This document shows positions 1 through 64,000 of a stretch of DNA of 64,000 bases, one piece after another (the first letter of the stretch is position 1; every line of letters begins with the position of its first letter). Source of the stretch: Burkholderia sp. BCC0506 (GTDB lineage: Bacteria > Pseudomonadota > Gammaproteobacteria > Burkholderiales > Burkholderiaceae); assembly GCF_902833145.1 (NCBI RefSeq), contig NZ_CADFEN010000004.1, forward strand, positions 310,001-374,000, in the 5' to 3' direction. The position numbers were made by a program, and so were the translations under genes. The notes below the pieces were generated by a model. It was not told the DNA's origin and made no database searches. It saw only the letters and a program-made list of their open reading frames with translations.

Positions 1-427
1 CATGCTCGTACAGGTAGCCCAGGTTGTTCAGGATCAGCAGCAGCACGATCAGCGGAATCGAGCGGAACAGCCACACGAACGTCCACGCGCTGGCGGACAG
101 CAGGCGCGAACGCGACAGCCGGGCCAGCGCGACGAACGCGCCGAGCACGAAGCCGAACACCGCGCCGAGCAGCGTGAGCACCAGCGTGCGCGCGAGCCCC
201 GACAGCACCGGCGGCGACAGGAACCATTCGGCGAACACCGGCCAGCCCCATTGCGGGTTGCCGAGGATCGAATGCAGCGCGATCGCGATCAGCGCGAGCG
301 CGAGCACGGTGCCGGCCGTGCGCGACCGGTGGCGCGCGGGCACGATCCGGAAACGCGTGCCGGCGTCGCGTGCGCCGGGGGAAGAGAGCGGCGGCAGCGC
401 GCCGCCGAGGTGGGTCGTGTCGCTCAT
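1..427 (-). CDS. Polar amino acid ABC transporter permease (partial, runs off left edge)
   Basis: Inner-membrane permease of a polar amino acid ABC importer (HisM/GlnP-type family). Only the first 142 residues lie in the window. A cytosolic lead of about 35 residues is followed by a hydrophobic segment (about 37-55), a second (about 76-105) and a third containing RSIPLIVLLLI, the family's conserved arginine-proline turn at the end of a helix. The ATG at 425-427 is the first good start. The gene follows the monooxygenase stop by 60 bases on the same strand, so it probably belongs to the same operon and works with the binding protein at 2953-3906. The ATPase is expected beyond the left edge. 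Substrate is not readable from the sequence; sulfur amino acid is inferred from the neighbours. Confidence 0.85.
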   Translation of the reverse strand, partial: MSDTTHLGGALPPLSSPGARDAGTRFRIVPARHRSRTAGTVLALALIAIALHSILGNPQWGWPVFAEWFLSPPVLSGLARTLVLTLLGAVFGFVLGAFVALARLSRSRLLSASAWTFVWLFRSIPLIVLLLILNNLGYLYEH

Positions 428-487
428 GTCGTGGGCATCCTCGAATCGGTCGATCGGCGGGTGCGCCGCGCGCGCGGCGCGGCGGCG

Positions 488-1840
488 TCAGGCGTGCGCT
501 TCGGCCGCCGTCTCGTGGGCGGCGCCGGGCGTCGCGTAACGGCTCGCCTTGCGCGGCAGGCCGAGGTGGTCGCGCAGCGTGGCGCCGGGCAGGTCGCGGC
601 TGTAGCGGCCGCGCGCCTCGAGCACCGGAATCACGAGTTCGACGAAATCGTCGACGCCCTGTGCCTGGACCGGAAAACCGAGGATGAAGCCGTCGCCGGC
701 GCCGGCATCGTGCCAGCGGATCAGCTCGTCGGCGACGTGCTCGGCCGTGCCGATGAAGTTCGGGCGCGGCGTCGCGACCGCGAGCGCCGTCTCGCGCAGC
801 GACAGGCCCTTGCGCTTCGCGTCGGCCTTGATGCGGTCGGTGGTCGAGCGGAAGCTGTTGCGGCCCAGCTCGCCGAGCTCCGGGAACGGCGCGTCGAGCG
901 CGTACTGCGTGAAATCGTGGTGATCGAAATAGCGGCCGAGGTACGCGAGCGCCTCGTCGATCGTCAGCAGGTCGCGAATCGCCTGGTATTTGTCCTCCGC
1001 CTCGGCGGCCGTGCGGCCGACGATCGGCCCGACGCCGGGGAAGATCTTCACGTCATCGGCCCGCCGTCCGTGCTCGAGCGCGCTCTGTTTCACGCGCCGC
1101 GTGAACGCGGCCGTTTCCTCGATCGACGGCGAATGCGTGAACACGGCATCCGCGTATTTGCCCGCGAGGCCGATCCCGGTGTCGGACGAGCCGGCCTGGA
1201 AGATCACCGGCTGCCCCTGCGGCGAGCGCTGGATGTTCAGCGGGCCCGCGACCTGGAAGAAGCGGCCGTGGTGATCGAGCGTATGCAGCTTGTCGCGATC
1301 GAAGAAGCGGCCGGTCGCGCGGTCGCGCACGAATGCATCGTCGTCCCAGCTGTCCCACAGGCCCTGCACGACCTCGAGGTATTCGTCGGCGATCTCGTAG
1401 CGCAGTTCGTGATCCGGGTGCGCCTTGCCGAAATTCTTCGCGGTGCCTTCGAGCGGCGTCGTCACGACGTTCCAGCCCGCGCGCCCGCCGCTGATCGCGT
1501 CGAGCGACGCGAGCTGGCGCGCGACCGTGAACGGTTCGCTGTACGACGTCGAGATCGTGCCCGCGAGCCCGATCTTCTTCGTCGCGACCGCGAGCGCCGA
1601 CAGCACCGTCAGCGGCTCGAAGCGGTTCAGGAAGTGCGGGATCGACTTCTCGTTGATGTAGAGGCCGTCCGCGACGAATGCGAACGCGATGCCGGCGGCT
1701 TCCGCCTTGCGCGCGACGCCGATCGCGAAGTCGAGGTTGATGCTGGCATCCGGCGGGTTGCTCGGATGCCGCCATGCGTTCATGTGGCTGCCTGCGCCTT
1801 GCAGCATCAGGCCGAAGGGAATCGATCGTCGGGTCGTCAT
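488..1840 (-). CDS. NtaA/SnaA/DszA-family FMN-dependent monooxygenase
   Basis: A 450-residue flavin-dependent monooxygenase of the nitrilotriacetate/pristinamycin synthase A branch of the luciferase-like (LLM) superfamily. These enzymes use FMNH2 from a separate reductase and O2 to oxidise carbon next to N or S. Seen: the family start [14 protein letters not shown], the substrate-pocket stretch [19 protein letters not shown], and [19 protein letters not shown]-type flavin contacts with GWNVVTT at about residue 130. Length is normal for the family (about 440-460). The gene begins 10 bases after the second monooxygenase, in an operon with a GNAT enzyme and an amino-acid transporter, as in Bacillus CmoJ/YtnJ clusters for S-alkyl-cysteine breakdown. 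Family is certain; substrate is inferred. Confidence 0.9.
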
Positions 1841-1850
1841 GATGGGAGCG

Positions 1851-2900
1851 TCACGCGTTCTGGTCAGGGGAGAGGGAGCGGCCGGCCGCGAGGGCGGCCT
1901 GCAACGGCGTGGTCGACAGCGCGCCGCCGAGCCATTCGGCCGACGCGAGCCGCGCCGCGTAGTCGGACACCGGCGAATCGATCACGAACGCATCGACGTC
2001 GAGCCGGCGGCTCAGCGCGTCGAGCGCGCGATGCACGCGCTCCGGCGTATCGGCCAGCACCGTCGGGCGCAATTCGTCGATCCGGTAGTCGGACGCGCCG
2101 CTTTGCCGCGCGAATTCCGCGGCCGCCTGCGCGCTGGCGAGGTTGAAGCTCTGGCCGCCCGCGAGCTGCAGCTTGAAGATCTTCAACGGCCCGATCAGTT
2201 GTTCGGCCGCGTCGCGGGTGGGGGCAGCGACCGCGTACAGCGCGACGATCGGCTTTTCGCCACCCGCGCTGCGGTAGGCGTCGAGCGAGCGTTCGAGATT
2301 CGCGTCGTCGCCGTTGAAATGGCCCGCGTAGCAGAAGCGCCAGCCGTTGCGCGCGGCGAGCGCGCCGCTGTCCGGCGAGCCGCCGAGCAGGATGCGTTCG
2401 GGCAACTGCGGCGGCACCGGCATCGCGACCGCGCCGGCAAGCGGATGATCTTCGGCCACGCCCCAGCCGAGAAACGCGTCGAGCTCCGCGAGCTGCCCCG
2501 CGAAATCGGGCTTGCGCGCCTTGTCGTGGAACCACTGCAGCGCGCGCGTGGTCAGCGGCAGCCCGCCGGGCGCCTTGCCGATGCCGAGATCGACGCGGCC
2601 CGGCGCGAGCGCGGCCAGCAGCTTGAACGTTTCCGCGACCTTGAACGGGCTGTAGTGCTGCAGCATCACGCCGCCCGAGCCGACGCGGATGCGCGACGTG
2701 TGCGCGAGCAGGTGCGCGACGACGATCTCCGGCGCCGAGCTGGCGAAACCCGGCGTGCCGTGATGCTCGGCGACCCAGAATCGTTCGTAGCCGAGCTGTT
2801 CGGCGCGCTGCGCGAGCGTCGTGGTGAAGCGCAGCGCGTCGGCGGCGTTCGCGCCGTCGGCGATCGGACTCTTGTCCAGCAACGAAAGCGAATAAGACAT
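1851..2900 (-). CDS. LLM-class flavin-dependent oxidoreductase (YtmO/CmoO-like)
   Basis: A 349-residue single-component luciferase-like monooxygenase. The N-terminus [12 protein letters not shown] followed by [12 protein letters not shown]-type sequence (here [10 protein letters not shown]) and [18 protein letters not shown] is the hallmark of the MsnO8/YtmO subgroup; [13 protein letters not shown] follows at about residue 105. It is a different branch from the adjacent NtaA-type enzyme, so the operon carries two distinct flavin monooxygenases. Ten bases separate its stop from the next gene, indicating tight co-transcription. No flavin reductase is seen in the window. The paired arrangement matches YtmO and YtnJ in the Bacillus cysteine-salvage operon; that functional parallel is inference. 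Confidence 0.88.
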
Positions 2901-2952
2901 GGTGAGCGGCGTTCCTGCGTGAGCGTGGATGGGACGGTTGCGGGCGCGGCGC

Positions 2953-3906
2953 TCAGCTTTTCGGCAGCCCGGGCGGGTTCGTGCGCGACTGGTCGATCGC
3001 CTCGGACGCGAGGTTCCAGCGGTCGAGCACCTGCTGGTAGCGGCCGCTCGTAATCAACCCGTTCAGCGCGACGGTCAGCGGCTCGGCGAGGCCGCTGCCG
3101 CGGCGGGTCGCGATCGCGATGTCGGCCGTGCGCGGCCAGCCGCCGCTGATCGCGCCGACGAGCCGCGTCTTGCCTTGCTGCGCGCTTTGATACGCGAGCA
3201 CCGAATTCACGCTGAATACCGCGTCCGCGCGGCCCGACTGCACGGCGACGATGCGCATCGCCTGGTCGTCGTAGTACTGGATCTGCACGGGTTTCAGCCC
3301 GTGCGCGACGTTCTCGCGATCCCATGCGAGCAGGATCTTTTCCTGGTTGGTGCCGGCGTCGGTCACGATGCGCAGCCCCGCGACGTCCTTCGGCTCGCGG
3401 ATCGCCTGGATCTTGCTGTCGTTACGCACGTAGAAGCCGACCTGGTCCTTGCGGTAGGTCGAGAAATCGAACTTCTGCTTGCGCTCCTCGGTGACGGTCA
3501 CGTTCGAGATCACCGCGTCGACTTTCCCCGATTCGAGCGCCAGCGGCCAGTCGGCCCACGCGAGCGCGACGATCTTCAGCTTGCGGCCGAGGCTGTCGGA
3601 TACGAGCTGGCTGACGTCGGCGTCGAAGCCGACCACCGTGCGCGCGTCGGTCGCATACGAACTGATCGGCGGCAGGCTCGGCGCGATGCCGATCGTCAGC
3701 GTGCCGGGTTCCGCGAACTTGAACGATGCGGGCACCGCGCGCTCGACGGCCGCATCGGGCGTGCCACGCGGGCGGCCGCGCTGTTCGGGGCTCAGGTCGA
3801 ACGTCGCGGCGGTCGTAGCCATGGCGGCGGCGAGGGCGGTCAGGCCGACCAGTGCGGTGGCCAGCGTGCGCACGGCACGGGATGAAAGCGGTACGGCTCG
3901 ATGCAT
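2953..3906 (-). CDS. Periplasmic amino acid-binding protein (SBP_bac_3)
   Basis: A 317-residue periplasmic solute-binding protein of the type-3 amino-acid family. A hydrophobic signal segment (about residues 10-34, ending near ATTAA) is followed by the lobe motifs TIGIAPSLPPISS, VVGFDADVSQLVSDSLG and KVDAVISNVTVTEERKQKFDFS, the last being the highly conserved SBP_bac_3 signature. The start at 3904-3906 was chosen because the signal peptide begins there; the frame stays open upstream but encodes no plausible protein. It precedes the two monooxygenases on the same strand and should deliver substrate to the permease at 1-427. The DxxSQ-type ligand pocket cannot be assigned to one amino acid by eye. 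Confidence 0.9.
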   Translation of the reverse strand: MHRAVPLSSRAVRTLATALVGLTALAAAMATTAATFDLSPEQRGRPRGTPDAAVERAVPASFKFAEPGTLTIGIAPSLPPISSYATDARTVVGFDADVSQLVSDSLGRKLKIVALAWADWPLALESGKVDAVISNVTVTEERKQKFDFSTYRKDQVGFYVRNDSKIQAIREPKDVAGLRIVTDAGTNQEKILLAWDRENVAHGLKPVQIQYYDDQAMRIVAVQSGRADAVFSVNSVLAYQSAQQGKTRLVGAISGGWPRTADIAIATRRGSGLAEPLTVALNGLITSGRYQQVLDRWNLASEAIDQSRTNPPGLPKS

Positions 3907-3980
3907 GAAAACGTCCTGTCGTGTCGTGGAAGCGTGGAAAAAAGCGGGATGGTCGAGATGAAATGCGTGATGTGGTGCGC

Positions 3981-4541
3981 TCAGCGCGGCAGCGCCGCTT
4001 CGGGCACGGGCGCCCACAGGTCGGCCAGCGTCGACGTGCGCGACGGATCGACGAGATCCTTGCCGAAGCGCAGGTGGAAATACGCTTCGGGGTCGATCGA
4101 CGAATCGAACAGCCGCGTGTAGCCGGTGCGGTCGTACAGCGCCCACGCTTCGGGCTGGCGGAAGCCGGTGGTCAGGTAGAGGCGGCGGTAACCCTGTCGT
4201 ACGGCGCGCTGTTCGAGCGCTTCGACGATGCGTCGCGCGAGGCCCTGGCGGCGCAGGTCGGTGCGCGTCCAGATGCGCTTCAGTTCGGCGGTTTGCGCGT
4301 CGTAGCGCTTGAACGCGCCGCCGCCGATCGTTTCGCCGTCGCGCAGCAGCAGCACGAACGCGCCGTCGGGCGGCGCGAAGCGTTCGGCCGGGTAGCGCGC
4401 GAGTTCGTCGCGGGCCGACGCGCGGCTGTCGGGGCGGTATGCGGCGTAACGGGTCGAATACTCGTCGATCAGCGCGTCGATCAGCGGCTGTGCGCGGACG
4501 TCGAGCGGCGTCGTGTCGATGATGCGGTCGTTCGTGGCCAT
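3981..4541 (-). CDS. GNAT-family N-acetyltransferase
   Basis: A 186-residue acetyl-CoA-dependent N-acetyltransferase. The acetyl-CoA loop is RTDLRRQGLARRIVEALE (R/Q-x-x-G-x-G/A motif) at about residues 93-110, preceded by the AELKRIWTRTDLR beta-strand, and followed by GYRRLYLTTGFRQPEAWALYDR typical of GNATs acting on amino-acid-like substrates. Start ATG at 4539-4541 is preferred; an in-frame ATG six bases upstream and one at 4592 are alternatives, and no strong Shine-Dalgarno sequence decides. It is the first gene of the five-gene minus-strand set and by position corresponds to the N-acetyltransferase of S-alkyl-cysteine salvage operons (YtmI/SnaA type). Confidence 0.85.
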   Translation of the reverse strand: MATNDRIIDTTPLDVRAQPLIDALIDEYSTRYAAYRPDSRASARDELARYPAERFAPPDGAFVLLLRDGETIGGGAFKRYDAQTAELKRIWTRTDLRRQGLARRIVEALEQRAVRQGYRRLYLTTGFRQPEAWALYDRTGYTRLFDSSIDPEAYFHLRFGKDLVDPSRTSTLADLWAPVPEAALPR

Positions 4542-4547
4542 GGGCAT

Positions 4548-4998
4548 CGCGAATGGCGCGCGATGCGGACGTTCCTGGCAGGGTGCGGGCACGCGACCCG
4601 TCCGGTCTGTTCCGTTATCGCGACGCAGTTGTCGTGATGGCGGCGGCTGTCGTGCCTGGTGCGATGCATCCGGCGCGCCGCCGCCGTTTTGAACACGTTA
4701 GCGGCGCGGCCCGCAAAGGCGAACGAAGCAATTTCGATAAGGATTTCGCGGGCGGTGGAAGAAGGCTTGCAGGGGGCGTGGGGTGGGGCAAGCGGGCGTG
4801 GTGTGGAGGCCATGCCCGTTCGCGGTGTGTACGTCGGCAATGAACGCCGAGCGTTGTCGTTTCGACGGCCGAACGGTCATGCCGACCGGGGGCTGGCCCG
4901 TCGCGGCGCGGCCGGTCGGTGCCCGCCGCCGTGCGGGCGACGGGCCGCCTCGACTCGTCGCATCACCGCGAGGCGACGATCCTCGGCGACGACGGCGT
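4548..4998. other. Intergenic region, no gene recognised
   Basis: About 450 bases between the GNAT operon and the 3' end of rdgC. Short open frames on both strands have no ribosome binding site and read as low-complexity GC-rich translation. It should hold the promoter of the minus-strand operon; I could not pick out a convincing -35/-10 pair or operator. Confidence 0.5.
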
Positions 4999-5922
4999 TC
5001 AGGCCGCTGCCGCCTGCTGAATCGCGTCCTGCTGATCGCCATCCAGGATATCGACGAGACTGGTCAGCATCCGTACCAGTTCACCCGTCATCAGCGTGAA
5101 ATCCGAGTCGAAGCGCTCATCGTCGTTCTGCGCGGTGGGGTCCGCCGCCTCCTTGATCACGTCGAGCGGCGTGACACGCTTGATCGTCAGCGACGGCGTC
5201 AGCACGAACGAGATCCGGTCGTCCCACGTCATCGCAAGGCGCATGCACTGTTTGCCGGCTTCGATGTGCCGGCGCATGTCGTTCGTTTCCAGCGCGTGGC
5301 CGACGTATCGCACCGTGGCGCCGCCTTCGCCGCTCGAGCGCAGCTCGGCGTCCTGGTCCACCGTGAATCCGCCCGGTGCCTCGCCGGACAGCACCCAATC
5401 GGTCATCGCGGCGACCGGGGAACGCGCCACCTGGACGCCCGCGAGCGGCAACTGGTCGATCGATTTGACGAGCAGGCTGCGAACGTCGTCGGCCAGCGCC
5501 TGGGAAGCCGCATCGATGACGAGCCAGCCGTTCGCCGTATCGATCCACACGCGCGTATCGCGGCGAATGCTGAACGCGCGCGGCAGCAGTTCGTCGGTCA
5601 CCTGCTCCTTGAGTTCGCGCAGTTGTTTCCGGCCGACCTTGAAGCCCTGCTGCTCCTCGACTTCGAGCGCACGCGCCTTGGTGACCTGATTGACGACCGA
5701 CGCCGGAAGCAGCTTCTTTTCGGCACGAAACAGCAGCAGCATCTGCCGGTTGATCGAATACACGAGCGCGCCGTCGTCACGCGGCGACGCCCAGCCGGCG
5801 CGCTGCATCTCGACGCTGCTGCCCGGCTGGAACGCGTATGGCGCCAGCCATTTTTCCATCTGGTCTGGGGTGACGGCCCAAGGTGCCGGAAGACGATGAA
5901 GCTGAAGGTTCTTGAACCACAT
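4999..5922 (-). CDS. rdgC: Recombination-associated protein RdgC
   Basis: A 307-residue homologue of RdgC, a nucleoid-associated, ring-shaped dimeric DNA-binding protein that limits RecA loading and affects recombination and replication restart. The diagnostic N-terminus [11 protein letters not shown] matches the E. coli form (about 303 residues). Further family features are the [16 protein letters not shown] strand-helix, the [14 protein letters not shown] segment and the acidic C-terminal helix. The ATG at 5920-5922 was chosen over the upstream ATG at 5946 because family members start with M(L)WFKN. It stands alone, divergent from the zinc-ribbon membrane protein at 6174. No LexA-like box was seen upstream. 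Confidence 0.95.
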
Positions 5923-6173
5923 AGGCGTACGGGCAAAGCGCGTCATTCTATATGACGGGGGCGGTCAGCGGCCAGTTGCGGACATTTCGACAATAGCGTT
6001 TGTCTCGGTTGCAGCGTTGTGATGTCCGTCCGGTTAGCCCGTGAACTCATGGAGCCAAATCCACACGCTCCTCCGCAAATGTCGGGTGACCGCGAGCTGT
6101 CGAAAAAGAGAGAATCGACGGTTGCATCGAGATTGACGACAATGGAGACCATTCCAACAAGAGGGCAAAAACA

Positions 6174-7244
6174 ATGATGACTTCCGGCGACGGCCTGACC
6201 AGCCCGGCGCGGCTCCTGCGACTCGCTTCATGGGGGATTGCGATCATCTTCGCCGTCTTTCTGAACATGCTCGGCAGTCTCGTGATCCGCGACATGGCGT
6301 TCGCTCCGAGCGGTGGTCCGCCGGTCATCGAGCAATTCGCCGATGCGCCGGTAAAAGCGCGGCTGGACGCGGCGCGGCGTCAATTGCAGGCGCAGCGCGA
6401 CGCGCTGGCCGAGAAGATCGACACGATGGAAGTCTCGCGCGGCCGCGCCGCGAAGGCGTACGCGGCCGAGAAGGAAAGTTTCCGCAACTGGCTCGCAACC
6501 CGCGCGGTGACTGGAGACGGCGCGAAGGACCCGGACATTCTGGCGAGAACGCGCGAGCTCGATGCGCTCCAGGCCGTGGTGATCGACTGGCAGCATCGGA
6601 TCGATGCGATCAGCGACCAGCAACGGGCACTGGCATCGCAGCAGGCTCAAGTCGACGCGCAAATCGCCGAAGCGGACGCAGCAGCCGAGCGGCGCTTCGA
6701 CGCGGCCACCCGGCACTACGAGATGCAGGTGTTCGGGCTGCGGCTTGCGCTGACGTTGCCGATCCTGCTGGTTGCGACCTGGCTGTTCATCCGCTACCGC
6801 AAGGCGCGCTACTGGCCGTTCGTGTACGGTTTCGGCCTGTTCGCACTGAGCGCGTTTTTCATTGAACTGGTCCCGTACCTGCCGAATTTCGGCGGCTATG
6901 TCCGGGTCCTCGTTGGCATCGCGCTCACGGTATTCGCCGGCCTCTACATGATGAAGGCATTTCAGCGCTATGCCGAACGCAAGCGGCTCGAATTGCAACA
7001 GGATCAGGGGGAACGCGCGCGCTCGATCGGATACGAAAAGGCCGTTCGATCGCTGGAAAAGAAACGCTGCCCGTCATGCGACAAACAATGGAATCTCGGC
7101 GGCGACGATTCCACGTTCTGCGTACATTGCGGATTGAGGCTTTTCAACGTGTGCGAATGCGGTGGCCGGAATTTCTTCTTCTTTCCGCATTGCCATCAAT
7201 GCGGTGTTGCGCAGGGAAACGAGTCGCCTGTGTCGTCCGACTGA
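6174..7244 (+). CDS. Membrane protein with coiled coil and C-terminal zinc ribbons
   Basis: A 356-residue protein of unknown function. One N-terminal transmembrane helix (about 14-38) is followed by a long charged, Ala/Gln-rich coiled coil (about 50-185), then two or three membrane helices (about 188-265), another coiled stretch, and a C-terminal cysteine-rich tail. The tail has CPSCDKQWNLGG, CVHCGLRLFN, CECGG and CHQCG, eight cysteines forming two probable zinc ribbons. It starts with ATGATG behind an AGAGGG-type ribosome site. It is divergent from rdgC with 251 bases between. The topology suggests the coiled coil is periplasmic and the zinc ribbons cytoplasmic; this is inference, and I cannot name a family. 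Confidence 0.75.
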   Translation: MMTSGDGLTSPARLLRLASWGIAIIFAVFLNMLGSLVIRDMAFAPSGGPPVIEQFADAPVKARLDAARRQLQAQRDALAEKIDTMEVSRGRAAKAYAAEKESFRNWLATRAVTGDGAKDPDILARTRELDALQAVVIDWQHRIDAISDQQRALASQQAQVDAQIAEADAAAERRFDAATRHYEMQVFGLRLALTLPILLVATWLFIRYRKARYWPFVYGFGLFALSAFFIELVPYLPNFGGYVRVLVGIALTVFAGLYMMKAFQRYAERKRLELQQDQGERARSIGYEKAVRSLEKKRCPSCDKQWNLGGDDSTFCVHCGLRLFNVCECGGRNFFFFPHCHQCGVAQGNESPVSSD

Positions 7245-7302
7245 CGGTCAGCGCGCACGCACGAGCGATGCACGACGGCCGTGAACGCGCCAGTCGGGTT
7301 CA

Positions 7303-8337
7303 TCACCCGACGACACGCGGCGGTGTCGACAACTCCGCCAGCTGAAACAGACAATCCCCGCGCCGCACCTGCGCGGGCACGCGCTTGCACACCACCTCGC
7401 CGTCGCCCTTGAACCGGTGCAACACCGGTTCGCGCAACGGCGTATCGGGGAAATGCACCCACGCGGCCGGCTGCCCGGCCTTCACCTGATCGCCGAGTTC
7501 GACGAGCGGTTCATACAGCCCGCGCTCATACGCATAGACGAAATGGCGATCGCCGTCGACGCGCATGAAACGCGGGACGGTCGGCGGCGCGTCGGGCACG
7601 AGCGCGCCGTGCAGCAACCCGATATGGCCGAGGTAATGCAGCAGCCCTTGGCGGCCGAGCCGGATCAGCGACGGATCGGCCATGCCGGCGCCGCCAAGCT
7701 CGGTGACGATCGAGATCGCGCCTTGCCGGCGCGCGGCCGACGCCGAATGCACGGGATTCGGTGCGTGCAGCAGCGCGTTGTGCAAGCCGAACGCGACCAG
7801 CAGCCCGTTGAGCTTCGCGGCTTCTTCGGCGTCGAGCGGATCGATCGCGAGCATGTTGCCGCCCTGGTACAGCAGCGAGCTGCCGCCCGAATGCAGGTCG
7901 ACCAGGTACTGCGCGCGCGACAGCAGCACATGCTCGATGTAGTGGGCGATCATCTGCGTCGGCGTGCCGGTCGGGTCGCCGGGAAAGCTGCGGTTCAGGT
8001 TGCCTTCGTCGAGCGGCGACACGCGCAGGCCCGCATCCGCCGCCGGGAAATTCGCCATCGGCAGCAGGATCAACTGCCCGCTGACCATGTCGGGTTCGAT
8101 CTCGCGCATCAGTTGCGACACGATGATCTGGCCTTCGTACTCGTCGCCGTGATTGCCGGCCATCACGAGCGCGACCGGGCCGTCGCCGTTGCGGATCGAT
8201 ACGATCGGGATCGGCAGCCAGCCGTACGCGGAGCGATGCACCGAGTGCGGCAGCCGCAGGTAGCCCGCGTGCTTGCCCTGTGCGTCGAGATCGATTTCGC
8301 AGTGAATGGGATTTCGGGGAGAGGAAGAGGCGGTCAT
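7303..8337 (-). CDS. Succinylglutamate desuccinylase/aspartoacylase-family zinc hydrolase (DoeB-like)
   Basis: A 344-residue zinc-dependent M14-fold amidohydrolase. Metal ligands are seen in MAGNHGDEYEG (His and Glu, about residues 60-70) and in VDLHSGG (His, about 146); the motif LPMANFPA and NLNRSFPGDPTGTPTQ are typical of the DoeB subgroup, which removes the acetyl group from N-alpha-acetyl-diaminobutyrate during ectoine degradation. The C-terminal part has a barrel-sandwich-like domain ending in RVPAQVRRGDCLFQLAE. Other ectoine-degradation genes are absent nearby, so the substrate is open; an N-acyl amino acid is likely. Start ATG at 8335-8337. Confidence 0.82.
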   Translation of the reverse strand: MTASSSPRNPIHCEIDLDAQGKHAGYLRLPHSVHRSAYGWLPIPIVSIRNGDGPVALVMAGNHGDEYEGQIIVSQLMREIEPDMVSGQLILLPMANFPAADAGLRVSPLDEGNLNRSFPGDPTGTPTQMIAHYIEHVLLSRAQYLVDLHSGGSSLLYQGGNMLAIDPLDAEEAAKLNGLLVAFGLHNALLHAPNPVHSASAARRQGAISIVTELGGAGMADPSLIRLGRQGLLHYLGHIGLLHGALVPDAPPTVPRFMRVDGDRHFVYAYERGLYEPLVELGDQVKAGQPAAWVHFPDTPLREPVLHRFKGDGEVVCKRVPAQVRRGDCLFQLAELSTPPRVVG

Positions 8338-8579
8338 GGCGGTATCGTTCGATGAACGGAATCTGCCATCTTATAGGGGAAACCGGCACCGCGCGGCGCG
8401 GCGGGCCGGATCGACGGCCGATGCACGTGACCGCGGAACGGGCCCGTTGCCGTGCCGATACGCGCGAGCGCGCGCGATGTTGCCGCGATGAACGCATGCC
8501 GGCACGCCGCCCGGTCGCACGCGCGTGCCGGAATTCGCGCCGATCCCTTGTCGAGACAGGGGCGGCGCGTACCGCCGGC

Positions 8580-8855
8580 TTACCGGCCGGATGTTTCAGC
8601 TTCGATACGTCCTTCTTCCCACAGCGACCAGAAACGGCTGCCGGCGCGATACGGATTCGCGCGTCGCGCGGCGTGATCGGCGATGCCCTGACGAAACGCG
8701 CCGTACAGCGTGAGCGGCGGATTGTCGACGCATGCGGCCTCGCGCGCGGCCGGCATCCGGCGGTCGGACACGAGCCGGCGGATCAGCGATGTGCCGTCGA
8801 TCACCGCCTGTTCGTCGATGATTTCGGTGCGTGCGAGGACGTCGACGGTATTCAT
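8580..8855 (-). CDS. Hypothetical protein (91 aa)
   Basis: A 91-residue protein not matching any family I recognise. The start ATG at 8853-8855 is preceded by GGGAG at an ideal distance, which supports translation; the longer frame back to 8954 lacks a ribosome site. The sequence is charged, with DEQAVIDGTSLIRRLVSDR in the first half and RAGSRFWSLWEEGRIEAE near the end; the aromatic PYRAGSRFWSLWEEG tail resembles small conserved Burkholderia orphan proteins. No signal peptide or membrane segment. It lies alone between the DoeB-like gene and the diguanylate cyclase. Confidence 0.6.
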   Translation of the reverse strand: MNTVDVLARTEIIDEQAVIDGTSLIRRLVSDRRMPAAREAACVDNPPLTLYGAFRQGIADHAARRANPYRAGSRFWSLWEEGRIEAETSGR

Positions 8856-9109
8856 GGTGGCTCCCTGAAACGTTCTTTCCCCATCAAGGAGCAATAAGAG
8901 TGCCAGCCGAGAAATACCGCGCCCGGTCTCGATCGTGCGGGCTTCTGCAGCCATCTTGCGGCGTGCCGGACCGCGATGTTACGGAACACGTCACGTGACA
9001 CGCGAACGCACGGCGCCACGTGCGAACCGGCGCAGCGTTTCGAAGTTGAATCGTCGGGAGGATGGGGCGGATACGGAAAGGACGAGTGCGCAGGCGCCGC
9101 GTTGCCGGC

Positions 9110-10660
9110 TCAGCTTGCGGCGGCCGGCGCCACGCGGCGGCTGCCGCTCGAATAGAAACAGTAGATGCCCTTGCCGGCGGACTTCGCGTCGTACAGCGCG
9201 CTGTCGGCTTGCCGGATCAACTCGTCGGGCGAGCCGTGCCCGTCGTCGAGCGCGATGCCGATGCTGATGCCGATGCAGACCGTCTCGCCGATCGACAGCG
9301 TGTACGGCGCCGAAATCTGCCGGATGATCCGCGCGGCGAGGATCGAGCACGCGTGCATCGTCGTGTCGTCGATCGCGACGATGAATTCGTCGCCGCCGAT
9401 GCGTGCGGCGAGCTCGCCCGGCGGCAGCGTCTTGCCGAGCCGCTCGGCGACCTGCGTGAGCACGTCGTCGCCGGCCTGGTGACCGAAGCGGTCGTTGATC
9501 GACTTGAAACCGTCGAGGTCGAGATACATGACGGCGAATGCGGGGCTCGGCAGCCGCGGCCGGCGCGCGAGCCTTCGCTTGAGTTCGGCGTGCAGTTCGT
9601 GGCGATTGGGCAGACCCGTCAGCGCGTCGTGCCGCGCGAGGTGCCGGATGTGCTGTTCGGTCTGTCGGCGCGCGGTGACGTCCTCGACGATGATCACCGC
9701 GTTGCCGTCCGGCACGCGGTGGCGCGTCAGTTCGAGCTGACGGCCGTCCGTGAGCGCGATGTCGAGCGACCCGGGATCGTCGCGGCGCAGCCAGCTGTCG
9801 CACTGCGCGGCGAGGCCGGCGCCGTCGGGATCGGTCACGGCGTTCGCGCCGAGCGCGGCGACCACGGCCGGCAGCGGCGTATCGAGCATGATCTCGCGCG
9901 GCGAACCGAACAGTTGCGCGGTGCGCCGGTTCGCGACGATCACGCGGCTGCCGCCGTCGATCATGCACAGGCCGTGCGGCATGTAGGTGAGGGCGGCGTC
10001 GAAGCGCGCGACCAGTTCGGCGTTGCGCTGGCGCGCGGCGATCAGCGCGACGAGCACGCGGTAGTGACGCTGCACGACCGTGCGCATGGCCGCGAGATAG
10101 ATCGCGAGCGGCGGCACCAGCAGCCACGCGCCCGGCCGGTGGGCGAGCAGCGCACCGACGCCGATCGGCAGCACGCCGAGCGCGACCTGCGTCATCGCGA
10201 GCCGCGGCAGCGCCGAATTGCGCGAGGCGATCCCGCCGAACACGCCGCCCGCGACCATCACCGACAGCGTGCCGATCTCGACGTCGGCGGCCTGCACGCA
10301 GCCCATCACGCCGAGGCCGAGCACGAAGCAGGCGACGAGCGACACCGGCGCATAGCGCCTTGCCCAGTATTCCGCGCGATCGTCGCCGGCGTTGCGCCGT
10401 ACCGTGTAGGCCCGTGCGATCGACAGGCGTGCAATGAGCAGGCCGACGTCGGCGACGAGCCATGCGAGGCACCATAGCTGCTGCACCCGGATCAGCGCGA
10501 TGGCCGCGACAAAGCCGCTCGCGAGCCCGGACAGCGCCATCGGGCGCACGTCCTCGAACAGCGTCACGAGCATCGACGGACGCAGCGCGGCCGTCACGCG
10601 GTGGTTGCCGGAGGGGGGAGTGGCGAGAACGGAGTTCAGGAGAGACGCTCTGACTGTCAT
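9110..10660 (-). CDS. Membrane-bound PAS-GGDEF diguanylate cyclase
   Basis: A 516-residue diguanylate cyclase making cyclic-di-GMP. The first about 190 residues contain six or so hydrophobic helices (a MASE-like sensor region), then a PAS domain (about 205-325, with FDAALTYMPHGLCMIDG), then a GGDEF domain with DALTGLPNR, YLDLDGFKSINDRFGHQAGD and the intact active site RIGGDEF. The inhibitory RxxD I-site expected five residues before GGDEF is replaced by PPGE, so product inhibition is probably lacking. No EAL domain. Start ATG at 10658-10660; the upstream extension to 10813 runs into the adjacent transposon end. The tnpB element lies about 95 bases upstream on the same strand. Confidence 0.92.
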   Translation of the reverse strand: MTVRASLLNSVLATPPSGNHRVTAALRPSMLVTLFEDVRPMALSGLASGFVAAIALIRVQQLWCLAWLVADVGLLIARLSIARAYTVRRNAGDDRAEYWARRYAPVSLVACFVLGLGVMGCVQAADVEIGTLSVMVAGGVFGGIASRNSALPRLAMTQVALGVLPIGVGALLAHRPGAWLLVPPLAIYLAAMRTVVQRHYRVLVALIAARQRNAELVARFDAALTYMPHGLCMIDGGSRVIVANRRTAQLFGSPREIMLDTPLPAVVAALGANAVTDPDGAGLAAQCDSWLRRDDPGSLDIALTDGRQLELTRHRVPDGNAVIIVEDVTARRQTEQHIRHLARHDALTGLPNRHELHAELKRRLARRPRLPSPAFAVMYLDLDGFKSINDRFGHQAGDDVLTQVAERLGKTLPPGELAARIGGDEFIVAIDDTTMHACSILAARIIRQISAPYTLSIGETVCIGISIGIALDDGHGSPDELIRQADSALYDAKSAGKGIYCFYSSGSRRVAPAAAS

Positions 10661-10734
10661 GATTGTCGACCTCGACACGATGTCTCGATGGCTGGCGGCG
10701 CCCGCACGGCACGTGGCGGAAGCCCGGCCGAGCC

Positions 10735-10860
10735 GGATGCGCACGACATTACCTTGACGTCCTCCTCTCCCTAAAGGGAGAGGATTCCCACACCTGGCGA
10801 TGCACGTCCGCATCGGAGAATGTTCAGCGCAGCGTTGGTATCTCGATCATGCTCGACACC
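10735..10860 (-). ncRNA. Predicted omega RNA (reRNA) from the tnpB 3' end
   Basis: In IS200/IS605 elements the TnpB guide RNA is made from the 3' end of tnpB plus the right end, with the guide being the first 16-20 bases beyond the element. Here the scaffold would include the 10-bp hairpin at 10763-10784 and the guide would start at about 10757 and run leftward toward the cyclase gene. Boundaries are inferred from the family; only the hairpin and the tnpB 3' end are seen. Confidence 0.45.
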
Positions 10861-11905
10861 ACAGTCACTGCAGGCCCATTCTCTTACTCGCAGTCCCGCG
10901 ATACCTTTCGGCCTCGTCGTGCTGTCTTTCGACCCGCACGCCGAACAGGACTGGGTGGAACCCCTTTCGTCCACTTCCTCGAACGTGGCCCCGTGCGCGA
11001 TCGCTTTGTAGCGGAGCTTGTTTCGGAAGGACGACCAGGACGCGTCGTAGACGCTCTTCGCCATCCTGGTTCTGGCAAGTTTGACGGCAGATACGTTGCC
11101 GACCGCGATGTAATCGAAACGCCGCACCAGATCGAGCGCGAGCTTGTGCTGGAAATCGGCACGGGCATTCGCGACCTTGGCGTGCAGCTTCGCGATATGC
11201 CGCTTGTGCTTTCGCGCCCGCTGCGCTTTCGCCAGCTTTTCCGCCGCGCGTCGACCAAACTGGTCATTGGGCAGCTTCTCGCCGGTCGAAAGTGTGGCGA
11301 AGTCTTTCAGGCCGAGATCGATGCCAACACCGGAACGGATAGGTCGGGCAGGAACATCCGGCATCTCGATCACGATGTTGAGAAACCAGTTGCCGCGTGC
11401 ATCCTGCGCAAAGTTGGTCCCGTCCTTGATCTTGCCTTCGGGAAGCGATCGGCTGTTGAACACGCGAAACGTGTTGCCGGCGAAACGGAACGCGTCGCCT
11501 TCGCGCTTCAGGTCACGCCCCTTCAGCGGCACCCAGCCCAGCGATTTCCTGCCGCGATAGCGCAGGTAGGGGCGACGGTGCTGACTGCGCGACTTCGCGT
11601 ATTGCTCGCACGTCGCGTTGACCGTGCCGGAGTGAATACCGAGTTCCTTGCCGCTGCCGGTCGTCAGCACGTTCAGGTCGAATCCTGTAGGCCACTTCTT
11701 GCCCCACTTGAGCGCGTGCTTCTGCGTGTCGTTGCAGAAGTTCCAGACGTAGTTCACCGCACGACTCTGCTTGTTGAGCAGTCCGTTGAGCGATTTCACC
11801 CGGTAGCGATAGACAAGGATCATGCCGGTGATCCTAACCCGTGGAAGAAGCGGTCTGTCAACAGCACGCCTTTCCTCCCCGTCCTGAAGGACGGGGTTTC
11901 TCGGA
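10755..11905 (-). mobile_element. Solitary tnpB element of IS200/IS605 (IS1341-like) type
   Basis: A transposon-like unit with tnpB but no tnpA. At the tnpB 3' side a perfect 10-bp stem (10763-10772 with 10775-10784, loop AA) overlaps the stop codon, as in IS200/IS605 right ends. On the 5' side a perfect 9-bp stem (11877-11885 with 11888-11896, loop GA) marks the left end. Such subterminal hairpins are the substrates for the single-strand HUH transposase, here missing, so the element would depend on a TnpA supplied in trans. Exact ends are not certain: I place the right end near 10755-10758, after GGACGTCAA on the minus strand, and the left end near 11905. Confidence 0.8.
10771..11823 (-). 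CDS. tnpB: TnpB, RNA-guided nuclease of IS605/IS1341 type
   Basis: A 350-residue TnpB. Domains in order: wedge/REC-like N-terminal part (1-165), RuvC-like nuclease starting at GVGIDLGLKDFATLSTG (catalytic Asp), a helical KHKRHIAKLHAKVANAR bridge, and the zinc ribbon CSACGS with WACSDCGVEHDRD inserted before RuvC-III (DRDTNAALNIL, third acidic residue). The usual RuvC-II glutamate (in a VEDLNV-like strand) is replaced by VGNVSAVKL; the only nearby acidic candidate is FEEVDERG. Whether the protein cuts is therefore open. Start ATG at 11821-11823 gives the conserved MILVYRYRVK. Family proteins bind an omega RNA from the 3' end of the element and use the flanking DNA as guide. Confidence 0.9.
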   Translation of the reverse strand: MILVYRYRVKSLNGLLNKQSRAVNYVWNFCNDTQKHALKWGKKWPTGFDLNVLTTGSGKELGIHSGTVNATCEQYAKSRSQHRRPYLRYRGRKSLGWVPLKGRDLKREGDAFRFAGNTFRVFNSRSLPEGKIKDGTNFAQDARGNWFLNIVIEMPDVPARPIRSGVGIDLGLKDFATLSTGEKLPNDQFGRRAAEKLAKAQRARKHKRHIAKLHAKVANARADFQHKLALDLVRRFDYIAVGNVSAVKLARTRMAKSVYDASWSSFRNKLRYKAIAHGATFEEVDERGSTQSCSACGSKDSTTRPKGIAGLRVREWACSDCGVEHDRDTNAALNILRCGRASPGVGILSL

Positions 11906-12251
11906 GCAACTGATGAAAAAACGGCGGCGCGGGCCGCCCGGCGGCACCGCGCATCGCGGCGTGCGCGGTCGTCAGTCCCGGCTGCGAGCGGCTTGCGGAT
12001 TCCGCGGCGCAAAGGCCGGGTCGTTGCGAACGGAACGATGTACGGCGGCATCCGGCCGCACGCAAACGGCCAACGAATCGCCCCCGCGACCGTCGGCCGC
12101 AGCCCGGCTGAATCGCGTTATAAGAAATTCAATAAGTATTTCATGCGGGAAATACTATAGGCGATATATCTAAAACAATGCCAGAATGCGCGCCGCTCCG
12201 AACGCCGCGACACCCGATCGCCGTCCGAGCCGCATCAGGAGGTTCCCCCCA
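11824..12251. other. Intergenic region with tnpB left end and promoter of the molybdoenzyme operon
   Basis: Holds the left-end hairpin of the tnpB element (11877-11896), a stretch of GC-rich sequence without a supported gene, and then an unusually AT-rich block (about 12118-12180) with a perfect inverted repeat at 12135-12156 that probably contains the promoter of the plus-strand operon starting at 12252. Confidence 0.6.
12135..12156. promoter_or_regulatory. Inverted repeat AGTATTTC-N6-GAAATACT (putative operator)
   Basis: A perfect 8-6-8 inverted repeat in the AT-rich leader, about 95 bases before the molybdenum hydroxylase operon. The composition contrasts sharply with the GC-rich surroundings, and the position fits a repressor or activator site at the operon promoter. 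The binding protein is unknown. Confidence 0.6.
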
Positions 12252-15128
12252 ATGAAAAACCACGGCCTGTCACGGCGGGGTTTTCTGAAAGCCAGCGTGC
12301 TGGCGGGCGTCGCGGTGTATGTCGCGCCCATCGGCAGCCGCGCGTTCGCGGCGCTCTTCGAAGAAAAACTCCTCACCCCGGTCAAATGGGATAGCGTCAC
12401 CGGCATCCCCCAATTCCGCATCGACGGCATCGCGAAGGTCACCGGCTCGAAAGTGTTCGCCCGCGACGTGCGCGCCGCCGACATGCCGCACTGGCCGCAG
12501 CAGCAGTCGCACGCGCTGATCCTGCGCGTCACGCAGGCCGACCGCACGTACGGAGGCTTCGACCTGTCGCTGCTCGGCGACGCGCTGCAACCGGACCGCG
12601 TGGTCACGGCCGACGATCTCGCGCGCGACGGCGTCGCGTTCCCGGCGTTCTACGGCGACGACATGCTGTTGCCGGCCGGCAAGACGCCCGCGTATCTCGG
12701 CCACGCGGTCGCGATCCTGATCTATCACGACTTCGCACGCTTCCGCTTCGCGAAGAACGCGCTGAAATTTCGCGACGACGTGATCCGCTACGGCGCGGTC
12801 ACGGGCCCGCTCGAGCGCGATCCGTGGGGCACCTTCCGTTACGTGCGCGTGGGCGGCAAGACGGCCTATGACGACGACGTCTATTCGAGCCTGAAGGACG
12901 CGCCGATCTTCCCGAGCATGATGCGCAAGCACTTGCCGGTCTGGCCGGACGGCAAGGAACACGGCAAGCTCGACGAGCAGGGGATGTTCCTCGCCGGGCA
13001 GATCGCCGGCGAGCTCGACCATCCGCCGGCCGACTGGCTCGTGTTCGACCGCGAATACAACACGCAGTCGGTCGATACGGCCGCGCTCGAACCCGACAAC
13101 GCGAACTGCTGGTACGACGCCGCGACGCAATCGCTGCACCTCGTCGTGCCGACCCAGTCGCCGCTCGAAGTGTCGGAGAACGCGGCCGCGATGGTCGCGA
13201 AATGCCGCTTCCCGGTGAAGAAGCTGTTCGTGCATCCGTGCTACACGGTCGGCTACGGCTCGAAGGATCACTTCAACGTGCCGTTCTACGGCCTCGTCTG
13301 CGCGCTGTACGCCGACGGCCGCCCGGTGCGTTTCGCGAACGACCGCTACGAGCAGTTCCAGACCTCGCTGAAGCGCCACGCGTTCAAGATGCATTACCGG
13401 ATCGCGGTCGACCGCAACACGGGCCTGCTGCAATCGTTCAAGGGCGACTTCGAGGCGAACGGCGGCGGCCGCTCGAACTTCTCGCCGTCGGTCGCGATGG
13501 TCGGCGCCACCGCCGCGCAATCGATCTACTACTTCCCGAAGAGCGACCTTGCGGCCGTCGCGATCGCGTCGCGTGCGATCGACGCCGGTTCCGCCCGCGG
13601 CTACGGCACGCTGCAGAGCATGGCCGCGACCGAAATGGCGATCGACGAGATCGCCGCGCAACTGGGCATCGACCCGATCGACTTCCGTCTGCGCAACGCG
13701 CTGCGCTCGGGGATGAAGAACACGCAGGGGGCGATTCCCGCCGGCGCGCTGCGCGTCGACGAAGTGCTCGAACGTGCGAAGCAGCACCCGCTGTGGACGC
13801 GTCGCGCCGCGCGCAAGGCCGAATTCGAGGCCGCGCATCCGGGCAAGCGCTACGGCGTCGGCTTCGCGTGCGTGCAGAAGGATTTCGGCACGGGCGCGGA
13901 AGCGTCGTTCGCGAAAGTCGAATTCGACGAGCACGGCAAGGTATCGCTGCAGCACACGGCGGCCGAGATCGGCACCGGGATGTCGACGTCTCAGGCCGTC
14001 GCGGTCGCGAAATGGCTCGGCCGTCCGGCGACCGACGTGCGCGTGGCCGTGACCGAATGGCCGGACCTGCCGATCGAGACGAGCGGCGACCCGTACCTGA
14101 TGTCGCAGGCCGACCAGGACCGCCTGAGCACGAACCCGCGCTGGTCGCCGGGCTATGCGTCGCCGTCGAGCGCGACGAATTCGGCGTACTACTTCACGCA
14201 CAGCACGCGCGAAGCCGCGCGCGCCGTGTTCCGCTACGGGCTGTGGCCGGCCGCGATGTCGATCTGGACGCGCGGCCTCGGCGGCGGCCAGGCCGCGCCG
14301 TACACGATCCGCATCGAGGATGCGCGCTGGGTCGACGGCAAGCTGACCGCCGATGGCCTCGAGCCGCTGACGTTCGAACAGCTCGCGAAGCAGGCGCATG
14401 CGCTCGGCCTGCCGACCGGCGCCGTCGTGCACGTGTTCAACCGCTGGCAATGGACCGATGCGGAATTCGAGGTAGGCGGCGCGGTCGAGCGCTTGCCGAT
14501 CGACGGGCTGTCGCTGCGTGTCGGCGCGCCGAAGACGGGCGACGACGGTCCGTTCCCGGGCACCGCCGCACCGGCCGGCGCGACCGCGCTGCGCGGCACG
14601 CTGCCGCCCACCGCGAACGGCTACCGCGTGCTGGACCGCAAGCGCGTGTTCATCCCGCCGACGAGCCGCAACAACGCGGCCGTCACGTACTACACGGCGG
14701 TCGGCACGCTCGTCGAGCTGGCCGTGCACGAAGCGACCGGCAAGGTCGAACTGCTCACGCACCACTCGATCATGGAATGCGGCAACCAGATTTCGCCGCA
14801 GCTCGTGTCGGGCCAGTTGCAGGGCGGTCTCGCGATGGGCATCGGCCATGCGCTGCACGAGTACCTGCCGCTCTACGAGGACGGCCCCGGCAACGGCACG
14901 TGGAACTTCAACCGTTACCGGTTGCCGCGTGCGTCCGACGTCGCCGTATGGACGCAAACGGGCGACGTGCTGCCGCCGCTGTCCGAGACCGATCCGCCGA
15001 AGGGTGTCGCCGAAGTGGTGATGATCCCTGTCGTCGGCGCGATCGTGAACGGCATCGCGCACGCGATCGGCCATCGTTTCACCGACCTGCCGGTGACCCC
15101 GCAAAAGATTCAGGAGGTGCTCGCATGA
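12252..15128 (+). CDS. Molybdopterin-binding aldehyde oxidoreductase large subunit, Tat-exported
   Basis: A 958-residue xanthine-oxidase-family catalytic subunit. It begins with a twin-arginine signal (SRRGFLKASVLAGVAVYVAP, about 7-26), so the folded holoenzyme works in the periplasm. The Mo-cofactor region includes ARGYGTLQSMAATEMAID, TAAEIGTGMSTSQAVAVAKW, and VAEVVMIPVVGAIVNGIAHA with the conserved active-site glutamate near the C-terminus. ATG at 12252 is preceded by GGAGG. The stop overlaps the next start (ATGA). It is much longer than the second copy at 25066. Electrons should go to the 2Fe-2S subunit and then the triheme cytochrome. Likely substrate: an aldehyde or N-heterocycle; not determinable here. 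Confidence 0.92.
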   Translation: MKNHGLSRRGFLKASVLAGVAVYVAPIGSRAFAALFEEKLLTPVKWDSVTGIPQFRIDGIAKVTGSKVFARDVRAADMPHWPQQQSHALILRVTQADRTYGGFDLSLLGDALQPDRVVTADDLARDGVAFPAFYGDDMLLPAGKTPAYLGHAVAILIYHDFARFRFAKNALKFRDDVIRYGAVTGPLERDPWGTFRYVRVGGKTAYDDDVYSSLKDAPIFPSMMRKHLPVWPDGKEHGKLDEQGMFLAGQIAGELDHPPADWLVFDREYNTQSVDTAALEPDNANCWYDAATQSLHLVVPTQSPLEVSENAAAMVAKCRFPVKKLFVHPCYTVGYGSKDHFNVPFYGLVCALYADGRPVRFANDRYEQFQTSLKRHAFKMHYRIAVDRNTGLLQSFKGDFEANGGGRSNFSPSVAMVGATAAQSIYYFPKSDLAAVAIASRAIDAGSARGYGTLQSMAATEMAIDEIAAQLGIDPIDFRLRNALRSGMKNTQGAIPAGALRVDEVLERAKQHPLWTRRAARKAEFEAAHPGKRYGVGFACVQKDFGTGAEASFAKVEFDEHGKVSLQHTAAEIGTGMSTSQAVAVAKWLGRPATDVRVAVTEWPDLPIETSGDPYLMSQADQDRLSTNPRWSPGYASPSSATNSAYYFTHSTREAARAVFRYGLWPAAMSIWTRGLGGGQAAPYTIRIEDARWVDGKLTADGLEPLTFEQLAKQAHALGLPTGAVVHVFNRWQWTDAEFEVGGAVERLPIDGLSLRVGAPKTGDDGPFPGTAAPAGATALRGTLPPTANGYRVLDRKRVFIPPTSRNNAAVTYYTAVGTLVELAVHEATGKVELLTHHSIMECGNQISPQLVSGQLQGGLAMGIGHALHEYLPLYEDGPGNGTWNFNRYRLPRASDVAVWTQTGDVLPPLSETDPPKGVAEVVMIPVVGAIVNGIAHAIGHRFTDLPVTPQKIQEVLA

Positions 15129-15823
15129 CGACCGCCCAAACCGCGGCTTCGGCCGCGCGCGCCGGCGCGGCTGCGACCGGTGCTTCCGCACCGGCGGCAA
15201 CTTCGGTCGCATCGGCGTCCGTTCCCGCCGCTCCGGCTGCGCCGGCATCGGCTCCCATCGAGCGTCCGCTCGTCCGGTTCCAGCAAAAGCCGCTGTCGGT
15301 CAGGATCAACGGCAAGGCCGTCGGCCCGATGCAGGTGCCCGAAGGGCTGATGATGATCGAGTTCCTGCACGAGTACGTGGGCCTCACCGGTTCGCGGCTC
15401 GGCTGCGGGCAGGGCGTCTGCCACGCGTGCGTCGTGATCGTCGACCAGCCGGACGGCACGAGCGAGGAAATGCGCACCTGCATTACCGGCGCGCACTTCT
15501 TCCACGGCCGTTCGATTCGCACGATCGAAGGCCACGCGAAGCGCAACGAAGCCGGCGAAGTGGTCGAGCTGTCGCCGATCCAGCAGAAGTTCCTCGAGCA
15601 CTTCAGCTTTCAGTGCGGCTACTGCACGCCGGGTTTCGTCAACGCGGCGACCGTGCTGATCGAACGCCTGAAGCGCGAGCCGATCGCGAAGGCCGACGTG
15701 GAGCGCACGATCACCGACGCGCTCGACGCGCACCTCTGCCGCTGCACGGGCTACGTCCGCTACTACGAAGCCGTCAAGGACGTGGTGCTGACGACGCCGG
15801 GACTCGTGAAGGACGCCGCATGA
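15125..15823 (+). CDS. 2Fe-2S subunit of the molybdenum hydroxylase
   Basis: A 232-residue iron-sulfur subunit carrying two 2Fe-2S clusters. The plant-ferredoxin-type cluster is GCGQGVCHACVVIV with a distal Cys (MRTCIT), and the C-terminal helical cluster uses CGYCTPGF and CRCTGYVRYYEA. An Ala/Pro/Ser-rich N-terminal tail of about 45 residues is an extension absent from the paralogue at 27287; it carries no export signal, so export presumably relies on the Tat-tagged large subunit. ATG overlaps the upstream stop by four bases, and its own stop overlaps the next start, so the three genes are translationally coupled. No FAD subunit is present. Confidence 0.93.
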   Translation: MTTAQTAASAARAGAAATGASAPAATSVASASVPAAPAAPASAPIERPLVRFQQKPLSVRINGKAVGPMQVPEGLMMIEFLHEYVGLTGSRLGCGQGVCHACVVIVDQPDGTSEEMRTCITGAHFFHGRSIRTIEGHAKRNEAGEVVELSPIQQKFLEHFSFQCGYCTPGFVNAATVLIERLKREPIAKADVERTITDALDAHLCRCTGYVRYYEAVKDVVLTTPGLVKDAA

Positions 15824-17079
15824 ACCGCACACTCGCTCATCGTGTCGCGCGGGCCGCGCGCCTGCCCGCGCTCGCCGCGGCCTGCGCGCTGCTGCTCGCC
15901 GCCTGCGGCGCTCACGACGCGCCGGCCGCGAACGCGGCGTCCGGCGCGCCCGGCGCCGACCCGGTCGCGCGCGGTCGCTATCTCGTCAAGGCCGCCGACT
16001 GCGCGGCGTGTCACACCGCGAAGGACGGCGCGCCGTTCGCCGGCGGCGCGGCGCTCGAATCGCCGTTCGGCACGTTCTACGGTTCGAACATCACGCCCGA
16101 CAAGGAACACGGGATCGGCAACTGGAGCGCGGACGACTTCTACGCCGCGCTGCACGACGGCAAGGCGCCGGGCAAGCGCCTGTATCCGTCGATGCCGTAC
16201 ACGTCGTACCGGCAGCTCACGCGCGCCGACGCCGATGCGATGTACGCGTACCTGATGACGGTCAAGCCCGTTGCGCAGGAAAACCGCGCGCACGACCTGA
16301 AATTCCCGTACAACCTGCGCTTCGGCATGGTCTTCTGGGACATGCTGTTCCTGAAGGACAGCCTGCCCGATGCGTCGGCCGGGCAATCCGCCGACTGGCA
16401 GCGCGGCCGCTATCTCGCGGGCGCGCTCGGTCACTGCGCGGAATGCCACACGCCGCGCGCGTTCACGGGCCAGCTCGACGGGGCGAAGCCGTTCGCGGGG
16501 GCCGCGCTCGGCCGCGTGGCCGCGCCCGACATCACGCCGGCCGGCCTCGCCGCGCGCGGCTGGACGGGCACCGACCTGCAGACGTTCTTCGGCGTCGGCA
16601 TCGCGCCGCAGGGCTCGGCGTTCGGCGAGATGTATCCGGTCGTGCACCTGAGCACGCAGTACCTGACGAAGGACGACCTGCGCGCGCTGTCGGTGTACCT
16701 GCTCGGCGATACGCCGCCCGCGCCGCAGCCGGTGAAGCCGGTGTCGGCCGATGCCGCGCAGCTGGCCGCCGGCCGCTCGGTGTATCTCGCGGTCTGCGCC
16801 GGTTGTCACGGCCTCAACGGCGAAGGCAAGCCGCACGTGGCGGTGCCGATGAACGGCAACTCGACGCTGCGCCAGGGCGACCCGCGCAACCTGCTGGTCG
16901 CGATGCTCGACGGCATCGACGAGCAGAAGTTCGCCGGCTTCGAAAACCTGCAGCCGATGCCGGGTTTCGCGCATACGCTGAGCGACGACGAACTCGCGCA
17001 GCTCGCGAACTACCTGCGCGCGACGTGGGGCGGCCAGCCCGCGAGCGTCACGCCGGCCGACGTGAAGGCGATGCGTTGA
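15820..17079 (+). CDS. Triheme cytochrome c subunit (lipoprotein-like)
   Basis: A 419-residue cytochrome c with three CxxCH heme sites: CAACH (about residue 65), CAECH (about 207) and CAGCH (about 327). The N-terminus ends in LLAAC, a lipobox, so the protein is probably a membrane-anchored periplasmic lipoprotein. Triheme subunits of this kind pass electrons from periplasmic alcohol or aldehyde dehydrogenases to the quinone or terminal oxidase. The conserved AxPYTSYRQLT-type and YLATLPVKP-like regions match the gluconate/alcohol dehydrogenase cytochrome family. Translationally coupled to the 2Fe-2S gene by a four-base overlap. A homologue of similar architecture lies at 23746-25050. Confidence 0.93.
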   Translation: MNRTLAHRVARAARLPALAAACALLLAACGAHDAPAANAASGAPGADPVARGRYLVKAADCAACHTAKDGAPFAGGAALESPFGTFYGSNITPDKEHGIGNWSADDFYAALHDGKAPGKRLYPSMPYTSYRQLTRADADAMYAYLMTVKPVAQENRAHDLKFPYNLRFGMVFWDMLFLKDSLPDASAGQSADWQRGRYLAGALGHCAECHTPRAFTGQLDGAKPFAGAALGRVAAPDITPAGLAARGWTGTDLQTFFGVGIAPQGSAFGEMYPVVHLSTQYLTKDDLRALSVYLLGDTPPAPQPVKPVSADAAQLAAGRSVYLAVCAGCHGLNGEGKPHVAVPMNGNSTLRQGDPRNLLVAMLDGIDEQKFAGFENLQPMPGFAHTLSDDELAQLANYLRATWGGQPASVTPADVKAMR

Positions 17080-17158
17080 GTCGTGCTCCGGGGCAGGGCA
17101 TCGCGCGCGTGGCGGCCGGTTTCCGGCGCTCGTGCGCGATGCGTCGCCCGGCGGCGCG

Positions 17159-17320
17159 TCAGTAGCCGCCGCCTCCGCCACTGCCTCCGCTGCCACCCGC
17201 GCCGCCATACCGGCTCATGCCCGGTCCTTGCGACACGCCGCTGCCCGACGACGTACAGCCCGCCGACAGCACGAGCACCAGCGCCGCGATCAGCGTCGCA
17301 GCCATCGTTGCCGATTTCAT
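17159..17320 (-). CDS. Small glycine-rich lipoprotein (53 aa)
   Basis: A 53-residue reading frame absent from most automatic tracks because of its size. It starts MKSATMAATLIAALVLV and has a lipobox LSAGC (cleavage before Cys22), followed by a short Ser/Gly tail ending in a GGSGGSGGGGGY-type repeat. The signal peptide and lipobox together make it a believable secreted lipoprotein. It lies on the minus strand between the cytochrome gene and the Pal-like lipoprotein. A weak GGAGA sequence precedes the ATG. Function unknown. Confidence 0.7.
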   Translation of the reverse strand: MKSATMAATLIAALVLVLSAGCTSSGSGVSQGPGMSRYGGAGGSGGSGGGGGY

Positions 17321-17452
17321 CGCAATCTCCTTGCAACGCGCAGGCCACAGGAAAGGCGGCTCGCGCGAACCGCGCGTCTGCGCGATGAGAAGACGTTTCG
17401 GCGGGGCGTTTATTCCATGTATTTTGCGTATCGGCGGGGCGGTGACGCCGGA

Positions 17453-17944
17453 TCAACGATAGACGAGATCGGCGCGGCGGTTCTGCGCCCATGACTCCTC
17501 GTCGTGGCCGAGCGCGACCGGCTTTTCCTTGCCGAGGCTGACGGCTTCGAGTTGCGTCGCGGGCACGCCGAGCGTTTCGAGCGCACTCGCCACGGCCTGC
17601 GAGCGGCGCTGGCCGAGCGCGAGGTTGTACTCGGACGTGCCGCGCTCGTCGGTGTTGCCCTGGATCAGCACGTGCCGCGCGGGGTGGCTGCGCAGGTAGT
17701 CGGCGTGCGCCTGCAGCAGCGACTGGAATTCGGGCTTCACCGAGTACTGGTCGAAATCGAAGTAGATGCTGCGCTTGGCGAGCGGGCTGTTCGGATTGTT
17801 CAGATCGTCGGCCGTCACCGTCGCGACGGCTTCGCTCGAGGGCGCCGGCGCCGCGCCGGCGTTCTCGGGCGTTTTCGCCGCGTTGTGGCAACCGGCCAGC
17901 AGGACGAAAGTTGCCAGGACCGCAATTCGGTTCATTTTGCTCAT
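17453..17944 (-). CDS. Pal-like OmpA-domain lipoprotein
   Basis: A 163-residue peptidoglycan-binding lipoprotein. Signal peptide with lipobox LLAGC (Cys19), then a short linker and an OmpA/MotB C-terminal domain with IYFDFDQYSVKPEF, HVLIQGNTDERGTSEYNLALGQRR and the NRRADLVYR end, residues that bind meso-diaminopimelate. It is a close relative of Pal but lies away from any tol genes, so it is probably an extra paralogue. Start at 17942-17944 (MSKMNR), with GAAGAA-type ribosome site seven bases upstream; the frame is open further but lacks a signal there. Confidence 0.9.
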   Translation of the reverse strand: MSKMNRIAVLATFVLLAGCHNAAKTPENAGAAPAPSSEAVATVTADDLNNPNSPLAKRSIYFDFDQYSVKPEFQSLLQAHADYLRSHPARHVLIQGNTDERGTSEYNLALGQRRSQAVASALETLGVPATQLEAVSLGKEKPVALGHDEESWAQNRRADLVYR

Positions 17945-18345
17945 CGTTCTTCTCCAGCGGTTGACTGCGTTGAAAGCGGGGCGCGTGCCGTTCGCACGCA
18001 GCCGGCCGGCCGCCATGGCGCGAAAGGTCCGGCTTCGTTGCCGCGATGCCGGTTCGCAAGCCGACGGTGCGCCAGATGAAAGTATGTTGCGACCGGAACG
18101 CCGGATCGCGGCGTCGCTGCAAACAGATTAGGAAAAATGTCACAACGCGACCAGTTTCTTCGCTTTTTTTGCGCAAACGCGACAGCCGGGAGGCATTCTT
18201 GCTTCCGCGGGCGGTGGCGCTCCGCGATGCCCCAGCCACAGTGAAAAAGCCGCGCACGGGCGCGGCCTTATTGCCGGTCACGGCGATCGGGTGATGCGGC
18301 AAGCATTCGCCGGATGCGGTCGGTCGACCGCGTGACGCCGCCTCG
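17945..18345. other. Intergenic region between porin and Pal-like genes
   Basis: About 400 bases without a supported gene. It holds a Rho-independent terminator for the porin (18244-18267) and, nearer 17945, the leader of the Pal-like gene. A T-rich run around 18150-18172 may be part of that promoter region. Confidence 0.55.
18244..18267 (-). terminator. Rho-independent terminator of the porin gene
   Basis: On the minus strand a perfect stem GCCGCGC / GCGCGGC with a four-base loop is followed at once by five T residues. It lies about 80 bases past the porin stop codon. Confidence 0.85.
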
Positions 18346-19557
18346 TCAGAATTTGTGCCTCAGCCCCAGCGCCACGACGACCTGGTTGCTGTTCGCGGAA
18401 GGCGTCAAGGTCCAGACGGTCGCGTTGAACGCCGGATTGCCGTTGCCGCCGCTCACGCGCTGGTACGTGCCTTCGAGATACGCATCCGTGCGCTTCGACA
18501 GCGCATAGTCGGCCTGCGCGACCACCTGGTTCCATTTCGGGCGCGTCTGGCCCGTGCGCGTGTCGAAGCGGCCCATCGTGTACGTGTACGCGGCGGCGAC
18601 GCTCAACGCAGGCGTGACGAAGTAGCGTCCGTCGATCGAGAAGTTGTCGAATACCAGCGATTCGCCTTTCAGCGGCGCGATGTTGCCGCCCTGGAGTACG
18701 CCCGTCACGCCGTCGGTGGTCGAATGCGACCATGCCGCGCCGATCGAGTGCGGCCCGAACGCATAACGGCCTGCCATCGCCCAGATCTGCTGGTTGCCGC
18801 CCGTGATCGTCGCCGAGCCGTCGACCGTGCTCAGCGCGCCGTCCGGGTTCGGCGCGTTGCGGTCGCGGCTGATCTTCAGGTAGCCGGCGCCGAGCTTCAG
18901 CGGCCCGTTCTCGTACGAGACCCCCGTGCTCCACACCGCGTTGTTGGAGAACTGTCCGGCCGTGTTCGAGAACCCGACCATCGCGCCGAACCTCAGCCCT
19001 CGGACCGTCGGGCTCGTGTACTTCACCGCGTTGTTGATGCGCAGGTTGCGGTTCGAATCGTCGTTGTCGTACGGGTGGACCGCAAGATTGCCGCCCCAGC
19101 CGGGGCCGGACGCGCCGAGCGGCGTCACGAAATCGAGGATCAGGTCGTACTGGCGGCCGAAGGACAGCGTGCCGGCCGTCTGCGAACTCACGCCGATCCA
19201 CGCCTGACGGCCGAACAGGTCGACGCCTTTCTGCGACAGCTTGCCGGTGGTGCCCGAGAAGCCGTTTTCGAGCGCGAAGACCGCCGCCATTCCGCCGCCG
19301 AGATCCTCGCGGCCGCGCAGCCCCCAGCGCGACGCGTTCAGCGCGCCGCTCGTCATCGCGACGCTGCCGCCGCCGGGCGAACCGGCACCGCGCGTGCGCT
19401 GGTTGGTCGAGTAGGTGATCGACGTGTCGATCAGGCCGTACAACGTCACGCTGCTCTGGGCAGACGCGACGTCCGGCACGAAGCCGGTCAGGCAGGCGGC
19501 AATGACGGTCCCCGCGACGCGTGCGCCGGCATGCGGGTTGATTTGGCAGGATTGCAT
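18346..19557 (-). CDS. Gram-negative porin (OmpC/Burkholderia type)
   Basis: A 403-residue outer-membrane trimeric porin. A signal peptide ends at SAQSSVTLYGLIDTSI, the classic mature start of betaproteobacterial porins. Repeated features are SRWGLRGREDLGGGMAAVFALE, FGRQAWIGVSS and AYTYTMGRFD-type strands, and the protein ends LGLRHKF with the C-terminal phenylalanine needed for BAM recognition. Sixteen beta strands are expected. It is followed by a strong terminator. It stands near the molybdenum hydroxylase operon but on the opposite strand, so any link to substrate uptake is speculative. Confidence 0.93.
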   Translation of the reverse strand: MQSCQINPHAGARVAGTVIAACLTGFVPDVASAQSSVTLYGLIDTSITYSTNQRTRGAGSPGGGSVAMTSGALNASRWGLRGREDLGGGMAAVFALENGFSGTTGKLSQKGVDLFGRQAWIGVSSQTAGTLSFGRQYDLILDFVTPLGASGPGWGGNLAVHPYDNDDSNRNLRINNAVKYTSPTVRGLRFGAMVGFSNTAGQFSNNAVWSTGVSYENGPLKLGAGYLKISRDRNAPNPDGALSTVDGSATITGGNQQIWAMAGRYAFGPHSIGAAWSHSTTDGVTGVLQGGNIAPLKGESLVFDNFSIDGRYFVTPALSVAAAYTYTMGRFDTRTGQTRPKWNQVVAQADYALSKRTDAYLEGTYQRVSGGNGNPAFNATVWTLTPSANSNQVVVALGLRHKF

Positions 19558-19750
19558 AGGAGTTTTGTTGTTGTTGAACCGGCCTGGCGGCCGATGGATC
19601 GAGCGGTCATTATTGGAGATCGTGCGGCGGTCGATTAAGGCGTTGCACAGGAAAGGTCCTCTGCGGAATCGCTCGGAATCGCGATGCGTCGACGGCGGGG
19701 AGGGGCGTGGGATTCAGCGCGTCAACGCGTGTTGATGGCATGTTGGACGG

Positions 19751-20365
19751 TTAGCGGCGCGCGACCGGCAGCGCCGCGTCGGCGCCGCCGCTGCGATAGG
19801 CGGTGCGCACGGCGTTCGCTCTCGCTTCGAGCGTTTCCGGCGAGTGCCACGGTCTCAGCCGGACGACGACGCGAGGCAACTCGGCCAGTTGATGGCGCAA
19901 CTGCACGATCGACCGACAGCAAGGGCAGGGTGACGATTGCGTATCCGCAGCCGCTGCGGCTTCAGCGAGCTCGGCCGTCCATTCGACGCCGCGATGGCGG
20001 CTGGCGGCGTCGAGGTGCGGCAGGTAGCGCGCGTCGCCCGACAACGCGATCAGCAGCGCGGCCCAGTGCGCGCCGCGCCAGCCGTGCTGCATGTCGCGTG
20101 TCAGGTCGGCCTGCAGCGTGTCGTCCAGCGCGGACAGGCTTTGCTGGCACAGATAGTGGAAGTCGAGCGGCTGGTAGCGGACATGCGGGTAATCGCGCAA
20201 CACATGCCGGAGTTCGACGCCGGACTCGACAGCGGCGGCGAGAAACCGTTCGGCCGGCGCGGGGCGGTTCAACTGCAGCGTCGGGACGGCGAGAAAAACC
20301 GGCTGATGTCGTCGGGGTGGTAGTGCATCGCGAATGGCGGGTGGCGGGTGATCGATCGGGGGCAC
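19751..20365 (-). CDS. Hypothetical protein, possibly frameshifted near the start
   Basis: An unrecognised protein of up to 204 residues. The body has a conserved-looking helical region (about 45-140, with YQPLDFHYLCQQSLSALDD and DMQHGWRGAHWAALLIALSG) and a CPCC cluster at about 147. The first about 28 residues look like out-of-frame, proline-rich translation. A different frame starting at ATG 20326-20328 gives MHYHPDDISRFF, a natural-looking N-terminus; adding one base to the A5 run at 20294-20298 would join it to LAVPTLQLNRPAP in this frame. I therefore suspect a single-base frameshift close to the 5' end, or a strain-specific decayed gene. No family is assigned. Confidence 0.5.
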   Translation of the reverse strand: MPPIDHPPPAIRDALPPRRHQPVFLAVPTLQLNRPAPAERFLAAAVESGVELRHVLRDYPHVRYQPLDFHYLCQQSLSALDDTLQADLTRDMQHGWRGAHWAALLIALSGDARYLPHLDAASRHRGVEWTAELAEAAAAADTQSSPCPCCRSIVQLRHQLAELPRVVVRLRPWHSPETLEARANAVRTAYRSGGADAALPVARR

Positions 20366-20377
20366 CGTCCGGATCGC

Positions 20378-20824
20378 TTACCGATCGCCGGACATCAACG
20401 CCGTGTAACGCCGCTGCATTTCGTCGGGGTCGAGCGCTTCAATCGTATGCCCGATGAGCCAATCGTAACCGAACGGATCGCGGATCCGGCCCGTACGCTC
20501 GCCGTAGAACTGGTCCTGGAGTGCGCGCGTCACGCGGGCGCCGGCCGCGACGGCGGCGGCGACCGTCGCGTCGGCATCGTCGACATGAAGATGGAGCGCC
20601 ATCGGCGCGTTGCCGTCCGGGTCGAGGGCGAAGAGATCGTATTCCGGGAACTCGTCGGAGATCATCAGCGTGCACGGCCCGAGCTGCAATTCCGCGTGAC
20701 CGATGCGCCCGGACGGTTCGACGAGCCGGAATTTTTCCCGCGCGCCGAATGCCTTCGCATAGAACGCGATGGCGTCTTCCGCGCTTTTGGCGCGCAGATA
20801 CGGAAAGACTTCGTGAATCGCCAT
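20378..20824 (-). CDS. VOC-superfamily (glyoxalase/PhnB-like) protein
   Basis: A 148-residue vicinal-oxygen-chelate protein with two beta-alpha-beta-beta-beta modules. Seen: VFPYLRAKSAEDAIAFYAKA at the start, FRLVEPSGRIGHAELQLG, the strand MALHLHVDDAD and the closing RDPFGYDWLIGHTIE, the last being typical of the PhnB/YdcA group with a metal-binding-like Glu/His arrangement. Proteins of this group act in glyoxal detoxification, antibiotic resistance or have no known reaction; I cannot choose. It follows the hypothetical gene at 19751 on the same strand with a 12-base gap, so the two may be co-transcribed. Confidence 0.85.
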   Translation of the reverse strand: MAIHEVFPYLRAKSAEDAIAFYAKAFGAREKFRLVEPSGRIGHAELQLGPCTLMISDEFPEYDLFALDPDGNAPMALHLHVDDADATVAAAVAAGARVTRALQDQFYGERTGRIRDPFGYDWLIGHTIEALDPDEMQRRYTALMSGDR

Positions 20825-20904
20825 GGTGCCCTCCGGTGGGTGGTCGGGTTCCGTGCCGAAGCAGGGTGCTCGACTGAGGCACTGATCGACGGATTGCCCG
20901 GTTG

Positions 20905-21246
20905 TCAGTGTATGTTGCTTCGACTAACGCCGCGAGCGTAGGTCACACGGATTTCGACGCGGCGATTCAGTGCGTTGCATTGTTCGATTTCATAGCGTGT
21001 TCCAGCAGTCTCTGCCGGACGTTTGATCTTCGGCTCTCGACTACCGGCACCTTCCGCCACGATCTCGACATCCTGGTAAGTCAGCAGCCGGCGCAACATG
21101 CTGACCACTGCGTCGGCTCGCAGTTCCGATAATCGTTGATTGTCGCCAACAGCGTCCGCAAGCGGGCCGGTAATGCGCCGGATATCACTGTGCCCTCGGA
21201 CGACAATGCGTTTTGGCTCGCCCGATCCAGTAAATAGCCAGAACAC
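20905..21246 (-). pseudogene. OmpA-family C-terminal domain remnant
   Basis: A 113-residue frame with the second half of an OmpA/MotB peptidoglycan-binding domain: IVVRGHSDIRR, NQRLSELRADAVVSMLRR and the closing NRRVEIRVTYA. The first strand and helix of the domain, any signal peptide and any membrane anchor are missing; the frame is closed by a stop seven codons before the GTG at 21244-21246. The region is less GC-rich than its neighbours (for example TGATAATTCACGTTATG upstream). This suggests a decayed or horizontally acquired fragment rather than a working gene, but a small intact protein cannot be ruled out. Confidence 0.55.
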
Positions 21247-21372
21247 GACATTAGGATATGGCTGCTACAAACCAATCCGATGATAATTCACGTTATGTCA
21301 AATTAATGACGCAGCGGTCGATCCCTCACAGACACGCGTGACACAACCAGCCTGCTCAGGCCTCGACGTCAA

Positions 21373-21951
21373 TTACACCCCAAAGAACGCCAACCCCGCG
21401 ATCACGATGCCGATCGCGGCCACGCCGATCGACAGGCCTTGCATCCATGACCGCTTCGTTAGAATCGTGATCGCGGCCAGTGCGATCGAGATCTGGATGA
21501 TGGTCGTCGCCTGCGACCATCGATGGTGCCGGTGCATCCGCGTCTCGCTTGCCGCGTTGTACTTTTCGACTTCCTTTTCGAGCGCCTCGGCGCGTGCCCG
21601 GATCGGCTCCTTGTCGGCGCGATATCGCGCGGCGTCCGTCTCGAACCGCTTCCGCTGTGGCGACGTGTCCGGGCTCAACGCAGCACCCAGTTCGGCGAGA
21701 TTCTGTTTGTCACCCTTCGCCTGATAATAGGCCCACTGGTTCGCAGCCTCGGTTTTCCGGATCGCGGCGTCATTCTTGTAGAGCAGCGCGAGGCTCTCTT
21801 CGGCACCGCTCTGATAGGCAGATATCGCGCCGAAGCAGGCAAGCACGGCCGTCAGCACGGCGATACGAGACGCACCCTGCTCACCACCGTGAGCCGCATG
21901 ATGTTCCACCGCATGGTCGTGAGGACCGTGAACTTCGTATTCTTCAGACAT
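21373..21951 (-). CDS. DUF4337 membrane protein
   Basis: A 192-residue DUF4337 family protein. A His-rich N-terminus (HGPHDHAVEHHAAHGGEQ) leads into a transmembrane helix (about 28-46, VLTAVLACFGAISAYQSG), a charged helical region (about 55-145), and two further helices at the C-terminus (IIQISIALAAITILTK and LSIGVAAIGIVIAGLAFFG). Function of the family is unknown. Start ATG at 21949-21951 (MSEEYEVHGP) matches family members better than the upstream start at 22047. Confidence 0.85.
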   Translation of the reverse strand: MSEEYEVHGPHDHAVEHHAAHGGEQGASRIAVLTAVLACFGAISAYQSGAEESLALLYKNDAAIRKTEAANQWAYYQAKGDKQNLAELGAALSPDTSPQRKRFETDAARYRADKEPIRARAEALEKEVEKYNAASETRMHRHHRWSQATTIIQISIALAAITILTKRSWMQGLSIGVAAIGIVIAGLAFFGV

Positions 21952-22090
21952 TCGTGGCACCCACGCGATACGCGCTCTGTCGGGATAACGCGCGATTATC
22001 CGCCACCACGGCGAATTCGAGCAACGCCCGACGATTCCCGATAGCAACCGGCGCCCAGATTCCCCAGCCTCTGTCTCTGCATCGACTCTG

Positions 22091-22130
22091 CAAAACGGGC
22101 GCGCGACTCCAACAACAGCGGCGCGCCCGC
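22091..22130 (-). terminator. Putative Rho-independent terminator after the aldehyde dehydrogenase
   Basis: On the minus strand a perfect 9-bp stem CGGGCGCGC / GCGCGCCCG with a 16-base loop is followed by TTTT. It starts 12 bases past the aldehyde dehydrogenase stop. The long loop and short T run make it weaker than the porin terminator. Confidence 0.6.
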
Positions 22131-22141
22131 ACTCAAGGCAG

Positions 22142-25050
<2,909 letters not shown>

Positions 25051-25065
25051 GGTCGTCCCCTCCCC

Positions 25066-27285
25066 TCAGGCCGTTTTCAGCTGGTTGCCGACCGGCAGCT
25101 TGCGCAGCCGCGTGCCGGTGGCCGCGAAGATCGCGTTCGACAGCGCCGCCGCGGTTGCGGCCGTGCCCGGCTCGCCGATCCCGCCCGGCGCCTCGCCGCT
25201 CTTCACCAGATGGACTTCGATCGGGGGCACCTCGTTGATTCGCATCATCCGGTAATCGGTGAAGTTGGTCTGTACGACGCGGCCGTCCTCGATCGTGATC
25301 TCGCCGTACAGCGCGCCCGTGATCCCGAAGATGATGCCGCCCTGCACCTGCGCCTCGATCGTGTTCGGATTCACAACCATGCCGCAATCGACCGCGCACA
25401 CGGCGCGCTTGACCTGCACCTCGCCGCCGTCCACCGCGACGTCGATGACGATCGAGAAGAAGCTGCCGAACGCATGCATCACCGATACGCCGCGCCCCTG
25501 CCCCTTCGGCAGCGGCGCGCCCCAGCCGGCCGCCTTCGTCGCGACGTCGAGCACGTTGCGGGCGCGCGGCGTCTTGTCGAGCAGTGCGCGGCGGTATTGC
25601 ACCGGGTCGGTCTTGGTCTGCGCGGCCAGTTCGTCGATGAAGCTCTCGACGACGAACGTGCTGCGCGTCGGCCCGACGCCGCGCCAGAACGCGGTGGGCA
25701 CGTGGCGCGGCTCCTGGCGCACGTAGTCGACGAGCTGGTTCGGCAGGTCGTACGGCAGTTCGGCGGCAACCTCGACCGCGTCGGGATCGACGCCGTCCTT
25801 GACCGCGGGCGGCGCGAAGCGCGCGAGGATCGACGAGCCGACGATCCGGTGCTGCCAGGCGACCGGCTTGCCGTTCGCATCGAGGCCGGCCGAGATCCTG
25901 TCGTAGTAGCACGGCCGGTACATGTCGTGCTGGACGTCTTCCTCGCGCGTCCAGATCACCTTCACCGGCGCGTCGACCTGTTTGCCGACCTTCACCGCCT
26001 GGCCGATCATGTCGGTTTCGAGCCGTCGGCCGAACCCGCCGCCGAGCAGGTGGTTGTGCACGACGATCTTGTCCGGCGGCAGCCCGGTCAGTTGCTGCGC
26101 CGTGTCGCGTGCGCGGGTCGGCACCTGCGTGCCGACCCAGATCTCGCAGCCGTCGCCGCGCACGTGCACCGTGCAGTTCACGGGCTCCATCGTCGCGTGG
26201 GCGAGCAACGGCTGTTCGTAGACGGCGTCGACGCGCGTCTTCGCATTCGCGAACGCCTTGCCGATGTCGCCCTCCTTGCGTGCGACCGCGCCCTTGCCGT
26301 TCGCCGCCGCCTGCGCGAGATCCGCGAACAGATCCTTCGTCGACACCTTCGCGCCCGCCCCTTCGTTCCACTTCACGACGAGCGCCGATGCGCCGCGCTT
26401 CGCGGCCCACGTGTGATCGCCGACCACCGCGACCGCGTTGTCGACGCGCACGACCTGGCGCACGCCGGGGATCTTTCTCGCGGCCGTGTCGTCGACGCTC
26501 GCGACCGTGCCGCCGAATACCGGGCTGTTCACGATCACCGCGTACAGCATGCCGGGCAGGCGCACGTCGAGCCCGAACTGCGCGGTGCCGTCGACTTTCT
26601 CCGGCGAGTCGAGGCGCTTCGCGGGCGTGCCGATCAGCTTGAAATCCTCGGGCTTCTTCAACACGACGTCCTTCGGTACCGGCAGCTTCGCCGCGGCGTC
26701 CGCCAACTGGCCGTACGATGCGCGCCGGCCGCTCGGCGGATGCTGCACCTCGCCATTCGCCGCGCGGCAGCTGGCCGGATCGACGTTCCACTGTTTCGCG
26801 GCTGCCGAGACCAGCAGCGTGCGCGCGGTGGCGCCCGCGCGGCGCAGCGGTTCCCACGCGTAGCGCACCGACGTCGAGCCGCCGGTGAGCTGGCCGCCGA
26901 GCAGCGGATCGAGGAACAGCTTCTCGTTCGGCGGCGCGTGATCGAGCGTCACGCTCGACAGCGGCACTTCGAGTTCTTCCGCGATCAGCATCGGCAGCGC
27001 CGTATAGACGCCCTGCCCCATCTCGACCTTCGGCATCACCAGCGTGACCTTGCCGGCGCGGTCGATCTGCACGAACGCGTTCGGCGCGAACACGCCGGGT
27101 TGCGCGGGCTCGGCCGCGTCGCCGCCGATCACCGAGCGGCGCGCGTCGTCGCCCGCCGCCGGCAGGCTGAAGCCGAGCAGCAAGCCGCCGCCGGCCGCCG
27201 CGCCGAGAGACATGCCCAGTTTCAGAAACGACCGGCGCGAGACGCCCGCATTAGCCCGACCTGCTTCGATCAGTCCTCGCGACAT
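25066..27285 (-). CDS. Molybdopterin-binding subunit, isoquinoline 1-oxidoreductase beta (IorB)-like, Tat-exported
   Basis: A 739-residue IorB-type molybdenum hydroxylase subunit. It carries a twin-arginine motif SRRSFLKLGMSLGAAAGGGL (about 16-35) and works in the periplasm. Cofactor and active-site features are PKVEMGQGVYTALPMLIAEE, LLGGGFGRRLETDMIGQAV, FWRGVGPTRSTFVVESFIDE and the C-terminal GGIGEPGTAATAAALSN with the conserved glutamate. ATG at 27283-27285 is preceded by AAGGAGG and lies one base after the 2Fe-2S gene. The IorB group oxidises N-heterocycles or aldehydes in different hosts; the adjacent aldehyde dehydrogenase favours aldehydes, but this is inference. Confidence 0.93.
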   Translation of the reverse strand: MSRGLIEAGRANAGVSRRSFLKLGMSLGAAAGGGLLLGFSLPAAGDDARRSVIGGDAAEPAQPGVFAPNAFVQIDRAGKVTLVMPKVEMGQGVYTALPMLIAEELEVPLSSVTLDHAPPNEKLFLDPLLGGQLTGGSTSVRYAWEPLRRAGATARTLLVSAAAKQWNVDPASCRAANGEVQHPPSGRRASYGQLADAAAKLPVPKDVVLKKPEDFKLIGTPAKRLDSPEKVDGTAQFGLDVRLPGMLYAVIVNSPVFGGTVASVDDTAARKIPGVRQVVRVDNAVAVVGDHTWAAKRGASALVVKWNEGAGAKVSTKDLFADLAQAAANGKGAVARKEGDIGKAFANAKTRVDAVYEQPLLAHATMEPVNCTVHVRGDGCEIWVGTQVPTRARDTAQQLTGLPPDKIVVHNHLLGGGFGRRLETDMIGQAVKVGKQVDAPVKVIWTREEDVQHDMYRPCYYDRISAGLDANGKPVAWQHRIVGSSILARFAPPAVKDGVDPDAVEVAAELPYDLPNQLVDYVRQEPRHVPTAFWRGVGPTRSTFVVESFIDELAAQTKTDPVQYRRALLDKTPRARNVLDVATKAAGWGAPLPKGQGRGVSVMHAFGSFFSIVIDVAVDGGEVQVKRAVCAVDCGMVVNPNTIEAQVQGGIIFGITGALYGEITIEDGRVVQTNFTDYRMMRINEVPPIEVHLVKSGEAPGGIGEPGTAATAAALSNAIFAATGTRLRKLPVGNQLKTA

Positions 27286-27286
27286 G

Positions 27287-27742
27287 TCAGGCCTCCTTCG
27301 CGGCTTGTTTGACGGCCGCGCGAATCCGGTGGTACGTGCCACAGCGGCAGATGTTGCCGGCCATGGCCGCGTCGATGTCGGCGTCGCTCGGATTCGGGTT
27401 CGCTGCGATCAGCGCGGTGGCCGCCATCACCTGGCCCGACTGGCAATAGCCGCACTGGACGACGTCGAGTTCGCGCCAGGCCTGCTGGACCTTGTGGCCG
27501 GCCGGCGTCGCGCCGACGGCCTCGATCGTCGTGATCTTGCGGCCCGCGACGGCGGCGACCGGCAGCACGCACGAACGCGCGGCCACGCCGTCGAGATGTA
27601 CGGTGCACGCGCCGCATTGCGCGATGCCGCAGCCGAACTTGGTGCCGGTCAGGCCCACGACATCGCGCAGCACCCAGAGCAAGGGCATGTCGTCGGGGGC
27701 GTCGACCGAGCGGGTTTCGCCGTTGATGTTGAGGGTGATCAT
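27287..27742 (-). CDS. 2Fe-2S subunit, isoquinoline 1-oxidoreductase alpha (IorA)-like
   Basis: A 151-residue iron-sulfur subunit with two 2Fe-2S clusters: the N-terminal ferredoxin-like [16 protein letters not shown] with VAARSC, and the C-terminal [10 protein letters not shown] with [11 protein letters not shown]. It is the normal length for the family and lacks the long N-terminal tail of the copy at 15125. It is first of the operon IorA-IorB-cytochrome c, and ends one base before the IorB start, so the two are tightly coupled. No signal peptide; export with the Tat-tagged partner is expected. Confidence 0.94.
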
Positions 27743-27889
27743 TCAGCCTCCGGGGCCGTTGTATTGGGGAAGCGGCGCGAACGGGGCGCGCTGCGCCGCA
27801 GGGTCGTCGTCATCGCCGTTGCGTCGTGCGCAACGGATGCCGCCGGCCCGGGTGCGGGCGAGCCGGCGGGGTGTCGCCTGTTTGCGTCG

Positions 27890-28189
27890 TTACTCGGCCA
27901 CGTCGATGGCCGACAGCACCTTGATCACCGGCGGCGCCGTGAACCACTCGGCCGACTTCGCGCGGAATTCGCCGAAATACGGGCTCGCGAGGTGTGCGTC
28001 GAACGCCGCCTGGTCGTCGTAGATCTCGTACAGATGCAGGTTCGGCGAACCGTCCTGCTCGCGGAACAGGTCGTAGCGCCGGTTGCCCGGTTCGGTGCGC
28101 GTCTTCGCGACCATGCTGCGCAGTTCGGCCTCGGCGGCCTGCGCGTGTTCGGGTTTCAGGAACAGCGAGGCAATCACGTGAAGCGCCAT
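27890..28189 (-). CDS. Antibiotic biosynthesis monooxygenase-fold (ABM) protein, quinol monooxygenase-like
   Basis: A 99-residue dimeric ferredoxin-fold protein of the ABM family. Seen: MALHVIASLFLKPEHAQAAE, the MVAKTRTEPGNRRYDLFRE core and FDAHLASPYFGEF, all typical of YgiN/YcnE quinol monooxygenases that act on quinols without cofactor. Start at 28187-28189; eleven extra residues are possible. It follows the CurA-like reductase by 94 bases, downstream of the NemR-like repressor and its operator, so it probably belongs to the same electrophile or quinone stress regulon. Confidence 0.87.
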   Translation of the reverse strand: MALHVIASLFLKPEHAQAAEAELRSMVAKTRTEPGNRRYDLFREQDGSPNLHLYEIYDDQAAFDAHLASPYFGEFRAKSAEWFTAPPVIKVLSAIDVAE

Positions 28190-28283
28190 ATTTTCGACTC
28201 CTTTGAAAACGGAAACGAGCATGCCACAAGCCGGCGTCGCGCGACGCCAGCGTGCATCGGTTGTATGTCGTCGAGCGGAGGGC

Positions 28284-29342
28284 TCAGGCCAATTCGTCCG
28301 GACCGACCCGCACGACGACCTTGCCGAAATTCTTGCCGGCGAGCAGGCCGATCAGCGCTTGCGGCGCGTCGGCGAGATCGGGAACGATGTCCTCGCGCGT
28401 CTTGACCTTGCCTTGCGCGACCCACTCGCTCATGTCCTTCAGGAACGGTGCATAGCCGGTTGCATAGTGATCGAGAATGATGAAACCCTGCACGCGGATG
28501 CGCTTGCGCAGGATCGCGCCCATCAGCGCCGGCACGCGGTCGCGGCCGGTCGACAGCGCCTTGTCGTCGTAGGCCGCGTCGTTGTAATGCGCGATGATCC
28601 CGCAGACGGGCACGCGCGCATGGTCGTTCAGCAGCGGCCACACAGCGTCGAACACGGCGCCGCCGACGTTCTCGAAATAGATGTCGATGCCGTTCGGGCA
28701 CGCTTCCTTCAGCTTCGCGGCGAACGCCGGATCGTGGTGGTCGACGCACGCGTCGAAGCCGAGCGTGCCGGTCACGTACGCGCACTTGTCGGCGCCGCCC
28801 GCGACGCCGACCACGCGGCAACCCTTCAGCTTCGCGATCTGGCCGACCACCGCGCCGACCGCGCCGCTCGCGGCCGCGACGACCACGGTTTCGCCGGCTT
28901 TCGGCTCGCCGATCTTCAGCAGCCCCGTGTACGCGGTGAAGCCCGGCATACCGAGCACGCCGAGCGCGTACGATGGGTGCGCGAAGTCGCGGCCGAGCGG
29001 GATCAGGTCGCGTCCGTCGGACAGCGCGTAGTCCTGCCAGCCGGCCCCGGCGACGACGAGATCGCCTTCGCGAAACGCCGGCAGGTTCGACGAGACCACG
29101 CGGCTGACCGTGCCGCCGACCATCGGCTGGCCCAGCTCGGCCGGCGGCGCATATGACGGCGCGTCGCTCATCCGGCCGCGCATGTACGGATCGAGCGACA
29201 ACCAGACGGTGCGCAGCAGCACCTGGCCCGGGCCGGGTACCGGCACGTCACCGGTTTCGGCGCGGAAGTTCTCCGGCGTCGGTGCGCCGACCGGGCGCGA
29301 ATTCAGGATGATCTGGCGGTTTGCGGTCTTGCTTTGCGGCAT
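28284..29342 (-). CDS. MDR-family NADP-dependent oxidoreductase (CurA/leukotriene B4 dehydrogenase-like)
   Basis: A 352-residue zinc-free medium-chain reductase that uses NADPH to reduce the double bond of enones and related electrophiles. Motifs: LSLDPYMRGRMSD, the nucleotide site VVAAASGAVGAVVGQIAKLKG (about 150-170), and DIYFENVGGAVFDAVWPLL, all typical of the CurA/PTGR family. ATG at 29340-29342 has GGAGG six bases upstream. It lies downstream of a NemR-like regulator gene and about 180 bases past a NemR-like operator (29522-29536), so induction by electrophiles or hypochlorite is likely by inference. Confidence 0.93.
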   Translation of the reverse strand: MPQSKTANRQIILNSRPVGAPTPENFRAETGDVPVPGPGQVLLRTVWLSLDPYMRGRMSDAPSYAPPAELGQPMVGGTVSRVVSSNLPAFREGDLVVAGAGWQDYALSDGRDLIPLGRDFAHPSYALGVLGMPGFTAYTGLLKIGEPKAGETVVVAAASGAVGAVVGQIAKLKGCRVVGVAGGADKCAYVTGTLGFDACVDHHDPAFAAKLKEACPNGIDIYFENVGGAVFDAVWPLLNDHARVPVCGIIAHYNDAAYDDKALSTGRDRVPALMGAILRKRIRVQGFIILDHYATGYAPFLKDMSEWVAQGKVKTREDIVPDLADAPQALIGLLAGKNFGKVVVRVGPDELA

Positions 29343-29521
29343 GTGAGCCTCCGTCAACAGGAATGAACGTGCGTCGCGGGCACGATCGGATCAGGGATGA
29401 ACCAGCGGGAAGTGCGCGCCCGACGCGGCAGCGGCGAGCGGGCCGGTGCGGCCGTGGGCAGGCGGTTGGAGCAATCGGGACAGCGTAACGCGGCGCGAAG
29501 CGTTCGTCATGGATGATTGAG

Positions 29522-29536
29522 TAGACCAGTCGTCTA
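29522..29536. promoter_or_regulatory. NemR-like operator TAGAC-N5-GTCTA, copy 1
   Basis: The sequence TAGACCAGTCGTCTA is an inverted repeat with five-base arms. A second copy differing at one base lies at 30220. The arms match the TAGACC...GGTCTA box known for E. coli NemR. It sits between the regulator gene and the reductase gene, where it could control the latter. Confidence 0.75.
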
Positions 29537-29576
29537 GAATCAGGGTAAAAACAAGGCGCGCCCATGCGCGCCCGGA

Positions 29577-30197
29577 CTACGACTGTACTCCGTCGTGTGC
29601 GGCCGGCGGCAGGTTCAACATGCGCCGCGTTTCGGCCATCGCCCTCTCGAGCGGTTTGCGGTTGCGGTGAATCTTCTCCAGCAGCGTCGCGCCCAGCCAC
29701 AGCTCGTACAGGATCGCGGCGGTGTACGACGTATCGTCGACGCCGCTCAGCGAACCGTCGGCGAGCCCGGCCTCGATGCCGCCCGCGAGCCGCTCGATGA
29801 TCTGGCTGGTGCCGCGCCGCAGTACCGCGCGCATCGCTTCCGACAGATCCGACACTTCCGCGCCGAGCTTGACCGCGAGGCACTTGCCCTCCGGATCGTC
29901 CGCGCACTGCGTGTGCAGCCAGTTGCCCCAGTACGTCATCAGGCGCTCGGCGCCCGTGCCGGCCTGCTGCTTGAGCAGCTTGTCGAGATGCGCGAGATAG
30001 CCTTCGAAATACGATTCGAGCAGCGCTTCGCCGAATGCCTCTTTCGAGCCGAAGTAATGGTAGAACGAGCCCTTCGGGATGCCCGCCGCGGCGAGAATCT
30101 CGTTCAGACCGACCGCCGAAAACCCCTTGTGGAGCATGATCGGCTTCGCGATATTCAGGATGTGCTGGCGGACTTCGGCGCCCGAAGATGCATTCAT
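29577..30197 (-). CDS. TetR-family repressor, NemR-like electrophile/hypochlorite sensor
   Basis: A 206-residue TetR regulator. The HTH is NEILAAAGIPKGSFYHYFGSK (about 28-48). The ligand region GKCLAVKLGAEVSDLSEAMR closely follows NemR, including the redox-sensing Cys (Cys106 in E. coli NemR), and the lysine partner (Lys175 in E. coli) has a match in LWLGATLLEKIHRNRKPLE. NemR senses quinones, glyoxals and HOCl and releases DNA when this Cys is modified. Start ATG at 30195-30197 (MNASSG). Operators lie 23 bases upstream of the start and about 40 bases past the stop, supporting autoregulation and control of the downstream genes. Confidence 0.9.
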   Translation of the reverse strand: MNASSGAEVRQHILNIAKPIMLHKGFSAVGLNEILAAAGIPKGSFYHYFGSKEAFGEALLESYFEGYLAHLDKLLKQQAGTGAERLMTYWGNWLHTQCADDPEGKCLAVKLGAEVSDLSEAMRAVLRRGTSQIIERLAGGIEAGLADGSLSGVDDTSYTAAILYELWLGATLLEKIHRNRKPLERAMAETRRMLNLPPAAHDGVQS

Positions 30198-30528
30198 GAT
30201 GGCGTATGGTAGCAACGATTAGACCGGTCGTCTAGTAACGTCGAACCGGCATGTTGAGCGGCACTTTACCCGATCCCCGTCGTGCGCCCAATGTCTGCGC
30301 GGCGCGGCCCGCCTACGCCCGTGCCGCGCGCGGGTCGCGTCACATCGGCGACCCGGTTTCGTCGCAGGTATTTCATCGATCTCCCGGACAAATGCGCGCG
30401 GCGCATGCGCCGGCGATTTGCAAGGCCGCGGCCGGCGTTGCACGCGCGTGTAGCGACTCTCGAATCCTGGTGGGCCTCCGCTTTGTGCGTGGGGCGCCGA
30501 CGGTTGACGCACGCGCATGACCGCGCCA
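30198..30528. other. Intergenic region upstream of the NemR-like gene
   Basis: Contains the operator at 30220-30234; the remainder up to the 3' end of the KfrA-like gene shows no ribosome-site-backed reading frame and no clear terminator. Confidence 0.5.
30220..30234. promoter_or_regulatory. NemR-like operator TAGAC-N5-GTCTA, copy 2 (autoregulatory)
   Basis: TAGACCGGTCGTCTA lies 23 bases upstream of the TetR-type regulator start. It differs from the copy at 29522 at a single base in the spacer. Position indicates autorepression. Confidence 0.78.
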
Positions 30529-31548
30529 TCAGCGCGGCGCTTCGTCGGCGCGCTTTCTCGTGCGCGCCCGCCGCTCGCTGCGCTGCGCGGCCGGGGCAGT
30601 CTTGACGCCGCGCAACGGCGGCCGGCGCACGAGTGCCGCCATCTCGCGCCTCAGTGCATCGAGTTCGTCGCGGCGCGCCGCCTCGGCCGCCAGCGCGCCG
30701 TCGAGCTGCCCCTGAAGCACCCCGCAGCGATGCAACGCGTCGCCGAGCTGCGCCTGTAGTGCAGCCGTGTCCTTCCGCTGCTGCGCATCGCGCTCCTCTG
30801 CGCGCGAGGTCACGGCGTCGAGTTCCTTTTGCAAGCGCGCGGCCGCGAGCCGCTCGCGATCGATCTCCTGAAGCGCACGCTTTTCCGATGCGCGCAGGCG
30901 CGCCTCGGCGCGGCCAGCGTCGTCGCGCAACCGGTCGAGCTGGGTGGTGAAATCCGCGCGGGCCTGCGCGAGTGCACGGTCGGCCTCCGCGTTGTCTGCC
31001 TTCAGGCGTTCGATATCCGCTTGCAACGCGTGCCGCGACGCCTCGTCCGCCGCCCTCGCCTGCTCCAGTTCCTGGATGCGGACCTGCGCGGCCAGCAACG
31101 CGGCCGTGCGTTGCTCCAGCGCGGTTTCGGTGCGGGCCAGTTCGGCCTGCAACGTCGCGACTTCCGCTTGCGCCGCGGCCCGCTGGGCTTCGACTTCCGC
31201 GCGTAGCGCGTCGAGAGCGGCGGCCGCGTCGGTGCTCGACCGCTTCCACAACGCCGCGACCAGTTCGCCTGCTGCCGCCTGCAGATCGGCCGGCAGGTCG
31301 GGATGCTCGATGCGGACCCGGCTCTTTTCCCGCAATTCGGCCCAGAACTCGCCGAGGACGGCGGTCGGCGTGCTCATGCTGCCCCTCCGAACGAGCTGGT
31401 ACAGGCGGTTCGCCGTCGGCGTGATGCCGAAGCGGAAGAACAGCAGCGCGCAGGCTTCGCGGTACAGCTCGCGCGTTTTCGGGAAGTCGGCCTTGAGGCG
31501 CTCGATTTCGGCGGTCAGGCGAGGTTCGTCGGCAGCGAGATCGGACAT
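30529..31548 (-). CDS. KfrA-like DNA-binding protein with long coiled coil
   Basis: A 339-residue protein with the KfrA N-terminal DNA-binding domain (about 1-110, including ALLFFRFGITPTANRLYQLV and MSTPTAVLGEFWAELREKSR) followed by a very long alanine/arginine/glutamate coiled coil (about 115-305) and a basic tail. KfrA proteins are plasmid-borne autorepressors involved in partitioning and nucleoid organisation in IncP/IncU plasmids; chromosomal copies are common in proteobacteria. Start ATG at 31546-31548. Two AT-rich palindromes upstream (31581-31595 and 31625-31644) are good candidates for its own operators. No parA or parB is seen nearby. Confidence 0.82.
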   Translation of the reverse strand: MSDLAADEPRLTAEIERLKADFPKTRELYREACALLFFRFGITPTANRLYQLVRRGSMSTPTAVLGEFWAELREKSRVRIEHPDLPADLQAAAGELVAALWKRSSTDAAAALDALRAEVEAQRAAAQAEVATLQAELARTETALEQRTAALLAAQVRIQELEQARAADEASRHALQADIERLKADNAEADRALAQARADFTTQLDRLRDDAGRAEARLRASEKRALQEIDRERLAAARLQKELDAVTSRAEERDAQQRKDTAALQAQLGDALHRCGVLQGQLDGALAAEAARRDELDALRREMAALVRRPPLRGVKTAPAAQRSERRARTRKRADEAPR

Positions 31549-31580
31549 GGCGTGTCGTATCGGGAGTTTCGTAAATAATA

Positions 31581-31595
31581 TAACGTAAACCGTTA
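31581..31595. promoter_or_regulatory. Inverted repeat TAACG-N5-CGTTA upstream of kfrA-like gene
   Basis: A perfect 5-5-5 inverted repeat, 33 bases before the KfrA-like start, in an AT-rich stretch unlike the local GC-rich DNA. A likely operator. Confidence 0.55.
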
Positions 31596-31624
31596 AATAT
31601 CCAACCAGTCGGCGCTTGAGATTT

Positions 31625-31644
31625 GACATTATTTCTATAATGTC
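31625..31644. promoter_or_regulatory. Inverted repeat GACATTAT-N4-ATAATGTC upstream of kfrA-like gene
   Basis: A perfect 8-4-8 inverted repeat about 77 bases before the KfrA-like start. KfrA-type proteins are known to bind palindromes in their own promoters, so this is the better operator candidate of the two. Confidence 0.65.
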
Positions 31645-31808
31645 GAATTCGTTGATCCCGGGGGTGTTTGGTAGCGACGTGCGTAGTTGGCCGCCTGGCT
31701 GTCGCCCAACGTGGTTGCCGAGCAAGAAGCAGCGCTATGGCCGCCTCGAAAACGCCGCAACTGCGTGCTTGAAAGCCGACTGCCCCTGCCCGGTCACGGA
31801 TGTAGCCG

Positions 31809-32738
31809 TCAACGGCCGGATTCGGATTCCCGGAAGAAATCGATCAACTGCTGCGTCAGGAAGGCCGGGTTCTCGTCCGGCAGCCAATGGCCCGTGTCCG
31901 GCGCAACGGCTCCGCGAACGTTCAGCGCGAGTTCCCTTGCCATGTCGAGCTCGCTGGCGCCGTTGCTCTTGTCGCCGGCGAGCGCGAGCACCGGCATCGG
32001 GAGCTTGTGCTTCATGAACGCCTTGAACTGCGTCTCGTCCTGCGGGAACGCGCGATAGAGTTCGAACCCGGCGCGTAGCGCGCCCGGCGCCGCGTAAGCG
32101 TCGGCGTAGACGGCGATATCGTCGTTCGACAGCGCGACGTGCGTTCGCTTCTTGTAGAAATCGAGAATGTAGGCGTGCTCCTTGCCCGCAACCAGCATTT
32201 CCGCGATATCGCGCTGCTGATGCAGTCCGAAATGCCAGATCTGCGGGTCGGCACGGGCCTTCGCTTCGTCCCAGACGCGCGTGCCCGGCACCGGAACGTC
32301 GAGCATCGCGAGCTTGACGATCTCGGCCGGCCATTGCGCGGCGTACGCATAGGCCACCATCACGCCGATATCGCGGCCGACGAGGTGGACGCGCATCGCG
32401 CCGAGCTCGCGCACGAGCGCGCGGATGTCGCCCGCCATCGAGGCTTTGTCGTAGCCGCCGAGCGGCTTGTCGGATTCGCCCGCCCCGCGGTAATCGACCG
32501 CGACGACCCGATATCCCTCTTGCGCCAGCGCCGGCATCACGTGACGCCACGTGTACCAGGTTTGCGGCCAGCCGTGCAGCAGGACCACCAGTTCGCCGTC
32601 GTCCGGGCCGCCGGTCACGTAATGGAGACGGACGCCGTTGACGTGCGCGTAGCGTCGACTGAATCGTCGGTCGAAACCGGCCGGCAGGCCGGGCGCCGGC
32701 ATTCCTGACATCGAGTGTTCAGAGTGTTCATTCTGCAT
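31809..32738 (-). CDS. Alpha/beta hydrolase, epoxide hydrolase/haloacetate dehalogenase type
   Basis: A 309-residue alpha/beta hydrolase. The oxyanion motif is LLHGWPQTWYTWRHVM, the nucleophile elbow is VGRDIGVMVAYAYA with Asp as nucleophile (about residue 128), and the catalytic His lies in DTGHWLPDENP (about 286). An Asp nucleophile fits epoxide hydrolases and haloalkane or haloacetate dehalogenases rather than esterases. The cap region includes DEAKARADPQIWHFGLHQQR. The start at 32738 is uncertain: in-frame Met codons follow at residues 10 and 13. It begins six bases upstream of the ABM gene stop on the same strand. Confidence 0.88.
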   Translation of the reverse strand: MQNEHSEHSMSGMPAPGLPAGFDRRFSRRYAHVNGVRLHYVTGGPDDGELVVLLHGWPQTWYTWRHVMPALAQEGYRVVAVDYRGAGESDKPLGGYDKASMAGDIRALVRELGAMRVHLVGRDIGVMVAYAYAAQWPAEIVKLAMLDVPVPGTRVWDEAKARADPQIWHFGLHQQRDIAEMLVAGKEHAYILDFYKKRTHVALSNDDIAVYADAYAAPGALRAGFELYRAFPQDETQFKAFMKHKLPMPVLALAGDKSNGASELDMARELALNVRGAVAPDTGHWLPDENPAFLTQQLIDFFRESESGR

Positions 32739-32744
32739 GGGTCG

Positions 32745-33305
32745 TCATCCGTTGCTGTGTCGGTCGCTCAGCCTGTCGACCTGCTTCACGCCCCGGAGCA
32801 ACCATGGCCGAAGTTGCCTCGTGAGGAGCGGCATGATGATCCACGTCAGCGACGAAGTCAGCAGCGCGGAGCTGAGCGCGAGTTGGACAGGACGCTCCAA
32901 CGCCGGAAGGAGCGCGTTCAGGAGGAAGGTGATCGACAGCAGGACCGGGTAAACGGCCAGCCACGTCACGAGAAACGTCTTCCACTTCGGTGTAGCAGGC
33001 TTGCCGGCGATCGCGAACCACGCATCCATGCCGACGGCGGCGTCGCGATGTTCGTCCGATATCTCGTCGCCCTTCGCAACCAGCTTTCGCCGTTCCCCGG
33101 AGGACTCCCACGCATGCAGGTGTGCCGGCGAGTCGAAGCGATAAATCAGGTAGTTGATGCCGCTCGAATCGCTCAGGCGGACGTTTCCGAGGTGCCCCGG
33201 ATAACGCCGCGCTGCCGCGTCGATCTCGCGCGCCCAGCGATCGAATTGCCCTTCCCGCCCCGGATGAACGACGCGGCTGACGACGATCGTGCTTGACTCA
33301 CGCAT
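32745..33305 (-). CDS. ABM-domain protein with two transmembrane helices
   Basis: A 186-residue protein with an N-terminal antibiotic biosynthesis monooxygenase domain (about 1-95: STIVVSRVVHPGREGQFDRW, then NYLIYRFDSPAHLHAWESSG) joined to two transmembrane helices (about 115-138 and 145-168). Such ABM-membrane fusions are widespread but uncharacterised. Start ATG at 33303-33305 gives the domain's normal beginning; an alternative ATG lies 48 bases upstream. The gene ends six bases before the hydrolase start, so the two are co-transcribed. The link suggests a role in detoxification of a small organic compound, which is inference. Confidence 0.85.
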   Translation of the reverse strand: MRESSTIVVSRVVHPGREGQFDRWAREIDAAARRYPGHLGNVRLSDSSGINYLIYRFDSPAHLHAWESSGERRKLVAKGDEISDEHRDAAVGMDAWFAIAGKPATPKWKTFLVTWLAVYPVLLSITFLLNALLPALERPVQLALSSALLTSSLTWIIMPLLTRQLRPWLLRGVKQVDRLSDRHSNG

Positions 33306-33751
33306 CGTGTCGGGCGAAGAACGGCGTTGGCGGTCGTGCATCGGCTTGCTGAAACGAGTGGGCAATGCGATTCGTCGCCCGGCGGTGCACCGATCATGGT
33401 CGGGGAACCCGTCGGATAGGCTGCCAGGGCGAAGCTGCCGGATCGTCGCGAAAGCAAACCACGGTCCCGCTTGCATGTCGGCAGCGTCGCTCATCGTGCT
33501 TCGGCGCTCCATCGAGCGGCCTGCATCGCTGGAGCCGAAGCGCCGTGTGCTGCATACCGAATCCGATACCCAATGAAGGAGCGCTGTAATTTTTTCAGCA
33601 CGACCGAAAGCGGTGAGCGCGGCGGGTGGCCGGTCGGCGGATCGCCGTCGCATCGAAAGCTCGACCGGCGTCTTCGTTTCGTCTGTCATTCGCGTGCCAC
33701 CGTCGGGCCGTAACGTCCGAAGTCGCCCCCGATTCCGACAAGCGATCCGCC
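33306..33751. other. Divergent intergenic region, no gene recognised
   Basis: About 445 bases between the divergent ABM-membrane gene and the cation transporter. Reading frames here are open on several strands, as expected at this GC content, but none has a ribosome site or protein-like composition. A TTTTTTCAGC stretch at about 33591-33600 is the only AT-rich part and may mark a promoter. Confidence 0.45.
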
Positions 33752-34417
33752 ATGCAGCGCCCCTCGCGCGCCACGCCCCACGTTTACGCAGCCACGTCCC
33801 GCGCCCTTGCCGTCAGCCTCGCGATCAACCTGCTGCTGCTCGCCGTCGAGACGGCGGCAGCATGGTGTGCGCATTCGTCGGGGCTGCTCGCGGACGTCGC
33901 ACACGCCGCGATCGACCTTGCGGCCGATGCGCTGATCCTCGTCGCCTGCCGGCTCGACGCGCGCCTGCCGCCGGCGCGTCGTCCGACCTACGAGCCGCTC
34001 GCGCTCGCGGGCCTCGGCGCGTTGCTGGTCGCAACCGGCGCGCAGATGATCTGGCATGCGCTGACCCGGTTCGGTACGCCGCCCGTCGTGCAGCCGGGCG
34101 CGACCGCGCTCGCGCTGGTTGCCGCCACGCTCGCCGGCAAGGCCGTGCTGTCGTTCTGGATGTTGCGCAAGGCACGCGAGACCGGCTCCGCGCTGCTCGA
34201 GGCGAGCGGCTGGCACGTGCGGACCGATGCGCTGTCGTCGTTGCTGGCGGCGCTCGCGATGAGTGCGGCGCTGGTCGGCTTCGGCCGTCTGGACGATCTG
34301 GCCGCGCTCGCGATCGGCGCGCTCGTGATTCGCACGGGCGCCGGGTTCATCCGGCGCGGCCGGGCGCAATGGCCGGCATGGGCCGATTGGGCGAATCGCT
34401 CGACGCGCGGGTCGTAA
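33752..34417 (+). CDS. Cation diffusion facilitator (CDF) family transporter
   Basis: A 221-residue CDF-type transporter with about five or six transmembrane helices. The metal-site helix SGLLADVAHAAIDLAADALI matches the CDF signature (Asp and His/Asp spaced as in DxxxD and HxxxD), and the second site is HVRTDALSSLLAAL in helix 5. It lacks the usual C-terminal cytoplasmic domain, ending soon after the last helix (WPAWADWANRSTRGS), so it is a short form. Exports divalent metal by proton antiport if active. ATG at 33752 was chosen because upstream sequence is not protein-like. Confidence 0.83.
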   Translation: MQRPSRATPHVYAATSRALAVSLAINLLLLAVETAAAWCAHSSGLLADVAHAAIDLAADALILVACRLDARLPPARRPTYEPLALAGLGALLVATGAQMIWHALTRFGTPPVVQPGATALALVAATLAGKAVLSFWMLRKARETGSALLEASGWHVRTDALSSLLAALAMSAALVGFGRLDDLAALAIGALVIRTGAGFIRRGRAQWPAWADWANRSTRGS

Positions 34418-34503
34418 ACGCCGCGGGCATCGCCCAATGTCCGATTCATGCTGTTGCCCACTCGATCGGGTGCTTCTTAACAGGTTATCGTTTGTTTTTT
34501 GTC

Positions 34504-34525
34504 AATACAGACTATTGTTTGTATT
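34504..34525. promoter_or_regulatory. HipB-type operator, AATACA-N10-TGTATT, copy 1
   Basis: A perfect 6-10-6 inverted repeat in the AT-rich leader of hipB. A second copy with the same arms and spacing begins 27 bases downstream. Confidence 0.8.
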
Positions 34526-34530
34526 TTTAC

Positions 34531-34552
34531 AATACATGCCATAGACTGTATT
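34531..34552. promoter_or_regulatory. HipB-type operator, AATACA-N10-TGTATT, copy 2
   Basis: Second copy of the 6-10-6 inverted repeat, 43 bases upstream of the hipB start. Two spaced palindromes are the typical arrangement for cooperative HipB or HipBA autorepression. Confidence 0.8.
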
Positions 34553-34594
34553 TTCCGATTACAAGCGATCGCCTGTCATCTCGCGGAGCGCCCG

Positions 34595-35002
34595 ATGGCT
34601 TTTCCTGTCCAGACCCTGACCCAGTTGCGCCCGATACTCGTCGGCTTCCGGAAATCCGCGGGGCTCACGCAGGCGCAACTGGCCGCCCGCCTCGGCATCA
34701 CCCAGCAATCCTATGCCCAGCTCGAAGCCAACCCGTCGGCGGTCAGCATCGAACGGCTTTTCAAGGTGCTGAACGTGCTCGGCGTTCGCATGATGCTCAG
34801 CCTGGACGAGCGGGATGCGCCGGCGGAAGCGTCCGATTCGACTTCCGGCGCCGAGCCGGCGGTACGCCGCAAGCCGGTCGCGAGCAAGCGCGGCACCACG
34901 CCCGACAAAGCGCCGACCGGCGCCGCGGCCGCCTCCGAGCGGAAGCGCCCCCCAGCGACGCCCCGGGCCAGGCCGCGCGTCTCGAAGCGGGAGGACTGGT
35001 GA
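34595..35002 (+). CDS. hipB: HipB-type antitoxin, Xre-family HTH
   Basis: A 135-residue HTH_XRE protein. The helix-turn-helix is FRKSAGLTQAQLAARLGITQQSY region (about 19-41), followed by the SIERLFKVLNVLGVRMMLSL helix-strand typical of HipB. The C-terminal half (about 72-135) is a long basic, Ala/Pro-rich tail not found in E. coli HipB. The start at 34595 follows a GGAG at good spacing; the longer frame from 34499 runs through the operators. It overlaps or abuts hipA, and the operator pair lies just upstream, so the module should be autoregulated. Confidence 0.9.
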   Translation: MAFPVQTLTQLRPILVGFRKSAGLTQAQLAARLGITQQSYAQLEANPSAVSIERLFKVLNVLGVRMMLSLDERDAPAEASDSTSGAEPAVRRKPVASKRGTTPDKAPTGAAAASERKRPPATPRARPRVSKREDW

Positions 35003-35004
35003 CG

Positions 35005-36345
35005 ATGGCCACCCGCGCCCGCCACGACCGCCTCGACCTGTGGATGAACGGTATTCCGGTCGGCTACTGGGAGGTTCGACGCGGCGTCGAGCGCCTCGTC
35101 TACCTGCCGGACTGGCTCGACGACCCCCAGGGCCGGCCACTGTCGTTGTCGCTGCCCTTCACGCCCGGCAACCAGCCGCACCAGGGCGCGATCGTGGCCG
35201 ACTACTTCGACAACCTGCTGCCGGACAGCGAGCCGATCCGCCGCCGTATCGCGCAGCGTTACCGGCTCGAATCGACGGCGCCGTTCGAATTGCTCGCGTC
35301 GATCGGCCGCGACTGCGTCGGCGCGATCCAGATGCTGCCGCCCGGCGAGGCGCCGGTCGACCTCGAGGCCATCGACGGCGTGACGCTCGACGACGCGGCC
35401 GTCGCCGACGTGCTGCGCCGGGCGACGGCCACGCCGCTGCCCGGCCGCGCGGAGCCGGACGGCGACCTGCGCCTGTCGATCGCCGGCGCGCAGGAAAAGA
35501 CCGCGCTGCTGCGTCATCGCAACCGCTGGCTGCGGCCGTCGGGCAGCACGCCGACGACGCATATCTTCAAGCTGCCGCTCGGGCGCGTCGGAAACATGCA
35601 GGCAGACATGCGGACATCCGTCGAAAACGAATGGCTGTGCTCGAAGCTCGTCGCCGCGTACGGGCTGCCGGTCGCGCCGTGCGAAATCGGCCGGTTCGAC
35701 GACCAGAAGGCGCTGGTCGTCGAGCGCTTCGACCGACGTCCGTCGCGCGACGGCTCGTGGATCCTGCGGCTGCCGCAGGAAGACATGTGCCAGGCGACCG
35801 GCACGCCGTCGGCGGCGAAATACGAATCCGACGGCGGCCCCGGCATCGAGACGATCATGAGCATCCTCGCGAATTCGGCCGACGCTTCCCGGGACCGGAT
35901 GAATTTTTTCGTCGCGCAGCTCGTGTTCTGGGTGCTGGCGGCAATCGATGGCCACGCGAAGAACTTCAGCATCGCGCACCTGCCCGGGAATGCGTATCGC
36001 AGCACACCGCTGTACGACGTGCTGTCCGCGCACCCGATCATCGGAACGCGCCGCAACCAGATTCCGCCGCGTCGCGCGCGCCTCGCGATGGCCGTCTGCG
36101 GGAAGAACCGGCACTACGTAATCGGCGAAATCCAGCCGCGCCACTGGATCGCGCAGGGCCGGCGCGTCGGCCTGACCGAAGACGACGTGCGCGCGGCGAT
36201 GGCGGCCGTCGCCGCACGGACGGAGCCCGCGATTGCCGAAGCCGCGGCGCAGATCCCGGCGGATTTTCCGGCGGACGTGGCGGATGCGATTTTCGCCGGC
36301 ATGCGTCGGCAAAGCCGCAAGCTCGCGGCAGCCGATCCCGCGTGA
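35005..36345 (+). CDS. hipA: HipA-type serine/threonine kinase toxin
   Basis: A 446-residue HipA kinase, close to the E. coli length of 440. E. coli HipA phosphorylates GltX and stalls translation, causing persistence. Features: the HipA_N domain (about 1-110, NQPHQGAIVADYFDNLLPDS), the P-loop-like Ser segment LSIAGAQEKTALL that holds the autophosphorylation serine, HIFKLPLG, the catalytic loop AIDGHAKNFSI (Asp as base, Asn for metal), and the STPLYDVLSAHP metal-binding aspartate. All key residues are present, so the toxin looks intact. An in-frame GTG at 34999 overlapping the hipB stop, five bases after GGGAGG, is an alternative start. Confidence 0.93.
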   Translation: MATRARHDRLDLWMNGIPVGYWEVRRGVERLVYLPDWLDDPQGRPLSLSLPFTPGNQPHQGAIVADYFDNLLPDSEPIRRRIAQRYRLESTAPFELLASIGRDCVGAIQMLPPGEAPVDLEAIDGVTLDDAAVADVLRRATATPLPGRAEPDGDLRLSIAGAQEKTALLRHRNRWLRPSGSTPTTHIFKLPLGRVGNMQADMRTSVENEWLCSKLVAAYGLPVAPCEIGRFDDQKALVVERFDRRPSRDGSWILRLPQEDMCQATGTPSAAKYESDGGPGIETIMSILANSADASRDRMNFFVAQLVFWVLAAIDGHAKNFSIAHLPGNAYRSTPLYDVLSAHPIIGTRRNQIPPRRARLAMAVCGKNRHYVIGEIQPRHWIAQGRRVGLTEDDVRAAMAAVAARTEPAIAEAAAQIPADFPADVADAIFAGMRRQSRKLAAADPA

Positions 36346-36500
36346 CGGATCGATCGGCCGAGACGAGGCGGTCTTCGCTGCAATACTCCAGCCGTCGGCC
36401 GACCGGCAGCCCCGACAGGGCGGGAGCAGTTCCGCCTTCGCCGATACGGCCATCGAACGGCTCCGTGTAAACCGCGTGCCGGCCGACGACGCGCGACCGT

Positions 36501-37628
36501 TCAGCCGGCGTCGCGCGCGCGGGCGAGTGCCGCGAGGTTGCCCTCGCCGAACCCGTGGTGCCCCTTGCGCTGCACGATCTCGAAGAAAATTTCGCCGGGG
36601 CGGCGTTTGACGAAGGTCTGGAAGAACAGCCTCGGCACGCCGTCGCTGCCGATCTCGCCGTCGACCAGCACCGCGCGGCGGCGCAGCGCGTCGAGATCGA
36701 CGCCATGCCCCGGCAGCCGCGCATCGACGTCGTCGTAATAACGCGCGGGCGGCTCGATGAACTCGACGCCGTTCGCGCGCAGCGCATCGACGCACGACAG
36801 GATGTCGTCGGTGGCCAGCGCGACGTGCTGCACGCCCTCGCCCGGATGGTCGGGCAGGTACGCATGCATCAGCTCGGTACGCCGCGTGCCTTCCTCGTAG
36901 ACCGGAATCCGCACCGCGCCGCACGGCGACACCATCACGCGCGACTCCTCCGACACGTGCCAGTGCGCGTCGATCTGGTGGATCTCGCGAAAATGCAGCA
37001 GGTCGTGGTAGAAATCCAGCCACTCCTGCATGCGGCCCGCGCCGACGGTTTGCGTGAAATGGTCGACCTGCAGCAGGCCGACGCCCGCGCAATCGAGATC
37101 GGTATGCGCGGTCGCGATGTCGATCGGCCGGAAATCGATGTCGAAGATCGAGATGTCGCCGACGCCGCCGCGCTGGCCGCCCCGCCCGCGCCAGCGGTCG
37201 ACGAAATACAGGTGCGAATCGCCGATGCCCTGGATCGCGGGGATCTTCAGCTCGCCGACGCCGACCTTTTCGCCTTCGAACGCCCACGCGCCGAGCTGGA
37301 TCGCGCGCTCGAACGCGCGCCGGGCGTTCGCCACGCGCAACCCGATCGCGCAGACGCCCATCCCGTATTCCTCCGCATAGCGCGCGGCGAACGAATCGGG
37401 CTCGGCGTTGATCAGGAAATGCATCTGCCCCTGCCGGTACAGCGTGACGTTCTTGCTGACGTGCCGCGCGATCGCCTTGAACCCGAGTTGCTCGAAGCGT
37501 TGTGCGAGCGCGTCCGGCACGGGCGCCGCGAATTCGACGAATTCGAGGCCGGCCATCCCGAGCGGGTTGGCGGCCGGATCGGCGACGGGCGGCGTATCGC
37601 TGGACAAGGGGTGGGAATTGCCGGGCAT
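36501..37628 (-). CDS. hpd: 4-hydroxyphenylpyruvate dioxygenase
   Basis: A 375-residue Fe(II)-dependent HPPD that converts 4-hydroxyphenylpyruvate to homogentisate in tyrosine breakdown. The metal ligands are seen in LLQVDHFTQTV (His), GVQHVALATDD (His) and EIFFEIVQRKGHHGFGEGN (Glu); the last stretch is the HPPD fingerprint with the C-terminal gating helix. It belongs to the longer HPPD group with the N-terminal VOC domain degenerate. ATG at 37626-37628; an upstream ATG at 37646 is possible. It is divergent from a metabolite:H+ symporter, with a shared regulatory region at 37629-37986. No homogentisate dioxygenase gene is in the window. Confidence 0.95.
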   Translation of the reverse strand: MPGNSHPLSSDTPPVADPAANPLGMAGLEFVEFAAPVPDALAQRFEQLGFKAIARHVSKNVTLYRQGQMHFLINAEPDSFAARYAEEYGMGVCAIGLRVANARRAFERAIQLGAWAFEGEKVGVGELKIPAIQGIGDSHLYFVDRWRGRGGQRGGVGDISIFDIDFRPIDIATAHTDLDCAGVGLLQVDHFTQTVGAGRMQEWLDFYHDLLHFREIHQIDAHWHVSEESRVMVSPCGAVRIPVYEEGTRRTELMHAYLPDHPGEGVQHVALATDDILSCVDALRANGVEFIEPPARYYDDVDARLPGHGVDLDALRRRAVLVDGEIGSDGVPRLFFQTFVKRRPGEIFFEIVQRKGHHGFGEGNLAALARARDAG

Positions 37629-37986
37629 TCCAGTCTCCGGGGGCATGCGGTCGATGGGGAATCGGGCCTGTCGCGTACGGCATGCGCGACCGATGTGGCG
37701 GCTGCGCGTCCGCTCCGGACGGGCGAGTTGTCGATGCTGCAGATTTTAACCAGATCGTTCACGGCGGCACACCCCGGCCGAACGGGATATCGTCGCGCCG
37801 CCTAGTGCAAACCCCGAAATCGTTCGATAATCGCACGGATTTGAACGATAATCGCGCACTTTGCCTGATTGGCCAATTGCCGTCGCGCGGCCCGCGCCCT
37901 ATTCTCCGTTCACCCATCGACTTCAATGCAGCATCGGACGCGGCGCCGCCACGATTCCACGATGCGCCGTGCCAGGAGACATCGCC
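37629..37986. other. Divergent regulatory region between hpd and the MHS transporter
   Basis: Intergenic region of 358 bases. Holds the direct repeat at 37825-37854. No gene is seen. An AGGAGA ribosome site for the transporter lies at 37974-37979. Confidence 0.6.
37825..37854. promoter_or_regulatory. Tandem CGATAATCG elements (putative regulator binding site)
   Basis: Two copies of CGATAATCGCRC (37825 and 37846) lie 21 bases apart, two turns of the helix, in the divergent hpd/transporter promoter region. Each core is itself nearly palindromic. This is a typical layout for a dimeric activator or repressor; the protein is unknown. Confidence 0.6.
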
Positions 37987-39288
37987 ATGACCCCCACCTT
38001 CGACACCCTCGACGCCACCGCCCGAGCGCGCAGCCAGGCCCGCAAGGCCGCGATCGGCAGTTTCGTCGGCGCCGTCGTCGACTGGTACGACTTCCTGCTG
38101 TACGGGATCGTCGCCGCACTGGTGTTCAATTCCGAGTTTTTCCCGAAAGTCAGCCCGACGATGGGTACACTCGCGGCGTTCGCCACCTTCGGCGTGGGCT
38201 TCCTGTTCCGGCCGCTCGGCGGCATCGTGTTCGGCCACTACGGCGACCGGCTCGGCCGCAAGCGGATGCTCGTGCTCACCGTGATGCTGATGGGGCTGTC
38301 GACGGTCGCGATCGGCCTGCTGCCGACGTTCTCGACGATCGGCTGGTGGGCGCCCGTGCTGCTGGTGCTGATGCGCGCGATCCAGGGGTTCGCGGTCGGC
38401 GGCGAATGGGGCGGCGCGGCGCTGATGGCCGTCGAGAGCGCGCCGAAGCAGAAGAAGGCGTTCTACAGCAGCGGCGTGCAGGTCGGCTACGGCGTCGGGC
38501 TCGTGCTGGCCACCGGCATCGTGTCGATCCTGAGCCATACGCTCGGCGAGGCTGCGTTCAAGTCGTGGGGCTGGCGCCTGCCGTTCGTGTTCAGCATCGT
38601 GCTGGTGCTGATCGGGCTGTGGGTGCGCAAGAACATGGACGAATCGCAGGAGTTCGTCGAGAAGGTCGAGCATGGCAACCGCAAGCTGCGCCTGCCGGTG
38701 CTCGAAGCGCTGACGCGCCACCCGAAGGCGTTCCTGCTGATCGTCGCGCTGCGGCTCGCCGAACTCTTCACGATGTATATCGTCACCGCGTTCGCCCTCA
38801 GCTATTCGACGACGAACCTCGGGATGTCGCGCGACCTGTTCCTGAACATCGGCCTGCTGGTGGGCGCGGTGAGCTGCGTGACGATCCCCTGCTTCGCGTG
38901 GCTGGCCGACCGCTACGGCCTGCGCCGCATCTACCTGATCGGCGCGTTGATCGGCCTCGCGTCCGCGGTACCGTTCTTCGTCGCGCTGGAAGCACGGTCG
39001 ATCGCGTGGATCGTGATTTTCTCGATCCTGCTGGCGAACGCCGCGCACGACATGGTCGTGAGTGTCCAGCAGCCGTTGTTCACCGAGCTGTTCGGCGCCG
39101 AATACCGCTACAGCGGCGCGGGCGTCGGCTACCAGTTCGCGAGCGTCGTCGGTGGCGGGTTCACGCCGTTCATCGCGGTCGGCCTCGTCAGCCTGGCCGG
39201 CGGTTCGTGGCACCTCGTCGCAGGCTATCTGGCGGCCGGCTGCCTGATCTCGCTGGTGGTCGCCGCGCGGATGCGGGCGGCGCAATGA
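37987..39288 (+). CDS. MHS-family MFS transporter (metabolite:H+ symporter, ShiA/ProP-like)
   Basis: A 433-residue 12-helix proton symporter of the metabolite:H+ symporter family. Signatures: GSFVGAVVDWYDFLLYGIVA at helix 1 (with the conserved Asp-Trp-Tyr-Asp), FRPLGGIVFGHYGDRLGRKR in the loop between helices 2 and 3, and GFAVGGEWGGAALMAVE in helix 4-5. The MHS family moves dicarboxylates, shikimate, osmolytes or aromatic acids. Divergence from hpd suggests an aromatic acid or keto acid, by inference. The ATG at 37987 follows CAGGAGACATCGCC. Followed by a strong terminator-like hairpin at 39301. Confidence 0.93.
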   Translation: MTPTFDTLDATARARSQARKAAIGSFVGAVVDWYDFLLYGIVAALVFNSEFFPKVSPTMGTLAAFATFGVGFLFRPLGGIVFGHYGDRLGRKRMLVLTVMLMGLSTVAIGLLPTFSTIGWWAPVLLVLMRAIQGFAVGGEWGGAALMAVESAPKQKKAFYSSGVQVGYGVGLVLATGIVSILSHTLGEAAFKSWGWRLPFVFSIVLVLIGLWVRKNMDESQEFVEKVEHGNRKLRLPVLEALTRHPKAFLLIVALRLAELFTMYIVTAFALSYSTTNLGMSRDLFLNIGLLVGAVSCVTIPCFAWLADRYGLRRIYLIGALIGLASAVPFFVALEARSIAWIVIFSILLANAAHDMVVSVQQPLFTELFGAEYRYSGAGVGYQFASVVGGGFTPFIAVGLVSLAGGSWHLVAGYLAAGCLISLVVAARMRAAQ

Positions 39289-39300
39289 CGGCCTGAGCGG

Positions 39301-39331
39301 ATGGCCGGCCCGGTTCGCGGCCGGCCATTTC
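39301..39331 (+). terminator. Putative Rho-independent terminator after the MHS transporter
   Basis: A perfect 10-bp stem (39301-39310 with 39319-39328, loop of eight bases) followed by TTTCG, 12 bases after the transporter stop. The stem is very stable; the T run is short. Confidence 0.65.
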
Positions 39332-39492
39332 GCCATGCCGGGCGACATTCGACCTGCTGCATCGCGGGCGCGACGTCAAACACTGTCATTTACGCGCGCC
39401 GATTCCCCTTTTTCCCCTCCGAACATTCCACGCCGCGTGCCGACCAATGGCATCATATGGGCCTACGTCAGTCACCGATACGCCCCCATATC

Positions 39493-40794
39493 ATGTCGAA
39501 TCTCATCGTCCACGGCGGCACTCCGCTGCGCGGGGACATCAAGCCGTCCGCGAACAAGAACGCCGTCCTGCCGATTCTGTGCGCCACCCTGTTGACCGAT
39601 CAGCCGCTGCGCCTCGTCGGCGTGCCGGACATCACCGACGTACGCAAGATCCTCGACATCTTCCGCACGCTCGGCAGCGACGTGTCGGTCGATTTCACGA
39701 CGGGTCTGCTCGAACTCCACCATCGCGACACGACGTTCGATCCGGCGGTTCACCGGCTGCCCGAGGCGATGCGTTCGTCGATCATGCTGATTCCGCCGCT
39801 GCTCGCGCGCTTCGGCGTCGCACGCCTCGAGAATGACGTGAAAGGCTGCACGCTCGGCGTGCGCGAGATCGATCCGCACGTCGAGGTGTTCGAACGTTTC
39901 GGCGCGCACATCGAGCGCACGCCCGATTCGCTGATCGTCCGCACCGACGGCCCGCTGACGGCCAACGATCACTGGCTCGACTACGCGTCGGTGACGACCA
40001 CCGAGAACTTCGCGCTGTGCGCGACGAGCGCGAACGGCACGTCGACGCTGATGAACGCGGCATCCGAGCCGCACGTGCAGGAGTTCTGCCAGTTCCTCGC
40101 GATGATCGGCGTCGCGATCGAGGGCATCGGCACGTCGCGGCTGTGCGTGACGGGCGGCGGCAAGCTCGGCGGCGGCGAGTTCCGCTTCGCCGAGGATTTC
40201 CACGAGATCGCGACGTTCCTCGCGCTCGGCGCGATCACGGGCGGCGACATCACGGTGCGCAACTCGTCGCCCGAGCATTTCCCGCTGATCGACCGCACGT
40301 TCGCGAAATTCGGCGTGACCATCACGCACCGCGACGGCTGGTCGCGCGCGGAACGCGACGGCCCGCTGCGCGTGCGCCGGCCGTTCACGCAGAACATCCT
40401 GACCAAGGTCGAGGCCGCGCCGTGGCCGTACCTGCCGGTCGACCTGCTGCCGATCTTCATCGCGCTCGGCGTGCGCGCCGAAGGCAGCGCGATGTTCTGG
40501 AACAAGGTCTACGACGGTGCGCTCGGCTGGTCCGGCGAACTGTCGAAATTCGGCGCGCACGTGCTGTTGTCCGATCCGCACCGGCTGATCACGTTCGGCG
40601 GGCTGCAGTTGACGCCGGCGCGCGTCGAGAGCCCGTACATCATCCGCGTCGCGATCGCGCTGCTGATGGTGGCCGCGAGCATCGAAGGCCGCTCGGAAAT
40701 CATGAACGCGCTGCCGATTCGCCGCGCGCATCCGCATTTCGTCGAGAACCTGCGTTCGGTCGGCGCGAACGTCGAGTGGACGAGCAGCGAGTAA
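39493..40794 (+). CDS. UDP-N-acetylglucosamine 1-carboxyvinyltransferase (MurA-type), likely a second copy
   Basis: A 433-residue EPSP-synthase-fold enzyme that transfers enolpyruvyl to UDP-GlcNAc, the first step of peptidoglycan synthesis. N-terminal MSNLIVHGGTPLRGDIKPSANKNA contains the conserved Lys and Asn; the fosfomycin-target Cys is present in VKGCTLGVREIDPHVEVF (Cys115 equivalent). Later motifs are ASEPHVQEFCQFLAMIG and VESPYIIRVAIALLMVAAS. Wording differs from the usual cell-division-cluster MurA (for example NDHWLDYASVTTTENFAL), and the gene stands alone with no mur or his genes nearby, so it is probably a paralogue. Start ATG at 39493-39495; an in-frame upstream ATG exists. Confidence 0.88.
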   Translation: MSNLIVHGGTPLRGDIKPSANKNAVLPILCATLLTDQPLRLVGVPDITDVRKILDIFRTLGSDVSVDFTTGLLELHHRDTTFDPAVHRLPEAMRSSIMLIPPLLARFGVARLENDVKGCTLGVREIDPHVEVFERFGAHIERTPDSLIVRTDGPLTANDHWLDYASVTTTENFALCATSANGTSTLMNAASEPHVQEFCQFLAMIGVAIEGIGTSRLCVTGGGKLGGGEFRFAEDFHEIATFLALGAITGGDITVRNSSPEHFPLIDRTFAKFGVTITHRDGWSRAERDGPLRVRRPFTQNILTKVEAAPWPYLPVDLLPIFIALGVRAEGSAMFWNKVYDGALGWSGELSKFGAHVLLSDPHRLITFGGLQLTPARVESPYIIRVAIALLMVAASIEGRSEIMNALPIRRAHPHFVENLRSVGANVEWTSSE

Positions 40795-41108
40795 GGTCGT
40801 GACGGATGCGGCGCGCGTATTGGTGGCGTCGCATCCGGTTTCCCCGCTTTTCATGCCGTATCGGCCGATTCCATGCGCGGCCGCGCAGCGTTCTGCCATC
40901 GGCTGCCATCCGTTCACGTCAGCACACTGCGTGCTGCTTCCATTCCCTTCCTGCGGTCGGCGTCAGTACGTCGGACAGACTGGGTATCGCATATCGGGAC
41001 GAAACCTTGCAAATTGTGACGCGCGGACGTGCGTGACGATAACGGGCATCGGGTCGGTCCGGATCGATCAGGCAATCGATTCCCGCTTCGATTTCGTCGA
41101 GGATCGAA
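40795..41108. other. Intergenic region downstream of the MurA-type gene
   Basis: About 315 bases. In toxin-antitoxin modules of this kind a PIN-type toxin gene would follow the MazE-like gene here on the minus strand; I translated the three minus frames and found no PIN motif or aspartate pattern. I see nothing else supported. Confidence 0.45.
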
Positions 41109-41341
41109 TCATTCCGACTCGTTTGCGTCGTTCCGCCTGAACCTGAAATCGCCCGGCAGCTTGCCTCTGAAACGCCTCAACTGCAGCAGAAGCACTTCGG
41201 GGTTCGGGTGGGGCTTTCGGCCAAAGCACCGGCACGGCGAACGACGACTTGGACTTCGTCGCCTTCACGCAGCCCCAACGCATCGACCAGACCGGCCGGA
41301 AGGCGCACGGCCAGGCCAGTCCCCCACTTTGCAATCTGCAT
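41109..41341 (-). pseudogene. AbrB/MazE-family antitoxin gene with internal frameshift
   Basis: A decayed SpoVT/AbrB-type antitoxin gene. ATG at 41339-41341 follows a perfect AAGGAGG and encodes MQIAKWGTGLAVRLPAGLVD then LREGDEVQVVVRR, the classic swapped-hairpin domain. The frame then goes wrong: it closes early at 41177-41179 after a CFCC string. The expected C-terminus LRRFRGKLPGDFRFRRND is present in another frame, ending at 41109-41111. A one- or two-base indel between about 41190 and 41235 separates the parts. The intact product would be about 77 residues. If real, the antitoxin dimerisation domain is still made but its toxin-binding tail is lost. Confidence 0.78.
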
Positions 41342-41489
41342 ACGACCTCCTTGAATAGACGCCGCCGGCTCTATCTTCGCCCCGGTCCAACCGGCAAGGA
41401 TGGCGTATCAGCCGATCTCCCGCTCCTCCCCAACTCGCGCGATAATCGCCCACTTCTGCGCGAACACCGCGCGCCACCGCCCGCCCGTG

Positions 41490-42263
41490 ATGACGAAAAA
41501 GCCCGAACTCGACCGACGCGACTGGATTGCCGGCCTCGAAAAAGGCCTGATGATCCTGGAGGCATTCGACAGCCGGCACGCGCGCATGACGCCCACCCAG
41601 GCCGCCGCGCGCACCGGCCTCACACGCACGGCCGCGCGGCGCTATCTGCTGACGCTGGAATCGCTCGGCTACGTGTACACCGACGGCAAGCTGTACGGCC
41701 TCACGCCGCGCGTGCTGCGGGTCGGCTGGTCGTACTTCGATTCGGCGCGCCTGCCGCGCACGGTCCAGCCTTATCTGCAGCAATTGAGCGCGTCGCTGAA
41801 CGAATCGGCGTACGTCAGCGTGCTCGACGGCTGGGAACTCGTGTTCATCGCCCGCAACGGCGTGTCGCGCGTGATGACGACGGGGTTCGTGCTCGGCGCG
41901 CGCGTGCCGGCCCCGCTGACGTCGCCCGGTGTCGTGCTGCTCGCCCATCATCCCGATCGCGAAGCCGTGCGCGCGTGGCTCGACGAGACCGAGTTGCCGC
42001 CGTTCACGCCGCATACGATCACCAACAAGGCGCGGCTGCTCGAACAGGTCGACCAGGCGCGCGACGCCGGCTACGCGGCGATCGAGCAGCAACTGCAGGT
42101 CGGCGTGCGGGGGATCGCGGTGCCGCTGAAGAACCGTCACGGCGAAGTCGTCGCCGCGCTGAGCACGAACATGCCGATCGGCGCGGAGACGACCGACGCG
42201 GCCGTGCGGCGCGTGCTGCCGCATTTGCAGGAAGCCGCGCTCGCGATGCTCAACGTGCTGTAG
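41490..42263 (+). CDS. IclR-family regulator (PcaR/PobR type)
   Basis: A 257-residue IclR regulator. The winged HTH is MTPTQAAARTGLTRTAARRY (about 33-52) with LLTLESLGYVYTDGKLYGLTPRVL following, then the GAF-like effector domain (about 90-255) with ARVPAPLTSPGVVLLA and GVRGIAVPLKN. The sequence resembles PcaR, PobR and related regulators of protocatechuate and other aromatic catabolic genes. None of those target genes is adjacent, so its regulon may be distant or lost. ATG at 41490-41492 gives MTKKPELDRRDW; the frame is open 30 codons upstream without a ribosome site. Confidence 0.9.
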   Translation: MTKKPELDRRDWIAGLEKGLMILEAFDSRHARMTPTQAAARTGLTRTAARRYLLTLESLGYVYTDGKLYGLTPRVLRVGWSYFDSARLPRTVQPYLQQLSASLNESAYVSVLDGWELVFIARNGVSRVMTTGFVLGARVPAPLTSPGVVLLAHHPDREAVRAWLDETELPPFTPHTITNKARLLEQVDQARDAGYAAIEQQLQVGVRGIAVPLKNRHGEVVAALSTNMPIGAETTDAAVRRVLPHLQEAALAMLNVL

Positions 42264-42281
42264 CGACCGGCGCCGCCGGCG

Positions 42282-44582
42282 TCACCCGATCCGCCACCAC
42301 CGCGGCAGCAGATTGCGCACTTCGCGCCGCCGGTAACGATCGTCGATCAAATGCACGACGCCCTCGTCGTGCTCGGTGCGGATCACGCGGCCGGCCGCCT
42401 GCACGACCTTCTGCAGCCCCGGATACAGGTACATGTAGTCGTAACCGTTGCCGAAGCGCGCATCCATCGCGCGCCGCATCTGCTCGTTGATGTCGTTGAC
42501 CTGCGGCAGCCCGAGCGTCGCGATGAACGCGCCGATCAGCCGCTCGCCGACCAGGTCGACCCCCTCCGAGAACGCCCCGCCCAGCACCGCGAAGCCGACG
42601 CCGCGTCCGCCCGCGTCGAAGCGCGCGAGAAACGCGTCGCGCTCGCTTTCGGCCATGCCGGGCGCCTGCGCCCACACGGGGACGTCCGGATGGCGCGTCT
42701 GCATCAGCGCGACCACGCGCCCGAGGTAATCGAAGCTGCTCAGGAAGCCGAGATAGTTGCCGGGGCGCGCCGCGTATTGCGCGGCGATGAGGTCGGCGAT
42801 CGGTTCGAGCGAACGATCGCGATCGCGCCAGCGCGTCGACACGTGGCTCGCGACGCGCACCGTCAGTTGTTCGGCGCGGAACGGCCCGTCGACGTCGAGC
42901 CAGCCCGTATCGCCGGGCAGCCCGAGCGTGTCGCGATAGAAATGGAACGGGCTCAGCGTGCCGGAGAACAGCACGGTCGTGCGCGCGGCTTCGTAGCGCG
43001 GCGCGAGGAAACCGGCCGGGATCACGTTGCGCACGCACAGCGTCGACTGGATGCGGCGCCGGCGGCCGGCCGCCGCGACGCCGTCGAGCGCGGGCTGGCG
43101 CGGCATCGGTTCGCCGTGCAGCGTCGCGTCGAAGATCGACGCGCTGTCGAACGCTTCGGCCAGCACGCCGAACTGGATCGCCTCGAAATGAAAGCGCAGC
43201 AGCGCGTCGTCGTTCGCGCGCGGTGCGTCGGTCAGGTGTTCGCCGATCGCCGCGACGAGGTTTTGCACGGCCGACACGATCGGGCCCGGCACGTCGGGAT
43301 AGGCCGCATAGCGCTCGGCCTGCGCGCGATTGAGCGTGCCCCACGCGCGGGCGAGCCGGTCGAACGCCTTGCGCAGCGCCGCAGGCGCGGCGTCGCGCGC
43401 GGCCGCGAACGCGAACGGATCGAGCGACGCGCTGTACATCTTGCGGGCGCGGTCGAGCAGGTTGTGCGCTTCGTCGACGAGCACGCCGACGCGCCACTGG
43501 TTCTGCTGCGCGAGCGTGTGCAGCATCGCGCTGCCGTCGTAGTAGTAGTTGTAGTCGCCGATCATCATGTCCGACCAGCGCGCGAGTTCCTGCGCCAGAT
43601 AGTACGGACAGACGTCGTGCGCGAGCGCGGCGGTGCGCACGGTATCGCGATCGAGCAGCCCGGCCTCGATCGCCGCGTCGCGCGCGGCCGGCAGCCGGTC
43701 GTAGAAGCCTTTCGCGAGCGGGCACGATTCGCCGTGGCACGGGTTGTCCGGATGCTCGCACGCCTTGTCGCGCGCGACGAGCTCCAGCACGCGCAACGGC
43801 AGCGCGGGCGTGCCGGCGCCGAGCGTCGTCGCCGCTTCAAGTGCGAGCGCGCGGCCGGGCGTTTTCGCGGTCAGGAAGAACACATGGTCGAGCTCGCCTT
43901 CGCCGCATGCCTTCAGCAGCGGAAACACGGTGCCGAGCGTCTTGCCGATGCCGGTCGGCGCCTGCGCCATCAGGCAGCGTTCGTCGCGCGCCGCGCGATA
44001 GACGGCGACGGCGAGCTCGCGCTGGCCGCTGCGGAACTGCCCGTGCGGAAACGCGAGCGCGCGCAGCGCCGCGTCGCGCGCGGCGCGATGGGCCGTCTCG
44101 CGTTCGGCCCAGCCGACGAAACACGCGCATTGCTCGGCGAAGAACGTCGCGAGCGTGCCGGCATCGAGCGTTTCCGTCAGCACCGTCTCGCGCTCCGACA
44201 CGATGTCGAAATACACGAGCGCGACGTCGATTTCCGCGAGGCCGCGCGCGTCGCACATCAGGTGCGCATAGACCTTCGCCTGCGCCCAGTGCAGCGCGCG
44301 GTGGTTGGCCGGCATCGCGTCGAGGCTGCCGCGATAGGTCTTGATTTCCTCGAGCCGGTTCGCCACCGGATCGTAGCCGTCGGCGCGGCCGCGCACGGTG
44401 AGCGTGCCCCACGTGCCGGTCAGCGCGATCTCGGTTTCGTAGCGCGCGCCGCGCTTCGACGTGACCGCGCCGTGGCCGGCGATGCCCTCGAGCGCGGTCG
44501 GTGCGGGCGTGAAGCGCAGGTCAAGATCGCCGCGCCGCGCGGTGAACTCGCACATCGCCCGCACCGCGACGACGTAGCTCAT
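42282..44582 (-). CDS. PD-(D/E)XK nuclease-helicase fusion, XPD/DinG-like with Fe-S cluster
   Basis: A 766-residue DNA repair protein. The first about 190 residues resemble a Cas4/RecB-type nuclease domain: GRADGYDPVANRLEEIKTYRG holds the D...ExK core and AQAKVYAHLM the QxxxY motif. Then comes an SF2 helicase of the XPD/DinG family: Walker A QAPTGIGKTLGTVF, the Fe-S cluster cysteines in CEHPDNPCHGESC and HDVCPYYLAQE, DEAH in VLVDEAHNLLD, FSGTLSPFHFY and QAAGRVIRTEHDEG. The start overlaps the stop of the FAN1-like gene by four bases (ATGA). Together with the upstream LexA box this indicates an SOS-induced repair operon. The nuclease part may be used for structure-specific cutting. Confidence 0.92.
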   Translation of the reverse strand: MSYVVAVRAMCEFTARRGDLDLRFTPAPTALEGIAGHGAVTSKRGARYETEIALTGTWGTLTVRGRADGYDPVANRLEEIKTYRGSLDAMPANHRALHWAQAKVYAHLMCDARGLAEIDVALVYFDIVSERETVLTETLDAGTLATFFAEQCACFVGWAERETAHRAARDAALRALAFPHGQFRSGQRELAVAVYRAARDERCLMAQAPTGIGKTLGTVFPLLKACGEGELDHVFFLTAKTPGRALALEAATTLGAGTPALPLRVLELVARDKACEHPDNPCHGESCPLAKGFYDRLPAARDAAIEAGLLDRDTVRTAALAHDVCPYYLAQELARWSDMMIGDYNYYYDGSAMLHTLAQQNQWRVGVLVDEAHNLLDRARKMYSASLDPFAFAAARDAAPAALRKAFDRLARAWGTLNRAQAERYAAYPDVPGPIVSAVQNLVAAIGEHLTDAPRANDDALLRFHFEAIQFGVLAEAFDSASIFDATLHGEPMPRQPALDGVAAAGRRRRIQSTLCVRNVIPAGFLAPRYEAARTTVLFSGTLSPFHFYRDTLGLPGDTGWLDVDGPFRAEQLTVRVASHVSTRWRDRDRSLEPIADLIAAQYAARPGNYLGFLSSFDYLGRVVALMQTRHPDVPVWAQAPGMAESERDAFLARFDAGGRGVGFAVLGGAFSEGVDLVGERLIGAFIATLGLPQVNDINEQMRRAMDARFGNGYDYMYLYPGLQKVVQAAGRVIRTEHDEGVVHLIDDRYRRREVRNLLPRWWRIG

Positions 44583-46273
44583 GCGGACACCCTCGCCGCC
44601 TCGGCGTGCGCGACGCCCTCGCCGGCCCACTCGACGTCGACGACACGCACCGGCATGCGATGCGCGAGGCAGTAGGCGAGCCAGCGCGTCTGATTGTCCT
44701 GCAGCCGGTCGCCGGGGCCCTTCACCTCGATCAGCTCGTAGCGGCGCTCGTCGGGCCAGAAGCGGACGAGATCGGGCAAGCCGGACCGGTTGCTGCGGAT
44801 ATCCGCGAGCAGGCGCGTGAACCACAGCCGCAGGTGTTCGGGCGGCAGGCACGCGAGCGCTTCGTCGAGCAGTTCGTCGGTCAGCACGCCCCAGAACACG
44901 AACGGCGACTGCAACCCGGCCTTGGTCGCGAAATGCCGGCGGATCGTGTCGCGGTACGCGCCCGAATCGAGCTGCGCGAAGCAGGCGTCGAAGGCCGCCG
45001 CGCGGCGCACGGCGAAATCGGGGGCGTGCAGGTCGGCCGGGCCGCGCTGGAACGGGTGAAAGAACGCGCCGGGCACGGCCGCGAACACGGGCTCCCAGCA
45101 CAGCAGCCCGAACAGCGAATTGATCAGCGTGTTTTCGACGTAGTGGACCGGCGACGCCGGTTGCGCGAGATGGTCGCGTACCGCGAATTCGACGCTGACG
45201 AACGCGTCGGGGCGCGCAAGCACGAGCGTCTCGCGCGGTACGTCCGTCGCGGCGGGCGCACGTTCGACCCGGTGGCCGGCGCGGCGCTGCAGGCGCGGCA
45301 GCATGCGCTCGACGCGCTGACGCTCCTCGTCGCTCTCGAAGCCGTTGCGCGCGTCGAGCGCGAGCGCCAGGGCGTCGCCGTCGCGCCCGCAGCGTTCGAG
45401 CACGCGGATACGCCGATGCCGGCTGCCGGGCCACGCGCTGCGCGTGTACGCGTCGAGTGCGGCGTCCCAGTCGGCGCGGCGTTCGCACGCCTGGCCGAGC
45501 GCGAACAGCAGCTTCGCGCGGCGGGTCGCGAGCCACGGTTGCGCGCAGTCGACTGCGTCCAGCGCGCGGAGCAGGTCGTCGAACGGCAGATCGTCGGGCC
45601 ACGCGTCGAGCGCGTCGCGGCACATCTGCAGCGCGAGATACGCGTCGACGTCGCCGCGCTGCTGGAACGCGCGCGACGACGGTGCGATCGGCACGCTTTC
45701 GTACTGGAACACGCCGAGATCGGCCAGCACGAACTCGCTCCAGTCCTGATGCAGGTTGCCGAAGAACATCAGCCGCAGCCGGTCGCACAGCGCGCCGACG
45801 GTCACGCGCAGCACGCGGTCGTCGGGCTGCGCGCACCACGCGTCGAGCGGTTGCGCGACGTCGTGCACCGGGCGCAGCCGCTCGAGCCAGTCGGCCTTGC
45901 GCTCACCCGCATGCGCGGCGAGCGACGGGAAGATCCGCAGCAGCTCGGCCTTGGTCGACAGCGCGAACAGCTCGTCGAGCGTGAGCGCCGGCGCCGGATC
46001 GACCCAGCCGAGCGCGACGAGCGGTGCGGCGGCGTCCAGCGTGCAGCCGATCTCGTCGTACACGAGCTTGCTCGCGCGGAAATCGGACCCGTTGCGCATC
46101 AGCATCCGCACGAGCAGCGCGCGCGACGCCTGCGGCAGCGTCGCGAACTGCCGGACGAAGGCGTGCTCGTGCGCGTCGAACAGGTCGTCGTAACGCTCGC
46201 CGAGCCAGGCGAGCGCGCGTTCGAAATTGGTCAGGTAGTAAAACGCCGGAGGCGTCGGCGAGGCAGGCGTCAC
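44579..46273 (-). CDS. FAN1-like VRR-NUC structure-specific nuclease
   Basis: A 564-residue homologue of Fanconi-associated nuclease 1. The C-terminal VRR-NUC domain (about 450-555) shows the catalytic pattern GLPDLVRFWPDERRYELIEVKGPGD (PD...ExK), with the trailing RLQDNQTRWLAYC helix. The middle (about 130-400) is helical TPR-like, and the N-terminus holds FYYLTNFERALAWLGERYDD typical of bacterial FAN1. FAN1 cuts 5' flaps and unhooks interstrand crosslinks. The start is GTG at 46271-46273, because a stop is four codons upstream in frame. Its promoter carries a near-ideal LexA box, and the helicase gene overlaps its stop. Confidence 0.92.
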   Translation of the reverse strand: MTPASPTPPAFYYLTNFERALAWLGERYDDLFDAHEHAFVRQFATLPQASRALLVRMLMRNGSDFRASKLVYDEIGCTLDAAAPLVALGWVDPAPALTLDELFALSTKAELLRIFPSLAAHAGERKADWLERLRPVHDVAQPLDAWCAQPDDRVLRVTVGALCDRLRLMFFGNLHQDWSEFVLADLGVFQYESVPIAPSSRAFQQRGDVDAYLALQMCRDALDAWPDDLPFDDLLRALDAVDCAQPWLATRRAKLLFALGQACERRADWDAALDAYTRSAWPGSRHRRIRVLERCGRDGDALALALDARNGFESDEERQRVERMLPRLQRRAGHRVERAPAATDVPRETLVLARPDAFVSVEFAVRDHLAQPASPVHYVENTLINSLFGLLCWEPVFAAVPGAFFHPFQRGPADLHAPDFAVRRAAAFDACFAQLDSGAYRDTIRRHFATKAGLQSPFVFWGVLTDELLDEALACLPPEHLRLWFTRLLADIRSNRSGLPDLVRFWPDERRYELIEVKGPGDRLQDNQTRWLAYCLAHRMPVRVVDVEWAGEGVAHAEAARVSA

Positions 46274-46285
46274 GGGGATCGATCA

Positions 46286-46301
46286 CTGTACATTTGTACA
46301 G
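46286..46301. promoter_or_regulatory. LexA/SOS box CTGT-N8-ACAG
   Basis: CTGTACATTTGTACAG is a perfect 7-2-7 inverted repeat fitting the LexA consensus CTGT-N8-ACAG, 12 bases upstream of the GTG start of the FAN1-like gene. It is embedded in the only AT-rich stretch of the promoter region. It should place the nuclease-helicase operon under SOS control. Confidence 0.85.
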
Positions 46302-46361
46302 GTCGCAATCATATCAAATGTGACGGGCGATGCCCCACGCGACATCGCCTGCCCGCCCCCG

Positions 46362-47237
46362 TCAGAACTGGTAATTCACCGACATGTCGAACACGCCGTT
46401 GGTCGACTGCTGCGTGATCGGGCTGCGCGCGGCGCGGCCGACGAGCTGCTCGATCGCGCCGTCCATCGTGACGAACCAGTGCTTGTTGACGAACCACACC
46501 ATCGTCACGCCGAGGCCCGCCGACTTGATCCCGGCGCCCGACGAATAGGCCGGCAGCCCCGAGCGCGCGGACGCGCCCTGGTTCACGCCGAACCAGCTGT
46601 TCATGTAGCGCGAGTCGGCGAACGACACGGTGGGCCCCGCGAACCAGAAGAAGTGCTCGTTGCTGCCGGGCATCGGCATGTACGCGGAGAAATCGCCGGT
46701 CCAGCCGTTCGACCCGCCGATACTGCGCCGGACGTCCGCGCGCAGCACGAGCGGGAAATCCTTCGAGACCACGTAGTCGGCCGCGAGCTTCATCACGGGC
46801 GCCGCGTTGATGTTGTCGAGCCCGTTCAGGTGGCCGAGATCGTCGGCCGAACGGCGTCCGAGGTCGTAACCGACGGACAGGCTCACGCGCCAGTTCGGCC
46901 CGCGCAGCACGTTCGCGCCGAGCCCCTCGCCGGTCGACAGGAAGAACAGGTCGCGATAGCGGATGTCGACATTCGGGCCGCCCATCACGCGATAGCGGTC
47001 GGAGCCCGCATAGCGCGGCTGCAGCGTCATCGCGGCACCGACGCTCACCTGCCACGTGGGGATGTTCGGATCGAAGAGTTTCTGGAGCGGTACGCCCGCC
47101 GTGTATTGCCATTCGCCGAGCGGCGAAGGCGTCTGGGCCGACGCGTCGCGGGCGCCGGCGGCGGCGAGCGCCGCGAATGTCGACAATACGAACCGGCGAG
47201 CGCCGGGCGACTGCAACAGGCGAGCAACAGTGGTCAA
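46362..47237 (-). CDS. MipA/OmpV-family outer membrane protein
   Basis: A 291-residue outer-membrane beta-barrel of the MipA/OmpV family, which includes the MltA-interacting scaffold protein. A signal segment (VLSTFAALAAAGARDASA) ends about residue 36. Body features: VSVGAAMTLQPRYAGSDRYR, VDIRYRDLFFLSTGEGLGAN, KLAADYVVSKDFPLVLRAD and the barrel-closing FDMSVNYQF ending in phenylalanine. The most plausible start is TTG at 47235-47237, with CGGAGA seven bases upstream; ATG at 47333 would add a cytoplasmic-looking basic lead before the signal. Function is unproven. Confidence 0.85.
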   Translation of the reverse strand: MTTVARLLQSPGARRFVLSTFAALAAAGARDASAQTPSPLGEWQYTAGVPLQKLFDPNIPTWQVSVGAAMTLQPRYAGSDRYRVMGGPNVDIRYRDLFFLSTGEGLGANVLRGPNWRVSLSVGYDLGRRSADDLGHLNGLDNINAAPVMKLAADYVVSKDFPLVLRADVRRSIGGSNGWTGDFSAYMPMPGSNEHFFWFAGPTVSFADSRYMNSWFGVNQGASARSGLPAYSSGAGIKSAGLGVTMVWFVNKHWFVTMDGAIEQLVGRAARSPITQQSTNGVFDMSVNYQF

Positions 47238-47440
47238 GGCGGTCTCCGTCGGTTGCACGAAACGAACCTGAAGGAAAGCGCGTCGCGCTTCATCGGCTGC
47301 AACGGCACGCAGCCTGCGGCGCAAACGTAGCATGCGCTGAATTAACGGACATCCTACGCGACGCGCGTGCAGACGCAAAGCGCCCGTTGTCGGCGGGCAC
47401 TTTGCCGGAATCCGGCACGAGCCGGCGGATGATTGCGGGA

Positions 47441-47752
47441 TCAGAAACGCTCGACGTGATAGTCGCCGGCGAGCGCGGCCGGACTGCGCGTCGACATCAT
47501 GCGCGAGAAACCGTCGGCAAGCCGGCCGAGCGCGAGCTGCTTCTGGCTCGCGTCCCAGTGCGTGTACGCGTCGTACGCGGCATCGTCGAACGAAACGGTG
47601 ACGGCGACCGGGCGGCCGCTCGCGCGAAAGCCGATCTGCAGCACGCCGCCCGGCAATTCCTCGATGTGATAGTGCAGCGAGCGCGATTCGAAATAGCGGC
47701 CCAGTACCTGAGCGATCGCGCGCTTGTCTGGCGATTGCACGTGAATGTCCAT
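47441..47752 (-). CDS. Small conserved protein (103 aa)
   Basis: A 103-residue protein of unknown function, first of a cluster of small stress-type genes. It reads MDIHVQSPDKRAIAQVLGRY, then LHYHIEELPGGVLQIGFRAS and a strand-rich middle, then a helical end with LADGFSRMMSTRSPAALAGD. It looks like a soluble alpha/beta protein. The ATG at 47750-47752 has AAGGAGG six bases upstream, a strong site. The reading frame continues upstream without a stop into a proline-rich leader that has its own start and ribosome site (see 47753-47965), so a longer form may also be made. Confidence 0.75.
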   Translation of the reverse strand: MDIHVQSPDKRAIAQVLGRYFESRSLHYHIEELPGGVLQIGFRASGRPVAVTVSFDDAAYDAYTHWDASQKQLALGRLADGFSRMMSTRSPAALAGDYHVERF

Positions 47753-47965
47753 GACGGTCCTCCTTTTCCAGGTTCGCGCGGCCGGTGGTGGCGCACTGCC
47801 CCCGCCCGGCATCCGCATCGGCGGCGGGTGCGACGGCGGGTCGCCCTGCGGCAGCCCGTCGGGCACGGGCGGATCGACCGGGTCGTCGTGCCCGGGCGGC
47901 GGCGGATCCGGGTCGACGTCGGGTGTCGTCGGTTCGGGGCGGTGCAGCGTGGATGGCGTGTTCAT
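47753..47965 (-). other. Proline-rich leader frame, in phase with the next gene
   Basis: From ATG 47963-47965, preceded by CAGGAG, the frame encodes about 71 residues rich in Pro, Asp and Gly (DVDPDPPPPGHDDPVDPPVP and similar) and then runs without a stop into the 103-residue protein at 47441-47752. Either this is the N-terminus of one 174-residue protein, or the leader was a separate small gene that lost its stop codon. Both starts carry strong ribosome sites. Confidence 0.55.
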
Positions 47966-48060
47966 GTCACTCCTGCGCGACGGCTCGCGCATCTCGATGG
48001 CGAGGCGAGCGCCCGCAAGCGCCGTGCCCGCTGCCGTGCCGGGGCCGTTGGCCGTTCGGT

Positions 48061-48360
48061 TCATTCGTCGTAAGCCGCCATGACGAGCCACATCGTGCGC
48101 CCCTCGGCGGCCAGCTGCACGGCGAGCGCGAACGGATCGGACGGCGCGCATTGCGCGACGAGCGCCTGCTGGGCACGTTCCGGACCGTCGTAGACGATGT
48201 CGTTCAGTTGGCGTACCTCGTCCTTGCCGTCGAACATGCGCCGTTCCGGCCGATAGATCAGCGATTCGCGCTTCCACGTGGCGAAACGCTCGCGCACGTG
48301 GTCGAAATCGCCGCCGCATACGTTCGCGTCGTAACGTATCCTTTCCCTGGCTGCATTCAT
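48061..48360 (-). CDS. Hypothetical protein (99 aa)
   Basis: A 99-residue protein, unrecognised. It begins MNAARERIRYDANVCGGDF and contains RERFATWKRESLIYRPERRM, then VRQLNDIVYDGPERAQQALV and AVQLAAEGRTMWLVMAAYDE. Mostly helical, no signal or membrane segment. ATG at 48358-48360 has AGAGGA upstream. It is divergent from the 82-residue gene at 48484, in a run of small Burkholderia-specific genes that also holds CBS, PRC-barrel and BON proteins. Confidence 0.65.
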   Translation of the reverse strand: MNAARERIRYDANVCGGDFDHVRERFATWKRESLIYRPERRMFDGKDEVRQLNDIVYDGPERAQQALVAQCAPSDPFALAVQLAAEGRTMWLVMAAYDE

Positions 48361-48483
48361 CACGATGTCCTCTCGTCCATGCCGGACGCGTGCCCGGCCG
48401 GTGCTCGCCGGCTTGCAAGCGCCGTGCCGCGGATGCCGCGGGTACGCCGCTTGCGCCTTCTCGTCGACAAGGAGGTTTCGATC

Positions 48484-48732
48484 ATGACCGTTCACGCCAC
48501 CGGCCGCCGCGACGCCGTGTCACCGGCCGCCGGATCGCTCAGGCTCGCCACGTCGCGTCCGCCGTCGGAAGACAAGACGGAGGAGCGCATCGACGAAGGG
48601 CTCGAGGAGACGTTTCCGGCCAGCGACCCGCCCGCCGTCGGCGGTGCGACGCGCATCGACCCCGCCAAGCCGTCCGGCGAGCACGAACGTCGCGCGCCGC
48701 ACGTCCCTTCCCCGCCCCGCGATCACGGCTGA
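48484..48732 (+). CDS. Small protein with EETFPASDPPA motif (82 aa)
   Basis: An 82-residue soluble, probably disordered protein. The central DEGLEETFPASDPPAVGGAT is a conserved signature seen in many short proteobacterial stress-associated proteins of unknown role. The rest is Ser/Pro/Arg rich. ATG at 48484-48486 follows AAGGAGG at ideal spacing. It leads a plus-strand pair with the tiny membrane peptide at 48798. Confidence 0.75.
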   Translation: MTVHATGRRDAVSPAAGSLRLATSRPPSEDKTEERIDEGLEETFPASDPPAVGGATRIDPAKPSGEHERRAPHVPSPPRDHG

Positions 48733-48797
48733 CGGCGGCACCCGGCGCGCGGGGCGTGGCAGCGCTCCGACGAGCCGGCGAAACCAGGAGCGATCCG

Positions 48798-48917
48798 ATG
48801 AAAGTCCTTGAACGCAGATGGCATGAAATCAGCGGCGCGGCCGGCGTCGCGGCACTGGCCGCGATCGAAAGCGCGGTGGTGCTGGCGATCGTCACGATGA
48901 CGGGTATCGGCCACTGA
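48798..48917 (+). CDS. Small membrane peptide (39 aa)
   Basis: A 39-residue peptide with a basic amphipathic start (MKVLERRWHEISG) and one transmembrane helix (about 14-36). ATG at 48798-48800 follows AGGAG. It lies between the 82-residue gene and the CBS gene, all on the plus strand. Short single-helix proteins of this kind often modulate membrane enzymes or sensor kinases; no role is assigned. Confidence 0.6.
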   Translation: MKVLERRWHEISGAAGVAALAAIESAVVLAIVTMTGIGH

Positions 48918-49070
48918 CGTCCCGCAGAGCCGGCCGCGGCTGCCGCCGTGGAAGATGTACAAGCGGGCTGGCAAATTCCTCCGTCGTCTGGCTGCGCACG
49001 TCCGGCGTGCGCGCGTCGCGCGCGGCACGCGCCCTGCTCCCGTATCGTTCCGATCACGAAGGAGGCGTTC

Positions 49071-49502
49071 ATGTATCGCGTCAACGAGATCATGTCGCGT
49101 GACGTCGTGTGCGTCGCGCCGACCGACACGATTCGCCATGCGGCCGAATTGATGCAGCGCTTCGATATCGGCGTGCTGCCCGTCTGCGACGGCACCGAAC
49201 TCGTCGCGATCGTGACCGACCGCGACCTCGCGGTGCGGGCGCTGGCGCACGGTCATTCGCCCGACACGCCCGTGCAGGCGGTCGCGTCGCGGCCGGTGCA
49301 GTGGTGCGTCGAGGACGACGGCGTCGGCGACGTTCAGCAACGGATGGCCGACGTGCAGTTGCACCGGCTGCCGGTGCTCGATCGCAGTCTGAAGCTGGTC
49401 GGCATGGTGTCGCTGGGCGACATCGCGACGCGCGCGGGCGGCCCGGCCCGCGACGAGCTGGCCAACACGCTCGAGGACGTATCGTTGCCGCGCCGCCGCT
49501 GA
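49071..49502 (+). CDS. Tandem CBS-domain protein
   Basis: A 143-residue protein made of two CBS domains (Bateman module), which binds adenine nucleotides as an energy sensor. First CBS: VNEIMSRDVVCVAPTDTIRH to LVAIVTDRDLAVRALAHG; second: VQAVASRPVQWCVEDD to LVGMVSLGDIATRAGG. Each ends in the TDRD/SLGD element expected of stand-alone CBS proteins such as the hypoxic response and Burkholderia low-oxygen proteins. ATG at 49071-49073 has GAAGGAGG. It lies in the stress-type cluster together with PRC-barrel and BON genes. Confidence 0.92.
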   Translation: MYRVNEIMSRDVVCVAPTDTIRHAAELMQRFDIGVLPVCDGTELVAIVTDRDLAVRALAHGHSPDTPVQAVASRPVQWCVEDDGVGDVQQRMADVQLHRLPVLDRSLKLVGMVSLGDIATRAGGPARDELANTLEDVSLPRRR

Positions 49503-49605
49503 CCGACCGGCGCCCCCATCACCCCGCGGCCCGCAGCCCCGGCGCACTACCCGCGCAACGCATTGGTGCGCGGACCGGGTTGCCGCTTCGACCAGGAGGT
49601 TTTCG

Positions 49606-50109
49606 ATGACAACGGACAAACCGTCGCGCGACGCCGCGCGCATCGTCGGCGCGCATGCGCGCACGGCCGCTGGCGGGCCGGGGCCCGGCGTGATGGCCAC
49701 TCGCACGCTCGAAGGCGATCGCGTGTTGACGATCGATGGCGACGACATCGGCAAGGTTGCGCACATCATGCTCGACGTGCGCGCCGGACGAATCGCGTAC
49801 GCGGTCGTGTCGTCGGGCGGCTTGCTCGGCATCGGCGACAAGCTGCTCGCGGTGCCGTGGAACGCGCTCGTCCTCGATGCCGAGCGCCAATGCTTCGTGC
49901 TGCCCGTCGACACCGCGCGCGTGCGCGAGGCGCCCGGCTTCGACAAGAGCCGGTGGCCGACGATGGCCGACGCCGAATGGGCCGAGGCGCTGCATGCGTA
50001 CTACGGCAGCGCTCCGTACTGGCTGATCGAGGAAGGCGAAACGGCGCTCGATTCGCCGCCGTACGAGGCGTCGCCGGGCGGCCCCGAAGACGGCACGCGG
50101 CAGCACTGA
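49606..50109 (+). CDS. PRC-barrel domain protein
   Basis: A 167-residue protein with a central PRC-barrel (about 38-115): DRVLTIDGDDIGKVAHIMLD, AYAVVSSGGLLGIGDKLLAV and PWNALVLDAE are the family strands. N- and C-terminal tails are polar. PRC-barrel proteins bind other proteins or RNA, or photosynthetic reaction centres in phototrophs; in Burkholderia they are often in stress or envelope clusters. ATG at 49606-49608 follows AGGAGG. Ends convergent with the DUF4142 gene. Confidence 0.9.
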   Translation: MTTDKPSRDAARIVGAHARTAAGGPGPGVMATRTLEGDRVLTIDGDDIGKVAHIMLDVRAGRIAYAVVSSGGLLGIGDKLLAVPWNALVLDAERQCFVLPVDTARVREAPGFDKSRWPTMADAEWAEALHAYYGSAPYWLIEEGETALDSPPYEASPGGPEDGTRQH

Positions 50110-50134
50110 CACCCGCTGGCCGGTCGGATCCGGT

Positions 50135-50761
50135 TCACTTCGCGGCGGCCACCGTCTTCGCAAGTTGCCGCGCGGCGCCCAGGTGCGCGTTCAGCATCGG
50201 CAGCGTGCGGGCCGCGAATGCGCGAAGCTGCGGGTCGCGGCCCGCTTTGGCCTCGGTCTCGTAAAGCCGGATCGCGGCTTCGTGCGCGCGTGGCCCGGCC
50301 AGCGCCACATATGCGGTATCGAACGCACGTCCCTCCTTCGCTCGCAATGCCGTCACTTCCGGGTCGACGAGCATCCGTGTCTGGACCGGCACGCCCTTTT
50401 GCGCACCGATGTGCCGCAATTCGTCCCCGATACGCGCGTGGTCGTCGACCATCCGGCGCGCGAAGGCCTTCACGTCCGCGCTCGACGACCGGTCGAGCGC
50501 GAGCTGGCCGGCCTGCCGCTCCACCTTGCCGATCATGCCGGCCTTGTCGACGAACTCGGCGTCGATGCCGATCGGCCGCTGCGTCATGCCGGCCTCGTCG
50601 GCGGTCGGGCCCGGGCGGATGACGCCCGGCGCGACCTGCGCGGACGACGCAGGCGGCGTCTCCGCGTGCGAGCGCGCGAACGTCAGCGCGCCGGCCGCGG
50701 CAGTCAGCACGATGGCCACCGGCCGACGCCCGCGTTGCTTCATCCGGTTCGTTTTCGTCAT
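50135..50761 (-). CDS. DUF4142 periplasmic protein
   Basis: A 208-residue DUF4142 protein. A signal peptide (about 10-35, VAIVLTAAAGALTFARSHAE) precedes a four-helix domain (about 60-205) with DADEFVDKAGMIGKVERQAGQ-like sequence, then SADVKAFARRMVDDHARIGDEL, GRAFDTAYVALAGPRAHEAA and FAARTLPMLNAHLGAARQLA. DUF4142 is a ferritin-like periplasmic family of unknown role, often near stress genes. ATG at 50759-50761 with GGAGG upstream. It follows the 181-residue membrane protein on the same strand by about 50 bases. Confidence 0.88.
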   Translation of the reverse strand: MTKTNRMKQRGRRPVAIVLTAAAGALTFARSHAETPPASSAQVAPGVIRPGPTADEAGMTQRPIGIDAEFVDKAGMIGKVERQAGQLALDRSSSADVKAFARRMVDDHARIGDELRHIGAQKGVPVQTRMLVDPEVTALRAKEGRAFDTAYVALAGPRAHEAAIRLYETEAKAGRDPQLRAFAARTLPMLNAHLGAARQLAKTVAAAK

Positions 50762-50810
50762 CCGGGCCTCCGGGTCGGGCGCCGGCGCGAGCCGGCCGCG
50801 CGGCTTGCCG

Positions 50811-51356
50811 TCACGCGGGACGATGCGTCGACGTGAAGAAATCGGTCCACGCGCCGTTGTGCCACGCACCCTCGGTGCGCTCCACCGACAGCGCGCCGGC
50901 CGCGAGCATCGTCCGCTCCGCGAACGCGATCGTGCGCCGCGTCACGTGCGCGGCGAGCACGACGCCGTTTTCGCATTGCTTCAGCGCGCCGTGCCCCTCC
51001 GGCGCATCGCCGCGCATCCGGCCGAGCGCGCCGCACAACGCGCCGACATAGCCGCCGACGAGCGGTACGCCGATCCACGCGAGCGGGGAGTGAAGCCCGC
51101 CCAGGTACAGCAGCGCGGCCCCGGCGAGCCCGACGACCGCACCGACGGCCACGCCTTCCAGCGCGCCGAGGCCACCCGGCCGCGCGGCGGAGTCCGCATA
51201 GACGTCGCCGCCGAGCCAGAACAGCGCGTGCTGTCCGGGCGGATTGAGAAAGAAGACCTTCACGTCGTCCCGGTGAATGGCGTGGCCGCGCAATTGCTCC
51301 GCGCACCGTTCCGCCTGCTCGAGCCGCGAGAAACGGCCCGCGATGATGGTGTCCAT
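50811..51356 (-). CDS. Glycine-rich membrane protein, general-stress type
   Basis: A 181-residue protein. An N-terminal soluble part (about 1-55) has FSRLEQAERCAEQLRGH with a ferredoxin-like, ligand-sensing look, then a Gly/Ala-rich double transmembrane hairpin (about 65-115: GALEGVAVGAVVGLAGAALL and IGVPLVGGYVGALCGALG), then a second soluble part with VLAAHVTRRTIAFAERTMLA. The pattern resembles YflT/GsiB-like heat-induced general-stress proteins that carry a glycine-zipper membrane region. ATG at 51354-51356 has GGAGG. Same strand as the DUF4142 and BON genes. Confidence 0.72.
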   Translation of the reverse strand: MDTIIAGRFSRLEQAERCAEQLRGHAIHRDDVKVFFLNPPGQHALFWLGGDVYADSAARPGGLGALEGVAVGAVVGLAGAALLYLGGLHSPLAWIGVPLVGGYVGALCGALGRMRGDAPEGHGALKQCENGVVLAAHVTRRTIAFAERTMLAAGALSVERTEGAWHNGAWTDFFTSTHRPA

Positions 51357-51435
51357 GTCGAACCTCCTGCCCGGTGACGCACAGGGCCGCGGGCGCGCGA
51401 CGCCCGAGCGGCCCGGCGCGGAGCCGCGCATCACG

Positions 51436-51846
51436 TTACTTCCGGCGGATCTGCAGCCTGTCGCGCACGCCGCTCACGCCGTCGACGTCGTGCGCCACGC
51501 GGATCGCGGTCGCGCGTTGCCGCTCGTCGGGCACATGGCCCGTCAGTTCGACCACACGGCCGTGGACCTGCACGTCGATGTCGCCGGAGGCCAGGCCACG
51601 TTCGGCGACGAGCGCGGCCCTGACACGGGACGCGAGCGTCGCGTCGCGGATCTGGCCTCCGACGGCCGACGCCTGGCTCGCCAGCTTCGCACGCGTACCC
51701 TCCTCGGCCGCTGCGTAGCGGGGCGTCGCGATCCATGCACACGACAGCATCAGTATGCTCGCGATCCGCGCAACCGGCGTCCCGCGCCTGATGCGTGGCC
51801 AGCAAGTGCCGGTGCCGTCGCGCCGCGTGTTTTCCGTTGCGTCCAT
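51436..51846 (-). CDS. BON-domain protein
   Basis: A 136-residue secreted protein with one BON domain (about 65-134: DATLASRVRAALVAERGLAS, IDVQVHGRVVELTGHVPDE, AHDVDGVSGVRDRL). BON domains bind phospholipid and occur in OsmY-like periplasmic stress proteins. A hydrophobic export segment lies at about 27-47. ATG at 51844-51846 follows AAAAGGAGG. It is the first of three minus-strand stress genes and is about 50 bases from the sensor-kinase stop. Confidence 0.88.
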   Translation of the reverse strand: MDATENTRRDGTGTCWPRIRRGTPVARIASILMLSCAWIATPRYAAAEEGTRAKLASQASAVGGQIRDATLASRVRAALVAERGLASGDIDVQVHGRVVELTGHVPDERQRATAIRVAHDVDGVSGVRDRLQIRRK

Positions 51847-51896
51847 CGCGCCTCCTTTTGCGTATGCGGCCGGATCGCCGCGCCTTTTGTGCGCAG

Positions 51897-53894
51897 CTAC
51901 CGCTCGCGCGGCTTGCCGTCGGCCGTGTCGCGAATGTCGTCCGGATCGTCCGGTACGACGTCGACGATCACGCTCGCGAGCGTCGGCATGTCGACCGGCT
52001 TGCACAGGTACGCATCGAACCCGGCGGCCATCACCCGGCGCCGGTCGGCCGTGCCGGCGTGAGCCGTCACCGCGACGACCGGCAGACGTCCGCCGCCGTT
52101 CGGCAAGTGCCGGATCCGGTCGAGCAGCCAGTAACCGTCGCCGTCCGGCATCGCGAGATCCGACAGCACGACGCTCGGCGGCTGCCGCTCCACCGCTTCG
52201 AGCGCGTCGTGCCCCGAACGCGCGGTCGATACCTCTGCGCCCATCGTCTTGAGCGCCGCCGCAAGGCTGGTCCGCGACGTTGCGTCGTCGTCGACCACCA
52301 GCACGCGCTGGCCGTCGAGCGCGACCGTATCGGACGCGCTACGCGCGCGCGACAACTGCCCCACCGGATCGTCGGCGTCCCAGCCGGCCGGCAGCGTCAC
52401 CGTGACGGTCGTTCCGCGCCCCGCGCCCGCGCTCGTCGCGACGACCTCGCCGCCGTGCAGCTGCGCGATGTTGCGCACGATCGACAGGCCGAGCCCGAGG
52501 CCGCGCTTCGGCGACGTGAACGCGCCTTCCGGCCGGCTGAAGGTCTCGAACAGATGCGGCAGGCGGTCCGGCGCAATACCTTGCCCGGTGTCGGACACCG
52601 ACAACCGCACGCGTTCGCCCGCGCGCGTCAGCGATACGTTGATGCGGCCGCCCCGCGGCGTGAACTTGATCGCATTCGACAGCAGGTTCGACAGCACCTG
52701 GCGCAGGCGTTCGCCGTCCGCCGGAATCACGCACGCCGGCATCGCGTACTCCGTCGACAGCACGAGCCCGTTCGCCTGCGCCGTTGCGTCGAGTTCACGC
52801 GCGGCATCGCGCACGATCCGCACGAGATCGACCGGCACGCGTTCGAGGCGCAGCCGGCCGGTCGCGAGGGACGACGCGTCGAGCAGGTCGGCGACCATGT
52901 GCGACAGCGACCGCGCGCTGCGGTCGATCGCGTCGACCGCCTGCTGTGCGAAACCCTGCCCGTCGGCGTTGCGCAGCACCTCGACCCAGCCGTAGATCAC
53001 GTTCAGCGGCGTGCGCAGTTCGTGCGATACCGTCGCCAGCAGCTCGTCCTTCAGCCGGTTCGACGCGTCGGCCTGCACGCGCGCGTCGCGCGCGCCGCGC
53101 AGCGAGCGCAGCGCGTGCCGTTCGCTGCGGCGGCGTTCGCCCGCTTCGCGCAGTGTCAGCGACAGGCCCGTGCAGTTGCCCTGCGCGTCGACGATCGGCG
53201 ACGCGGCGAAGGTCGCGCGAAAACGGCCGCCGTCGGCGCGCATGCACAGTATGTCGAGCGGCCCGACCGGCTCGCGCAGGTCCGCGAACGACGCGGGCAC
53301 CGCATGCCGGCGCAGCCAGCGCGGCGCGATCATCGTGACGACGTCCCGCCCGTTCGCCCGGGCCGGATCGATGCCGAAGATTCTTGCCGCGGCCGGATTC
53401 CAGCTGGTGACCCGGCGCGCGGCGTCGACCCCGACGATCGCATCGGGCGACGCGTCCACCACACGGCGCAGCAGCCCGTCGTCGGGCACGCTCGCGGCGG
53501 ACGACGGCTCGCGATGCGGGGGGGACGGTTCACCGCCGCCATCGATCTCGCGCAAACGATCGTTCGCGAGCAGCGGCTTCACGGCCGTCACCAGCACGCA
53601 TTCGACGAAGCTGATCGCGACGAACGTGCCGGCTTGCGCCAGCAGCGTCGCGAGCGGGGCCTCGCGCCACCACAGCGCACCGATCACGCCGACGCTCGCG
53701 ACGGTCGCGGCAAGGCCGCCGGCGAACGACGTCAGCCACGCGGCGGCCGCCACGCCTGCATAAAATGGCAGCGGCGCAAAGGGCGCGTGCTCGCCGACGG
53801 CCCGAATCGCCCACGCCTGCAGCGCGGACGCCAACCCGACGGCCAGCACGACCCATGCACCCTGCCGGAACACCTCACCGGTCAGAGTCCTCAT
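51897..53894 (-). CDS. Hybrid sensor histidine kinase (PAS-HisKA-HATPase-REC)
   Basis: A 665-residue hybrid kinase. Four membrane helices at the N-terminus (about 10-115), a PAS domain (about 140-265, DGLLRRVVDASPDAIVGVDA), the phospho-accepting ATVSHELRTPLNVIYGWVEV (His at about 302), the ATPase boxes DGERLRQVLSNLLSNAIKF, DTGQGIAPD and GLGLGLSIVRNIA, and a C-terminal receiver domain with VVDDDATSRT, the phospho-Asp in LSDLAMPDGDGY and KPVD. All catalytic residues are present. ATG at 53892-53894. It is divergent from the sigma-54 activator at 54348 and sits at the end of the stress-gene run, so it is a candidate sensor for that cluster. Confidence 0.92.
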   Translation of the reverse strand: MRTLTGEVFRQGAWVVLAVGLASALQAWAIRAVGEHAPFAPLPFYAGVAAAAWLTSFAGGLAATVASVGVIGALWWREAPLATLLAQAGTFVAISFVECVLVTAVKPLLANDRLREIDGGGEPSPPHREPSSAASVPDDGLLRRVVDASPDAIVGVDAARRVTSWNPAAARIFGIDPARANGRDVVTMIAPRWLRRHAVPASFADLREPVGPLDILCMRADGGRFRATFAASPIVDAQGNCTGLSLTLREAGERRRSERHALRSLRGARDARVQADASNRLKDELLATVSHELRTPLNVIYGWVEVLRNADGQGFAQQAVDAIDRSARSLSHMVADLLDASSLATGRLRLERVPVDLVRIVRDAARELDATAQANGLVLSTEYAMPACVIPADGERLRQVLSNLLSNAIKFTPRGGRINVSLTRAGERVRLSVSDTGQGIAPDRLPHLFETFSRPEGAFTSPKRGLGLGLSIVRNIAQLHGGEVVATSAGAGRGTTVTVTLPAGWDADDPVGQLSRARSASDTVALDGQRVLVVDDDATSRTSLAAALKTMGAEVSTARSGHDALEAVERQPPSVVLSDLAMPDGDGYWLLDRIRHLPNGGGRLPVVAVTAHAGTADRRRVMAAGFDAYLCKPVDMPTLASVIVDVVPDDPDDIRDTADGKPRER

Positions 53895-54347
53895 TGCATC
53901 CTTGCATCGCACCGGCAGCCGTCGTGCGCAGGCATGCCGCCTGTCGGCCATCCGGCATGCGGTCGAACGCACCGGGCGAGCGTGAAGGCGCCCGCAAATA
54001 ACGTACCCGGTATCGGCCGCGCGGCGGATTCGCGGCGACGGGGCGCGGGACGGCGTGCCCACCCTGCGGCCGGTCCGGTGGCCGCCGGCTTTGCCGTGCG
54101 GGTCGCGGCGCTGTGTCGGCGACCGCTTTTTTCATCGGAGTTCTGTAAAAAGGCACCGCTACTGCATCGGACGTCGCACCACATCGCGAGTATGTGGACA
54201 ACACCGATGGCCTGCATCTTTCACCGACGCCGCGCACATTGGAAATTTCTATTCGGCGGCACCTTCGCGGTCGTTTCGCTGTCGATGATAAATATTGCAA
54301 TCAACGAAACGTGCGATGCCGTTTTTCAAAGCGGCCCGCGAACGCTT
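53895..54347. other. Divergent intergenic region between hybrid kinase and sigma-54 activator
   Basis: About 450 bases. The half nearer the activator is AT-rich (around 54238-54310). An alternative activator start (ATG at 54285) is possible. I looked for the GG-N10-GC pattern of sigma-54 promoters and saw no convincing copy. Confidence 0.5.
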
Positions 54348-55325
54348 ATGGGTGAATCCGCCAACCGGACGAAGCAGCGCGCAGACGGTCGCCGGCTGTC
54401 CGGCCGGTCCGCCGCGATGCGCACGCTGCTCGGCCGTATCGAGAGAATCGCACCGACCCGTGCGAGCGTGATGATTGCCGGCGAAAGCGGGGTCGGCAAG
54501 GACATCGTCGCGCGCCGGCTGCACGATCTCAGCGCGCGGCGCGACGGCCCGTTCGTGCCGATGAACTGCGGCGCGATCCCGCCCGACCTTGCCGAGGCGC
54601 AACTGTTCGGGCACGAGAAAGGCAGCTTCACCGGTGCGACCACGCAGCGCGAAGGTTTCTTCGAAGCCGCGCGCGGCGGCACGCTGTTGCTCGACGAGAT
54701 CGCGGAAATGCCCGCGGCGCTGCAGGTGAAGCTGCTGCGGGCGATCGAGTCGAACACGATCGTGCGCGTGGGCGGCACCGAATCGATTCCGCTCGACGTG
54801 CGGTTCGTGTCGGCCACCCGCCACAATCCGGCCGACGCCGTGCGCGACGGCCGCTTGCGCGAGGACCTGTTCTACCGGCTCGCCGCGTTCGCGATCTACG
54901 TGCCGCCGCTGCGCCAGCGCGACGGCGACGTCGAGACGATCGCGCAGGAGTTCGTCGACACGCTGAACGCGCGGCATCGCGCGCACAAGCGCCTGACCGA
55001 CGCGGCGATCGCCGCGTTGCGCGCGTATTCGTGGCCCGGCAACGTGCGCGAACTGCGCAACACGATCGAGCGCGCGTACATCCTGTCGGACGACGGCATC
55101 GACGTCGCGTTGCCGAAGCAGCCGATGCCGGCGGCCGACAGCACGTCGGCGGGCGCGATGGCGCTGCCGCTCGGCGCGACGTTGCACCACGCGCAGCAGC
55201 GCTTCATCGCGGAGACGCTGCGTCACTTCGACGGCAACAAGCCGCGCGCGGCCAAGGCGCTCGGCATCAGCCTGAAGACGCTCTACAACCGGCTCGCGCT
55301 GATGCGCGACCGGGGCGGCTCGTGA
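54348..55325 (+). CDS. Sigma-54-dependent activator without receiver domain
   Basis: A 325-residue bacterial enhancer-binding protein with only the AAA+ and Fis domains. AAA+ features: Walker A IAGESGVGKDIVAR, the sigma-54 contact loop KGSFTGATTQREG (GSFTGA form of GAFTGA), Walker B GGTLLLDEIAEMP, the Arg fingers in LREDLFYRLAAFAI, and a C-terminal Fis-type HTH (AAKALGISLKTLYNRLALMRD). No receiver or sensory domain precedes it, so activity must be controlled by expression or a partner. ATG at 54348-54350 is taken; an upstream ATG at 54285 is in frame. Divergent from the hybrid kinase. Confidence 0.92.
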   Translation: MGESANRTKQRADGRRLSGRSAAMRTLLGRIERIAPTRASVMIAGESGVGKDIVARRLHDLSARRDGPFVPMNCGAIPPDLAEAQLFGHEKGSFTGATTQREGFFEAARGGTLLLDEIAEMPAALQVKLLRAIESNTIVRVGGTESIPLDVRFVSATRHNPADAVRDGRLREDLFYRLAAFAIYVPPLRQRDGDVETIAQEFVDTLNARHRAHKRLTDAAIAALRAYSWPGNVRELRNTIERAYILSDDGIDVALPKQPMPAADSTSAGAMALPLGATLHHAQQRFIAETLRHFDGNKPRAAKALGISLKTLYNRLALMRDRGGS

Positions 55326-55367
55326 GCGGCGCGGCCCGCACGCCGCGGGCCGCCGGCTGCCGGCCGC

Positions 55368-55640
55368 TCAGGCGACCTTGAACTGCCCGACCGTCGTCGC
55401 CAGCGCGTTCGCCTGCGACTGCAGCGCGGTGGCCGCCGCGGTCGACTGTTCGACGAGCGCCGCGTTCTGCTGCACCATTTCGTCGAGCTGCGTGACCGCG
55501 CGGTTCACTTCCTGGATGCCGCGCGTCTGCTCGTTCGCCGCGTGCGTGATCTCGGAGATGATGGTCGTCACGTTCGACACGTTGGACACGATCTCGCGCA
55601 TCGTGTCGCCCGCCTGGCGCACCTGCCCGGACCCGGCCGA
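55368..55640 (-). pseudogene. Chemoreceptor (MCP) C-terminal remnant fused by deletion
   Basis: The last about 90 residues of a methyl-accepting chemotaxis protein. VRQAGDTMREIVSNVSNVTT, ISEITHAANEQTRGIQEVNR and TQLDEMVQQNAALVEQSTAA are the distal part of the MCP signalling domain, and the frame runs to a normal C-terminus (QANALATTVGQFKVA). There is no sensor, HAMP or hairpin-tip region, so it cannot signal. At about 55630-55645 the sequence switches, in another frame, to the 5' part of the oxidoreductase gene upstream. A deletion must have removed most of the MCP gene. Confidence 0.82.
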
Positions 55641-56367
55641 CGCGCTCGGCCGACAGCGTCGCGCCGCCGGACGTCGCGATCCGCCAGCGCCCGTCGGCGC
55701 GCGTCAGCCCGACGGCGCGGGTCAACCCGTGTACGACCGCCCCGCTCGTCTGCGCGGCACGCACGAGGCCGCGCGTATAGCTGAGCGGCTGCACGCTGCC
55801 GGCGCGGCGATCGATCCAGCCGCCCGCATACGCCGGCGTGCCGAGCCGTCGGGCGACGTCGTCGCGGCTCAGCACGTCGACCGGCGCGCCGCGCGCGGCC
55901 CATTGCTGCGCGCGGCGTGCGACCGTGTCGAGCATCGCGGCGGTCGGTGCCGGCTGAATCCAGCCGCTGCGACGCGCATCGCAGTCGATCGCGTGCCGCG
56001 CGATCAGGTCGAACACGGTATCGGCCGCGCCGCCGACGATGCCGGCAAGCTGCTCGCCCGCCTCGTCGCCGAACCGGCGGACCAGTTCGTCGGGGTCGTA
56101 TTTCAGCCCGGGGATCACTTGACCGCCGTTACGGCCCGATGCGCCCCAGCCCGGCTGCGCGCCGTCGATCACGCGGACGTTCACGCCGCGCTCGGCCAGG
56201 TGAAGTGCAGTCGACAGGCCCGTGAAGCCGGCGCCGACGATCGCCACGTCGCACGACACCGACGCGTCGAGCGCGGGCGTATCGGGCGCCGGGGCGGCGG
56301 TTGCCGCCCACAGCGAGTCGGGCCACGGCGAATCGGGCCATCCGGGTGCCGCGTTCGTTGCGCTCAT
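55640..56367 (-). pseudogene. FAD-dependent oxidoreductase (PuuB-like) 5' remnant
   Basis: The first about 243 residues of a D-amino-acid oxidase-fold FAD enzyme, like gamma-glutamylputrescine oxidoreductase (usual length about 430). The Rossmann motif SCDVAIVGAGFTGLSTALHLAERG is intact, and RSGWIQPAPTAAMLDT, ARRLGTPAYAGG and DGRWRIATSGGATLSAERV follow. From there the frame reads chemoreceptor DNA out of phase and codes nonsense. About 190 catalytic-domain residues are lost. The start ATG overlaps the stop of the ABC ATPase gene by four bases, so the remnant is still the last gene of the transporter operon. Confidence 0.83.
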
Positions 56368-57119
56368 GGTCGATCCGGGGTATCGGCGCTATCCGACGCC
56401 AGCAGGCGACGCAGGAATTCCTGCGTGCGAGGGTGCGTCGGCTGCGTGAGCACGGCGCGCGCCGGTCCGCTTTCGCAGATGGTGCCGTCGTGCAGGAAGC
56501 ACACGCGATCGGCCACCTCGCGGGCGAACGCCATTTCGTGCGTGACGACCACCATGGTCATCCCGTCGCGGGCGAGCGCGCGCATCACGCCGAGCACTTC
56601 GCCGACGAGCTCGGGGTCGAGCGCCGAGGTCGGCTCGTCGAACAGGATCGCCTGCGGCTCCATCGCGAGCGCGCGCGCGATCGCGACGCGCTGCTGCTGC
56701 CCGCCCGACAGCTCCGACGGGTACGCATGCATCCGATGCGCGAGCCCGACCTTGTCGAGCAGCGCGGCGGCCTGCTCGCGCGCTTGCGCGGCCGGCATGC
56801 GCCGCACGTGCACGGGCCCTTCCATCACGTTCTCGAGCGCCGTGCGATGCGCGAACAGGTTGAAGCGCTGGAACACCATGCCGACCCGCATGCGCAGCTC
56901 GTGGATCCGCTTCGAATGCGCGTCCACCTTCACGCCGTCGATCGTGATCGAGCCTTCGTCGTAGGTCTCGAAGCCGTTGATACAGCGCAGCACCGTCGAC
57001 TTGCCGGAACCGGACGGGCCGATCAGGCACACGACCTCCCCCTGTTGCACGTCGAGGCTCACACCCTTGAGCACCGCGTGCTGCTGAAACCGTTTATGTA
57101 TCGACTCGATCCGGATCAT
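56364..57119 (-). CDS. Polar amino acid ABC transporter ATP-binding protein
   Basis: A 251-residue ATPase of the HisP/GlnQ type. Walker A GPSGSGKSTVLRCINGFE, Q-loop GMVFQRFNLFAH, signature YPSELSGGQQQRVAIARALA, Walker B ILFDEPTSALDPELV and switch VVTHEM are all intact. ATG at 57117-57119 overlaps the permease stop by four bases; its own stop overlaps the oxidoreductase remnant start. It energises uptake of an amino acid or polyamine-like compound; the downstream amine oxidase-like remnant would fit a gamma-glutamylated amine or similar substrate, which is inference. Confidence 0.95.
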   Translation of the reverse strand: MIRIESIHKRFQQHAVLKGVSLDVQQGEVVCLIGPSGSGKSTVLRCINGFETYDEGSITIDGVKVDAHSKRIHELRMRVGMVFQRFNLFAHRTALENVMEGPVHVRRMPAAQAREQAAALLDKVGLAHRMHAYPSELSGGQQQRVAIARALAMEPQAILFDEPTSALDPELVGEVLGVMRALARDGMTMVVVTHEMAFAREVADRVCFLHDGTICESGPARAVLTQPTHPRTQEFLRRLLASDSADTPDRP

Positions 57120-57772
57120 GCGCCCCTCCTCGGTGCGAGCCGCTTGCCGAGCCGGTTCACGCCGAACATCAGCGGCAGGCCGAGCGCGAGATACAGCAGC
57201 GCGACGAGCGTGTAGACGCTCATGTTCTGGAACGTCGACGACGCGATCAACTGGCCGGCGCGCGTGATTTCCGCGACCGTGATGGTCGACGCGACCGACG
57301 AATCCTTCAGCAGCATCACGAGCGTGTTGCCGTACGGCGGCAGCGCGATGCGAAACGCCTGCGGCAGCACCACGCGCCGCATGATCATCGGGCCGCGCAT
57401 GCCGATTGCCTGTGCGGCTTCGATCTGGCCGCGGTCGATCGCCTCGATGCCGGCGCGGAAGTTCTCGGCCTGATACGCCGAATATGCGATGCCGAGGCCG
57501 AGCACGCCGGCCTGGAACGCCGACAGTTGCACGCCGAGATCGGGCAGCACGAAGTACATGTAGAACAGCTGCACGATGATCGGCAGCCCGCGGATCACGT
57601 TGACGATCGTGCTGCCGGCCGTCGATACGGCACGATTGCGCGACACCTTCAGCAGCGCGAGGATCAGCCCGAGCACCGAACTGAGCACGAACGCGCACGC
57701 GGTGATCTCGACCGTGACCACCGCGCCCTTCAACAGGATCGGCAGGAAATCGATCGCGTTCTGGAAAAACAT
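57116..57772 (-). CDS. Polar amino acid ABC transporter permease
   Basis: A 218-residue HisM/GlnP-type permease with five transmembrane helices. The conserved features are VIRGLPIIVQLFYMYFVLPD in the first third, and the ATPase-contact loop EAAQAIGMRGPMIMRRVVLP (the EAA motif), followed by the ALPPYGNTLVMLLKDSSVAS region of the HAAA family. ATG at 57770-57772. Next gene (ATPase) overlaps by four bases; the binding protein gene ends 88 bases upstream. A single permease gene implies a homodimeric channel. Confidence 0.95.
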   Translation of the reverse strand: MFFQNAIDFLPILLKGAVVTVEITACAFVLSSVLGLILALLKVSRNRAVSTAGSTIVNVIRGLPIIVQLFYMYFVLPDLGVQLSAFQAGVLGLGIAYSAYQAENFRAGIEAIDRGQIEAAQAIGMRGPMIMRRVVLPQAFRIALPPYGNTLVMLLKDSSVASTITVAEITRAGQLIASSTFQNMSVYTLVALLYLALGLPLMFGVNRLGKRLAPRRGA

Positions 57773-57860
57773 GAGGTCTCCTATGCGACGGCCGGACCGC
57801 GCGCCGCCGCGGATGCCCGCGACGCGCGGGCGAAACCGGTCAGGAAGCGAATGCCGACGC

Positions 57861-58637
57861 TCAGCTCATGTGCCACTTCTGCAGGATCTGCTGCAGCGTG
57901 CCGTCGCTCTTCATCTTGCGAATCGCGCCGTTGAGCTGTTCGAGTGTCGCGTTGTCCCCCTTGCGCACGATGAAGCACACCTGCCCTTTCACGACGCTCT
58001 GGTATTCGGGCACGAGCCGCACCTGGCGATTGACGCCGTGCTCGATCTGGTACGCGACGATCGGCTGGTCGGCGAAGCCGGCCTTGATGCGCCCGAGCGC
58101 GACGTCGCGCATGATGTCGGCGATCGAATCGTAGGTCCGGACTTCCTTGAAGATGCCCTTCTTGTTGAGCGCATCGACGAATGCCGTGCCGACCTGCGCG
58201 CCGACCACCTGCCCCTTGAAATCGTCCATCGACGTATAGCGGCCCGGATCGTCGGCCTTCACGATCAGGCCCTCGCCGAACGTGTAGACGGTGTCGGAGA
58301 AATCGACGACCTGCTGGCGCGCCGGCGTCTTCAGCATCGCGGCCGAGATGATGTCGATCTTCTGCGTGGTGAGCGACGGGATCAGCGCCGAGAACACGGT
58401 CTGCTGCACGTCGACGCGAAACCCGGCCGACTTTCCGGCCGCGGTGATCGCATCGACCATCATCCCCTGGATCGAATTGCTCTTGACGTCGAGAAACGTG
58501 AACGGCACGCCGGTGGCCGTCGCGCCGACCTTCAGCGTCGGCTCGGCTGCACCGGCGCCCGCCGATGCGGCGGACAGGGCGATACAGGTGGCGAAACCGG
58601 CGGCCAGTGCGCCGAACCGCTTGATGAACGAAACCAT
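57861..58637 (-). CDS. Amino acid-binding periplasmic protein (SBP_bac_3)
   Basis: A 258-residue solute-binding protein. Signal peptide ends about residue 30 (SAASAGAGAAEP). Lobe motifs: LKVGATATGVPFTFLD, SLTTQKIDIISAAMLKTPAR (family signature with KIDIISA), FSDTVYTFGEGLIVK and GQVVGAQVGTAFVD. It heads the four-gene ABC operon, with AAGGAGA upstream of ATG 58635-58637. The promoter region carries two palindromes and the divergent IclR gene, so it is probably IclR-regulated. Confidence 0.93.
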   Translation of the reverse strand: MVSFIKRFGALAAGFATCIALSAASAGAGAAEPTLKVGATATGVPFTFLDVKSNSIQGMMVDAITAAGKSAGFRVDVQQTVFSALIPSLTTQKIDIISAAMLKTPARQQVVDFSDTVYTFGEGLIVKADDPGRYTSMDDFKGQVVGAQVGTAFVDALNKKGIFKEVRTYDSIADIMRDVALGRIKAGFADQPIVAYQIEHGVNRQVRLVPEYQSVVKGQVCFIVRKGDNATLEQLNGAIRKMKSDGTLQQILQKWHMS

Positions 58638-58743
58638 GACGTCTCCTTCTCGAATAACCCGGTGCGCCGGCCGGTCGCTGATCGACACTGCGACGATGGC
58701 TCGATCTTAAAACGAATCAAAAACATCGCAAATAGATTTTTGC

Positions 58744-58760
58744 GTATCGATATTCGATAC
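58744..58760. promoter_or_regulatory. Palindrome GTATCGA-N3-TCGATAC (putative IclR operator, copy 1)
   Basis: A perfect 7-3-7 inverted repeat in the divergent region between the ABC operon and the IclR-type gene. A related palindrome begins 22 bases downstream. Similar TCGATA cores suggest one protein binds both. Confidence 0.7.
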
Positions 58761-58765
58761 GATAT

Positions 58766-58781
58766 GATTCGATATCGAATC
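58766..58781. promoter_or_regulatory. Palindrome GATTCGATATCGAATC (putative IclR operator, copy 2)
   Basis: A perfect 16-bp palindrome 16 bases before the IclR-type start. With the copy at 58744 it forms a two-site operator between divergent genes, likely for autorepression and control of the amino-acid ABC operon. Confidence 0.72.
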
Positions 58782-58797
58782 GATCGCGCCCCTCGCC

Positions 58798-59589
58798 ATG
58801 GAAACGTCGTCCGACCAAGCAAACGACCTGCTGTTCAACCAGTCGCTGGAAAAAGGGCTGAACGTGCTGCGCGCGTTCAGCGCGAAGCGCCGCACGATGA
58901 CGCTGGCGGAAGTGGCGGATGCGGCGGGCATGACGAAAAGCTCCGCGCAGCGGATGGTCTATACGCTCGAGAAGCTCGGCTACATCCGCAAGCATCCGGT
59001 CACGCGGCGTTATCAGCTCACGCCGCACGTGATGCGGATCGGCTTCAACTATCTCGCGGCCGATACGTTGATCGACGTCGCGAATCCGTTCCTGTCCGAG
59101 CTCACGAACCTGACCGGCGAAACCACCAACCTCACCGAGCCGGACGAAGATGAAATGGTGTACGTCGCGCGTTTCGTGTCGACGAAGTTCGTGCCGATCC
59201 ACATGCCGATCGGCAGCCGTATCCCGATGTACTGCACCGGCAGCGGCCGCGCGTTCCTGAGCGCGTTGCCGCCGGAAGAAGCGCGTGTGCGGCTCGACGG
59301 CATGGCGCGCACGCCGCATACGCCGCGCACGGTCACGGCGCTCGACGATCTCGTCGCGTTGCTCGACGGCGCGCGGCGCGAAGGCTACGCGACCAATCAG
59401 GAGGAGCTGTTCATCGGCGACATGTCGATCGCGGCGCCCGTGCTCGGCAGCCAGGGGCAGCCGGTCGCGGCCGTGCACGTGGTCGCGCCGACGAGCCGCT
59501 GGACGTTCGACGATGCACGCCGCAAGCTCGCGCCGGCTGTGATCGACTGCGCGCGCGGGATCAGCAATTCGATCCGGACGCTTGAATAG
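58798..59589 (+). CDS. IclR-family regulator (KdgR-like) of the divergent ABC operon
   Basis: A 263-residue IclR regulator. Winged HTH at about 30-85 (MTLAEVADAAGMTKSSAQRM, then VYTLEKLGYIRKHPVTRRYQ), effector domain about 100-260 with MPIGSRIPMYCTGSGRAFLS and the ATNQEELFIGDMSIAAPVLG ligand loop. ATG at 58798-58800. It is divergent from the amino-acid ABC operon with two palindromes between, which fits autoregulation and control of the transporter. Followed by a hairpin with TTT at 59615. Confidence 0.92.
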   Translation: METSSDQANDLLFNQSLEKGLNVLRAFSAKRRTMTLAEVADAAGMTKSSAQRMVYTLEKLGYIRKHPVTRRYQLTPHVMRIGFNYLAADTLIDVANPFLSELTNLTGETTNLTEPDEDEMVYVARFVSTKFVPIHMPIGSRIPMYCTGSGRAFLSALPPEEARVRLDGMARTPHTPRTVTALDDLVALLDGARREGYATNQEELFIGDMSIAAPVLGSQGQPVAAVHVVAPTSRWTFDDARRKLAPAVIDCARGISNSIRTLE

Positions 59590-59614
59590 CGGCAGCGAAA
59601 CGGAAGGCGGTGGT

Positions 59615-59642
59615 ACGCCGTTGCATGGCGCAACGGCGTTTG
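59615..59642 (+). terminator. Hairpin terminator after the IclR gene
   Basis: A perfect 10-bp stem with a five-base loop (59615-59639) followed by TTTGA, between the convergent IclR and Tai4-type genes. Works best for the plus strand. Confidence 0.65.
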
Positions 59643-59646
59643 ACCG

Positions 59647-60099
59647 CTACCGCGGCTTCGACGCATGCTCGCTCCGGTAGGTACGGTTCGGGCGCGATAC
59701 GAGTTGCTTCGCTGCAGCGTCCAGTTCCTTGCCGTGATACAGATCGATGCACTTCAGGAAGTCGAACTTCACGTCCCTGACCTCCGGTTCGACAACCGGA
59801 TTCCGATAGTCGCGAGCCAGATACTTCGCGACCAGCGCGTGAATGACGTCCGGCGCACGTTCCATGTCGTAGTAGGTCCAGTCGCGCAAAGCGCTGATGC
59901 TGCTGCCTATGTCCTTGCTCGCGCCGGACTCAGGCTTGCAAGCGGTAGCCAGGCACTCCGCGAGCACCATGTCCTTGAAGTTCTGGAGGTAAGTTCGTGA
60001 ACCGGCCTCGGGCGAGGTTTGTGCGGAGTCCTTCGCCACGACCCTCGCCGGTTGAAGCGCGATGCACATCAACATGGCGGCGATCCAGACTCCCCTCAT
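59647..60099 (-). CDS. Tai4-family T6SS amidase immunity protein (orphan)
   Basis: A 150-residue secreted protein of the Tai4 type, which neutralises the Tae4 peptidoglycan amidase delivered by type VI secretion. A signal peptide ends about residue 23 (PARVVAKDS). The body has FKDMVLAECLATACKPES, SSISALRDWTYYDMERAPDV, LVAKYLARDYRNPVVE and KFDFLKCIDLYHGKELDAAA, matching the family's Cys pair and KCIDL(Y/F) signature. ATG at 60097-60099 follows GGAGCC. No amidase effector or T6SS gene is in the window, so this is an orphan immunity gene, as kept against competitors' effectors. Confidence 0.78.
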   Translation of the reverse strand: MRGVWIAAMLMCIALQPARVVAKDSAQTSPEAGSRTYLQNFKDMVLAECLATACKPESGASKDIGSSISALRDWTYYDMERAPDVIHALVAKYLARDYRNPVVEPEVRDVKFDFLKCIDLYHGKELDAAAKQLVSRPNRTYRSEHASKPR

Positions 60100-60355
60100 G
60101 ACAGGCTCCAAAAATTTGCGCGATCGGTACGATACCGCGCGCCTGGTTCGTTGAAGTAACAATGGTCGTGACGCTGGATGCTCGCCTCGATCGCCATCCC
60201 CCCGCCGTGGCGCGAGAATCGGATCAACTCCCAACGCGGAAAAGTATTGCCGACTGTCGCGCGCAGCCTCTTCGCCCCACCCAACCCCTCGTTTTCCCCG
60301 ATCCCGTTCGCCTTGACTCCGCCGCGCCGATCGACAAAACTTCGCATATCTACAG

Positions 60356-60365
60356 TGTGATCACA
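60356..60365. promoter_or_regulatory. Palindrome TGTGATCACA upstream of the GntR-type gene
   Basis: A perfect 10-bp palindrome about 30 bases before the regulator start, with a nearby AGATC repeat. It fits a GntR/FadR-type or CRP-type half-site arrangement; the binding protein is not known. Confidence 0.55.
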
Positions 60366-60395
60366 GATCGCAGATCAAACCCAGGAGACCCCGCC

Positions 60396-61106
60396 TTGCC
60401 GCCCCGTATCGTCCCGCCCGCACTGAAAGCCATCGAACAGGAAACGATGGGAGACAAGGTCTACCAGCAACTGCGCGAAGCGCTGATGAGCGGCCGCTTC
60501 GCGCCTGGCCAGGCGCTGAGCCTGCGCAGCGTCGCCGAGGCAGTCGGCTCGTCGACGATGCCGGTGCGTGCCGCGCTCACGCGGCTGCGCGCCGAACGCG
60601 CACTGGTCGACGGCCCGAACCGCGCGCTCGTCGTCCCGCCGATGACGCTCGACATGCTCGACGAACTGCGCGACGTGCGCATCGCGCTCGAAGGCTGCAT
60701 CGCCGAGCGCGCGTGCGCTCGGATGACCGACGCGCAGATCGCGGCGGTGCGCAAGACCTGCGAGACGATGCAGGCCCACGTCGAAGCCGGCCGCTCGCGC
60801 GCCTACCTGCAAAGCAATTTCGCGTTCCACAGCGCGATCTACGCGCACGGCGCCAGCGAAAGCACGCTCGCGATCGTCGAGAACCTGTGGATGCGCGTCG
60901 GCCCGTTCCTCAACATGGTCGCGCTCGACATCCCGCACATGCGGCGCTCGATGGATGCGCACCGCGCGATCGTCGATGCGCTCGAACGGCGCGACGGCGC
61001 GGGCGTGCGGGCCGGCATCGCGCTCGACATCGGCGGCGCCGCGCACGATCTCGCCGAGACGCTGCGGGCCGAGCAGACGCCGCGGACCGTGAACGCGAAG
61101 CCGTAG
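60396..61106 (+). CDS. GntR-family regulator (FadR subgroup)
   Basis: A 236-residue GntR regulator. Winged HTH at about 18-80: MGDKVYQQLREALMSGRFAP, LSLRSVAEAVGSSTMPVRAA, LTRLRAERALVDG. The C-terminal FCD effector domain (about 95-220) has LRDVRIALEGCIAERACARM, NFAFHSAIYAHGASESTLAIVE and MDAHRAIVDALERRDGAGV with metal-binding Asp/His residues. The start is taken as TTG at 60396-60398 with AGGAGA eight bases upstream; ATG at 60447 is a fallback that would cut the first 17 residues. It leads the SDR-BKACE-MFS set and probably regulates it. Confidence 0.9.
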   Translation: MPPRIVPPALKAIEQETMGDKVYQQLREALMSGRFAPGQALSLRSVAEAVGSSTMPVRAALTRLRAERALVDGPNRALVVPPMTLDMLDELRDVRIALEGCIAERACARMTDAQIAAVRKTCETMQAHVEAGRSRAYLQSNFAFHSAIYAHGASESTLAIVENLWMRVGPFLNMVALDIPHMRRSMDAHRAIVDALERRDGAGVRAGIALDIGGAAHDLAETLRAEQTPRTVNAKP

Positions 61107-61174
61107 CGGTCGCCTGCCGCGGCCGCCCGACACGCGAGCGGCCGCAACTACACCAACGATGGAGACAACCCGGC

Positions 61175-61981
61175 ATGACAGCTTCCGACCTGCTGAAACC
61201 CTATGACGGCCTGCGCGTCCTCGTGACGGGCGGCGCGTCGGGCATCGGCCTCGAAATCGCGGACGCGTTCGCCGAATGCGGCGCGCGTGTGCACGTGTGC
61301 GATGCGTCGCCAGCCGCGATCGCGGCGCTCGCCGACCGGCCGCCGCGCGCCGCGGCCGGCGCGATCGGCGCGACGCTGGCCGACGTATCCGACCCGGCCG
61401 CCGTCGAACGCGTGTTCGCCGACGTGTCGACCACGCTCGGCGGCCTCGACGTGCTGGTCAACAACGCGGGCATCGCCGGCCCGACCGGCGGCATCGACGA
61501 GATCGACCCCGTGCAGTGGGAGCAAACCGTCGCGATCAACCTGAACGCGCAATTCCAGTTCGCGCGCCGCGCGGTGCCGTTGCTGCGCGAGTCGAAGCAC
61601 GGCGGCGCGATCATCGCGCTGTCGTCGGTCGCCGGCCGGCTCGGCTACGCGTTCCGCACGCCGTATGCGGCCACCAAATGGGCAGTGGTCGGCCTCGTGA
61701 AAAGCCTCGCGATCGAGCTGGGGCCGCACGGCATCCGCGTGAACGCGATCCAGCCCGGCATCGTGCGCGGCCCGCGAATGCGCCGCGTGATCGAGGCGCG
61801 CGCGCAGCAGCTCGGCATCGGCCACGACCAAATGGAGCAGCGCTATCTCGAGAAGATCTCGCTGCGGCGCATGACCGATCCGGCGGAGATCGCCGCGACC
61901 GCGCTGTTCCTGTGCTCGCCGGGCGGGCATGGCATCACCGGGCAGGCGATCTCCGTCTGCGGCAACGTCGAAGTGCTCTGA
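61175..61981 (+). CDS. Short-chain dehydrogenase/reductase
   Basis: A 268-residue classical SDR. Cofactor motif VLVTGGASGIGLEIADAFAE (TGxxxGxG), NNAG in LDVLVNNAGIAGPTGG, the catalytic Ser (SSVAG) and Y-x-x-x-K in TPYAATKWAVVGLVKS, and the IQPGIVRGPRM loop. The sequence after the active site is about family length and closes with GQAISVCGNVEVL. ATG at 61175-61177 follows TGGAGA. It lies between the GntR and BKACE genes; with the latter it should act on a beta-hydroxy or beta-keto acid in the same pathway, by inference. Confidence 0.93.
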   Translation: MTASDLLKPYDGLRVLVTGGASGIGLEIADAFAECGARVHVCDASPAAIAALADRPPRAAAGAIGATLADVSDPAAVERVFADVSTTLGGLDVLVNNAGIAGPTGGIDEIDPVQWEQTVAINLNAQFQFARRAVPLLRESKHGGAIIALSSVAGRLGYAFRTPYAATKWAVVGLVKSLAIELGPHGIRVNAIQPGIVRGPRMRRVIEARAQQLGIGHDQMEQRYLEKISLRRMTDPAEIAATALFLCSPGGHGITGQAISVCGNVEVL

Positions 61982-62016
61982 CGCCTCCTGCATCGTTCAT
62001 CGAAAGGAATCCATCC

Positions 62017-62949
62017 GTGGCAAACGCTCGCAAAGTCATCATCACCTGCGCGCCGACCGGCGCGATCCATACGCCGTCGATGTCGCCGTACCTGCCCGTC
62101 ACGCCGCACGAAATCGAAACGGCCGCGGTCGCGGCCGCGCAGGCCGGCGCGGCGATCCTGCACCTGCACGCACGCAACCCGTCGGACGGCAAACCGACGC
62201 AGGACCCGGCGGTGTTCGCCGAATTCCTGCCGCGCATCAAGGCGCAGACCGACGCGGTGATCAATCTCACGTCGGGCGGCAGCCCGCACATGACGGTCGA
62301 CGAACGGCTGCAGCCCGCGCTGCATTTCCAGCCCGAGGTCGCGTCGTTGAACATGGGCTCGATGAACTTCGGGCTGTACCCGATGCTCGAGCGCTTCCGC
62401 GAGCTGAAACATCCGTGGGAACGCGAGCATCTCGAGAAAAGCCGCGATCTCGTGTTCAAGAACACGTTCGCGGACATCGAGACGATCCTCACGCGCTGCG
62501 GCGCGAACGGCACGCGGTTCGAATTCGAGTGCTACGACATCTCGCATCTGTACAACCTCGCGCACTTCGTCGACCGCGGGCTCGCGAAGCCGCCGTTCTT
62601 CGTGCAAAGCGTGTTCGGCCTGCTCGGCGGAATCGGCGCGCATCCGGAAGACCTGATGCACATGCGCCGCACGGCCGACCGCCTGTTCGGCAGCGACTAC
62701 GTGTGGTCGATCCTCGGCGCCGGGCGCAACCAGATTCCGCTTGCGACGATCGGCGCCGCGCAAGGCGCGAACGTGCGCGTCGGGCTCGAGGATTCGCTGT
62801 GGATCGCGCCCGGCAAGCTCGCGGAATCGAGCGCCGCGCAGGTCCTGAAAATGCGCCAGGTGCTCGAAGGCCTGTCGCTCGAGATCGCGACGCCGGCCGA
62901 CGCGCGCGCGATGCTCGCACTCAAGGGTGGCGACGCGGTGAATTTCTGA
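62017..62949 (+). CDS. Beta-keto acid cleavage enzyme (BKACE/DUF849)
   Basis: A 310-residue Zn-dependent beta-keto acid cleavage enzyme, the family of 3-keto-5-aminohexanoate cleavage enzyme (Kce) of lysine fermentation. These condense a beta-keto acid with acetyl-CoA to give acetoacetate and a new acyl-CoA. The metal His pair is in AAILHLHARNPSDGKPTQD (about 45-62) and a later Glu/His set in VRVGLEDSLWIAPGKLAESS. Start is GTG at 62017-62019 after AAAGGAA; an in-frame upstream ATG is absent. It follows the SDR by 35 bases. The exact keto acid is unknown; BKACE substrates vary widely. Confidence 0.93.
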   Translation: MANARKVIITCAPTGAIHTPSMSPYLPVTPHEIETAAVAAAQAGAAILHLHARNPSDGKPTQDPAVFAEFLPRIKAQTDAVINLTSGGSPHMTVDERLQPALHFQPEVASLNMGSMNFGLYPMLERFRELKHPWEREHLEKSRDLVFKNTFADIETILTRCGANGTRFEFECYDISHLYNLAHFVDRGLAKPPFFVQSVFGLLGGIGAHPEDLMHMRRTADRLFGSDYVWSILGAGRNQIPLATIGAAQGANVRVGLEDSLWIAPGKLAESSAAQVLKMRQVLEGLSLEIATPADARAMLALKGGDAVNF

Positions 62950-63143
62950 TCGCCGGGCCGTCGCCCGACCCCCGTATCCGCAAGCGCAGTGACAAGGCGC
63001 CTTTCATCGCCCCGCTCCGTTCGAGCGCCGCCGGCGCGGCTCCGTCGTCTGCCCATCCGCTGCGTGCACCGCAGCGGCATTTGCCGAACGCGGCGCACCG
63101 TGCTTGCCGTGCGCGCCGGTTCGCCTTTACCGGAGTCGTCCGC

Positions 63144-64000
63144 ATGTTCACTCATCACGCTCAGGCATTGCCCTCCGCCGCCGGCGACGCGAACGCGTCG
63201 CTGAACCGGCTGCTGTTCCGCAAACTCATGCCGCTGCTGATCGCCGCGTATGTGATCAGTTTTCTCGACCGCACCAACATCGCGTTCGCCAAACATTCGA
63301 TGGGCGTCGATCTCGGCATTTCGTCGGCCGCGTACGGCCTCGGCGCGGGGCTGTTCTTCCTGACCTACGCGCTCTTCGAGATTCCGAGCAACCTGATCAT
63401 GCATCGCGTCGGCGCGCGCTTCTGGATCACGCGGATCATGATCACGTGGGGCGCGCTGTCGGTCGCGATGGCGTTCGTCCGCGGCGAGACGTCGTTCTAC
63501 GTGATGCGCCTGCTGCTCGGCGTGGCCGAAGCCGGCCTGTTTCCCGGCGTGATGCTGTATCTGACGTACTGGTTCGGCCGCGAGGAGCGTGCGCGCGCCA
63601 CCGGCTATTTCCTGCTCGGCGTGTGCATCGCCAACATCGTCGGCGGGCCGCTGGCCGGCGCGCTGATCGAGCTCGACGGCACGCTCGGCTTTCATGGCTG
63701 GCAATGGCTGTTCGTCGTCGAAGGCGTGCCGGCGATCTTCCTCGCGTTCGTCGTGTGGACGCGATTGCCGGACCGTCCGAGCGCCGCGCCGTGGCTCGCA
63801 CCGGACACCGGCCGCGCGCTCGAGCGCAAGCTGGCCGCCGAACAGGACGCGGGCGTCGCCGCGCATGGGGGCCATGCGTTCGGCGCCGCGCTGCGCGATC
63901 CGCAGATCTGGCTGGCGATCTTCGTGTACTTCTGCCACCAGTTGACCATCTACACGGTGATCTTCTTCCTGCCGGGCATCATCGGCGCGTCGGGGCGGCT
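63144..64000 (+). CDS. MFS transporter, ACS family (partial, runs off right edge)
   Basis: The first 285 residues of an anion:cation symporter family MFS permease. Helix 1 LIAAYVISFLDRTNIAFAKH, the loop after helix 2 LGAGLFFLTYALFEIPSNLI with MHRVGARFWITRIMI, and helix 5 LLGVAEAGLFPGVMLYLTYW are typical of ACS members that take up organic acids and sugar acids. The gene is cut by the right edge, in the second half of the protein, after LTIYTVIFFLPGIIGASG. ATG at 63144-63146. It is downstream of BKACE on the same strand and probably imports the pathway's substrate. A 194-base gap precedes it. Confidence 0.92.
   Translation, partial: MFTHHAQALPSAAGDANASLNRLLFRKLMPLLIAAYVISFLDRTNIAFAKHSMGVDLGISSAAYGLGAGLFFLTYALFEIPSNLIMHRVGARFWITRIMITWGALSVAMAFVRGETSFYVMRLLLGVAEAGLFPGVMLYLTYWFGREERARATGYFLLGVCIANIVGGPLAGALIELDGTLGFHGWQWLFVVEGVPAIFLAFVVWTRLPDRPSAAPWLAPDTGRALERKLAAEQDAGVAAHGGHAFGAALRDPQIWLAIFVYFCHQLTIYTVIFFLPGIIGASGR

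Follow-up and report, generated by a model that had tools for sequence, protein, structure and literature searches.

A FAN1 nuclease and an EndoDinG-type nuclease-helicase in an overlapping gene pair of Burkholderia with a predicted LexA operator

Gene organisation and protein domains

The DNA analysed, referred to here as the window, is a stretch of 64,000 nucleotides from Burkholderia sp. BCC0506. Two overlapping genes on its minus strand form a putative operon. The first (44579..46273) encodes a FAN1 nuclease of 564 amino acids and starts with the GTG codon at 46273, with no earlier start codon in the open frame; the aligned start is GTG in all 36 same-genus loci, the window's own included. 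By eye, there is no clear ribosome-binding site ahead of this GTG. A segment comprising positions 46274–46361 separates it from the end of a MipA-family gene at 46362. The second gene (42282..44582, minus strand, ATG at 44582 and stop at 42282) encodes a protein of 766 residues, in which an EndoDinG-type PD-(D/E)XK nuclease precedes an Fe-S XPD/DinG-like helicase. The two genes share the letters ATGA (44579..44582, minus strand), the ATG of the helicase gene being placed on the TGA of the FAN1 gene. This overlap had been noted in the original prediction and is suggestive of translational coupling.

The first protein contains the Pfam domains FAN1_HTH, FANC_SAP and, at its carboxy-terminus, VRR_NUC, all above the curated cut-offs, which bears out its initial naming as a VRR-NUC/FAN1 nuclease. 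No NCBIfam family was found for it. In a phmmer comparison it aligns over residues 3–550, nearly its full length, with the FAN1 of Pseudomonas aeruginosa (PaFAN1, PA1865; PDB entries 4r89, 4r8a and 5y7g), with an E-value of about 1e-182 for 4r89 and 5y7g. The best of the remaining FAN1 chains, which we take to be eukaryotic, reaches 5.5e-22. The VRR-NUC motif PD...E-V-K is formed by Pro500-Asp501, Glu516 and Lys518, presumably the catalytic residues, and the aligned letters of PaFAN1 are identical. Bacterial FAN1, which is related to the human crosslink-repair nuclease of that name, is known mainly through structures and test-tube work. On the strength of this kinship, the window protein would be a 5'-flap and crosslink-unhooking nuclease.

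For the second protein, the Pfam domains DEAD_2 and Helicase_C_2 score above cut-off, in a scanned frame of 1185 amino acids with both domains inside the 766-residue part; NCBIfam returned helicase models only, all below their cut-offs. Its best relative of known structure is PDB entry 9kqh, a "DNA 5'-3' helicase" of 748 amino acids, with an E-value of 1e-97 and a match that covers the amino- and carboxy-terminal parts (residues 5–388 and 533–764). When the window protein was aligned with 26 sequences hand-picked from the 80 named loci described below, the nuclease residues His37, Glu51, Asp68, Glu79 and Lys81 were invariant in all 27. The same holds for the helicase residues Cys275, Cys282, Cys287 and Cys325 (the Fe-S site, which falls in the helicase part), Lys214 (Walker A) and Asp370-Glu371-His373 (the DEAH box).

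A PD-(D/E)XK nuclease with the residues H, E, D, E and K, joined to an Fe-S helicase, defines the EndoDinG subgroup in a review (PMC11981726, section 3.7). The window protein fits this subgroup, with which it shares the amino-terminal nuclease and the four-cysteine Fe-S site, the five nuclease residues having been equated with those of the review by their order and not by structure. The fusion of a nuclease to an Fe-S XPD/DinG-like helicase, read originally from the translation, therefore stands, supported by Pfam and the 9kqh match, while its nuclease is better described as EndoDinG-type PD-(D/E)XK than as Cas4-type. Section 3.7 of the review makes no mention of LexA control or of a FAN1 partner for EndoDinG, and the terms FAN1 and VRR are absent from its text.

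The pairing of the two genes is nearly constant. Named genomes were scanned for relatives and the best 80 of 286 were kept, with labels of Burkholderia, Paraburkholderia, Trinickia and one Rudaea MAG. In all 80 of these loci FAN1 is followed by a helicase match, counting one in which the match begins at residue 175 (L117) and three that end at contig edges (L096, L099 and L108). In the Pseudomonas family, 39 of 42 loci, including that of a P. aeruginosa-like genome (L222), have the helicase gene downstream of FAN1 in the same orientation. Three of the 39 genomes of this family (L342–L344) have FAN1 and the box described below, with no helicase match in the 5.8–8.7 kb fetched downstream.

The predicted operator

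The sequence CTGTACATTTGTACAG, at positions 46286..46301 and without assigned strand, is a predicted LexA operator (SOS box), on the basis of its pattern, its conservation and its score among the boxes of the same genome. It is an inverted repeat of 7-2-7 bases with perfect CTGT and ACAG ends and differs from CTGTATATATATACAG at 3 of 16 positions. The original prediction had placed a CTGT-N8-ACAG repeat here, 12 bases upstream of the GTG; both the repeat and the distance are as described, and this is the sole exact site of the kind in the 64-kb window. After dinucleotide shuffling of the window, exact sites occurred 0.15 times on average, with at least one in 14 of 100 shuffles, while sites with up to three mismatches to the ideal palindrome averaged 0.01. 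The occurrence of one box in the window is thus unusual, and chance alone could give it; what raises it above chance is its conservation and its score beside the genome's own boxes.

An extended -10-like element, TG-A-TATGAT (46308..46316, minus strand), ends 6 bases ahead of the box; it was recognised by its consensus and its function is putative. Among 77 loci aligned on the box, 68 have a TATGAT or TATCAT hexamer that stops 2–6 bases short of it, which would place the transcription start inside the box. Control of the upstream MipA-family gene by the box was ruled out, since this same-strand gene has its end at 46362. A box serving the helicase only is unlikely, since the three Pseudomonas-family genomes without a nearby helicase match keep the box before FAN1.

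Comparison with other boxes of the genome

The 7.29-Mb genome contains 30 exact CTGT-N8-ACAG sites. The reversed pattern gives 24, so many of the 30 are due to chance. The genes adjoining them include lexA (with two boxes), recA, uvrA, a radical-SAM gene and a tyrosine recombinase gene. A score matrix was trained on six boxes, namely the two of lexA and those of recA, uvrA, the radical-SAM gene and an imuA-like gene (the latter named by eye, without a Pfam match), with the FAN1 box excluded. The matrix splits the 30 sites into 16 that score at least 19.3 and 14 that score at most 14.0, with a gap between. The FAN1 box scores 22.3 and ranks 12th of 30, next to the second lexA box with 22.4.

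Two Helicase_C_2 genes were found in the genome, and an exact box precedes the operon only for the one linked to FAN1. For the other, no CTG-N10-CAG is present in the 3.5 kb fetched, which include about 850 bases of DNA upstream of the open frame.

Conservation in Burkholderia and related genera

Of 37 same-genus genomes, with the own genome counted, 36 have FAN1; among 24 same-order genomes, one has it. The exact box is found in 33 of these 37 FAN1 loci, again with the own locus counted. It lies 11–13 bases before the aligned start in L001–L031 (the window's own locus and the 30 nearest to it) and in L034, and 52 bases before it in L037. Four of the 36 same-genus loci (L032, L033, L035 and L036, from genomes G033, G006, G029 and G032) have no box at the aligned place; in all four genomes the boxes of lexA itself are intact. 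Loss of the box in these loci and in L101 and L102 (see below), with the FAN1 open frame and the lexA boxes kept, perhaps represents a natural release of the operon from SOS control, and these Burkholderia could serve as natural controls.

In the named set, 79 loci have upstream DNA (L092 was dropped), and the box was sought from 250 bases before to 60 bases after the aligned start. An exact box is present in 73 of the 79, in the form of 11 different 16-mers. Elsewhere in the same loci there are three exact sites in 675,437 bases, a rate from which about 0.11 would be expected by chance in the 79 loci, compared to the 73 observed. The original prediction had named conservation in orthologous promoters as one of the points on which it would stand or fall, and there the box has held. 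Four Paraburkholderia loci (L095, L103, L131 and L135) have the right half of the box intact and the left half altered, and no box was found in L101 and L102 (Burkholderia singularis and Burkholderia sp. TSV86). Many genomes occur in both the same-genus and the named set, so the two counts are not additive.

To separate conservation of the box from that of its surroundings, 77 loci were aligned on the box (the 73 exact ones and the four altered ones, without L092, L101 and L102), of which 30 have flanks that are less than 60% alike. In these 30, the information content is 0.18 bits per column in the far upstream flank, 0.58 in the 20 bases before the box and 0.27 after it. The 8-base core reaches 1.59 and the half-sites 1.86; the latter value is partly fixed by the alignment method, of which the core value is free except for the three altered loci among the 30. 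In two of the four loci with a replaced left half (L103 and L131), similar GCTAAATGGATAGC-like letters abut the box, a pattern that would fit the insertion of a mobile or repeated element.

The box in the Pseudomonas family and other Gammaproteobacteria

In a sample of genomes from the class, FAN1 was found in 18 of 368 other genomes. An exact box lies near the start in three of these 18 loci (L150, L154 and L164), and two more (L162 and L163) differ from it by a single half-site letter; hardly any upstream DNA is available for L153. In L164 (genome G203, FAN1 23–24% identical) the exact box is embedded in a palindromic stretch of about 40 bases (CTACGTTTAAATACTG...CAGTATTTAAACGTAG) and may be something else than a LexA box.

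Family f185 was taken as the Pseudomonas family from a single genome, G940, whose FAN1 shares 93% identity with PaFAN1. FAN1 is present in 257 of its 298 genomes. All 42 loci fetched, mostly top-scoring matches and representing 39 genomes with three fetched twice, carry a CTG-N10-CAG with at least 11 of 16 ideal letters, compared to one such site in the remaining 184.5 kb. A further 40 loci were hand-picked from lower down the list, a non-random choice made to lessen the bias towards top matches; 37 of them have the box, where shuffles predict 0.16, and in the remaining three a site with one deviating letter was seen by eye. All 25 genomes of the genus of G940 have the box (26 rows, one genome occurring twice, and overlapping the other sets of this family). 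The boxes before lexA in eight genomes of the family, for example CTGTATATAATCCCAG, share the style of the FAN1 boxes. In L222 the FAN1 box is CTGTATGCATGAACAG; a LexA-type box thus precedes a gene 93% identical to that of PaFAN1 (G940, L222). One genome of the genus of G940 (G992, loci L275 and L276) has its FAN1 divided over two frames and keeps the operator.

Family f196, which we guess to be Halomonas-like, has FAN1 in 105 of 121 genomes. Its box is mostly degenerate, with 5 of 39 loci passing the strict test and 18 of 39 the relaxed one. The lexA promoters of four of five genomes of this family (L325, L326, L328 and L336) contain no CTG-N10-CAG, so its LexA may read another sequence. Stretches of CTGTATAC... 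recur in the lexA promoters of L325, L326 and L328, which suggests a changed LexA operator.

Regulation of the operon

When these comparisons are taken together, it is very likely that the FAN1-EndoDinG operon is under LexA control, as had been proposed from the window alone. Two bacterial groups retain the box, which resembles the lexA boxes of each and sits at the predicted promoter; this combination strongly supports the proposal. The operon is very probably a little-noticed member of the SOS response in both groups.

Published expression data bear on this reading in two ways. In a study of the P. aeruginosa UV response (PMC12796719), PA1865 (FAN1) and PA1866 belong to a set of 18 genes induced by UV-C, and ciprofloxacin also induces PA1865. 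Hydrogen peroxide represses PA1865 while SOS genes rise. The authors group PA1865 and PA1866 with genes under no known LexA-like repressor, outside the LexA regulon, and propose additional regulatory layers with control specific to the type of damage (PMC12796719). Judging from the gene order in L222, PA1866 would be the helicase gene. A LexA-type box may then explain the UV-C induction of both genes, and would offer a testable account of this gap in the UV response, the induction of two genes assigned to no known LexA-like repressor. A model with LexA only fails to explain the repression by peroxide, which slightly lowers our trust in LexA control and gives more weight to a second regulator.

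Earlier literature touches the operon at its margins. In 2012, LexA sites were predicted in the promoters of beta-proteobacterial "Helicase c2" genes (PMC3323433, a paper whose text lacks the terms VRR and nuclease). This locus is probably of the window's operon type, because the FAN1-linked gene is the only Helicase_C_2 gene here that has an exact box; the second Helicase_C_2 gene was rejected as the 2012 target, having no CTG-N10-CAG nearby. In the covered part of PMC10714927, PA1865 appears only as the edge of a deletion, and the covered part of PMC10710452, on B. cenocepacia and mitomycin C, does not contain the terms RNA-seq or transcriptome. FAN1 was not found named as a LexA target in the open-licence literature searched, as far as its texts were covered.

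Proposed function

From the above we infer LexA binding, induction in Burkholderia sp. BCC0506, joint action of the two proteins and crosslinks as their main target, in the following order of events. LexA would bind at 46286–46301, over the presumed transcription start that follows the extended -10 element, and block transcription. Upon DNA damage, RecA-driven cleavage of LexA would lift the repression, and FAN1 and the EndoDinG nuclease-helicase would be made together from a single message. FAN1 would then cut 5' flaps and unhook interstrand crosslinks, as reported for the P. aeruginosa ortholog, with EndoDinG unwinding and cutting the structure, either opening it for FAN1 or clearing the remnant. 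A dedicated joint crosslink-repair module of FAN1 and the nuclease-helicase is plausible, given the overlapping genes and the presence of the helicase beside FAN1 in 80 of 80 and 39 of 42 loci. More far-reaching is the combined proposal that the pair forms an SOS-induced, UvrABC-independent crosslink-unhooking pathway of Burkholderia- and Pseudomonas-type bacteria and that PA1865-PA1866 are unrecognised direct targets of LexA; we put this forward tentatively, its chances being somewhat below even.

If true, the pathway would be a bacterial counterpart of the Fanconi nuclease step as linked to a FANCJ/XPD-type helicase. LexA control would assign bacterial FAN1 to a known damage response, together with a partner gene that is nearly always present, and a genetic system would be at hand for studying its role in crosslink repair beside a nuclease-helicase. 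Bacillus subtilis MrfAB also combines a helicase with a nuclease for mitomycin repair, from protein families unlike FAN1 and EndoDinG, and is not known to us to be under SOS control. For dinG and yoaA of E. coli, we know of neither an amino-terminal nuclease domain nor a FAN1 partner; both encode XPD-like helicases under LexA, according to PMC11981726.

Among the alternatives, the most serious, a real possibility if not the favoured one, accepts LexA binding and lets the operon serve stalled forks, flaps and double-strand ends in general, with EndoDinG and FAN1 perhaps acting separately. UV-C and ciprofloxacin, which induce PA1865 (PMC12796719), are neither of them classical crosslinkers, and the nuclease domain of EndoDinG has been likened to those of RecE, EXO5, Cas4, AddA and Dna2 (PMC11981726). 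The occurrence of FAN1 and box in L342–L344 without a downstream helicase match likewise argues for separate roles. What speaks for crosslinks instead is the kinship of the window protein to PaFAN1, for which unhooking was reported in work cited by PMC12796719.

It is unlikely that the palindrome is read by another repressor, or by LexA with a second regulator beside it, and not by LexA alone. The opposite response of PA1865 and the SOS genes to peroxide, and the damage-type-specific regulation proposed in PMC12796719, are the points in favour of this reading. They are outweighed by the agreement of the 16-base pattern and its score with the lexA, recA and uvrA boxes of the genome, and by the CTG-N10-CAG forms of the FAN1 boxes in the Pseudomonas family, which are like those of lexA there.

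A role of the operon as an SOS-controlled anti-phage defence module, to which the match of the helicase to the PADLOC model PDLC01439 (type IV CRISPR DinG) at 4e-112 might point, is very improbable. PADLOC gives no match for FAN1, and the distribution of FAN1 over the same-genus genomes (36 of 37, own counted) is not patchy. The immediate surroundings are not those of a type IV-A csf/CRISPR locus, the neighbours being FAN1, MipA and IclR-type genes, and between 36 and 54 kb there are only two-copy repeats and no repeat array. A mobile or phage origin was rejected as well: a scan of viral contigs revealed no close relatives, and of 11 matches in plasmid records, 10 are in non-mobilizable ones and nine in records of more than 1.5 Mb. 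Automatic defence annotation may, as the PDLC01439 match illustrates, label such chromosomal repair genes as parts of CRISPR type IV systems.

Finally, a chance match kept only through close kinship, conceivable from the 14 in 100 shuffled windows with a site, is rejected as very unlikely, given the 73 boxes seen where about 0.11 were expected, the scrambled flanks around a kept box and its recurrence in the distant Pseudomonas family.

Further boxes in the Burkholderia sp. BCC0506 genome

High-scoring LexA-type boxes also precede a DUF2471 gene and several open reading frames without a Pfam match (L052, L045, L046, L049 and L063), which are candidate new SOS genes. The tyrosine recombinase mentioned above (L062:183-1196, contig C19), a phage integrase by Pfam, begins 12 bases past CTGTTTTTTTGTACAG. 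By eye it resembles a class 1 integron integrase, and integrases of that class are known for LexA control.
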